32,353 bases of DNA from a virus: positions 1 through 32,353 of the IMG/VR virus record IMGVR_UViG_3300020733_000042. One strand, given 5' to 3'. Each line of letters opens with the position of its first letter. Positions within the stretch are counted from its first letter, which is position 1. Made by a program: the position numbers and the translations under genes. Of the stretch, positions 1 through 32,353 are shown in pieces. Below the pieces are notes generated by a model. That model was not told the DNA's origin, did no database searches, and saw only the letters and a list, made by a program, of their open reading frames with translations.

Positions 1-2325
1 AGAATATTGAACGTCAATAGGAACGTAACTTGGGTTGATTGACTGAACGGTGAAATTAACTTCACGACGAGAGTCAAGATAGTCAATAAGACCGTAGGCG
101 ATTGTAGGACTTACAGCCAAACCATTTGAGTCAACAGGCACAACGGTTACGTTGCGCGGATAGTTAAATGTGTTTGGGTCGTACAACCCACCTGGTGTCC
201 AAGAATAATAAAAATTATTAGATTCAGGAAGCGTCAAAATTGTGTATGAGCCTGAGAAAACGGCAACGTTACTTACAATTACACTTGAACCCAGTGGTAC
301 GTTAAGACCTGTTTTAAATTGTATGAGAACCTGAACGTCTGTTGGTGTAGAAAGCGTAAATGTACCAACAATTGTCTGCAAAAGCGCTCCGGTAGGAGCA
401 AGGGTTGCAAGAACCGTACTTGGGTTTGATGCATCTACAATTACAATGTTAACGTCAGCAAATGTTGCCCCTGTGTAACTTGCGTCAATTGTTGCTGCAA
501 GCGTGTAAGTGCGTGTTGTTGCTGATGGCAAATCTGAAGAAATATTTGATAAATTAAATATTTGTGAATCAGATTGAATTGTACTTCCTGCTGCAGAACC
601 CGTTCCAATGTATTGAACACCGTAATTAGGAAGAGTCATTAATCCAGCAGCAGTTGTCCAGGAAGCATTTCCACCATTTGTGTAAAGATAATTAATGAAC
701 TTAGCGTCTGGAATAAAATTGTAATTACTTACAGATGTTGTTGGATTTTCTGCATAAGAAAGGTCTGCTTGAACTTGATTAAGAGAATTGTAAAAAATAT
801 TATGAGTTTTAGATGTCTCTGTTGTGTTAAATGCAATGTAAGATTGAATAGAAACTACATAAGGTTTTAATTGATTATAAGCGTTGTCAATGTTTGCATC
901 AAAAGCAAGGGCATTTGGTGAACTTGTATTTGTGGAGAAAATATTGCAATAAACGGTTTTTGCAAAAGTTGTGTATGAGTAAAGACCGCTTGCAAATTGT
1001 TCTCTTGAGGAAAAGACTTCTGTTGTTCCGTCAACGTATGTTGCAACAGAAACAATGTAGGGGCTTGCCGTTGCCGTTGTTGCGCTTGCCGCTTGAATAA
1101 TTGCTGCTGCTTGATACCAGTTTGTGTTAGCAGAAAGGTTAACCGCATTTGGAACAACAGCACCTTGTAACAATGTTACTGATGCCGAAGTGTCGTGAGC
1201 ATATTTAAATCCTGGAGAAAGAACCGTTAGAATTTGTGTTGCGGTTCCACCGGAACCTGATTTTGAAGCAGCGGCAGTAACAACAACAATTTCATTTCCA
1301 TTTGTTGCATCATTAATAAGAATTAATGCAGGGTTTCCAGAACTTACAGATGTACTAATTGAACCAGTTCCAACAATAACCTTAACTGATGTATCTCCCA
1401 CCAATGTTGCATCATGCAAAAGAGCACCGCTAAGTGGTGCGCTTGAAGAAGACGTAAATTGAAGATAGTTTGCAGGAGATGTTCCTGGTGTACTAAGAGT
1501 AGGTAGCGCTACAGTTCCGTTTCCAAAAGTACCCCAGTTTGCTGGAGCAGAATCAGAAGTTGCTGCTGTTAAGAAATTTGCATCAGCAGTTGTCAAACGA
1601 TTTGTCAATGGATTAAATCCATCAAAAGCAAGTGCGCGGTAGACACCAGCAAGATTTTGAGAGAACAAAGCGTAGTCACTTGGTGTAATTGGTCTTGGTG
1701 CAAGAAGTTGTAATTCAGACGTTAAACGGTTAAGAAAATTAGTTGTTGATTCTGGGTCGGTTCCTGATGTAAGAGCGGTATTCGTTGCCGCGGTAGCAGT
1801 AATTAAAATACCAGAAACATTGGGGTCAGAGTTTTGCATCTGCAAATAGGTGGTGAGAGGATTTATTCCTGTTAGACCTTGAATGTTGTAAGTAGAACCA
1901 ACACCAACTGCCTGCATAATAAATGAACCAGTTGTCTGACCAGCAACAATTGTATTGTTTGTAATTGTTTGAAACAGGTAGGAGTTACCTTCGTAGAAAA
2001 ATCCTGCAACTGTTCCGGCTGGTATTACATAACCGCCAGTTGGGGCATTTGCAACAAGTGTCCAAGTTGTTTGAATTTCTGCATATGTTCCTTCACTTGG
2101 TGTGATACCAATCAAAGAACCAAAGTATTCAAAAATTGAAGACGGAACGGCAGAGGCAACCGTGGCGGCTTCTGCCGCCATCTGAGCAAATTGCTCAACC
2201 AAAAGAACTTCCAAGTTGCCCTCACGTGGGACCCATCCAGGAACGTTATTAACAATTGATGTTAGCGCTTGCTGAATAAGAACATCTGTGTCAGCAACAA
2301 TAGGAATGTCAATATATTCTGCCAT
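1..2325 (-). CDS. Baseplate J-like protein (gp47/gpJ), 3' end cut by window edge
   Basis: Baseplate wedge protein expected to link the central hub to the tail-fibre side of the baseplate. The frame is open from an ATG at 2325 to base 1 with no stop, giving at least 775 residues, so the C-terminus lies outside the window. A stretch reading PITPSDYALFSQNLAGVYRA matches the family pattern 'T..DY...a....GV.ra'. The last visible residues (VNFTVQSINPSYVPIDVQYS) resemble the C-terminal beta-domain of gpJ proteins, so little is probably missing. It follows the gp25-like gene by 11 nt, the usual order in P2/Mu-like contractile phages. The N-terminal 'ADTDVLIQQAL' and 'VPGWVPREGNLEVLLVEQFA' segments also fit. 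The length is large for gpJ, and the middle (roughly residues 230-600) is low-complexity Ser/Thr/Ala/Asn-rich beta sequence, suggesting inserted Ig-like modules. Confidence 0.88.
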   Translation of the reverse strand, partial: MAEYIDIPIVADTDVLIQQALTSIVNNVPGWVPREGNLEVLLVEQFAQMAAEAATVASAVPSSIFEYFGSLIGITPSEGTYAEIQTTWTLVANAPTGGYVIPAGTVAGFFYEGNSYLFQTITNNTIVAGQTTGSFIMQAVGVGSTYNIQGLTGINPLTTYLQMQNSDPNVSGILITATAATNTALTSGTDPESTTNFLNRLTSELQLLAPRPITPSDYALFSQNLAGVYRALAFDGFNPLTNRLTTADANFLTAATSDSAPANWGTFGNGTVALPTLSTPGTSPANYLQFTSSSSAPLSGALLHDATLVGDTSVKVIVGTGSISTSVSSGNPALILINDATNGNEIVVVTAAASKSGSGGTATQILTVLSPGFKYAHDTSASVTLLQGAVVPNAVNLSANTNWYQAAAIIQAASATTATASPYIVSVATYVDGTTEVFSSREQFASGLYSYTTFAKTVYCNIFSTNTSSPNALAFDANIDNAYNQLKPYVVSIQSYIAFNTTETSKTHNIFYNSLNQVQADLSYAENPTTSVSNYNFIPDAKFINYLYTNGGNASWTTAAGLMTLPNYGVQYIGTGSAAGSTIQSDSQIFNLSNISSDLPSATTRTYTLAATIDASYTGATFADVNIVIVDASNPSTVLATLAPTGALLQTIVGTFTLSTPTDVQVLIQFKTGLNVPLGSSVIVSNVAVFSGSYTILTLPESNNFYYSWTPGGLYDPNTFNYPRNVTVVPVDSNGLAVSPTIAYGLIDYLDSRREVNFTVQSINPSYVPIDVQYS

Positions 2326-2336
2326 TGTAAACTTTC

Positions 2337-2990
2337 TTAAATGTTGTCAATTTTAACGTTAAGAGTTGCGTTATTATTGTTATCGTATTTTACGGTAACC
2401 GATGCATTCGCACGCGGCTCCCATTTATTAATTGAACCTTGAACTGCCAAGGAATTTACCTGTGTAAGAGGAAGGTCTTCTATACCGTATTGACTAACCT
2501 GAGGTCTTTGGCCAATAATAGTTCCAAGAAGCATTGCTACGTTTGAAGAAACATCTTCGTAGGTATCTTGTGCGTTTGTCAAAAATTGTCCGTAAGAATC
2601 AATTGCAATTTGATTCTGCAGGTGAGGCGGTGTAAAAGGTGGAAAAATCTGTTGTTGATAAACGGAAACCGTTGTACTTGGGCTTTGCGCACCGGTTGAA
2701 TCAATGTGCACAATTCTAAAAGCATATGAGCCAAGTGGATTTGTAGGGAATTTAAAAAAGAAAGATGTTAGTGGCGCTGAAAGGCTGTAAAAAGTCTGTG
2801 AAATAGTCCTGGTTACGTTTGCCTGCAGATTGCCAATTGGACTCCATGTTGGAACTGTTTTGTTTGTGTTTGTCAAAACATAAACAATGTACGATGATTC
2901 GGTTGTTGCATCATCGGCAGCGGTCCATTCTAGTTGAATTCCCTTATTGGGTACCCATGCTGCTGTTAGTCCTGTTATAGCATCAGCCAT
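2337..2990 (-). CDS. FN3 domain fused to gp25-like baseplate wedge protein
   Basis: The C-terminal third (about residues 135-217) looks like the gp25/gpW baseplate wedge family: a helix (DTYEDVSSNVAMLLGTIIGQ), then RPQVSQYGIEDLP, then INKWEPRANASVTVKY, matching the family's 'T..GERv..p.yG' and 'WEPRi.v..v' elements. The N-terminal 110 or so residues instead look like a fibronectin type III/Ig-like beta sandwich (LTAAWVPNKGIQLEWTAADD, then YAFRIVHIDSTGAQSPSTTV). Family members are usually about 100-140 residues, so at 217 aa this is an extended version. The ATG at 2990 is preceded by AGGAA. It lies between the glycosyltransferase-methyltransferase (1-nt gap) and gpJ. The FN3 part is inferred from the pattern only. 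Confidence 0.8.
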   Translation of the reverse strand: MADAITGLTAAWVPNKGIQLEWTAADDATTESSYIVYVLTNTNKTVPTWSPIGNLQANVTRTISQTFYSLSAPLTSFFFKFPTNPLGSYAFRIVHIDSTGAQSPSTTVSVYQQQIFPPFTPPHLQNQIAIDSYGQFLTNAQDTYEDVSSNVAMLLGTIIGQRPQVSQYGIEDLPLTQVNSLAVQGSINKWEPRANASVTVKYDNNNNATLNVKIDNI

Positions 2991-2991
2991 T

Positions 2992-4233
2992 TTAAATTCC
3001 TAGTCTGCCCCCTTGGCGTGAACCATCCTTAATTGCAATAAGGTTTGCGTTTACGTAGGGGATATTGTTTTCTCGGTGCCAGTCACTTGGAAAGTAAGTC
3101 TGGAGAACAGCCTTTTGAAAGTTCATTTTCAGTTCTGGTACATACTTGCGGTAGTTTTCGTCCGCAAAATACCAGAATGAATTTTCGTTGTAAAAAGAAT
3201 TGTGCGTAGGGTCTTGGTATGCGCCGCGACCATCGGTGCTTGGGGTGAGGCTTAGAATCATTCCGCCGTGAGCAAGAACTCTATACATTTCATTCCATAG
3301 TCGAACCTTGTCTGGAATGTGCTCCAGGAAGTCCACCGCACGGATAACGCCAACAGTGTTGTCGTCAAGGCTTCCAAGAATGTCAAACACGTCACCAACA
3401 AGGTCTGCTGGTTCGTGCATGTCTAGGGTTGAATATCCTGGCGTTGGGTTATGAGCAGCGCCCATGTCAATAGCCATAAGGTTATTGCGCTGACACCAAG
3501 CCAGTAGGAGTGGCTGAATATTTTTGTGATTCATGCGAACTGTTTCAGTTTGAATGAACGGGTTAATGTCCGACTGTGCCTGAGTGTTGTCTGGGTGAAC
3601 ACGTTGTAGGTAAAGGTTTTTCTTAATGTGAAAGAAATCACCTTGAAGGAACATTTTATACATAATGTCTTGGTCATCCAAGACTTTCATGGTTTCGTCG
3701 TATCCCGAAGTTGCTTTGTAAGCCGAGGTGCGGAAAGAGCGAATGTGATTTGGTGCGTACCAAATTAGTGAAACGTTGTGCGGGCTAGGTGCAAGTCCGT
3801 GACATACATTGTATCCATCTTCTTCGTGATATTCCCAACCGTAATCAGGAGAATATTTAGAAAAATTAGGAGTAGAGTCCGCATTAATGTAAGAAAAATC
3901 AGAATAAACAAAAACGACATCTGGGTTTTCATCAAATGCTTTGCGGACCTCTTCAAGGGCGGTCGGCATGAGGATATCGTCGTGGTCTAGTTCTACTAAA
4001 ATATCGCCAATGCAAAGTTCTACAGCGTACTTTTTAAGCGCTCCAACTTTGCCACCCAATTGTGGTTTGGCGTAAGAAATTTTTACACGGTCATCGTATT
4101 CTGGTCTAGACCATTCGGCCTTGCCGTTAAGAACTACAACCCATTCCCATGCCTCATAAGTCTGTGCCTTAAGGCTTTCATATGCTTGGTCAAGATATTT
4201 TGGGTCGTGACTTGGTGTAAATATTGAAATCAT
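2992..4233 (-). CDS. Bifunctional family 2 glycosyltransferase and SAM-dependent methyltransferase
   Basis: A two-domain enzyme embedded in the baseplate operon. Residues 1-215 are a GT-A fold family 2 glycosyltransferase: the start ISIFTPSHDPKYLDQAYESL, the strand WEWVVVLNG, and the metal/nucleotide-sugar acidic motif at 81-86 (ELDHDD). Residues 250-400 look like a class I methyltransferase: AIDMGAAHNP at 254-263 in the SAM-loop position, D271 ending strand 2, LEHIPD at 303-308, and HGGMILSLTP as the post-motif strand. The substrate is unknown: a virion protein, host surface sugar or DNA are all possible. It has its own promoter (4284-4312) and interrupts the spike-to-gp25 gene order, so it behaves like an inserted accessory gene. 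SD GAGGG lies about 11 nt before the ATG. Confidence 0.85.
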   Translation of the reverse strand: MISIFTPSHDPKYLDQAYESLKAQTYEAWEWVVVLNGKAEWSRPEYDDRVKISYAKPQLGGKVGALKKYAVELCIGDILVELDHDDILMPTALEEVRKAFDENPDVVFVYSDFSYINADSTPNFSKYSPDYGWEYHEEDGYNVCHGLAPSPHNVSLIWYAPNHIRSFRTSAYKATSGYDETMKVLDDQDIMYKMFLQGDFFHIKKNLYLQRVHPDNTQAQSDINPFIQTETVRMNHKNIQPLLLAWCQRNNLMAIDMGAAHNPTPGYSTLDMHEPADLVGDVFDILGSLDDNTVGVIRAVDFLEHIPDKVRLWNEMYRVLAHGGMILSLTPSTDGRGAYQDPTHNSFYNENSFWYFADENYRKYVPELKMNFQKAVLQTYFPSDWHRENNIPYVNANLIAIKDGSRQGGRLGI

Positions 4234-4314
4234 TATAAACGTGTCCCTCGTTTTTGACCAGACAATTATCGGGCCATTATAAAGATATCTTACACTATGA
4301 TTTCAATATTTGCA
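4216..4314. repeat. Inverted repeat pairing a gene start with its own promoter
   Basis: The 18 bases at 4216-4233 (first six codons of the minus-strand gene, reversed) and 4297-4314 are inverted copies with one mismatch, separated by 63 bp. The distal arm contains the promoter's -35 and spacer, so it would not be in the transcript. The pairing is at the DNA level. Confidence 0.7.
4284..4312 (-). promoter_or_regulatory. Sigma70-like promoter for the glycosyltransferase-methyltransferase gene
   Basis: On the minus strand TTGCAA, a 17-nt spacer and TAAGAT preceded by TG (extended -10) lie in the 86-nt gap upstream of the gene. The predicted start leaves a leader of about 45 nt. The -35 and spacer lie in one arm of an inverted repeat whose other arm is the gene's first 18 bases. 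Confidence 0.5.
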
Positions 4315-4319
4315 AGGAT

Positions 4320-4805
4320 TTAAGGAGTGTCAATATCTGGTAGTTCAACATCGTAAGATGAACCAGAACCCCAGCCTGAATGAGTTTTTGGGCCATATAT
4401 CTTTTGACCGGTAATGTCTATGTATGTATCTCCGACATTTCCCTTTGAAGAACTAGGCGCTCCGCTGCCATAACGTAACAGACCTGGGGTGAACCCGTAG
4501 AATGCCATGATTACGGGCTGATTGCTCGAATTGAACCCGACAGAACAAGTTGTGCCTACCGGAGGGGCAAAAGCACCAGGGTACGGAATGGGCCCCCAGG
4601 CCTGTGTGGCGCCACTTAGAGAAGGGATGGTAATTGTCAAGTTGCCCGCCGTAATGGGTGGTGGGCTTTGATTGGCCACGCTGGCGTCTGTTTGCGCAAC
4701 AACGCCGTAGTAAACGCCTGAATACTGAACACCCGTAGCGGCAATAATGCCACTGAAGTTTCTGTGGTGAGCCTGTAGGAGTGTATTTGAGTCGTTTGTC
4801 CTCAT
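4320..4805 (-). CDS. Baseplate spike/assembly protein (gp45/gpV-like, OB-fold)
   Basis: Likely central spike protein at the tip of the tail tube. Residues 20-110 fit the N-terminal OB-fold of the gpV/gp45 family: GVQYSGVYYGVVAQT, then LTITIPSLSGATQAWGPIPY, then APPVGTTCSVGFNSSNQPVIM, matching the family scheme 'G.V.....g.v.V.iP......w.p.....p.vG..V.v.f..gn...PVi'. The C-terminal 50 residues are Gly/Ser-rich ('RYGSGAPSSSKGNVGDTYIDI', containing a G-D-x-Y-I-D pattern common in tail proteins) and I see no long beta-helix. It lies 9 nt after the hub gene, its usual neighbour. A separate membrane-piercing tip (PAAR-like) was not recognised. Confidence 0.75.
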   Translation of the reverse strand: MRTNDSNTLLQAHHRNFSGIIAATGVQYSGVYYGVVAQTDASVANQSPPPITAGNLTITIPSLSGATQAWGPIPYPGAFAPPVGTTCSVGFNSSNQPVIMAFYGFTPGLLRYGSGAPSSSKGNVGDTYIDITGQKIYGPKTHSGWGSGSSYDVELPDIDTP

Positions 4806-4814
4806 TTTTATACC

Positions 4815-5930
4815 TTACTTTGTTTTTACCGTTAGGGGGAAAGGGGGAAGAGGCAAAGAATTTGGTTGTACCGCTTGTGCAAAAGGCATAGGAACCTGAA
4901 GAACAACGCTGGCCTGAGGATTAAAATAGTCTCTTTGCATAGAGGAAATCATCCATTGACCGTCTGCCGGACCCATTCCCTGTAGGGTAACTATTTCACC
5001 AATATCGTATGTGAATTTGTCCATCATGCAAGTAGCGGTTGCTTGACCGAAAGGCTTTCCAACGTCCCAGTCAAAGTCAATAAGTTGAACGGTTGGTTGA
5101 AATTCTTTCATAATTTGAATATTTGAACCAAGTGTTCCTTTTCGTGCATTTACAGGTGATGGAATCAAAACGCCATTGGTATCTTTAACCTCACCAAGCC
5201 AGTATTCATCTGGTCCAAAAAAGATAACGTTATTGTTTTCCCAAAGACGCCAACCAATACTTGATGCAATTCTTGTCATTGCAGTCCAAGTATCTTCGTA
5301 AGGGTCTGAGGTTGTTCCTCGACCAAGGGCAACTGATTCTGAAAGTCCTGTTTTATTCAAACCACTTGTTAGTTGATTCCAAACTGATACGTAGTCTGGT
5401 GCAACAAGGGATAGGTTTCCAAATGGGTTTGATTTTACGTTTACAGAGGAAACGAATGAATGCATTGCTCCAGTAACGTTTGTTCCTACTGGGTTGTTAA
5501 TTGAACCGTTTCCTCGTTGTTGTCTAAGTAGGTTAATCGCAGCAGATTCAAAAACCAATTGAATTTGATTTGACGCCTTAACAAATTGAGTAAGAACAAA
5601 TTGAAGACCTGCAACCTTTACAACAGTTCCTTGTTGGATAAGGTTTCTAAGAAGTTCACGATTTGGGTCTGTTAACTGAAGCGTAAACGTTGATGCACCC
5701 ATCATGTTTTTTTGAAGAATGGCGTCCGTAATACTTGCTTCGTAATTGTAGTAAAAAAGACTTTTTGCTCCCGTTTTGTAATTAACAATTTCAAATTGAG
5801 TTAAGTCAGCAAAACCAAAACCAGGAGTTACGTCTGTTGTTGTCTGTGTTGCGCTAACCGTCAACGGTGAGATATACCCAGCAGTATTGCTTGTTGAATT
5901 ACTCGCTGTTGCTTGAATAGGATTTGCCAT
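4815..5930 (-). CDS. Baseplate hub protein (gp44/gpD-like)
   Basis: Probable hub that joins the tail tube to the spike. At 371 aa it has the composition and elements of this family: an N-terminal strand block (GFADLTQFEIVNYKTGAKSL), the segment SITDAILQKNMMGASTFTLQLTDPN typical of 'tail protein D' N-termini, GTVVKVAGLQFVL, and a later TWTAMTRIASSIGWRLWENNNVIFF segment (residues about 205-230) that fits the family's 'a..la..lg......g..l.f' element. The start ATG overlaps the stop of the LysM gene (TAATG). Order LysM protein, hub, spike is the standard contractile-tail arrangement and is much of the evidence. Confidence 0.75.
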   Translation of the reverse strand: MANPIQATASNSTSNTAGYISPLTVSATQTTTDVTPGFGFADLTQFEIVNYKTGAKSLFYYNYEASITDAILQKNMMGASTFTLQLTDPNRELLRNLIQQGTVVKVAGLQFVLTQFVKASNQIQLVFESAAINLLRQQRGNGSINNPVGTNVTGAMHSFVSSVNVKSNPFGNLSLVAPDYVSVWNQLTSGLNKTGLSESVALGRGTTSDPYEDTWTAMTRIASSIGWRLWENNNVIFFGPDEYWLGEVKDTNGVLIPSPVNARKGTLGSNIQIMKEFQPTVQLIDFDWDVGKPFGQATATCMMDKFTYDIGEIVTLQGMGPADGQWMISSMQRDYFNPQASVVLQVPMPFAQAVQPNSLPLPPFPLTVKTK

Positions 5931-6703
5931 TATGGAACTATGTATTTTTTACCCGCAACAAGGGCGGTTTTAGGGTCTCTGATATTATTGAGATAAAGAA
6001 AGGCAGACACGTAAGACATGTTAGTAGGAACTTGTGTTGTTGTGCTAACCTTTTTGCCTTTAACATATGTAACTTTTGTAACTTTTGTATTAACTACAAC
6101 GTTTGGTTTGTTGGCGCAAATTTGTGCAATGGTTTGACCTGATTTAGCAGTTATAACGCTAGTATTTGAAGCAACCAATTTTGATGAAACAACGGCCGAA
6201 GGGGCTGTTGATTGACTTGCCAATGGTTTATTATATTCGTAAAAAACCACATGAATTTTTTGTTGTGTTCTGTCACCAGTCTGCAAATCTCTTATTGCAT
6301 CTAAAAATGAAATTGAAAAAAGAACAAAGACTTTTGGGTCTGCCGTTCCTTGTGCACCAGGTACAGGTCCAGTAAGTGTTAATGTTGTTGGTTCCAAAAT
6401 AGTGTTACTAATTGGGTCCAGCCATGTTTGAAGTTGATGGCAATCAACTTCTACTGAAGTTCCAACATTTTCTGGTTTTTGAGTAACCGCGTTGTCGAGA
6501 TAACATTCAAATTCCAATTGAAATGGAGCACGGTCATACCATTGTGTTGCAGAAATTGTTTTTGGACGGTCCACAACCTGCCATCCACCAGAACCGCCAA
6601 CGGGTCCGTAGGTTGAATGGTCTATAAGACCAACCACGACAGGATTGAAACCCGCTGTTGTTGGTGTAATAGTTACCAGTGTAGGAATTGGGTCTGTTGC
6701 CAT
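5930..6703 (-). CDS. LysM-domain tail/baseplate protein
   Basis: The C-terminal part (about residues 180-257) is a LysM-like module: SVITAKSGQTIAQICA, a basic Lys/Thr/Val-rich insertion, then LYLNNIRDPKTALVAGKKYIVP, which ends with the typical 'n.i.dp..l..G..l.iP' of phage tail LysM proteins (P2 gpX-like and T4 gp53-like functions). The N-terminal part is beta-rich and looks structural (WYDRAPFQLEFECYLDN). Encoded directly after the tape measure and coupled by TAATG to the hub gene, it probably locks hub and tube together at the baseplate rather than digesting the wall. The roughly 18-residue KVTKVTYVKGKKVSTTTQV insertion inside the LysM is unusual. Confidence 0.8.
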   Translation of the reverse strand: MATDPIPTLVTITPTTAGFNPVVVGLIDHSTYGPVGGSGGWQVVDRPKTISATQWYDRAPFQLEFECYLDNAVTQKPENVGTSVEVDCHQLQTWLDPISNTILEPTTLTLTGPVPGAQGTADPKVFVLFSISFLDAIRDLQTGDRTQQKIHVVFYEYNKPLASQSTAPSAVVSSKLVASNTSVITAKSGQTIAQICANKPNVVVNTKVTKVTYVKGKKVSTTTQVPTNMSYVSAFLYLNNIRDPKTALVAGKKYIVP

Positions 6704-6706
6704 TAA

Positions 6707-9700
6707 CTATGCTTTCGATTTAATGTCTGCGTCAATTTTTTGCATAACACCCTTTAGTCCGCCTCCACCAAGTGCTGCTTGGAACGCCGCTGCCATACCT
6801 GGAGAAGTGAGACCAATTTCAACATTACTATCTTTAACTCCAGAAGCAATTGCTTTTGAAAGACCTGAGATTGTTTGTTGTGAAAGGTGATATGTTCCGG
6901 CAATATTCTTTGCTGCTTCTTGATATTTCTTTTGTTGTTCACCAAGTTTAACAATTTCTTTAGTAAGTGCGTTTTTAGAAGATGCATCAAGGTTTTTGTT
7001 TTGCAAAAGAAGTTGGTCTGCTTTAATGGATTCTTGTGCTTGAAGCGAAGCCTTAAGAAAGACTCCTTCTCTTTGTACGGCTTGTCCTTGAGTAAGATTT
7101 TTATTATAATGCATACCCAGCAAAGCCTGTGCAACGCCTGTTTTAATATTTTGTTTTTGTTGAGATGCAACCAGGCTGTTAACTGCAACACGTTTAAAGA
7201 AATTGGGGTCAACTGACATTGTTCTTGTGGGGTCGTTTATTTGACTTTGAACGTCCGCGTTTTTTTGAGCAGCAACTAGTTTTTTAATCATTGCTGCTTG
7301 GTCGCTAGCGCTGTTTCCGCTTAAAAATATTTTTTTAATGTCTGCGGCTTCTTGACCAACAATTCCAGAAGCCTTTAATTTACGAAGTTCTCCTGGAACA
7401 TCTAATGTGTTAACCATTGATACAATTTTATTTCCTGAAAGCAAATTGCTTTCTATAGCAACTTTTTTTGCCAAAGCACGTGCTGAATTTTTTTCTGCAG
7501 CAGTAACTACTGCTGTTGAACCGTTACCCGTAATTCCATAGACATTTTTTTGTTGATTTGTGTACAGTGTCATTTGGTCTGTCAATTGAGAAAATTGAGC
7601 ATAATCTGCTTTGGTTGCAGTTCCATTAGCAATTTTTGTAGAAAGGTTACCCAATGTTGCTTTGTCAGCAAGAATTGCTGATTGCAAATTTTGTGAAGAT
7701 TGAAGACCCGTGTACGTGGTTGTTGGAGGTTTGTAATTAGCAACAGCGTTTGAACCGCCACCAAATAGACCTCCGAAGAAATGACCAATACCACCAAGGG
7801 CTTTGCCCATAAGAGGCATCATCATTGGTCCAAGAGTTGACATAAGCATCATGCCAATGGGTCCACCAGCCATGCCAAGTCCGCCGCTTAGAAGTCCACC
7901 AATACCGCCACCCATGAGGTCGCTAAGTCCACCAGTAAGGAGACCGCCACCAAGTTTACCAACTAATCCGCTAGCCTTGCTAAGAACGTCTTTTCCAAGG
8001 TCTTTTAATCCAGTTTTTTCTACGTCTTCAACAATACCCTTTTCAGGAATTCCTAAACGATATTTAAGAGATTCAGCAAGTGAAACTTTGGGAGCAGGAG
8101 TTGCATTTTCTGCGTATTTATACATGTCAAGGTGTTGTTGAATATTGGCAAGCGACCTATTAGCGGCTTCAGGAGTTGACTCATACTCGTTAGCGTGAAG
8201 CCATTTTTGAATTGCAGATGTGTGAAGTCTGTCACTACCGTGAAGGTCCATTTGACCCGTACGGTATTCCTGCATCATAAATTTTTCTGCTGGACTTAAT
8301 GGTGCAATTCCAACACCTTCAAGACTTAATTTTGTAAGAGGACCATTGTATTGTTTCATGCCTGCAACACGTTGTTGTTCGGCATATTTTAATTCATCTT
8401 GAATTTTTTGTCTTTGTTTGTCACTTGAGGCAATGGCCTCTGACATAAACTTGTTTTCAGAATTTAATCTTTTTTCTTCTTCTTTAAGTGCTTTAGCACG
8501 TAATTTGTCAAGTCTTGAATTAGAAGAACCAGTTGGGCCACGTCCTCCTACAGAACCAGAACCACCAACCCCTCCGCCCATAACGCTATTTTCAATAACA
8601 CCTGTTGCTCTTTCAACTGCACCAGTAAATCCAGTTACGGCTGTGGTTGACCTTGAATAAATTTGAGAGGCTTTTCCTTCTTTTGCAAGTTGTTCGTTTT
8701 GCCTAACCTCGGCAACTCGCATTGACTTTCCATAACGTTTTTCCATTTGGTCAAGGCTGCGTTGAATTGTTCGACCCTTAAGGCCACTTCCATCGCGAAG
8801 GTTGGCAAGTCTTTCTTCAAGTTTGTCACGACGTTTTAACGCAGCCGCACCAGTAAGTCCAAAAATACCCTTACCAAGAGAAGCGAGTTTAGATGCTGAG
8901 GCTTGAAGAATTACTTTTGTAAGTATTAAACCAAGAGCAATAATTACTGGTTTAAATTTAGTTACAGCGCCGAGAAGACCGGTAAAAGCCTTTCCCAAAG
9001 TAAGCGCAATTGGTGTAAGTGTTTTACCAACAATAAGAAGGTCAGACATAACAGTCTGCTTCATCATGTTGAATTGTGCTTGAGGTGTGCTCAATGCAAG
9101 GGCTTTAGCCCTTGCAAGAGCCTCAGGGGTCATGTTCTTGTCAATGTTTGCCTGAATACCAGCAACTTTGCTTGGGTCATTAGCAAGAGCAAGAACTGAG
9201 GCGGCGCTTCGTGAACCACCAAAAGCCTTTGTAATAATAAGGTTTTCAAGTGTGTTGAGCCATTGTGCTCCGGTAACAGCGGTTCGTTTTCCGGTGGCTG
9301 GGTCAATTGCACCAGATTGAGTTGTACCCAAGTCTGCCGCACTCATGTTTTGTAGAATTCCCTTTGACCATGCTTTAACTACTGATTGTGGAATATTTCC
9401 AACACCCCAGTTTTCAAGCAAGGCAGTAGCACCAGCGGCGCCAGTAAGACCTTTGTATTTTACGTTAAATTGAGATGGGTCAAATTTTTGCATAGCATCG
9501 TGAAGATACTGAGCAACCGCAGAAACACCATTGTTTTTCTGCATCATTACGTTAAGGTCACCAGTGTTAATACCAACCATTGCAAGCGCCTTAGCAGCCT
9601 GCGCACCAGGTGCGGTAAGAAGACTCAATGCGGTTTTTGCATATGTACCAGCAGTTGAACCAGGTGTACCTTGTGAAGTCAAAAGGTCAATGTATGTACC

Positions 9701-10744
9701 AATACTAGACGCAGAAATTCCCTTGGCGGCAGCACTCGAAAGAATACCGCGACCAAGGGAAGAAATTACGTCTGATTGTTTTACGTCACCAGCACCAGTC
9801 ATGGCGTTAATAAACGCAGCAATCCTGCTTGGGTCCGTGCCGAGACCGGCAAGGTTTGTGTTCATCAAGGCACCCATAACACGAGCAGATTGCTCGGTGG
9901 GTGCTCCACCTTGAATGCCACCAATAACACTAAGAGTGGCAATGTTTTTTGTCATGTCAGCAATTTGCTTGTTTGACGCACCAAATCCACCGTTCATACC
10001 AGCGGTTGCTGATGAAACACGATAGATGATGCTTGCAACGTCATTAAGCGCAACACCAGTTGATTTAGCAGTGCTAATAGCAGTGTTGGTTAAGAAGTTC
10101 ATTGAAGACAGGGGTCGTCCTGCCTGTGTAATTGATTGAACAATATCTGCGTTAAATTTTGCGTATGTTTTAATACCTTCGTACGCAATACCACCGACAG
10201 CAAAAGCACCCCAGGTGGCAGCCTTGAGAACTGCTGGAGTTCCCATTGCTTCCATCTTTGTCATGTTTGTGTAAAACTTGCCAAAATTTGCTTGACCAGC
10301 ACCTATTGCTGAAGATGCTTCAATGCTGGCAATTTTTAATTTTTCTTGACTGTCTGCAAGTATTTGATTTGCTTCTGCGTTTGCTTTAGCAACTTCTGTT
10401 GCCCGTATTTCGGTTTCAGTTAACTTTGTTGTTACATCAATTAACTCGCCTGTTTCACTAACAAGGCCGCCCATGGCACGTTCTTGTTCCACCATTGCAG
10501 CAATTTCTGCTTCAGTAAATGGAATTGAATCTTTGCGTGCTTTTGTATTGGCTTCAGTAGCCTTGGTGTTTGCGTCAAGTATTTCTGTTTGTGCTGCAAC
10601 TCCCTGAGTTGCCTTATCTAACTTTGGAACTAACGTTTCGGCAGCATCACCGACGCCCTTAAGCCCGGCCTCAACCTTACCAAGGTTAGACGGGGAATCA
10701 CCAACGGGCGTTGATACAGGTAATATTACGCCTTCTTCTGCCAT
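6707..10744 (-). CDS. Tail tape measure protein
   Basis: At 1345 aa, the longest gene in the window, it sits directly after the frameshifted chaperones, the position that defines the tape measure. The N-terminus (1-170) is Ala/Glu/Lys-rich and probably coiled coil. Residues about 185-600 hold a phage tail tape measure core (e.g. ALNDVASIIYRVSSATAGMN). Hydrophobic segments follow near residues 590-640 and again in a Gly/Met-rich stretch with many GG and MM pairs (GGLLTGGLSDLMGGGIGGLL), consistent with host-membrane insertion at DNA entry. The C-terminus is helical. With the common rule of about 1.5 Angstrom per residue, the tail would be near 200 nm. The start ATG has AAGGAT upstream. I see no lysozyme or peptidase motif. 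Confidence 0.92.
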   Translation of the reverse strand: MAEEGVILPVSTPVGDSPSNLGKVEAGLKGVGDAAETLVPKLDKATQGVAAQTEILDANTKATEANTKARKDSIPFTEAEIAAMVEQERAMGGLVSETGELIDVTTKLTETEIRATEVAKANAEANQILADSQEKLKIASIEASSAIGAGQANFGKFYTNMTKMEAMGTPAVLKAATWGAFAVGGIAYEGIKTYAKFNADIVQSITQAGRPLSSMNFLTNTAISTAKSTGVALNDVASIIYRVSSATAGMNGGFGASNKQIADMTKNIATLSVIGGIQGGAPTEQSARVMGALMNTNLAGLGTDPSRIAAFINAMTGAGDVKQSDVISSLGRGILSSAAAKGISASSIGTYIDLLTSQGTPGSTAGTYAKTALSLLTAPGAQAAKALAMVGINTGDLNVMMQKNNGVSAVAQYLHDAMQKFDPSQFNVKYKGLTGAAGATALLENWGVGNIPQSVVKAWSKGILQNMSAADLGTTQSGAIDPATGKRTAVTGAQWLNTLENLIITKAFGGSRSAASVLALANDPSKVAGIQANIDKNMTPEALARAKALALSTPQAQFNMMKQTVMSDLLIVGKTLTPIALTLGKAFTGLLGAVTKFKPVIIALGLILTKVILQASASKLASLGKGIFGLTGAAALKRRDKLEERLANLRDGSGLKGRTIQRSLDQMEKRYGKSMRVAEVRQNEQLAKEGKASQIYSRSTTAVTGFTGAVERATGVIENSVMGGGVGGSGSVGGRGPTGSSNSRLDKLRAKALKEEEKRLNSENKFMSEAIASSDKQRQKIQDELKYAEQQRVAGMKQYNGPLTKLSLEGVGIAPLSPAEKFMMQEYRTGQMDLHGSDRLHTSAIQKWLHANEYESTPEAANRSLANIQQHLDMYKYAENATPAPKVSLAESLKYRLGIPEKGIVEDVEKTGLKDLGKDVLSKASGLVGKLGGGLLTGGLSDLMGGGIGGLLSGGLGMAGGPIGMMLMSTLGPMMMPLMGKALGGIGHFFGGLFGGGSNAVANYKPPTTTYTGLQSSQNLQSAILADKATLGNLSTKIANGTATKADYAQFSQLTDQMTLYTNQQKNVYGITGNGSTAVVTAAEKNSARALAKKVAIESNLLSGNKIVSMVNTLDVPGELRKLKASGIVGQEAADIKKIFLSGNSASDQAAMIKKLVAAQKNADVQSQINDPTRTMSVDPNFFKRVAVNSLVASQQKQNIKTGVAQALLGMHYNKNLTQGQAVQREGVFLKASLQAQESIKADQLLLQNKNLDASSKNALTKEIVKLGEQQKKYQEAAKNIAGTYHLSQQTISGLSKAIASGVKDSNVEIGLTSPGMAAAFQAALGGGGLKGVMQKIDADIKSKA

Positions 10745-10761
10745 GCTTATCCTTAATAGAG

Positions 10762-10793
10762 AAAGCCGCCACCTCGCAAAAGGTAGCGGCTTT
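10762..10793 (-). terminator. Strong mRNA hairpin between tail chaperones and tape measure
   Basis: Inverted repeat with 13-position arms and a 6-nt loop. In minus-strand RNA every position pairs (one G-U), whereas in plus-strand RNA the same position is an A-C mismatch. This suggests selection in the tail mRNA. It is followed by UUUCUCUAUU, a weak U tract, and the tape measure SD. It could be a partial terminator that lowers tape measure expression or an RNA-processing site. Confidence 0.6.
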
Positions 10794-10831
10794 GTTATGC
10801 CGCCTAAGTTAGATTTTTAGACGGATAGATG

Positions 10832-11059
10832 TTAAAAGATTTTTGCTACAGTTTTACCGACTTCTAATCCAATCAGTTCGGCAAGTAGTTTTATTTCTTC
10901 TATTTTTTGTTTGCTACTCATTTGTAGCGATTTTTGCATAAGAGCGATACTTATTAGGTAATCTTCTTTGCCCTGGGATAGAAACGTTATTGGGTCTATG
11001 CCTAGCGATATAGCGTAGGCACCAGTCTCAATTTGCGGCTCATCGGCCAGGGCTGTTAA
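10832..11059 (-). CDS. Downstream tail assembly chaperone, expressed by -1 frameshift (gpGT-like)
   Basis: Continuation of the chaperone gene in the -1 frame, 75 codons ending in TAA at 10832-10834. It has no start codon of its own near its beginning, and the frame closes (TGA) just upstream of the junction. A ribosome must therefore slip inside the final GAC GAA AGT TTT before the 0-frame TAA. Phe-tRNA on TTT can re-pair perfectly with TTT one base back within the run of five T. The predicted product is a roughly 254-residue fusion. The peptide contains AYAISLGIDPITFLSQGKED then a Lys/Glu-rich helix, in keeping with the acidic/helical T domain of tail chaperones. Position immediately before the tape measure agrees with known G/GT systems. 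Confidence 0.8.
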   Translation of the reverse strand, partial: LTALADEPQIETGAYAISLGIDPITFLSQGKEDYLISIALMQKSLQMSSKQKIEEIKLLAELIGLEVGKTVAKIF

Positions 11060-11595
11060 AAACTTTCGTCAGCCTCATTGTTTGCAATGTTACTCCAACG
11101 GAATAATTTGTTAGCGGTCTCAATGAGGTCGCCTTCCGTAAGGAACAATGCCTGACAAGCGTCAACGGCACGAACTGCTTCAATGCCTAATGCTGCTGAA
11201 AGGTCTGGGTCAAACTTAGTCCAAGAACCACGTGGGTCGTCTAGACGAAGTGACAACTTGTTGTCTTCATCACCATCAACAACTGCGTAGATACCGACAC
11301 ATGAGTCAACGAGCATGTCCGCATTAGCCAAGTATGACCAGTCGGTGCCCTTTTCCTTGCTTCGACGTGCAATAGTAGAATTCAACTTCATTGCCGAAAC
11401 CGGCTTAAAGCGAATGTAAATCTCTGGTGTGTCCCAACGGGGCACTTTAATGTCAATGAACAATTCGTTTACGATTTGCTCACGACGCTTACGAAGACCG
11501 ATAAGGGGGGTGTCTAGGACCGGAGTCTCAGCCACCGCCACCTTATCAGTTTCGTTCACAATATCTTCGCCATTATTAATATTAAAATCAACCAT
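11056..11595 (-). CDS. Tail assembly chaperone (gpG-like)
   Basis: A 179-aa protein between the tail tube and tape measure genes, where tail assembly chaperones always lie. It contains IKVPRWDTPEIYIRFKPVSA and later LDDPRGSWTKFDPDL plus a C-terminal helix (AVRAVDACQALFLTEGDLI), typical of actinophage chaperone N-parts. It should bind the tape measure during tail assembly and be made in excess over the frameshifted fusion. The start ATG is preceded by a very strong SD (AGGAGG), consistent with high expression. The last codons (AGT TTT TAA) form the slip site. Confidence 0.85.
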   Translation of the reverse strand: MVDFNINNGEDIVNETDKVAVAETPVLDTPLIGLRKRREQIVNELFIDIKVPRWDTPEIYIRFKPVSAMKLNSTIARRSKEKGTDWSYLANADMLVDSCVGIYAVVDGDEDNKLSLRLDDPRGSWTKFDPDLSAALGIEAVRAVDACQALFLTEGDLIETANKLFRWSNIANNEADESF

Positions 11596-11621
11596 GTTTC
11601 CTCCTATGGTGTTGTATGTAA

Positions 11622-11641
11622 TACTATACTACAAGAGTCAA
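11622..11641 (-). promoter_or_regulatory. Possible promoter before the tail chaperone gene
   Basis: On the minus strand TTGACT is followed after 4 nt by TAGTATAGTA, which includes TATAGT, a good -10. The TTGACT is too close (7 nt) to be its -35. The same 10-mer lies upstream of the gene at 24464, also just after a TTGAC element. A start near 11616 would give a 20-nt leader with the SD AGGAGG. Confidence 0.35.
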
Positions 11642-11651
11642 GTAATTAAAC

Positions 11652-12167
11652 TTAAGCCGTAAATTCGTCCTTAGAAAGGGTCTTTGCAGCAGCAACGTCT
11701 GAAAGGCTTTCAACGGAAATGTCAATTTCCCACATACGAGTAGCGTTGCTGTTAGAGTCGGTTCCACCGTCTTTAACAGAAGCAATGCGTCCGTAGTAGT
11801 TACGAGCAGTTCCCCAAGGGGTTCCTGTGTCGTCTAGTGGTTGAAGGTTAACTGTAACCATTGCCTTACCAACAAGTTTGTGAATGTCACCAACAATGTC
11901 GTGGTCAGCCTGTGTGTTGTATGCCTTTGTAAGCGTTACGTCTGAGTAAGTAGGGAGTGAAGCATATGTTACTTCATTTCCCATTCCACCAGGACGGTGC
12001 TTGTTTGTTGGAGCAGATGTGTCTCCACCAGCAAATTTGTCAAAGATAATAGTTGTTGATGTTGATACAGCGGTGGTGCTAATGCCTAGTGGCAAATTGG
12101 TAAAAGACAAGGTGGCAAGCCACTGTTGCTCTGAACCGTAGTAGTGTGTTGGTGTTGAGTAAGCCAT
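11652..12167 (-). CDS. Tail tube protein
   Basis: A 171-aa protein directly after the sheath gene, the invariant position of the contractile-tail tube. It has the predicted beta-rich character of tube subunits: KFAGGDTSAPTNKHRPGGMG, then YASLPTYSDVTLTKAYNTQAD, then GKAMVTVNLQPLDDTGTPWG and MWEIDISVESLSDVAAAKTL. The 'R.GGM.....y.g...y.dvtl.r.y' pattern resembles tube proteins of other actinobacterial myoviruses and T4-like phages. It forms the inner tube surrounded by the sheath. The ATG is preceded by AAGGAG. Confidence 0.85.
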   Translation of the reverse strand: MAYSTPTHYYGSEQQWLATLSFTNLPLGISTTAVSTSTTIIFDKFAGGDTSAPTNKHRPGGMGNEVTYASLPTYSDVTLTKAYNTQADHDIVGDIHKLVGKAMVTVNLQPLDDTGTPWGTARNYYGRIASVKDGGTDSNSNATRMWEIDISVESLSDVAAAKTLSKDEFTA

Positions 12168-12194
12168 TGTAATTTCTCCTTAGACTTTATTAGA

Positions 12195-13721
12195 TTATTG
12201 AGGAATGTTTGCGTTGGCTGCGTACTTAGTAACGTTGATAGTTACAAACTCACCAAATGGGGACATTTTAAGATTAACTTGTGCGTTAATTTGACCAGCG
12301 GCAATAGTTGCAGGTGTGTTAACTTGTGGTCCACAGTTTACAGAGTATGCTGCTGATGCAGTGTCTCCGTAAATGCTCTTGCGCATCCAGTAAGATGAGC
12401 AAAGGCCTGCAAGTGCTCCAGCAAGAGTAGAGAAAATTTGGTTTTTTCCGTCAATTTCTTGGAAGATAAAACCTTCTCCAACAACATCAAAGTCACGAGT
12501 AACTTGCATACGGAAACGTACGTTGTTTAGGAATGTCCAGTTAGGGTCAATTGCAAGTGAACGGAATCCGTAAATTGCAATAATACCAACGTTAGGAACA
12601 AGTCTAATAACGTTAACGCCAGCAGCGTTGAGGTTTCCGCGGTCTGTTGAACCGTAAGATTGAGTTACGTTAACTGCGTATGAAGAAGCACCTGATACAA
12701 TACCAGCAGCAGGAACGTTAGCGTCATTTGCAAGGTCACTCTTTGCAACCTTAGCAGCAGCAAGTGCCGATGGGGCAACGGTACGGTTCAATGTAGTGTT
12801 TTGAGAAACACCAGGTACGTTAATCCAAGGAGCAAACATAGCACCGTATGATGGGTCGTCTGCAGAGCCCTGAACGCTTGCAGCAGCACTTGTTAGTGTT
12901 GCAACAGTTGCGGTGTTTGGGGCGTCAAGGAAAGCAACGCGGTTAGATGCAGCAGCGTGGTTAACAAGAGCAGTTTGTACAGTTACGCTGGTGTTACCAG
13001 GGTATGAAATTTGTCCAGCACCATAGATGTCGGTAAGAACAGCAAGTGCTGTTGTTACGTCTGCGTCCGCTACGGCAACGTCAGTTCCACCAGTAAGGTA
13101 GATTGAAACGCTGTCGCCAGTTGCAGGAAGTACTGTTGAACCTGAAATTGAACTTGCAGTCACAAATGACTTGTATGGTGCAACTGAGTTAACCCAGTTG
13201 ATTACGTCAGTGTCAGTTACAAGACCCTTTGCCGAAGCAGTGATTGTTCCGTTGTAAGCAATGTTTGCAATGTATTGTGTTGAACCCTGTACAGTTACGC
13301 CAGTAATTGTAAGAATTACACCGTCTGCTGCTGAGTTGCTTGAGTTAGCCCAAGTACCCTTACCATTAGCCGTAAGAAGAATCTTACCACCAGTAGTTGT
13401 TGAGGTTGCGGCTACACCAGTAGATGTAGGTTGAACACGTGAAACAACTGCGCTTACTCCACCTTCGCGGAAGAAAACGTCAAGTGCGTCGTATAGAAGA
13501 GTGCTGTCAACATTAGCAATTGAATAACGACCAGTTAAGGTTCCGTTTACAATTTTACCAAAATAAGTGTTGAAGTCGCTCATTGAGTTGATTGGTACTG
13601 CGACACCGGCTGGGCCTGCTGCAACTCCAAGAGTGAACCATGTTCCTGTTGGGTTGTTGGTAGCAGAAGATGGTGCTGCGGCAGTAACATTAATTGAAAT
13701 GCCTGGGGCTTGATTAGCCAT
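12195..13721 (-). CDS. Tail sheath protein (contractile)
   Basis: A 508-aa protein with the sheath signature. The N-terminal APGISINVTAAAPSSATNNP and WFTLGVAAGPAG resemble the 'PGvy......' start. SDFNTYFGKI is the 'f...FG' element. The conserved C-terminal region holds LNAAGVNVIRLVPNVGIIAI with YGFRSL and WTFLNNVRFRMQVTRDFDVV, then a terminal beta-strand block (INAQVNLKMSPFGEFVTINV) of the type that exchanges strands with neighbouring subunits. It establishes that the phage has a contractile tail. It overlaps the upstream 84-aa gene by one base at its start and is followed 27 nt later by the tube gene. Residues 100-290 are Thr/Val/Ala-rich and variable. Confidence 0.92.
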   Translation of the reverse strand: MANQAPGISINVTAAAPSSATNNPTGTWFTLGVAAGPAGVAVPINSMSDFNTYFGKIVNGTLTGRYSIANVDSTLLYDALDVFFREGGVSAVVSRVQPTSTGVAATSTTTGGKILLTANGKGTWANSSNSAADGVILTITGVTVQGSTQYIANIAYNGTITASAKGLVTDTDVINWVNSVAPYKSFVTASSISGSTVLPATGDSVSIYLTGGTDVAVADADVTTALAVLTDIYGAGQISYPGNTSVTVQTALVNHAAASNRVAFLDAPNTATVATLTSAAASVQGSADDPSYGAMFAPWINVPGVSQNTTLNRTVAPSALAAAKVAKSDLANDANVPAAGIVSGASSYAVNVTQSYGSTDRGNLNAAGVNVIRLVPNVGIIAIYGFRSLAIDPNWTFLNNVRFRMQVTRDFDVVGEGFIFQEIDGKNQIFSTLAGALAGLCSSYWMRKSIYGDTASAAYSVNCGPQVNTPATIAAGQINAQVNLKMSPFGEFVTINVTKYAANANIPQ

Positions 13722-13975
13722 TAGAGTTCTCCTGTGAGATTAGTAGATTCAGTTTCCTGAGTCTTTACGTTCTTTGTTGGTACTGCTGTCTTTTTAATTT
13801 CTTGTTGAATTTCCTTTTCAGGGGCAGATTCAATAACTGTTAAAAATCCTTCTGAGATATAACTCAAAATGAGTTCGCTCTCAGCAACGTTGTAATCGTG
13901 TCCTGGGGACATTTGACGGCCTTCTGCATCAAGAATGACGTGTGGGGCCTGTACTAAAACATGTTTCTTGCTCAT
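13721..13975 (-). CDS. Small protein of the neck-sheath junction, unknown function
   Basis: An 84-aa hypothetical protein between the putative tail terminator and the sheath gene, overlapping both by 1-4 nt. The first half is compact (HVLVQAPHVILDAEGRQMSP, then ESELILSYISEGFLTVI). The second half is a charged, Lys/Glu/Thr-rich tail that is probably disordered. No domain recognised. Tight coupling to neck and sheath genes suggests a role in neck or tail assembly, for example a small adaptor. Confidence 0.72.
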   Translation of the reverse strand: MSKKHVLVQAPHVILDAEGRQMSPGHDYNVAESELILSYISEGFLTVIESAPEKEIQQEIKKTAVPTKNVKTQETESTNLTGEL

Positions 13976-14607
13976 AGTTGTTCTTTCTCTACCTGGATGT
14001 TGGCTGATGTAACAATGGTTAGTGGTTCTGGTGCCGCTGTTGAAGGGGCAGGTGGACCACCATACATATCCATTGCATTTCCAACCGTTACAATAAAACG
14101 AACGTGTGCAATGCCGGTTGTACGGCCACTACTGTGTTCGCCTTCCAAATATTCTTCGCCATCCCAAAGTGTAGTTTCAGCGAAACCACCAAGACCGCGT
14201 TGTTGAATAAGACAGGCTCGGACACAGGCCGCGTAGGCTTGCGTAAGTGCCTCTGTTTCTTGCCAATCTTTTGTACCGTAGACATATACCATCGCCTCAA
14301 GACGCCAGTTAGCGCGAATGTTTGTTTGAAAAATTTCTGGTGGACCAACCGTAGTTGGAACACTCAATAAAATTGCCGCAGCCGCTTGACGGGGCAAAGT
14401 ACGAAACTCAGGACGGTGGCGATACTCAAATGGTTCAACCAAAACCGTGCTACCAAGCATTCTGTTAAATTCTGCAATGTACGTTGGAAGCCATTTTTGC
14501 AAAGTGTTGTATGCTGCTTCTTGTACTGAGTGACCACCTGTAATGGTACCAAAAGTATTGTCAGCGTAGGAAAGACTCCAGTCTTGCCACCAGTCACGTT
14601 GTGCCAT
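13972..14607 (-). CDS. Putative tail terminator / tail completion protein
   Basis: A 211-aa protein placed between the gpG-like neck protein and the sheath, where contractile phages encode the tail terminator. It has an alpha/beta look fitting that family: VQEAAYNTLQKWLPTYIAEF, a middle strand NWRLEAMVYVYG, helix EALTQAYAACVRACLIQQRG, then TTLWDGEEYLEGEHSSGRTT and IAHVRFIVTVGN. The scheme helix, strands, helix, C-terminal strand with a 'r...v.f.v.v' ending is typical of terminators that cap the tube. Function rests mainly on position and layout. Start overlaps the upstream stop (TAATG). Confidence 0.6.
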   Translation of the reverse strand: MAQRDWWQDWSLSYADNTFGTITGGHSVQEAAYNTLQKWLPTYIAEFNRMLGSTVLVEPFEYRHRPEFRTLPRQAAAAILLSVPTTVGPPEIFQTNIRANWRLEAMVYVYGTKDWQETEALTQAYAACVRACLIQQRGLGGFAETTLWDGEEYLEGEHSSGRTTGIAHVRFIVTVGNAMDMYGGPPAPSTAAPEPLTIVTSANIQVEKEQL

Positions 14608-15527
14608 TATGGTTTCCTCATGTGAGGGTCACCATTAAGATACTGACCCAATTGTTTTTCTACTTTACTTTTGTCAATTTGCCTTAAAGCAGAATTAACT
14701 GCTTTTCGTGATTCAATTCTGAATTGTTGAAATTCAGCCCTTGACATATTTTCAATAGATTTAGAAGCGACAAGTTCTTCTTGATGTTTAGCCGCAGTTT
14801 TACCTGGCTTAAGTATTTGCATGTGTTTACCGTAAGAAATATACTCAGGTGCCCTTTTGTCAAGAGACTTTTTCAATTCACGATTTTGACGAACTTTGCG
14901 TGCTCGGCGTTCCCTGATACCTTTTGCGATATCGCCACTTGCGTGGTCAGATGGAATCTTTGCTTTTTCAGCATTTGATTTTGTTGCAACTCCACCAAGA
15001 ATGTATCTTTCAACAATAATCTTGGCAAAACCAAGAAATTCTGGTGTTATGGTTACAAACTCAAAATCTTTATTGTGTCGGTTATATTTTTTACTATTTT
15101 GTTGATAGAAACCATAGTCATGTCCACGTGTATAAGAACTTGGACGACCTTTGCCACTTGGGTTAATTATAAGAGCAATGCTGTTTTTACCAAAAAATTC
15201 AAATTTAGGAGCAGAAGCAGCGTTGGCAAGATATCCTCTTGCGTCAAGTGCTTCACTACCATGGTTAGATTTATCATCGTACTGACGTCTTTTGATAGTT
15301 GATTCTTCAAGTTCTGGCCATTTTTTAGTACCAAACTCAGAAGAAACACCATTGTTTCTAAAGCGTTGCGCTTCCATAAGAGCAAATTCTTGAGCAATGT
15401 CATTAAGAGCAGGTTGCATGTCTTCGACACGCGCCTTCATTATTGTTATTTTTGCTATTGCTGAGTCAAGAGATTTAATACCTTTTTGCCATCCAGGAGT
15501 TTCTGATGTCGAACGGACATAGGCCAT
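14607..15527 (-). CDS. Putative neck / virion morphogenesis protein (gpG-like or HK97 gp10-like)
   Basis: A roughly 306-aa basic protein between the head-tail connector and the tail terminator. Residues near 55-110 (EAQRFRNNG, then WPELEESTIKRRQYDDKS and ALDARGYLANAAS) fit the 'W..L...T...K....pL..tG.L..s' signature of phage virion morphogenesis proteins (Mu gpG) and HK97 gp10-type tail completion proteins. The C-terminal half is Lys/Arg-rich and helical (RRARKVRQNRELKKSLDKRA), longer than usual for the family. A longer frame begins at a TTG (15545) inside the upstream gene without a good SD. I chose the ATG at 15527 because it starts just after the upstream stop. Confidence 0.6.
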   Translation of the reverse strand: MAYVRSTSETPGWQKGIKSLDSAIAKITIMKARVEDMQPALNDIAQEFALMEAQRFRNNGVSSEFGTKKWPELEESTIKRRQYDDKSNHGSEALDARGYLANAASAPKFEFFGKNSIALIINPSGKGRPSSYTRGHDYGFYQQNSKKYNRHNKDFEFVTITPEFLGFAKIIVERYILGGVATKSNAEKAKIPSDHASGDIAKGIRERRARKVRQNRELKKSLDKRAPEYISYGKHMQILKPGKTAAKHQEELVASKSIENMSRAEFQQFRIESRKAVNSALRQIDKSKVEKQLGQYLNGDPHMRKP

Positions 15528-15529
15528 TT

Positions 15530-16216
15530 CTAGCCACGAACCCAAGGGGCAATCAAACTATCAATCTGTTGGTCAATTTGGTCTAGATTCATTTCACGAC
15601 GAGTTTGTGGTTCAAACTCAAGAATGATGAACTTAGCGGCCTGGAACAAGCAGGCGCGACGAAGCGATGGTGGAATACCTTTAGTGTATCCGCCACTGTA
15701 AACAACTTGAATACGACTTCCTTCTGGGGCAAAAGTACCCAGACGAATCCAAACGTGCCCGTCAGTTACGTCCGGACCGCGAACGCCACCATGAGCAAAG
15801 TCAATTGGTTGAAAGTCACCGTATGTACGGTATATATTCATGGACTCAACTGTGTAAGTCCAAAGTTCCGGATAAACCGGAGCAAATTGGTCAAGCCAAA
15901 AGTGACGCACGAGCGTTGACGCTCCAAGTGCAATGGCTTGTGACATACCCAGTGCACCATAGATGTCCATAGGCATGTCTGCGTTATTGCCGTATTCTGC
16001 GGGGTCTATTCCGAAAAGACGGTCTTGATAAATGTGGCCCGTAAACGGTGCCAAGCGGCGACCCGTACGGTCCTCTAAGTGTGCTGTTGCCTCGGCCAAA
16101 ATGTCTGCAAGGACAGTTGGTTCAAGGTCAACAACTAACTCAGGATAGCGACGTGCAAGGTCTGCAACGCTGGCAAGCGAAACAGGGTCGCTGTATTGTG
16201 ACCCGTTGTTTGCCAT
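15530..16216 (-). CDS. Putative head-tail connector / head completion protein
   Basis: A 228-aa protein with the helical layout of gp6/Ad1-type connectors that dock under the portal. Residues 14-50 contain ASVADLARRYPELVVDLEPT then LADILAEATAHLEDRTGRRL, a typical 'Dl....p.l......l...l..As..ie...gr' N-terminus. The ending has PPSLRRACLFQAAKFIILEF, matching the 'P..l..A...la.......' helix of this group. An inserted beta region (DGHVWIRLGTFAPEGSRIQV, then YSGGYTKG) fits the connector's beta element ('v.Y.gGy...P'). Position between capsid and tail completion genes agrees. Confidence 0.68.
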   Translation of the reverse strand: MANNGSQYSDPVSLASVADLARRYPELVVDLEPTVLADILAEATAHLEDRTGRRLAPFTGHIYQDRLFGIDPAEYGNNADMPMDIYGALGMSQAIALGASTLVRHFWLDQFAPVYPELWTYTVESMNIYRTYGDFQPIDFAHGGVRGPDVTDGHVWIRLGTFAPEGSRIQVVYSGGYTKGIPPSLRRACLFQAAKFIILEFEPQTRREMNLDQIDQQIDSLIAPWVRG

Positions 16217-16223
16217 GAGTTAC

Positions 16224-16517
16224 CTATTCTTTCGTTGAACGACGCTTAGTTGGTGATGCAGTTGCAATTGCTTCTGCAATGTCTTCAGTAGCAATAATTT
16301 CCGTTTCAGCAACTACAGGAGTTGCTTTCTTGGTTACTTTTTCTACTTCTTTTTCTACCTTTTTGATTTCCTTTTCTACAACGTAAAAAAGGTCACCGGG
16401 AATAGATAGCAATTCGTGGGCAAACCAAGGAGTAACCTCAATAGCACCCTCATCGCCAGCCTTTTCCCAAACAAGTCCGGCAGCGCCGCCTGTTTCGTAT
16501 TTTGCTAGTAAAACCAT
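16224..16517 (-). CDS. Small acidic/basic coiled protein after the capsid gene, unknown
   Basis: About 97 aa. The N-terminal half (LVWEKAGDEGAIEVTPWFAH, then ELLSIPGDLFYVV) is a compact motif seen in small proteins between capsid and connector genes, where A-x-E-L-L-x-I-P is common. The second half is a charged Lys/Glu helix (KEIKKVEKEVEKVTKKATPV) followed by a Thr/Ala tail. The frame also opens from a TTG at 16532, but the ATG at 16517 has GAAAGG seven bases upstream, so I use it. Function unknown, perhaps a neck or head accessory protein. Confidence 0.68.
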   Translation of the reverse strand: MVLLAKYETGGAAGLVWEKAGDEGAIEVTPWFAHELLSIPGDLFYVVEKEIKKVEKEVEKVTKKATPVVAETEIIATEDIAEAIATASPTKRRSTKE

Positions 16518-16541
16518 GGTAAAGCCTTTCAAAGATAAATC

Positions 16542-16588
16542 CAGCGTAGAGGTCAGGGGAGGAACGAGGGAACCTGACCCCTACGCTG
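16542..16588 (-). terminator. Long hairpin downstream of the major capsid gene
   Basis: Inverted repeat with 16-bp arms (16542-16557 and 16573-16588) and a 15-nt loop, 31 nt after the capsid stop. As at 10762, the only non-Watson-Crick position is G-U in minus-strand RNA and A-C in plus-strand RNA, so it is tuned for the minus transcript. It is followed by AUUUAUCUUU, a modest U-rich tail. Probably a partial terminator or stabiliser that raises capsid over downstream gene expression. Confidence 0.65.
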
Positions 16589-16619
16589 AAACTTTATTAC
16601 CTGTTAAGGTGACTAAAGA

Positions 16620-18158
16620 TTAGTCAACTTGGAACGATGGACTGTAAGACGTTGAGGTTGGGAGGATTCCGTTTCCAGCAGTCTTGTCCAGTGCAGCAGC
16701 AACGTTAGCCAAACGACCAATGTACTTAGGCGCACGAACAGCAAGCGTGGTGTCCGCAACGAATGCGAATGGCAGGCTGTCAGGTGATGCAGTAGTTGGG
16801 TAAACGCTAATAGGTTGCATTTCACGCACGAATGGACGAACGATGTAGTTCGGGTCACGTGACATGAGGTAAATGCTTTGCTCACCGTTTGAGGTAAGTG
16901 GCTTAAGGCCATTGTTGAAGTAAGAGTAAGACGCAGTAGGCGAAGCCTGTACGTTACTTCCGTTAGCAGCAACAAGAGTGGTTCCGTTGTCAACAATCTT
17001 AGTGGTAGCCCAAATGTTGCCTGTGCTGTCCAAGAATGATGCGTCAACAATTCCAAGAAGGGTTACTGTGGCGTTAGTGCCTGCAACTGTGTAGTTACGG
17101 TAAACCTTGTAGTGTGTTGGTTGTGAACCTTCTGGACCCGTTGGGGTTGAGAAAGTAAGAGCAACTGTTCCACTTGCGTCTGGAGTTGCAGTAGCAACAG
17201 AAGAAGCCTGGATTTCACCGAAACGAGCAATAACAGGAGCAACTTGGTAGTTAAGCGCAACTGAAGGAAGGCTTCCACCGGTTCCCTTAGTAGCAACTAC
17301 TGTGCCCATCTTGTTGGTACGTGGTGAAAGGAATGAAGTCTTAACAATTGGTACACCACGGTATGTAGGTACGATAAGACCGGCCTCAATTTCAACCTGG
17401 TCAACAAAACGCTGTTGGTTGACGAGCAACTGTGACAGACGGCTGTTGGCTGAAGGTGACATGAGGAACATCCACTCTGAGTTCTCAACTGGCTCTGCGA
17501 CGTTCGATTCAACGAGGTCAATGAGAAGGTCGAGGCTTCCGAGAGTAAGGCTGTTTCCGCCAGCGTCAATTGCGTTCTGGTCTACACCATCAACCCAAGG
17601 GTTGAATGTTGGAGCGCCCCATACAGAAGCACCACCGTAGTTGTCAATTGTTCCGCCGCCGATTCCCTGTGAAGGGCCGCCAGTAGATGCAGACGAGAAT
17701 GACGAAGCAATAACGTCAAGTCCGTCAAATTGTGGGTAAGCACCGTTCTGAGTAGGTGCACCAGCACCCCAAAGAATAGCGGTTTCCATGTCCCAGTAAA
17801 GACCGCGGGCAGCGCCCTCGATTTCACGGGCACGGAGGTCACCAATCAAGTCAGCCGTAACTGACTGTGAGTAACCGGTTACCGCACCAACGCTCTGGAG
17901 CAGACGAATCTGAAAGTTCTCCTGAGCGTAGTTAGATGTTGATACAGGTCGTGCACCGCCGTCAGTGACGAATCCGCCCTGAGGAAGCGTTGTACGCTTG
18001 TTGAAGTAGTAAACTGTTGAGCCCCACTTGACCGTAGGAAGCGAGCGTACTAGCGGCGCATAGCGGCGCTGGTATTCAAGCAATACTGGGTCAATCTGCT
18101 TCTGAACTAGTGCAGCAGCACCAGCAGCAGTTAAGGCCTCTTCCAAATCGTTAGCCAT
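16620..18158 (-). CDS. Major capsid protein with inserted Ig/FN3-like domain
   Basis: A 512-aa HK97-fold major capsid protein. N-arm: helix then PVLLEYQRRYAPLVRSLPTV. Typical features: RPVSTSNYAQENFQIRLLQS and VGAVTGYSQSVTADLIGDL (E-loop to spine), AREIEGAARGLYWDMETAIL (spine helix), then SEWMFLMSPSANSRLSQLL and GLIVPTYRGVPIVKTSFL (P-domain to A-domain). Residues about 315-405 interrupt the C-terminal part with an Ig/FN3-like module (ALTFSTPTGPEGSQPTHYKV, then YRNY, ending SPTASYSYFNN), after which the capsid fold resumes (EQSIYLMSRDPNYIVRPF). The insert probably projects from the capsid surface. It follows the protease-scaffold gene; SD AAGGAG. Confidence 0.9.
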   Translation of the reverse strand: MANDLEEALTAAGAAALVQKQIDPVLLEYQRRYAPLVRSLPTVKWGSTVYYFNKRTTLPQGGFVTDGGARPVSTSNYAQENFQIRLLQSVGAVTGYSQSVTADLIGDLRAREIEGAARGLYWDMETAILWGAGAPTQNGAYPQFDGLDVIASSFSSASTGGPSQGIGGGTIDNYGGASVWGAPTFNPWVDGVDQNAIDAGGNSLTLGSLDLLIDLVESNVAEPVENSEWMFLMSPSANSRLSQLLVNQQRFVDQVEIEAGLIVPTYRGVPIVKTSFLSPRTNKMGTVVATKGTGGSLPSVALNYQVAPVIARFGEIQASSVATATPDASGTVALTFSTPTGPEGSQPTHYKVYRNYTVAGTNATVTLLGIVDASFLDSTGNIWATTKIVDNGTTLVAANGSNVQASPTASYSYFNNGLKPLTSNGEQSIYLMSRDPNYIVRPFVREMQPISVYPTTASPDSLPFAFVADTTLAVRAPKYIGRLANVAAALDKTAGNGILPTSTSYSPSFQVD

Positions 18159-18207
18159 GGCTAATTCTCCTTATATATTTTTGGATAGGGGTTTGATAAT
18201 TAATTGC

Positions 18208-19047
18208 TTAGAAGCCGCGGTCGGCTTGAGCAAACTTTGCTGCGAAAAATGGAGAAGCACCCCATGTTTCGCTTTGAACCTTACGGAAATTGGTTGAAGA
18301 CATCTCAGCCAATTGACGTGGGTCCAATTCCTCCGACTCTGACAAGTCAGAGGCGTCGTTTCCTACGTAAGACGCTACAAGTCCCTTACGGAAAGTGGTT
18401 TGACCACTTCTGTAAGATTCAGTTGCGCTTTTCTTGGCTTCAGCAACGGCGGCAGTTGCAGCCGCAGCAGCGGCCTCTGCAACCATGGCTTGAACCTGCT
18501 CCATAGTAAATGTGTTTTCGTTCACGGTATTCTCCTGTGATTCGATAGATTCTTCTGCAGTTACTTCTTCGGCTGCTTCTTCAGCGGCAGGTGCTTCATC
18601 AGCAACTACTTCCTCAGGTGCAACTTCTGACTCAACTGCTTCAGGTGTTGATTCGACTGGCTTAATTGCAGCAGCAATAACTGCGGCAAGAGCCTGAAGG
18701 TCTGCGTCACTCAGCGTACGAGTAGCAGCGGTTTCAAGCGTTGCCTCTTCAGCCGGAGTTTCTACAGCAGTGACTTCATCTGCCACTTCCGTGGTGTTTT
18801 CGTCTGACACTTCTGTCTCCATTTCTTGAGTTGGGGCATTGTCGCTTGACTCTGCCTGTGGTACGGGGTCCCCACAAGTGGGGCAATACATGGCATCCTG
18901 CGGAGCAGTTGCTCCACAGTTACCACAGCCGAGCGCTTTTGCCGTCATTGAAGTTGGCAGTTGCGCTCCACACATGTGACAATGAATTGCGTCTTCGTAG
19001 CACTCAGTACCACATTCTGCGCATTCCATGTTGTTGTCGTTTGTCAT
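18208..19047 (-). CDS. Internal start: zinc-ribbon scaffold made separately within the protease gene
   Basis: In-frame ATG (Met375 of the long protein) is preceded by GAGGAAG 5 nt away (19053-19059), a good SD at the exact boundary before the first zinc ribbon. Translation here would give a 279-aa protein of two zinc ribbons plus the acidic scaffold without the protease, the logic of lambda Nu3 inside gene C. This is predicted from SD placement and domain boundary only. Confidence 0.5.
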   Translation of the reverse strand: MTNDNNMECAECGTECYEDAIHCHMCGAQLPTSMTAKALGCGNCGATAPQDAMYCPTCGDPVPQAESSDNAPTQEMETEVSDENTTEVADEVTAVETPAEEATLETAATRTLSDADLQALAAVIAAAIKPVESTPEAVESEVAPEEVVADEAPAAEEAAEEVTAEESIESQENTVNENTFTMEQVQAMVAEAAAAAATAAVAEAKKSATESYRSGQTTFRKGLVASYVGNDASDLSESEELDPRQLAEMSSTNFRKVQSETWGASPFFAAKFAQADRGF

Positions 19048-20169
19048 AATTTCTTCCTCTGGTCCCATGCCGCCAGCGTCACCGGTAGCGTCAACAGCGG
19101 ACCAATCTGGCTTAGAAAGGTAAATGTCACCATCGTCATCTGGGTCAATTGCGTGCATAGCAGCAATGGCACCAAAAGCAATACGATTAGCAACAAGCCT
19201 TAGTTTGTGAGGGTCATTTGTTTGACCACTAATGTTAATGGTATCGTAATCATTAACAAGAGAAATTGAAGCATATGCTTCTAGAATTTCTTGAAAATCG
19301 TCAGCAAGTTGTGCTTGTTCACTAACAATATTTACGCCATATTTTTTTGCTGCAGATTTAATGCGCGATTTGATTCGTGCAAGTTGTGCAGCAGTGTAAA
19401 AAGCGGCATTTTTAGGTTGGTTAATGTATGACCAGGCAGAGCGAACGTGTCCGGCTCCGTTAATTGGGTAACGCTTAACCTTATCTTTTTGATAACCAGG
19501 GTCAGCATAAGCAACATCGCCGTAAGGCTTAGATGTGTCTTTTTCAAAAATCTTGTTTACAGCGTCTTCTACTGCTTCTTCAACAGCATCACGAATAACA
19601 TCTGCCGCTTCAGAAGCAACTAGTTCTTCACTGCGAGAAACAATTTCAACTGTTTCAATTGATTCAAAAATTGAAAGTCGGTTGTGTGATTCAGAGAGCG
19701 CAGCGTATTGAATTTCTGCACCGTCAACGCCAGGACTGTTGGTGAAATCAATGCCATGAATGGCAAGGTCATCTGCTGTTGTTGCCTCATTACCATCTGT
19801 GTGGGTAATTGAGTAAGGTTCTCCGCGCCATTCTCCACGAATAGAAACGCCTTTAATAAACTTTCCAGCAGCAAGGTTTGCAACATCACGGCCGTGAGCG
19901 GTGTTTGCAATTTCTGCTTCAAATTGAGCAGAGCCGTCAGGAAGAAGTTTTACGTCTGTAATGCGACCAACTGTTGAAGTTGCATCGTCTTTAAAAGCCG
20001 CAGCGTGGCTAGTAGCCATGTTTAGAGGCATTCCTTCACCTGAGTCAAGGGCACTCTTCATTCGCTCTACAGCCTTAGCAATGTTTGCACGTGTATAAAG
20101 ACGGCGATTCTTGGAAAGACCTGGCTTTAGAAATACGCCACGAATAGTGGCTGCCTTAGTTGAGGCCAT
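18208..20169 (-). CDS. Fused capsid maturation protease, DUF6582-like domain, double zinc ribbon and scaffold
   Basis: A 653-aa multi-domain head-assembly protein. Residues 1-160 form a prohead protease: MATSH with candidate catalytic His55, the strand pair VGRITDVKLLPDGSAQFEAE, and GVSIRGEW with candidate Ser109. Residues 212-282 (YADPGYQKDKVKRYPINGAG, then HVRSAWSYINQPKNAAFYTA) match a DUF6582-like domain. Residues 383-432 hold two CxxC/CxxC zinc ribbons (C383, C386, C397, C400; C415, C418, C429, C432). Residues 440-600 are very acidic Ala/Glu-rich, like a scaffold, and 600-653 are a mixed tail. It lies between the basic protein and the capsid gene, as lambda C/Nu3-type genes do. Its promoter is at 20234-20263 and its SD is AGGAG. 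Confidence 0.85.
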   Translation of the reverse strand: MASTKAATIRGVFLKPGLSKNRRLYTRANIAKAVERMKSALDSGEGMPLNMATSHAAAFKDDATSTVGRITDVKLLPDGSAQFEAEIANTAHGRDVANLAAGKFIKGVSIRGEWRGEPYSITHTDGNEATTADDLAIHGIDFTNSPGVDGAEIQYAALSESHNRLSIFESIETVEIVSRSEELVASEAADVIRDAVEEAVEDAVNKIFEKDTSKPYGDVAYADPGYQKDKVKRYPINGAGHVRSAWSYINQPKNAAFYTAAQLARIKSRIKSAAKKYGVNIVSEQAQLADDFQEILEAYASISLVNDYDTINISGQTNDPHKLRLVANRIAFGAIAAMHAIDPDDDGDIYLSKPDWSAVDATGDAGGMGPEEEIMTNDNNMECAECGTECYEDAIHCHMCGAQLPTSMTAKALGCGNCGATAPQDAMYCPTCGDPVPQAESSDNAPTQEMETEVSDENTTEVADEVTAVETPAEEATLETAATRTLSDADLQALAAVIAAAIKPVESTPEAVESEVAPEEVVADEAPAAEEAAEEVTAEESIESQENTVNENTFTMEQVQAMVAEAAAAAATAAVAEAKKSATESYRSGQTTFRKGLVASYVGNDASDLSESEELDPRQLAEMSSTNFRKVQSETWGASPFFAAKFAQADRGF

Positions 20170-20233
20170 TTTCTAAATCTCCTAAATATTGATAGAAATA
20201 AAACCGGCGCCAATGCTGCCAAGTATATAATTT

Positions 20234-20263
20234 CTTATAGTTACATTAAACCACATCTGTCAA
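20234..20263 (-). promoter_or_regulatory. Sigma70-like promoter for the protease-scaffold-capsid genes
   Basis: On the minus strand a perfect TTGACA, 18-nt spacer and TATAAG (5 of 6). The predicted start gives a leader of about 55 nt. An inverted repeat ATCTGT/ACAGAT (20255-20276) brackets the -35 and could be an operator or the end of the upstream message. This explains the 108-nt gap. Confidence 0.6.
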
Positions 20264-20277
20264 TGTTTTAACAGATT

Positions 20278-20763
20278 TTATCTTGCGGTGTAAGTATGGC
20301 CGTGTCTGCGCCACTTTTTTACACCTTTAAATCGGTGAGCGCGTTTTGTTAAACGCTTTTTAAAACCAGAAGAATGAGTTGCTTTTCCCCATGCAGTTCT
20401 TTTATAAAAACGACCTGGAGAAATTTCTCCAATGAATTTTTTGTTTTTACCAGTAATAGTTGGTTTCTTAAGATGAACCTTTTTATGGTAAGACATGTAG
20501 CGAACACCAACGGTGCGTTGCTTTTGAAGTTGTATTTCACGCATGTTGTACATTTTTACAACGGCTGCGGTAGCGCGGCTTTTTTGACTTGATTTTACAA
20601 AACCCTTGTAAGGCGTAGAACCCGTGTGACGAACTTCACCTTTTTTAGCACGAGCCAATGCAAGGTTTGCACGTTCTGCTGCTAATTGTGCTGCGCTTTG
20701 GGAACCTGCTGGATATTTTTTGTGCAGTGCATAAGCACCAGCACGACCCATATAGTTTCCCAT
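20278..20763 (-). CDS. Small, highly basic head-module protein, unknown
   Basis: A 161-aa protein rich in Lys, Arg and His, with almost no acidic residues in the second half (KKPTITGKNKKFIGEISPG, then KKRLTKRAHRFKGVKKWRRH). I recognise no domain. The N-terminus (AAQLAAERANLALARAKKGE) is a short amphipathic helix. The charge suggests nucleic-acid binding, perhaps an internal head protein packaged with DNA or an ejected protein, but ribosomal-like mimicry or minor capsid roles are equally open. Encoded between the 47-aa gene and the protease, i.e. within the head module. Start ATG is two bases before the stop of the 47-aa gene. Confidence 0.72.
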   Translation of the reverse strand: MGNYMGRAGAYALHKKYPAGSQSAAQLAAERANLALARAKKGEVRHTGSTPYKGFVKSSQKSRATAAVVKMYNMREIQLQKQRTVGVRYMSYHKKVHLKKPTITGKNKKFIGEISPGRFYKRTAWGKATHSSGFKKRLTKRAHRFKGVKKWRRHGHTYTAR

Positions 20764-20764
20764 T

Positions 20765-20908
20765 TTAGCCTACTTCTTTGCTAACCAATGCTGCTGCTTT
20801 CGCAGCGGTAAGTCCAAGAAAAGGGATAACTGGTTCACCCTCGTTGTAGAATTCTTTACCATTAATGTAAATCGGTTCTACTTTTTCGTAATCGGGGTCT
20901 TCAGCCAT
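20765..20908 (-). CDS. 47-aa protein between portal and basic protein, unknown
   Basis: A short gene starting at an ATG that shares a base with the portal stop (TAATG) and ending 2 nt before the next ATG. Translation: MAEDPDYEKVEPIYINGKEF, then a Val/Pro stretch and TAAKAAALVSKEVG. The INGKEFYNEGEPVIPFLG segment looks like a small beta motif followed by a helix. Tight packing on both sides indicates it is real. Function unknown; a small head accessory is plausible. Confidence 0.7.
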   Translation of the reverse strand: MAEDPDYEKVEPIYINGKEFYNEGEPVIPFLGLTAAKAAALVSKEVG

Positions 20909-22452
20909 TAGTTTTCACTCTCTAGATTTTCTGATACAGATTCAGTTCCACCTGGAGCACTTTGTGCTTTCATTGGAATTGGTACTTGACCAGGTTTCTT
21001 AGGTCCACTGGACTTTTTTGTTGCTTTGTCTTTTGGAGACCTAGTTGTAGTGCCGCTTACCTTTGAACCAGGATTAGTGGTCGGTGTAACTGGGGCATTC
21101 ATTGTTTGACCTTGCATCTGAACAACCTGAAGGTTGGCCTTAGATAGAGCGTTAAGGTCTGACCATAGAACCATGTTCTGACGGTCAACAAGAATTGGGT
21201 CATCTCCACCTTCAATTGGTGGTTCGCCAATGTCTGCGCGTGCGCGGTTAATTGTCCATGAACCGTTACGAATACGTTGGTCACGAATCAATTCAATAAC
21301 TTCGTCATCTCGCCAGTCAACAACACCAAACTTAAGAGTCCATTCGGTAATTCCGTATGCTTGGTAAAGCAATGCAAATGAAAACTTTTCAAGAACAAGT
21401 TCTTGAATTGGTCCAACCGTGTTAACACGGAAAGTTTTGTCTTGCTGGGTGCCGGTTCCTCCCCCAAGGTTACCGGCTTCGATGACACCAACCTTTGAAG
21501 GTGGTACACCATACCCAGACAAGATTTCATCACGGCGCTGTTGAAGGGTGTTGAGCCAGTTATTAATCTGGTTAGTTCCCATTTCATTAACAATCGCTCC
21601 ACCCTTTGTTTCAAAAAGGTTACCGATGTTACGTGCACCAAGGTTTCGAGTTGCGTACTGTTGTTGAAGGCGCTTCATTTCCGATTCAGGAAGTGCAAGT
21701 GGCCAGTCAACGTGAGCACGCAGTGGGTCTCCGCGCTTCATCGTTTCTTTGATGAGTGCTGCGGTAAACAACCAAGAAGTAATAGGCAGAATGTTTTTCT
21801 GCGTTGGAGAAACACCATAAAGAGCATCTCCAGGTGAATCAAATTTAACGTGAATAATTTCGTTTGGTTTAAAACGTGCTTCACGATTTGTAGCGGTTTT
21901 TTGGTAATAGCCTTTAATTACACCGTGCTCGTCAGAGATTACAGTCATTGTTGTAGGGTCAAGTGGGTAAAGAGCCACTGGCTCTCCCATTACCCAAACA
22001 ACTTCAGTGAATGAGTCACCAAAAATAAGAAGGTCTGTAATAACAGCACGCATCAATTGACGAATGTCTTCTTTTGGATTTACATATTTAAGAAGGTCTT
22101 GTATTTTTTTAACTTCTTCAGGTGCTTCTGGAATGTCTGCACTTCCGTAAGCACTTGTTTCGTAATTAACTTCTAAGCCACCGGCAGTTGCAGTTCGTGC
22201 AATTGTGTCAATAGAAGCAGATGACCATGGACATGCAAGATACGCTTGAAGCAATTGTTGCATAAACGTTGAGCGGTCAAGAGTACCGGCAGTAACGTTT
22301 TCACCAGGATTAATTTCGTTTGTACCACCAATAGGTACGCCAGTAGCATAACCAGAACGCTTAGGACTGCTCTTTGGTCGGGCTTCTTCGATGTTAGCGT
22401 CATAGTTGGCGCCAACTTCCTGAAGTCCCTTTAAAAAAGAGTTAATAGCCAT
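20908..22452 (-). CDS. Portal protein
   Basis: A 514-aa phage portal directly after the terminase gene. Diagnostic segments: the N-terminal helix region CPWSSASIDTIARTATAGGL, the family's long helix plus beta element LMRAVITDLLIFGDSFTEVV, ALYPLDPTTMTVISDEHGVI with EIIHVKFDSPGDALYGVSPT (portal 'i.h.......yG.sp'), ATRNLGARNIGNLFE, and IEAGNLGGGTGTQQDKTFRV with the basic/Gln loop. It forms the dodecameric vertex for DNA packaging and neck attachment. The C-terminal 80 residues are Pro/Lys/Ser-rich and likely disordered. Length is typical. Confidence 0.92.
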   Translation of the reverse strand: MAINSFLKGLQEVGANYDANIEEARPKSSPKRSGYATGVPIGGTNEINPGENVTAGTLDRSTFMQQLLQAYLACPWSSASIDTIARTATAGGLEVNYETSAYGSADIPEAPEEVKKIQDLLKYVNPKEDIRQLMRAVITDLLIFGDSFTEVVWVMGEPVALYPLDPTTMTVISDEHGVIKGYYQKTATNREARFKPNEIIHVKFDSPGDALYGVSPTQKNILPITSWLFTAALIKETMKRGDPLRAHVDWPLALPESEMKRLQQQYATRNLGARNIGNLFETKGGAIVNEMGTNQINNWLNTLQQRRDEILSGYGVPPSKVGVIEAGNLGGGTGTQQDKTFRVNTVGPIQELVLEKFSFALLYQAYGITEWTLKFGVVDWRDDEVIELIRDQRIRNGSWTINRARADIGEPPIEGGDDPILVDRQNMVLWSDLNALSKANLQVVQMQGQTMNAPVTPTTNPGSKVSGTTTRSPKDKATKKSSGPKKPGQVPIPMKAQSAPGGTESVSENLESEN

Positions 22453-22467
22453 CTGGGTTGTCTTTCA

Positions 22468-23988
22468 TTAAAAGGGGCGGGCAAAGTCTCCTGCAAACAT
22501 ATCATTAAATCTAGGTTGAGGCAAGGATTTGGCATCCTCTTCTGTTGCTATCGCCATTGTTGGAGGAAGACCGGTTTTAAAAACAGCAGAATCTTCATAA
22601 ATAATAGGACGTGCGTAGTTACCAGCATACATGCAAACGTACCTAAGTGCGTCGGGAATGTGGTCATCTACGTTACGGGTTTCTGCGTCATCTGGCTTGG
22701 CCTGACTACGCGGAAGCGCTGGAATTTGCTCTACAAATTGAGGGCATTTGTCTTCAAAGACATGAAGCATAGGACATTTTTCCCAACCCATGCTTTTGTG
22801 TATTTCGCAAGGTGGGCCATCGTTAAGATATTGATGAACGCGAGACCAACCGTTAATTCGGTCGTTGTCTGCTTTCATAATTCCACAACCTTCAATTCCG
22901 TAAATATCGGCAATTGACATTGGAGTTCCACGGGAACCCCACATTGATGGGTCGGCAACACGAATAACATCGTATTCATTGTGAGTGCGTTCTGCTTCTA
23001 AAATCATTTTTGCTTGGTCGTCAGCATTGACGCCAGTAATGCAAAGTTCACGATAAACCCAAACACGACTGTCATTGTCTACAGCAATCCAAACAACCGC
23101 AAAAGGGTCTCTGAATCCGTAGTCAATTCCTGCATAACGTTGCCATTCTTTTGGCATTTCAAAAGAACGAACTACATGCTTTGAGTATTGCCATTGTTCA
23201 AAGAACTGGCCAACCATTGCATCCCAGTCACCGTCTCGCATTGCTGCGCGGCGACGAGGGTCTGGGATAGAGTCAAGAACAGCGTGATAACCTTCGTTAA
23301 CGTGAGGGTTATCTGTTACCTTTGCTTGAATAAAGGCTACGGAACGACTTCTTTTACTGTCACCAACCTGTTCCGTGTGGCGAACTTGTCCACGTCTGGT
23401 TGGGTTGATAAAACGGTCTTTTAAGTATTTGTGGCCTACACCACCAGGGTTGGTGGCTAGGCGCAAACCTATAACTGGTACCAATCTGCTACCTGAACGA
23501 AGACGCTCTTCAATATGTTGAATAACAGCAGGAAGCATTTGTGAGGCTTCGTCAATATAGAAAGCCTGATACTCACCACCAAGAATACGGGATGCGTCAA
23601 CAAGGTTTTCTGCGTATGTAAAGTTGATAACGGAACCGTTAGAAAATTTGAGAATTTTATTAGTGGTATTCCACTTTGCACCAAGTGCTTTTGCATAATC
23701 CCATTTAGCAAGTTGTGCTAAAAAAGATTCTTCAAGTTCTGGATAAGAACGTCGGAAACAACCGATACGCATTCCAGGAAAATTAGCAGCGTTCCAGAGC
23801 GCGTCCATTAAAAACGCAGCGGTCTTTCCACCACCAGCAGCACCACCATAAAGGATTGCATCAACTTTTTCTGCTGATGTTGCGTGAAATACTTCTTGAC
23901 GTTCGGTTGGAGTATATCCAAGAAGTCCAAAAACATCAACTGAAGGCGCTACAACTGAATCAGAAATAAACTGACCAAATTTAGCCAT
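22468..23988 (-). CDS. terL: Terminase large subunit
   Basis: DNA-packaging motor and headful/site nuclease, 506 aa. Residues 48-56 are the Walker A loop (GGAAGGGKT), with K55 and T56. Residues 143-149 (FYIDEAS) are Walker B with D146 and E147. ATNPGG near 178 is the coupling/motif III segment. The RNase H-like nuclease starts at GIDYGFRDPFAVVW (D289), continues through VADPSMW (D346) and ends with NVDDHIPDALRY, which supplies the third acidic residue. All expected motifs are intact. It starts one base inside the stop of the upstream 91-aa gene and precedes portal by 15 nt. No obvious small subunit is adjacent. Confidence 0.96.
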   Translation of the reverse strand: MAKFGQFISDSVVAPSVDVFGLLGYTPTERQEVFHATSAEKVDAILYGGAAGGGKTAAFLMDALWNAANFPGMRIGCFRRSYPELEESFLAQLAKWDYAKALGAKWNTTNKILKFSNGSVINFTYAENLVDASRILGGEYQAFYIDEASQMLPAVIQHIEERLRSGSRLVPVIGLRLATNPGGVGHKYLKDRFINPTRRGQVRHTEQVGDSKRSRSVAFIQAKVTDNPHVNEGYHAVLDSIPDPRRRAAMRDGDWDAMVGQFFEQWQYSKHVVRSFEMPKEWQRYAGIDYGFRDPFAVVWIAVDNDSRVWVYRELCITGVNADDQAKMILEAERTHNEYDVIRVADPSMWGSRGTPMSIADIYGIEGCGIMKADNDRINGWSRVHQYLNDGPPCEIHKSMGWEKCPMLHVFEDKCPQFVEQIPALPRSQAKPDDAETRNVDDHIPDALRYVCMYAGNYARPIIYEDSAVFKTGLPPTMAIATEEDAKSLPQPRFNDMFAGDFARPF

Positions 23989-24263
23989 TATCTAATCCAA
24001 GTAACCAAAGACCACGCAAATCCCATTATGCAACTAAACAAAAGGCAAAGCGCAATTGTTGTTTGCAAGACGGTGCGTGCTTCAAGAAATTTAATTTCTA
24101 CTGCTTCGCGTTGAAGAGCAAGGTCGTTGCTTTTTTCCATAAGCGCAACAGTTTTTTCGTACTGTTCATCACCAAGGATTTTACGTGCTTCAAGTTCGCC
24201 TTCACCTATAAGGGTGCCAAGGCTCTCAAAGATTTCCTCAATGTTATCGTCTTCGTTTTTCAT
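23988..24263 (-). CDS. Small protein with C-terminal membrane anchor, unknown
   Basis: A 91-aa protein. The first 60 residues form a charged helix (LIGEGELEARKILGDEQYEK, then TVALMEKSNDLALQREAVEI), likely coiled coil. A single hydrophobic segment (TTIALCLLFSCIMGFAWSLV) near the end predicts a C-terminal tail anchor followed by TWIR. Stop and terminase start overlap by a base, so it is translated with the terminase. Coiled coil plus anchor could suit a spanin-like, holin-like or membrane-docking protein, but nothing is diagnostic. Confidence 0.72.
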   Translation of the reverse strand: MKNEDDNIEEIFESLGTLIGEGELEARKILGDEQYEKTVALMEKSNDLALQREAVEIKFLEARTVLQTTIALCLLFSCIMGFAWSLVTWIR

Positions 24264-24464
24264 TTAAAACCTTAAGTGCTCTACATCTTCGTCGGACATT
24301 AAACGTCTTATAAACTCATCATGTGCCTCCCATTGGAGGTCTACTGGTAGTTTACGCAAGATTGCAACTTGCCAATTTTCAAAACCTAAATGATACAATT
24401 CTGCATCTGTAGGTACGCAATTACACACTTCATCAAGCGTACAATGATGGCGCACTATATCCAT
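24264..24464 (-). CDS. 66-aa protein, unknown
   Basis: Acidic small protein with cysteines at 8, 14 and 16 (HHCTLDEVCNCVPTD) and two helices (LPVDLQWEAHDEFIRRLMSD). The HHC...CNC cluster could bind a metal. No family recognised. It abuts the membrane protein gene. There is no SD upstream, but TATAGT lies six bases before the ATG, so the message may be leaderless. Confidence 0.68.
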   Translation of the reverse strand: MDIVRHHCTLDEVCNCVPTDAELYHLGFENWQVAILRKLPVDLQWEAHDEFIRRLMSDEDVEHLRF

Positions 24465-24469
24465 AAGAT

Positions 24470-24493
24470 TACTATACTATTCTAATATGTCAA
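24470..24493 (-). promoter_or_regulatory. Possible leaderless promoter before the 66-aa gene
   Basis: Minus strand TATAGT (24471-24476) ends six bases before the ATG at 24464, as expected for a leaderless actinobacterial transcript. A TTGACA is present (24488-24493) but only 11 nt upstream, so it is not a proper -35. The 10-mer TAGTATAGTA here recurs at 11622-11631. Confidence 0.35.
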
Positions 24494-25065
24494 GCATTTG
24501 GCGGGTATCGCCGTGCCGGTGGTTGGTCAGAGACAAGCGTCTTGCCCTCGGAAGACAAAAGTTCTCTTTTGTACGCCTTCCAGCGAAACCGGTCTGGCGC
24601 CCCCTGCTCTACCCATTCGGTGTAACAAGGAACACACATTGCAGTTTTTACCGCTGGCAAAATCATACAAATTTCACAAGGTTCTGAAGAGGGACGCTTT
24701 CGCGCTTTTTCTACGCCTTCTTTAAGAAAGTTAATGCTTTGATGAATTTGTCTTAGATTTTCTTCAGACTCTATAATTTTACGTTCAATTCTTTTAACTT
24801 CTTCACGAACAGGGTCTTTGGGTTTTTTGCCTTCCATGCTGGCAATAACTGCACGCTCTACAGAAGATGATTCGGGTTTTCCTGTACTTTTTGCAATGGC
24901 TAGGCCAGAACTTCCACCGGAAATGCTATCAACCGGAATTGAATCCCTGCGTACTAACTCTTCAAGGTCTGAAAGGCTTAATTTATTGGTAAGTTTATTA
25001 ATGTTCTCAAGACTATCCACCATACGCTTTAGTCGTTGTTGGGAGCGCCGATTTAACTTTTTCAC
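24490..25065 (-). CDS. Zinc-finger protein upstream of terminase, possible regulator or small terminase
   Basis: A 191-aa protein from the GTG at 25065, which has GGAGG eight bases upstream. An alternative ATG at 25113 lies seven bases from a -10 and could be leaderless. The N-terminal part is basic and helical (KKLNRRSQQRLKRMVDSLEN), then SLSDLEELVRRDSIPVD, a Ser/Gly linker (SISGGSSGL) and SSSVERAVIASMEGKKPKDP, followed by a coiled coil (VKRIERKIIESEENLRQIHQ). The C-terminus carries a zinc-binding CEIC...CVPC motif, then a charged segment. The GGSSG/SSVERA linker reminds me of actinophage regulator-like proteins near terminase genes. Its place before the terminase makes small terminase or late regulator the leading options; neither is shown. 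Confidence 0.62.
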   Translation of the reverse strand: MKKLNRRSQQRLKRMVDSLENINKLTNKLSLSDLEELVRRDSIPVDSISGGSSGLAIAKSTGKPESSSVERAVIASMEGKKPKDPVREEVKRIERKIIESEENLRQIHQSINFLKEGVEKARKRPSSEPCEICMILPAVKTAMCVPCYTEWVEQGAPDRFRWKAYKRELLSSEGKTLVSDQPPARRYPPNA

Positions 25066-25090
25066 AACAAGTTCCTCCAAGAACACAGAA

Positions 25091-25108
25091 AGGCGCCGGT
25101 GAGGCGCC
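25091..25108 (-). promoter_or_regulatory. Leader hairpin between promoter and GTG start
   Basis: Two GGCGCC copies separated by five bases can pair as a GC-rich hairpin in the predicted 48-nt leader of the zinc-finger gene. It could shield the ATG at 25113 and favour the SD-driven GTG at 25065. Confidence 0.45.
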
Positions 25109-25120
25109 CACATGCATTCT

Positions 25121-25149
25121 ATTTAAGCACAAAATTATTCTATAGTCAA
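25121..25149 (-). promoter_or_regulatory. Sigma70-like promoter before the zinc-finger gene
   Basis: Minus strand TTGACT, 17-nt spacer, TTAAAT. The -35 lies in the last codons of the upstream nuclease gene. The -10 ends seven bases before the ATG at 25113, so a transcript would begin at that ATG or provide a 48-nt leader for the GTG at 25065. Confidence 0.55.
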
Positions 25150-25473
25150 GGATTTACCATATGTTTGTAGAAGGATTACAAATTGTTCAAGCGACATTGT
25201 TACGTACGATTGTGCAATTCCTTTTCGGATACGTTTGTGAATAACAGCCCATAATTTATTTGCTTTTTTTCCAGACGTTTCTGCTTGAGTACACCATTCT
25301 GAAAGCGCCATTGCTTTATGATTTTTTGCCTCAAGAACAATTGGCATGTTGCGAATGTCGCCAAGGGCCATGTCAAGACTTCCCCATCGTTCTGCTTCTG
25401 GAAATCCATTTTCTTTCAAGAAGTTAACAATGGCTGTTTCAAAACTCGTACCTTTTTGACGAGCCTTAGACAT
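25135..25473 (-). CDS. PD-(D/E)XK nuclease, Holliday-junction-resolvase-like
   Basis: A 112-aa protein counting from the ATG at 25473. It has the small resolvase-type PD-(D/E)XK layout: KGTSFETAIVNFLKENGF with an early Glu, then GSLDMALGDIRNMPIVLEAK with D39 (GDI) and E48-x-K50 on the core strand pair, followed by helix LSEWCTQAETSGKKANKLWA and the strand AVIHKR. The expected D...ExK residues are all present. It probably trims or resolves branched DNA during replication or packaging. It overlaps the upstream gene's stop by 8 nt. A longer frame opening at 25506 adds a hydrophobic extension with no SD, so I prefer MSKAR. Confidence 0.75.
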   Translation of the reverse strand: MSKARQKGTSFETAIVNFLKENGFPEAERWGSLDMALGDIRNMPIVLEAKNHKAMALSEWCTQAETSGKKANKLWAVIHKRIRKGIAQSYVTMSLEQFVILLQTYGKSLTIE

Positions 25474-25813
25474 CTGAAGAATCAATCTTTCCAGAATTAG
25501 TTTCAAAGAAATTATCTACGGTATCTGTTGACCAATAAAAACCACAGACAAAACATTTTTGATGAAGGTGCTCATCATCCCGACCACAAAGACATTTTGA
25601 ATTGACGGGCAATTTTACAAAAGTTGTTGAAATGGTTGCTCTAATTGTTCGCTTTGTGTCAATCCAACGTTTGCTTTGTGAATCGTATGTTTGTTCTAAG
25701 GAAACAGAAATGCTTGAATCTTCGCAAACCGTTCCGCACTTTGGACATTCTGCAATTATTGGTGTGGGGCGAGGGACTCTGTACATAGAATCCTGTGGGA
25801 TAATGCGTGGCAT
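25466..25813 (-). CDS. Zinc-ribbon protein, unknown
   Basis: A 115-aa protein with two pairs of cysteine knuckles: ECPKCGTVC near residue 22 and KCLCGRDDEHLHQKCFVCG near residues 73-92, ending with YWSTDTVD. Between them is a beta-like section (TKRTIRATISTTFVKLPVNS). It probably binds one or two zinc ions; the role (nucleic acid binding or protein adaptor) is unknown. It precedes the nuclease gene with a coding overlap, so the two may function together. The start ATG at 25813 overlaps the previous stop. Confidence 0.72.
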   Translation of the reverse strand: MPRIIPQDSMYRVPRPTPIIAECPKCGTVCEDSSISVSLEQTYDSQSKRWIDTKRTIRATISTTFVKLPVNSKCLCGRDDEHLHQKCFVCGFYWSTDTVDNFFETNSGKIDSSDV

Positions 25814-26034
25814 TACTTCAATTCCTCAATAAATTCTTTAACGCCGTACCACAAAACGTAGAAAGGCCAAACAATTGAATCTTTAATCATCATAGGAATA
25901 AACTTTTTAATTTCAATTTCAATATCTTGTTCTCTCCATTGTTTGCGTTCACGATTTGTAATTTCGTAATAGCGAACAAACAAAGCAATTCCAATTGCAA
26001 CGTAGGCAATAAATAGATAATTAATCCACATCAT
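25813..26034 (-). CDS. Small membrane protein, unknown
   Basis: A 73-aa protein if read from the first of two ATGs at 26034, which has AAAGGAG seven bases upstream. The frame also opens at 26070, but that start lacks an SD and overlaps the upstream gene by 50 nt. N-terminal hydrophobic segment INYLFIAYVAIGIALFVRYY is a likely transmembrane helix; a second amphipathic stretch is IKDSIVWPFYVLWYGVKEF. The middle is charged (NRERKQWREQDIEIEIKKF). Unknown function; small membrane proteins at this place could serve lysis, exclusion or host membrane modification. Confidence 0.72.
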   Translation of the reverse strand: MMWINYLFIAYVAIGIALFVRYYEITNRERKQWREQDIEIEIKKFIPMMIKDSIVWPFYVLWYGVKEFIEELK

Positions 26035-26359
26035 TTGTTTTCTCCTTTTGTGGTGTAAAAATAGAAGCAACAGTTACAACGCCATCAAGGGCATAGTTAG
26101 TATCATTAACGGTGGCAAACTTATTTCCCTCAAGACCAAGAATTACTTCTGGAAATTTATCCAATTCTTTCATTGAGTTATCAAGTTCAATAATTGCGTA
26201 GATACGCTCACCTTTGGGGCGCAAAAAGGCCCTTCCAACTTGTCGCGCTAAATCAAAATCTATGTAGAGCGGGACAACGTCGGGAATATCTACATTTCTG
26301 TAGGTAAGTTCTTTGCTGTTTGAATGTGCAAGGGCAATGTAACGGTTATTTTTTTTCAT
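26021..26359 (-). CDS. 112-aa protein, unknown, predicted leaderless
   Basis: From the ATG at 26359. The sequence has a basic start (MKKNNRYIALAHSNSKELTY), a middle LYIDFDLARQVGRAFLRPKG, then ERIYAIIELDNSMKEL, VILGLEGN and GVVTVASIFTP. It looks like a small alpha/beta domain and I recognise no family. A frame extending to 26395 would put the promoter elements inside the gene, so I use 26359. No SD precedes it, which fits a leaderless message. Confidence 0.66.
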   Translation of the reverse strand: MKKNNRYIALAHSNSKELTYRNVDIPDVVPLYIDFDLARQVGRAFLRPKGERIYAIIELDNSMKELDKFPEVILGLEGNKFATVNDTNYALDGVVTVASIFTPQKEKTNDVD

Positions 26360-26366
26360 ATGCGCA

Positions 26367-26395
26367 ACTGTATCACATCGCGCAGAAACCGTCAA
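26367..26395 (-). promoter_or_regulatory. Strong leaderless-type promoter
   Basis: Minus strand TTGACG, 17-nt spacer ending GATGTGA, then TACAGT with TG (extended -10). Seven bases later is the ATG at 26359. The spacer end and -10 (ATGTGATACA) are shared with the plus-strand promoter at 26906-26934. Confidence 0.65.
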
Positions 26396-26601
26396 TTATT
26401 AGAGATTCTACTTAACTCTTTTTGCAAAGAATTGACTTCTGACCAGGCACGATTTAAACGGTCAGTAAGCCAAGAAACATCTAAGGATATTTGGTCCAAC
26501 ATGTCTTCAATCAATGGATTGATTCCTTCTAATCCAAAAAGAATTTGAGAACAAGCCTCTATGCGTTGAATGCGTTGTAGTTCAAGGTCGTTGACCATCA
26601 T
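26392..26601 (-). CDS. 69-aa helical protein, unknown
   Basis: Small protein, almost wholly helical: LELQRIQRIEACSQILFGLE, then DMLDQISLDVSWLTDRLNRA, ending EVNSLQKELSRISNN. Heptad-like hydrophobic spacing suggests a coiled coil. Either of two tandem ATGs (26601 or 26598) could start it. It overlaps the upstream 48-aa gene by 20 nt, and its stop lies in the -35 of the next promoter. No function recognised. Confidence 0.66.
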   Translation of the reverse strand: MMVNDLELQRIQRIEACSQILFGLEGINPLIEDMLDQISLDVSWLTDRLNRAWSEVNSLQKELSRISNN

Positions 26602-26728
26602 GGGTCCAGTTCCCGTTCCTCAGAGTAATTTCATGTTGACAGATATTACAAAAATTGCGTCCCGCGCCTTCGCGGAGCATAGGTGTAGCCTCGTGTGATG
26701 TGGTCTCAACTTCTGTGAACTGATTCAT
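26582..26728 (-). CDS. 48-aa zinc-knuckle-like protein, related to the 43-aa protein at 29164
   Basis: Short gene starting at the ATG at 26728. The C-terminal half reads FCNICQHEITLRNGNWTHDG, with a CxxC knuckle and W-x-H. This matches CKICLNPIFYLEEGKWSHMS in the 43-aa plus-strand protein: C-x-I-C, I, G-x-W-x-H conserved. The shared pattern in two separate genes supports it as coding. Its -10 (TAAAAT) lies six bases before the ATG, so it may be leaderless and the first gene of the long minus operon. Function unknown. Confidence 0.6.
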   Translation of the reverse strand: MNQFTEVETTSHEATPMLREGAGRNFCNICQHEITLRNGNWTHDGQRP

Positions 26729-26734
26729 GCTCAA

Positions 26735-26762
26735 ATTTTACATCACAAATAAAAAATTGCAA
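26735..26762 (-). promoter_or_regulatory. Leaderless promoter at the head of the minus-strand block
   Basis: Minus strand TTGCAA, 16-nt spacer, TAAAAT, then six bases and the ATG at 26728. Lies in the divergent intergenic region, back to back with the plus-strand promoter at 26906. Confidence 0.5.
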
Positions 26763-26828
26763 CGATTTAATTTTTAAAAATGCATATGCTCTCATCAGGA
26801 TGTTTAAATATAACTCCTGGTCATGGGG

Positions 26829-26844
26829 TCCTCACTGGTGAGGA
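26829..26844. repeat. Perfect short inverted repeat in the divergent control region
   Basis: TCCTCAC and GTGAGGA, 7-bp arms with two bases between. It lies between the divergent promoters, upstream of an AT-only stretch (26851-26879). A plausible operator for a dimeric regulator or a short terminator; no gene ends here on the plus strand. Confidence 0.45.
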
Positions 26845-26905
26845 GGGGTATATTAATATTAATATAAATATATATATAAGCGCAAAATTCTGCTTTTACA
26901 AATTC

Positions 26906-26934
26906 TTGACGCGCAGTTACACATGTGATACACT
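26906..26934 (+). promoter_or_regulatory. Strong plus-strand promoter with extended -10
   Basis: TTGACG, 17-nt spacer ending CATGTGA, then TACACT. Same layout as the promoter at 26367-26395 on the other strand. The predicted start (about 26941) coincides with the first base of a 6-bp hairpin (26941-26956, loop AAAA). Confidence 0.7.
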
Positions 26935-26940
26935 TGCTTC

Positions 26941-26956
26941 GCTCACAAAAGTGAGC
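26941..26956 (+). promoter_or_regulatory. Hairpin at the predicted 5' end of the transcript
   Basis: GCTCAC, loop AAAA, GTGAGC. Positioned at the predicted start site, similar to hairpins following the promoters at 31756 and 32311. Likely protects mRNA from 5'-end decay or presents the SD. Confidence 0.55.
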
Positions 26957-26973
26957 AGATACGAGGGAATAAA

Positions 26974-27261
26974 AATGTCAGCAACCGCTACATCAGTATA
27001 CGCCGTTCTTGCAACTTGGGTTGGAACTTCTGGCGCTGGTATTACCGCTTTTATTAAGAAAGCAAAAGCAGACGAAGCAAAATTCAATGTTTACATGAGT
27101 CACCTTGAGAGTGAAGTAAATCTTGTTTTAGATGAACTTGAAACTGTTCAAAAGTTGATTGCTCCTGCACCCAAGCCTGCTCCAACGCCTGCACCTGTTA
27201 CAGCAACAAAGAAGTCTGCAGCGCCAAAGAAATCTGCGGCACCCAAAAAGCGCCTGCGTTA
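26974..27261 (+). CDS. Small Ala/Pro/Lys-rich protein, unknown
   Basis: 95 aa from the ATG at 26974 (SD GAGGGAA). The frame also opens at 26780, but that would place the promoter and hairpin inside the gene. The N-terminal half (SATATSVYAVLATWVGTSGA, then GITAFIKKAKADEAKFNVYM) may be a membrane or amphipathic helix, followed by a coiled LESEVNLVLDELETVQKL. The tail is a Pro/Ala linker (APAPKPAPTPAPV) and repeated KKSAAPK, very basic, histone-H1-like. Probably abundant given the strong promoter, and perhaps DNA-binding. The first gene of the plus block, followed by tRNAs. Confidence 0.68.
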
Positions 27262-27271
27262 ATTTACGTAG

Positions 27272-27343
27272 TGGTCAGTAGCACAATGGCAGTGCATCTC
27301 ACTGTTAATGAGAGGGTTGTAGGTTCGAGTCCTACCTGACCAG
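27272..27343 (+). tRNA. tRNA-Asn (GTT)
   Basis: Full cloverleaf by hand: acceptor TGGTCAG/CTGACCA, D stem GCAC/GTGC, anticodon stem TCTCA/TGAGA with loop CTGTTAA (anticodon GTT), T stem GTAGG/CCTAC with loop TTCGAGT, discriminator G. CCA is not encoded. Likely helps translation in the host. Confidence 0.92.
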
Positions 27344-27349
27344 CGGTAT

Positions 27350-27433
27350 CGATGGGTAGCGAAGTGGCCAAACGCGGCTGGCTGTAAACCAGTTCTTAAT
27401 TGTTCGGGGGTTCAAATCCCTCTCCATCGACCA
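27350..27433 (+). tRNA. tRNA-Tyr (GTA)
   Basis: Acceptor CGATGGG/TCCATCG, D stem GCG/CGC, anticodon stem GCTGG/CCAGT with loop CTGTAAA (anticodon GTA), a long class II variable arm as in bacterial tRNA-Tyr, T stem GGGGG/CCCTC with loop TTCAAAT, discriminator A, and an encoded CCA (27431-27433). Six bases after tRNA-Asn. Confidence 0.92.
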
Positions 27434-27440
27434 GATGTGT

Positions 27441-27446
27441 TATACT
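27441..27446 (+). promoter_or_regulatory. Possible -10 element before the MazG-like gene
   Basis: TATACT, with TG two bases earlier but no good -35. It would yield a short leader of about 17 nt holding the SD AAAGGA. The gene could equally be read through from the tRNAs. Confidence 0.35.
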
Positions 27447-27469
27447 AATAAAAAAATAAAAGGAATGGT

Positions 27470-27805
27470 ATGAAAAAGAAAATTGAGTTAGACCCAACGG
27501 TTGAATTTGACGTAGTGCTTATGGAACTAAAAGCCATGCATGATAACAAATCTAAGGACTATGGTTCACCAGAAGATAGTTGGGCTAACGTTCTTGCTTC
27601 TACCGAATTTGGAACTCCTGGTTGGGTCGGTGCGCTTATTCGTATGAACGACAAACTTCACCGAATTAAAAACCACGTTCGCTACGGAACTAAAATGACT
27701 AACGAATCTGTTGAAGACAGTCTTGTTGATATGCCAGTTTACAACATTGGCGCTATTATTTGCTATCGCCGTGACACCTATGGTCCTGACTGGTATAAAA
27801 AATGA
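27470..27805 (+). CDS. MazG-like nucleotide pyrophosphohydrolase
   Basis: A 111-aa all-helical protein with the layout of DUF1599/MazG-like hydrolases: HDNKSKDYGSPEDSWANVLA at 26-45, then VGALIRMNDKLHRIKNHVRY with the R-x-x-D-K-x-x-R helix, then ESVEDSLVDMPVYNIGAIIC with the E/D-D-x-x-D metal-binding arrangement. Expected to hydrolyse (d)NTPs to monophosphates with Mg2+, shaping the nucleotide pool. MazG-like phage enzymes often serve to exclude a nucleotide or feed DNA modification. Stop and next start overlap by 4 nt with the oxygenase gene, which suggests shared purpose. The exact subfamily is not settled by eye. Confidence 0.75.
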   Translation: MKKKIELDPTVEFDVVLMELKAMHDNKSKDYGSPEDSWANVLASTEFGTPGWVGALIRMNDKLHRIKNHVRYGTKMTNESVEDSLVDMPVYNIGAIICYRRDTYGPDWYKK

Positions 27806-28362
27806 CCGAAACACCCGAAAGCATAAGGATAGTAAAAAACGTTCTTTCTGACGATGAGTGTGATTATTTTACACAAAAACTAATTAAAAAATTTAAAGAA
27901 GGAACGCTTCAACCATTTTTTGACATACCGTATTTGCTAGTTATTGAAGAACTTGAAGAAGAAGACCAATTTTTTATGGATAAATGCCATAAAATTTTTT
28001 CAGAGCAAGTTATGGAAGTTTACAAAGAAGGGCCTTATGTTCGTATGGACGGTAGCCTTACTATTTGGCAACCAGGTCAAGCAGGTTCTCCACACGTTGA
28101 CAATGCAGACCCAGATATAAAATCGCATCGCTCAAAGTATTCAGCAATTTTTTATCTCAATGATGATTACGAGGGCGGGGAAATAAAATTTCCTAACCTA
28201 AGGTTTACTTATAAGCCAGTAAAGGGGAGTATGATTTGGTTCCCTAATGACCCAATTGAAAATGAAGAAAACTGGAATGATTGGTTTCATCACAAACATC
28301 TTCACACCATTAAAGAGGTTTTGGGAAATTATCGTTGCACTCTACCAATGTGGATAGGTTAA
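27802..28362 (+). CDS. 2-oxoglutarate/Fe(II)-dependent oxygenase (prolyl 4-hydroxylase-like)
   Basis: A 186-aa protein with the dioxygenase double-stranded beta-helix motifs. H98-x-D100 (SPHVDNADP) is the first iron-binding pair, with distal His at about 168 (HTIKEVLGNYRC) and Arg178 ten residues later to bind 2-oxoglutarate. YSAIFYLNDDYEGGEIKFPN is the family's strand block ('s.i.YLN..y.GGe..F'), followed by the family's conserved PVKGSMIWFPND. It probably hydroxylates a protein or nucleic acid substrate. Enzymes of this kind are frequent in aquatic phages; the target is not known. It overlaps the MazG-like gene start-to-stop, and the next gene follows immediately. Confidence 0.85.
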   Translation: MTETPESIRIVKNVLSDDECDYFTQKLIKKFKEGTLQPFFDIPYLLVIEELEEEDQFFMDKCHKIFSEQVMEVYKEGPYVRMDGSLTIWQPGQAGSPHVDNADPDIKSHRSKYSAIFYLNDDYEGGEIKFPNLRFTYKPVKGSMIWFPNDPIENEENWNDWFHHKHLHTIKEVLGNYRCTLPMWIG

Positions 28363-28363
28363 A

Positions 28364-28555
28364 ATGACTATTGCACCACGTCGTTATCCGCGCAAAATGA
28401 AAAAGACGTTTGTTCCATTTCCCTTTGAAATAACCAATGGTCAATGGAGTGATTTATGTGCCGCGGCAAAGGCAAGAGGCATGCGTCCTCAACAATTTAT
28501 TGTACAAGCCATATATGACATGGTGGAAAGAATGGAAAATGAACATAGTAATTAA
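28364..28555 (+). CDS. Small helical, possibly ribbon-helix-helix protein
   Basis: 63 aa: a basic start (APRRYPRKMKKTFVPFPFEI) with a strand-like FVPFPFEIT, then helices NGQWSDLCAAAKARGMRP and QQFIVQAIYDMVERMENE. The strand-helix-turn-helix arrangement with G-M-R-P-Q-Q-F-I-V-Q-A-I resembles the ribbon-helix-helix DNA-binding fold, but is short and not proven. It starts two bases after the oxygenase stop. Could regulate this operon. Confidence 0.62.
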   Translation: MTIAPRRYPRKMKKTFVPFPFEITNGQWSDLCAAAKARGMRPQQFIVQAIYDMVERMENEHSN

Positions 28556-28637
28556 TTGGATTGCACACATTGCTTTAATTGGCGCTATAGCGTTTTTCTT
28601 GTTTGTTTTATTCGGTATCTTTGGGGCGTGGAAATAA
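28539..28637 (+). CDS. 32-aa membrane peptide
   Basis: ATG at 28539 with GGAAAG upstream, overlapping the end of the previous gene in another frame. Product: INWIAHIALIGAIAFFLFVL then FGIFGAWK, a single transmembrane helix. The same frame opens earlier (28437), but the coding-like part begins here. It ends in a TAATG overlap with the next gene. Unknown function. Confidence 0.58.
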   Translation: MNIVINWIAHIALIGAIAFFLFVLFGIFGAWK

Positions 28638-28705
28638 TGGGTGCTCAAACTAATTTGTTGTGCGTGTGGATTGTAATCATTTACCTATTGTGGAAGACTT
28701 GGTAA
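28637..28705 (+). CDS. 22-aa membrane peptide
   Basis: ATG shares a base with the previous stop (TAATG). Product is NLLCVWIVIIYLLWKTW after a short MGAQT, one hydrophobic helix. So short that only coupling to its neighbours and its hydrophobic pattern support it. Confidence 0.42.
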   Translation: MGAQTNLLCVWIVIIYLLWKTW

Positions 28706-28708
28706 TTA

Positions 28709-28798
28709 ATGTTCTATATTACTTTTGGATTGACTTGGGCTATCGGTGTTGTTACAGGAGCATTGTTTATGCTTATTTGGGACATGTTGGTTAACTGA
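28709..28798 (+). CDS. 29-aa membrane peptide
   Basis: Starts four bases after the previous stop and ends in TGATG with the 80-aa gene. Product: FYITFGLTWAIGVVTGALFM then LIWDMLVN, one transmembrane helix with a Gly-rich face. Third in a row of short membrane proteins. Confidence 0.5.
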   Translation: MFYITFGLTWAIGVVTGALFMLIWDMLVN

Positions 28799-29040
28799 TG
28801 TGGTCATTTATTCTTGAAGGCGTTGGTCTTACTGGTGCCTATTTCATTGGTATGAAATACTGGTGGGCGTGGTTAATTTTGTTTACAAACGCTTTCCTAT
28901 GGGTAATTTACGGTTTAATTCAAAAGCAATACGGATTTGTTGTTGCAAGTGTTTTCTATGCACCAATCTACATGAAGAACACAATTCAGTGGAAGCGTAA
29001 AAAGAAGGCAATTCCACTTCAGATTCACGAAGGTCCTTAA
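28798..29040 (+). CDS. 80-aa two- or three-helix membrane protein, unknown
   Basis: Hydrophobic segments ILEGVGLTGAYFIGMKYWWAW, LFTNAFLWVIYGLIQKQYG and VASVFYAPIYMKNTIQW, then a basic C-tail (KRKKKAIPLQIHEGP). The pattern 'GW...n.lW..Yg...kqygf......y..i....W' resembles half of a PnuC/transporter-like or SWEET-like module often found in phages, but not clearly enough to name. TGATG start overlap with the 29-aa gene; TAATG overlap with the next. It may sit in the host membrane for exclusion or transport. Confidence 0.66.
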   Translation: MWSFILEGVGLTGAYFIGMKYWWAWLILFTNAFLWVIYGLIQKQYGFVVASVFYAPIYMKNTIQWKRKKKAIPLQIHEGP

Positions 29041-29162
29041 TGAGCGAAGAACTTGATAACGCTGATATTATTGTTTCTTTTTGGGCTATTGATGATACGT
29101 TAAATCGTATCAAAACAGTTCTTGATGAAATAGCAAATATGTGTAACCCTGACAAGGAGTAA
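29040..29162 (+). CDS. 40-aa acidic helical protein
   Basis: TAATG start overlap with the 80-aa gene. Acidic helix: SEELDNADIIVSFWAIDDTL, then NRIKTVLDEIANMCNPDKE. No recognised family. It ends in AAGGAGTAA, which supplies the SD for the next gene. Confidence 0.6.
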   Translation: MSEELDNADIIVSFWAIDDTLNRIKTVLDEIANMCNPDKE

Positions 29163-29163
29163 T

Positions 29164-29295
29164 ATGGACCGCGGAACCTGTAAAATATGCCTCAACCCCA
29201 TCTTCTACCTTGAAGAAGGCAAATGGTCACACATGTCGTATTTAGGTGATACACTGGGTCACGAACCAACCCCGATGAAAGAAGGCGTACTATAA
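29164..29295 (+). CDS. 43-aa zinc-knuckle-like protein
   Basis: SD AAGGAG is in the previous gene's last codons. The product has CKIC near its start and GKWSHM, then GDTLGHEPTP. It shares the C-x-I-C...I...G-x-W-x-H pattern with the minus-strand 48-aa protein at 26582-26728, so they form a small family in this genome. Probably binds one zinc. Coupled by TAATG to the next gene. Confidence 0.65.
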   Translation: MDRGTCKICLNPIFYLEEGKWSHMSYLGDTLGHEPTPMKEGVL

Positions 29296-29456
29296 TGTTT
29301 ATCAGCAAGAAGAAGTTAAGTCAGGAAATTGACGAGTTAGAAGAACAATTGTTTCTCAACTACAAGAAGTTAAACCTTACCATTATTGACGCCAGCCGCC
29401 AACACCATGTTTTTGGGGCGCTCCGCGGCAGACTTGGTCTTAATCACGGCGAGTAG
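29295..29456 (+). CDS. 53-aa coiled-coil protein
   Basis: TAATG start overlap with the zinc-knuckle gene. It has a Lys/Glu helix (SKKKLSQEIDELEEQLFLNY, then KKLNLTIIDASRQHHVFGAL) and a basic end (RGRLGLNHGE). A weak hairpin AGGTTT/AAACCT (29455-29474) after the stop may end the operon. Confidence 0.6.
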   Translation: MFISKKKLSQEIDELEEQLFLNYKKLNLTIIDASRQHHVFGALRGRLGLNHGE

Positions 29457-29477
29457 GTTTTTTAAGGAAACCTTTTA
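29455..29477 (+). terminator. Weak terminator after the small-gene operon
   Basis: Stem AGGTTT/AAACCT (29455-29474) around a 7-8 nt loop followed by TTTTA. Short and AT-rich, so possibly leaky. Confidence 0.35.
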
Positions 29478-29506
29478 TTGACCCATACGTCAATATTTTG
29501 TATTCT
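29478..29506 (+). promoter_or_regulatory. Promoter with inverted repeat, upstream of a 33-aa reading frame
   Basis: TTGACC, 17-nt spacer, TATTCT preceded by TG. TTGAC and GTCAA (29478-29482 and 29489-29493) form an inverted repeat across the -35, a possible operator. A leader of about 20 nt contains AAGGGGGGGG as SD. Confidence 0.45.
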
Positions 29507-29532
29507 TAATTTTTTTAAGGGGGGGGCTTTAT

Positions 29533-29634
29533 ATGATTTTTACTATCATATTTTTTTTAACTTCCACACCAATTCTAAGTACCAACATCCATTGGTACGA
29601 AAAAATTTTTTCTAAAAAATCACTTATTCGTTAA
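29533..29634 (+). CDS. Possible 33-aa membrane peptide
   Basis: ATG six bases after a G8 tract serving as SD. Product starts IFTIIFFLTSTPILS, a likely short membrane helix, then NIHWYEKIFSKKSLIR. Supported only by the promoter-SD-ATG arrangement. A perfect hairpin (GTACCAA/TTGGTAC, 29579-29598) lies inside it. The rest of 29635-29703 shows nothing coding. Confidence 0.38.
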   Translation: MIFTIIFFLTSTPILSTNIHWYEKIFSKKSLIR

Positions 29635-29703
29635 TTATATACATACAGGCGACAAGCGCCAAAAATGCTACGAATACTATTAGTTGTCTTATAAACATAT
29701 AGG

Positions 29704-30480
29704 CTAAGAGTTGTTGTGAGTAGATGAAGCATGGAGCAATCGTCCATTGGCGAGTTTGATGACAGAGTCCCCCGCGGTTATATTTATCTTGAATAAGCCA
29801 AAGGTCTGAATCGAGATACCCATGAACAGCCTACCCGCGCTAGTATAACGATAGGTAACATTAAAAGGATTAACCTCACCAATAAATGCTTGAAACTTCT
29901 CTACATCAAAATCACTAGTAATAGGATATACCGAAGCAGTTTTAATATTGCTATTTGCTTCTTGTTTACGTTTCTTACAGTTGCAATTACCCTTGCACTC
30001 TTCAACTAATTCTACCCCACCAAGGTCATCAGTGTCGAAGTACCAATTGAGTGCTTCACGTATCTCAGTAAGGTTGATAAAGTCGTCCCATAGGGTGCTA
30101 GTTTGCGATTCTAAGGCTTCTTTATCTAAGATAGCGGCGTAGCCTGCCCCCGCATAAAATTTCTCTACTTCGTCTTGTGTAGGGATGGTGGGTTCTAGTT
30201 CAAACTTGTGTTTAAAAGTTTCTGCGTCATAGACAATTGGCTTGCCATTTGAGTTAATGACGTAGTCATTTTTTTTTACAAAGAAGGAACGGTAGTAACC
30301 CGTATCTCCATAAAGTCCTAATTCTAGAGTTCCTCGTTCTGACTCAGTAGGACGTATGCGGACTTCCCCGCTTGCATTATTTGTGTTTGTAAAGATTGCT
30401 TGCACTTCAGACGCGTTAGTCCCATCCCAGTATGCAAAAGGGTAGTGCTCGTGGCTAATCTTACTTATACAAATGTTCAT
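29704..30480 (-). CDS. 258-aa protein, unknown, LexA-box-flanked
   Basis: From the ATG at 30480. A GTG further up (30498) would put the -10 inside the gene. The sequence is mixed alpha/beta with no family recognised: NICISKISHEHYPFAYWDGT, then TLELGLYGDTGYYRSFFVKK, and in the middle ECKGNCNCKKRKQEAN, a Cys cluster (ECKGNCNC) with basic residues that could bind metal. The C-terminal half is more beta-like (FNVTYRYTSAGRLFMGISIQ). It is read convergently with the plus block. Its promoter and upstream region carry LexA-like palindromes, so it may be SOS- or phage-repressor-controlled. Confidence 0.72.
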   Translation of the reverse strand: MNICISKISHEHYPFAYWDGTNASEVQAIFTNTNNASGEVRIRPTESERGTLELGLYGDTGYYRSFFVKKNDYVINSNGKPIVYDAETFKHKFELEPTIPTQDEVEKFYAGAGYAAILDKEALESQTSTLWDDFINLTEIREALNWYFDTDDLGGVELVEECKGNCNCKKRKQEANSNIKTASVYPITSDFDVEKFQAFIGEVNPFNVTYRYTSAGRLFMGISIQTFGLFKINITAGDSVIKLANGRLLHASSTHNNS

Positions 30481-30489
30481 ATTAGAACA

Positions 30490-30517
30490 ATAGTACACTA
30501 AAATCCCTGGTTGTCAA
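30490..30517 (-). promoter_or_regulatory. Strong promoter for the 258-aa gene
   Basis: Minus strand TTGACA, 16-nt spacer, TACTAT preceded by TG. The first LexA-like box (30537-30548) is just upstream of the -35, and a half site (30467-30478) overlaps the gene start. Confidence 0.58.
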
Positions 30518-30536
30518 GTGTTTCTGGTTATATCTT

Positions 30537-30583
30537 GAACAAATGTTCGGTATATAGGGGTGTTAATATCTGAACAAATGTTC
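30537..30583. promoter_or_regulatory. Two LexA-box-like palindromes, 35 bp apart
   Basis: GAACAAATGTTC at 30537-30548 and again at 30572-30583. Each fits the Gram-positive/actinobacterial core GAAC-R-N-R-Y-GTTC. A half-conserved copy (TACAAATGTTC) at 30468-30478 lies 70 bp (two 35-bp steps) before the first, at the start of the minus gene. Likely operators for host LexA or a phage repressor acting on divergent promoters. Confidence 0.6.
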
Positions 30584-30596
30584 TGTATTGGGAAAA

Positions 30597-30683
30597 GTGA
30601 ATTACACGCGCGTTGGTACCGCCGAATTTCCTACTGCTCTGTGTGGCGTATCGCTGGCGACCTTGTTGAGAGAGAATGACTAA
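30597..30683 (+). CDS. Possible 28-aa peptide downstream of the LexA-like boxes
   Basis: GTG start with GGGA just upstream; product begins NYTRVGTAEFPTALCGVSLA then TLLREND. A strong hairpin follows its stop (30698-30715), so it would be a single short transcript between boxes and terminator. Evidence is positional only. Confidence 0.25.
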   Translation: MNYTRVGTAEFPTALCGVSLATLLREND

Positions 30684-30697
30684 AAGCCTTGCAATTA

Positions 30698-30715
30698 AAG
30701 GGCTTTCGAGCCCTT
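30698..30715 (+). terminator. Hairpin with UUCG loop
   Basis: AAGGGCT, loop TTCG, AGCCCTT, followed by GTTGCTCATTTTG. A stable UUCG-capped stem. It probably ends a short transcript from the LexA-box region before the 213-aa gene's own promoter. Confidence 0.55.
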
Positions 30716-30751
30716 GTTGCTCATTTTGTAATTCTGTATAGATACGTATGC

Positions 30752-30757
30752 TACACT
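30752..30757 (+). promoter_or_regulatory. Possible extended -10 before the 213-aa gene
   Basis: TGCTACACT, the same TACACT used at 26929. A clear -35 is not visible. A start near 30764 would give a leader of about 35-40 nt. Confidence 0.38.
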
Positions 30758-30797
30758 TTTAACCGTAGCCAATAAGTGACTACTTAAACAGAATGGA

Positions 30798-31439
30798 ATG
30801 ATGAACATGACTAAGTACCCTAACCGCAACAAGGCAATAGCATCAGAAATTAACCGCTACGCCGTAGAAGACTTTGCTACGGCCGTAACACTTATGGAGC
30901 GCACCAATTCAATACCAAAGGCTTGTACTGGCTACTGGTTGAACCTCAACAAGGTTGATTACCAAAGGTCGGGCAACGCCGTCAAGGTAACTGGTCGCCG
31001 TATGGTGAATGGTGAACTAGGTGTTCTAACTGGTTCGCTCCAATGCACTCAGGGCGGGACTACTGGTGAATTAGACGTAGTTACGTTCTTCATCACCGTA
31101 GAAGTGGCGGGCGTGGTCTACCACCTACCCACCGTCAATGTTGAGACCGTAATAGTCGAAACTAACGGCATGGAGCGTATTATGCGTGGCGTAGTCGGAC
31201 ACCTAAAAGACCTGACACCATTAGCGATTAGTGATGTTATGAATGAGCGACTAGGGCGGGCATTAACCGCTCCGCTAGGTGTACCAGTTCGAGACCAGAA
31301 CGCTCACCGATACAGTCGCGACCAATGGCAACACCCGCTATTCAATGACGGGACTATTGAATGGAAGAACGCCCTACGCCACATAGGGTCGGTGGGTAAG
31401 GTCTCCCGACCAATGCCCAAGAAGGTAGGGCGCAAGTAA
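30798..31439 (+). CDS. 213-aa protein next to the putative origin, unknown
   Basis: The best-placed candidate for a replication or control protein. Sequence: basic start (TKYPNRNKAIASEINRYAVE), a compact middle with TGRRMVNGELGVLTGSLQCT, a beta region (DVVTFFITVEVAGVVYHLPT), then GMERIMRGVVGHLKDLTPLA and a basic tail (ISDVMNERLGRALTAPLG, ending KVSRPMPKKVGRK). No domain recognised. Codon choice looks more GC-rich than the structural genes. Several in-frame ATGs (30798, 30801, 30807) could start it; 30807 has the best distance to GGA. LexA-like boxes lie on both sides and DnaA boxes follow 80 nt after its stop. Confidence 0.7.
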   Translation: MMNMTKYPNRNKAIASEINRYAVEDFATAVTLMERTNSIPKACTGYWLNLNKVDYQRSGNAVKVTGRRMVNGELGVLTGSLQCTQGGTTGELDVVTFFITVEVAGVVYHLPTVNVETVIVETNGMERIMRGVVGHLKDLTPLAISDVMNERLGRALTAPLGVPVRDQNAHRYSRDQWQHPLFNDGTIEWKNALRHIGSVGKVSRPMPKKVGRK

Positions 31440-31440
31440 G

Positions 31441-31499
31441 CGAACAAGCGTTCGTCGAACAAGTGTTCGCCTCGAAGGACTGGGGCGAACACTTGTTCG
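31441..31499 (+). promoter_or_regulatory. Three LexA-box-like palindromes forming a terminator-like hairpin
   Basis: Perfect 14-mers fitting CGAACRNRYGTTCG: 31441-31454 (centre AAGC), 31456-31469 (AAGT) and 31486-31499 (its inverted twin). The second and third extend to a 16-bp perfect inverted repeat (31456-31471 and 31484-31499, 12-nt loop) followed by TATTTTC, so the same DNA can be operator and transcription terminator for the 213-aa gene. Confidence 0.7.
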
Positions 31500-31512
31500 T
31501 ATTTTCAGCCCG

Positions 31513-31574
31513 AAAGTTATCCACAGGTTATCCACAGGTTATCCACAGCCTGTTGAAAACTTGTGGATAACTTT
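31513..31574. other. Putative replication origin: DnaA-box array
   Basis: Three perfect TTATCCACA boxes at 31517, 31528 and 31539 (11-bp period, one helical turn) and an inverted TGTGGATAA at 31562-31570. The outer boxes lie in a 13-bp perfect inverted repeat (31513-31525 and 31562-31574). An AT-rich T-tract follows. Strong match to host-type DnaA boxes, so probable replication origin that recruits host DnaA. Confidence 0.72.
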
Positions 31575-31587
31575 TTTTTGTTTCTTT

Positions 31588-31770
31588 TATCGCGCATAGA
31601 TTCCGCCCCCTACCGGTTTTTAGGAAGTTTTTCTGTGAGCATTTTTTATCGCGCAAGATTGGTTGGGCTCGCTCAGTTTTTAGGAAGTTTCTCTGTGAGA
31701 AAAAGGTATCGCGCAATTGATTCCACTTGTGCTCAGTTTTTAGGAAATTGTGTGGTAGAGTTTTTGTATC
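31588..31770 (+). repeat. Tandem 60-bp repeats next to the origin
   Basis: TTTTTAGGAA recurs at 31617, 31677 and 31737, and TATCGCGCA at 31588, 31647 and 31707, giving a near-exact 60-bp period for three units. Between them CTGTGAG and CTCAG are also conserved. The last unit changes into a promoter. They may be iterons, repressor sites or decayed promoter copies. Confidence 0.75.
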
Positions 31771-31784
31771 AGGGAAAAGCCCTG
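31756..31784 (+). promoter_or_regulatory. Promoter in the last repeat, with a 5' hairpin
   Basis: TGGTAGAGT (extended -10, TAGAGT 31756-31761) with no good -35; the conserved TTTTTAGGAAATTGTG lies there instead. The predicted start is at the base of hairpin CAGGG/CCCTG (31770-31784). Same arrangement recurs at 32311. Confidence 0.55.
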
Positions 31785-31802
31785 AAGAACTAAGGAGTTC
31801 AC

Positions 31803-32018
31803 ATGTACCGTTTCCACTTTGTAGATGTAGTGACCGGAGAAGGCATTGCTATTCGTGGCACTGACCTCTATAACCACCTGCCAAGTACTGAAGACTACTG
31901 CACCTGCTTGGCTCATGAATACTGGCTCAAGCACGGCGTTAAGTTCGTCAGTGACTACGCCGTAGATGAAATGATTGAGACTGGCGAAATCGTTGCCTTT
32001 GATGGAGAGGACTACTAA
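31803..32018 (+). CDS. 71-aa acidic protein, unknown
   Basis: ATG with AAGGAG six bases upstream. Acidic small protein: YRFHFVDVVTGEGIAIRGTD, then DYCTCLAHEYWLKHGVKFVS and a C-terminal EMIETGEIVAFDGEDY. CTC may be a metal site. The YRFHFVDVVTGEG start resembles short host-takeover or regulator proteins but I recognise no family. Coupled by TAATG to the next gene. Driven by the repeat-associated promoter. Confidence 0.68.
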   Translation: MYRFHFVDVVTGEGIAIRGTDLYNHLPSTEDYCTCLAHEYWLKHGVKFVSDYAVDEMIETGEIVAFDGEDY

Positions 32019-32191
32019 TGAAAAGGGTAGACGTAACAGAGAGCGAGTGGGAGTTGATTCAGGCTATGGGCACTCGTAAGAGTGACTACTGCTCGGAGTG
32101 CTGGAGGAACTCTCTATCCTGCGACTGCGAGGAATGGGTTTCCTGTGCAGATGTAAAGTTCGTGGTGATGGAGAATGACTCTACAAATTGA
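32018..32191 (+). CDS. 57-aa Cys-rich, zinc-binding-type protein
   Basis: TAATG start overlap with the 71-aa gene. The product has DYCSECWRNSLSCDCEEWVS then CADVKF, i.e. C-x-x-C ... C-x-C ... C, likely one zinc site. No family. A hairpin (ACCCC/GGGGT, 32196-32210) shortly after the stop may terminate the message. Confidence 0.62.
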   Translation: MKRVDVTESEWELIQAMGTRKSDYCSECWRNSLSCDCEEWVSCADVKFVVMENDSTN

Positions 32192-32195
32192 CCCG

Positions 32196-32210
32196 ACCCC
32201 AAATCGGGGT
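32196..32210 (+). terminator. Short GC hairpin after the small-gene pair
   Basis: ACCCC, AAATC loop, GGGGT, then TAATCG. No long U run, so weak as a terminator. It leads straight into the second repeat cluster. Confidence 0.35.
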
Positions 32211-32300
32211 TAATCGCGCGTATTGGGTTGTATCGCGCTCAAGTTTTTAGGAAATCGTCTGTATCGCGCGATTGTCTCCGTTACGCACCGATTTTTAGGG
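32211..32300 (+). repeat. Second cluster of the same repeat, shortened
   Basis: TCGCGC at 32214, 32233 and 32264, and TTTTTAGG at 32244 and 32292 (48 bp apart, 12 bp shorter than in the first cluster). It leads into a second copy of the promoter at 32311. Confidence 0.68.
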
Positions 32301-32310
32301 AATTGTGTGA

Positions 32311-32342
32311 TAGAGTTTTTTATCGGTGGAAACGCCACTGAT
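32311..32342 (+). promoter_or_regulatory. Promoter and leader hairpin for the next gene
   Basis: TGATAGAGT (TAGAGT 32311-32316) after AGGGAATTGTG, then a hairpin ATCGGTGG/CCACTGAT (32322-32342, one G-U, five-base loop). The window ends in GGAGA, the likely SD of a gene starting just beyond the edge. Confidence 0.55.
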
Positions 32343-32353
32343 ACGATTGGAGA

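Follow-up and report, generated by a model that had tools for sequence, protein, structure and literature searches.

A capsid protease gene of uncultivated phages with exchangeable zinc ribbons and conserved internal starts that may encode nested scaffold proteins

Results

We analyzed a stretch of 32,353 nucleotides (IMG/VR virus record IMGVR_UViG_3300020733_000042, positions 1 to 32,353; the window refers to this whole stretch), which belongs to an uncultivated, tailed phage, probably of an actinobacterial host. A single long ORF on the minus strand, running from 20169 to 18208, has the portal gene upstream and the major capsid gene directly downstream. The genes and domains at the locus are as follows.

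20908 to 22452, minus strand: portal protein, upstream of the protease-scaffold ORF
18208 to 20169, minus strand: whole ORF of 653 amino acids (protease, DUF6582, zinc ribbons, scaffold)
19690 to 20169, minus strand: T4 gp21-like prohead protease domain, residues 1–160
19657 to 19674, minus strand: putative self-cleavage site I-F-E169/S170, within the disordered linker that follows the protease
19321 to 19542, minus strand: DUF6582, residues 210–283 (Pfam E 1.5e-19, at or above cut-off)
19123 to 19281, minus strand: small, conserved alpha/beta domain ending DPDDDGDI, residues 297–349
18871 to 19023, minus strand: double zinc ribbon, residues 383–433, with eight cysteines in two CxxC-x10-CxxC units
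16620 to 18158, minus strand: major capsid protein, SU10-like, directly downstream of the protease-scaffold ORF

The preliminary description had read this ORF as one gene for a protease, DUF6582, a double zinc ribbon, and an acidic scaffold, and the Pfam matches, the fold of the protease, and the C-terminal helices all agree with that reading. The protease and the scaffold-like region share one continuous frame, and DUF6582 is present in 33/33 aligned relatives; a literature search on DUF6582 found none. The acidic C-terminal third of the protein is largely disordered apart from a long helix at residues 556–587 and further helices at 617–650 in an AlphaFold model that is of low confidence in the scaffold, and its position, acidity, and helices together point to a scaffold role. 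Among the window ORFs between the portal and capsid genes, searched with Pfam and PHROG, no other scaffold candidate was found save one small basic ORF: it lies between the portal and protease genes (20278 to 20763, minus strand), encodes a very basic protein of 161 amino acids, and matched neither database. Elsewhere in the window, a 413-amino acid ORF in the tail gene region (2992 to 4233, minus strand) appears, as judged from its sequence, to have a glycosyltransferase-like part followed by a methyltransferase-like part.

Searches of Pfam and PHROG with the N-terminal domain of the window protein gave no match. Relatives matched PHROG 207, head maturation protease (best 3.2e-8, in L045), and one of them, L126, matched Peptidase_S77 at 5.8e-6 with 26.4 bits, just below the cut-off of 27. 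In the AlphaFold model, which was built with 33 sequences, residues 1–160 were modelled at a pLDDT of 75–91. Among solved structures, this domain was best matched by 5jbl, the prohead protease gp21 of T4 (Foldseek, E 5.9e-5, prob 1.00), and next by the human cytomegalovirus protease (E 0.014). Further, 117 viral models matched it, many of which carry names such as head maturation or prohead protease. Two of the BFVD models with long matches, A0A6J5RFH1 and A0A6J5N5R9 from uncultured phages, are named Dps/ferritin, which suggests that other domains have been fused to prohead proteases as well. His-55, Ser-109, and Asp-141 are invariant in the 33 aligned relatives and are the likely catalytic residues. 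Right after the protease domain, all 33 sequences carry an [I/V]-x-E / [S/A] motif, the conservation of which is consistent with putative proteolysis after Glu. T4 gp21 cuts after L/I-X-E (PMC9026906), and giant-phage homologues cut after S/A/G-X-E and are reported to cleave themselves at the C terminus (PMC5694885). In L008, L019, L045, L122, and others, an extra N-terminal domain (PHROG 2859), absent from the window, is fused in frame before the protease; in these relatives, the protease's own ATG retains a CAGGAG Shine-Dalgarno sequence (SD) inside the continuous ORF.

The window protein alone found 117 places in IMG/VR, and the alignment as query found 500 places in one IMG/VR scan; the alignment also found six loci in Streptomyces, Kitasatospora, Peterkaempfera, and Streptosporangiaceae genomes. 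When annotated phage records were searched by tblastn with the window protein and two distant relatives, no isolate phage was matched. The scaffold was not seen as a separate gene in any relative: all 25 loci at which the scaffold alone had been matched proved to be already known fusion records, except two that are cut by contig ends.

The zinc ribbons are strictly conserved in their ligands and highly variable in number. The window protein matched DZR (E 3.9e-7) and Zn_Ribbon_1 (1.6e-5), at or above the Pfam cut-offs, and zinc-ribbon models were matched by 26 of the 33 aligned sequences. Across 32 non-redundant ribbon-bearing lineages, all four cysteines are kept in 64/64 ribbon units, with the spacing CxxC-x(9–11)-CxxC. 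Copies per protein range from 0 to 4 among relatives (those without ribbons include L070, L077, and L080), and on a tree of the protease and DUF6582, the number changed at least 14 times, a count hardly altered by two tree labels, L074 and L075, which were scored as having one ribbon for a lone CxxC and truly have none. The ribbons are thus a real module, which always keeps its ligands but is readily gained, lost, and duplicated. The ribbons were modelled with low confidence, at a pLDDT of about 70, and gave weak, single-knuckle matches in the PDB, none with an E below 0.001 (Foldseek). Against PDB sequences, the ribbon profile found weak matches to various zinc proteins, none better than E 0.04, and the window protein and its alignment profile (A1) found no match.

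Other modules occur in this part of the protein. In L071, L072, L082, and L083, the ribbon slot is occupied by a different Cys-rich insert (CPCGCGCAIP...CPCxCESCMHC), and in L019, L059, and L126, a DUF5872-like domain lies between the ribbons and the scaffold, exactly between QAE and S, with SAE/S repeated at its other end. A module of the form HDxGHDDWHxxxGDxPCK...C, for which Pfam gave no match, is inserted at varying places in the linkers of L132, L136, L144, and L150. Just before the ribbon slot, a D-D/N-N-N-M-E motif (19027 to 19038 in the window, residues 378–381 and Glu-382) is nearly invariant and is kept even in the ribbonless L074 and L077, with no SD ahead of it. Within the gene, synonymous divergence is lowest (observed/expected 0.3–0.5) at the two borders of the array, residues 371–382 (19024 to 19059) and 436–450 (18820 to 18864), unlike in the ribbons themselves, where it is normal. 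These borders could contain translation signals or could be the edges of recombining ribbon cassettes; consensus RNA folds at the ribbon borders or at the second start described below were weak.

Downstream of the ribbons lie two in-frame GTG codons, each preceded by an SD. They are listed here with the ATG that had been put forward earlier as an internal start and with the products predicted from the conserved starts.

19045 to 19047, minus strand: ATG, Met-375, not conserved as a start
18817 to 18820, minus strand: SD GGAG, 6 nt before GTG 454 (AAGGAG or AGGAGG in many relatives)
18808 to 18810, minus strand: internal start GTG, residue 454 (from codon conservation in 42 close relatives)
18532 to 18536, minus strand: SD AGGAG, 6 nt before GTG 549
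18523 to 18525, minus strand: second internal start GTG, residue 549 (from codon conservation in 42 close relatives)
18208 to 18810, minus strand: predicted ribbon-free scaffold product of 200 amino acids (from start conservation)
18208 to 18525, minus strand: predicted short scaffold product of 105 amino acids, with helix 556–587 and the C-terminal helices

Of the 42 close relatives, 31 have GTG and 11 have ATG at residue 454, which toggles between Val and Met and never has another codon, and 42/42 have GTG at residue 549; these counts are drawn from related sequences and so are not independent trials. Elsewhere in the same 42 sequences, GTG accounts for just 51 of 1602 Val codons (3.2%). Both SDs outlive changes in the amino acids that they encode: before residue 454, GAG follows AAG, CAG, or ATG, and one group with ATG has GAG-GAG-GAA; before residue 549, GAG follows CAG or AAG through Gln/Lys swaps. 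The stretches upstream of 454 and around 549 show little synonymous divergence. Of 42 non-redundant tails, 39 carry an SD of 5 or more bases together with an in-frame start, compared with a mean of 20.7 and a maximum of 28 in 300 synonymous shuffles; L065, L071, and L081 had no 5-base SD by the criterion used. The start after the ribbons beat its own shuffles (p < 0.05) in 13/32 lineages, with a mean SD energy of -9.2, and is retained at 30–40% identity, with or without ribbons, including in prophages of Streptomyces, Kitasatospora, and Streptosporangiaceae. In most relatives, ribbonless Streptomyces prophages among them, a strong SD precedes the 454-type start, and AAGGAG...ATG follows the ribbon slot in, for example, L070, L074, L082–L085, L147, L149, and L151. 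In the window, the SD at 454 is just GGAG, and both internal start codons are GTG. In a single-sequence test, SD strength by itself gave p 0.18 (454) and 0.07 (549), unremarkable values because the peptide is rich in Glu and Lys; the argument for internal starts is carried by the start-codon columns and by the tests across lineages. Overall, sequence comparison indicates selection on both internal starts, alongside the domain layout, the conservation of the ribbons, and the turnover in their copy number.

Discussion

We consider the ORF likely to be a nested gene for capsid protease and scaffold, from which a long form and shorter scaffolds beginning at residues 454 and 549 would be made, with ribbons in the long form only. 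From the patterns described above, we infer that the internal starts are actually used, and the stoichiometry, the self-cleavage, and the role of the ribbons set out here have the same footing. Full-length translation would give the protein with protease, DUF6582, zinc ribbon, and scaffold, and initiation at GTG 18810 and again at GTG 18525 would give shorter scaffolds with the same C terminus but without protease and ribbons. Through the common C-terminal part, the rarer long form could co-assemble with abundant free scaffold and so carry the protease into the procapsid, where the protease would probably release itself after I-F-E169 and then degrade the scaffold. The phage could thus probably produce additional scaffold that lacks both the protease and the zinc part. 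Because both conserved starts come after the ribbons, free scaffold would be ribbonless, and zinc would be carried by the protease form only, the ribbons being a zinc-stabilized, exchangeable module of that form. Our best guess, offered tentatively, is a role in holding or spacing the protease form within the procapsid; it is also possible that the ribbons of the long form bind the capsid or portal.

A separately started scaffold had been part of the preliminary description, and in-frame signals for one are indeed conserved, but at residues 454 and 549, not at 375. In that description, initiation was placed at ATG 19047, at the start of the ribbons, which would give a zinc-ribbon scaffold of 279 amino acids whose ribbons dimerize the scaffold or bind the portal or capsid. 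The signals named do exist in the window: the first ribbon Cys lies 8 codons downstream of the ATG, and a 4-base SD, AGAGGAAGAAATT, precedes the ATG at 8 nt. Most close relatives have a Met within one codon of this position, and the low synonymous divergence at residues 371–382 may reflect weak initiation at Met-375 in some members. As a start, however, the site is poorly kept. Column 375 is ATG in 30/41 close relatives, the SD-like GAGG is gone in L031 and L045, the SD beat synonymous shuffles (p < 0.05) in 0/32 lineages (mean SD energy -4.6), and many distant relatives are without an equivalent. With the conserved starts positioned after the ribbons, a separate zinc-ribbon scaffold made from this ATG is very improbable, and the ribbonless state of the separately made scaffold argues against ribbons that hold free-scaffold dimers. 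Nearby Met-381, within DNNME, was rejected as a start for want of an SD, and the nearly invariant DNNME is therefore more likely a protein motif.

It could also be argued that the internal starts are relics of separate genes fused in frame and that only the long polyprotein now matters, with the scaffold freed from it by the protease. The CAGGAG kept at the protease start behind the extra N-terminal domain fits such a fusion of adjacent genes, and the lack of a separate scaffold gene at any of the 25 scaffold-alone loci is in keeping with it. Relics would be expected to decay, yet the codons alternate between GTG and ATG only, and the SDs persist to 30–40% identity, so we regard this explanation as improbable. 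A further proposal concerns the role of the ribbons and is compatible with nested starts: the region between protease and scaffold may be a slot for exchangeable small domains (ribbons, DUF6582, DUF5872, and others) that are cut out at x-E/S sites in the procapsid and then either remain in the head or pass into the host along with the DNA, in the manner of T4 internal proteins. Consistent with this proposal, the tree has 3 changes in a DUF5872 insert besides the repeated changes in ribbon number, DUF5872 inserts between QAE and S with the E/S border repeated, Glu-382 and Glu-440, which border the ribbons, hardly vary, and among the viral models are prohead proteases joined to proteins named Dps/ferritin. 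Against it, E/S pairs arise easily because the linkers are rich in Glu, Ala, and Ser, and the P3 residues at Glu-382 and Glu-440 differ from the T4 motif. Cargo release seems to us unlikely; were it true, phages would gain a modular means of loading capsids through a slot that evolves rapidly.

On the nested-gene explanation, a large group of uncultivated phages, together with actinobacterial prophages, appears to pair a T4-type protease with a nested design like that of lambda and herpesviruses, and a zinc-binding module that changes quickly appears to be confined to the long form. As ordinary gene calling would miss such hidden starts, the scaffold proteins of the group are likely unannotated. 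The changes in ribbon copy number and the relatives in Streptomyces prophages offer an experimental handle on extra domains in a capsid protease.

The nested layout has several precedents. In lambda and P2, a single gene serves for both protease and scaffold, and like lambda C/Nu3 (and P2 O), the gene described here has the protease N-terminal and the scaffold C-terminal, nested in the same frame (PMC8508860). Unlike lambda C/Nu3, it has a T4 gp21-like fold rather than a protease of the lambda family, DUF6582 and zinc ribbons intervene, and there are two conserved internal starts. The lambda protease family is ClpP/S49-like. In herpesviruses, UL26 and UL26.5 are 3'-coterminal, with protease and scaffold nested in frame and self-cleavage (PMC2949831). 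UL26 has a related protease fold, the human cytomegalovirus enzyme being our second-best match, but UL26/UL26.5 depends on an internal promoter and separate transcripts, whereas candidate internal ribosome-binding sites are found here. T4 gp21 is the best fold match (Peptidase S77), its L/I-X-E cleavage motif is fitted by the invariant [I/V]-x-E, and a second start at its Met-45 yields a required short form (PMC9026906). In T4, unlike here, the scaffold gp22 is a separate gene, and gp21 is without ribbons or DUF6582. The ribbons resemble Pfam DZR and Zn_Ribbon_1 in their tandem four-Cys units and differ from other members in lying inside a capsid protease-scaffold in 0–4 copies. A full-text literature search for a fusion of zinc ribbon, prohead protease, and scaffold found no description of one. 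To our knowledge, zinc ribbons have no counterpart in herpesvirus UL26/UL26.5 or in the protease/scaffold systems of lambda, P2, or T4. In conclusion, the nested layout is known from lambda and the herpesviruses, and the zinc ribbons and the hidden starts that follow them are a new variation on it.
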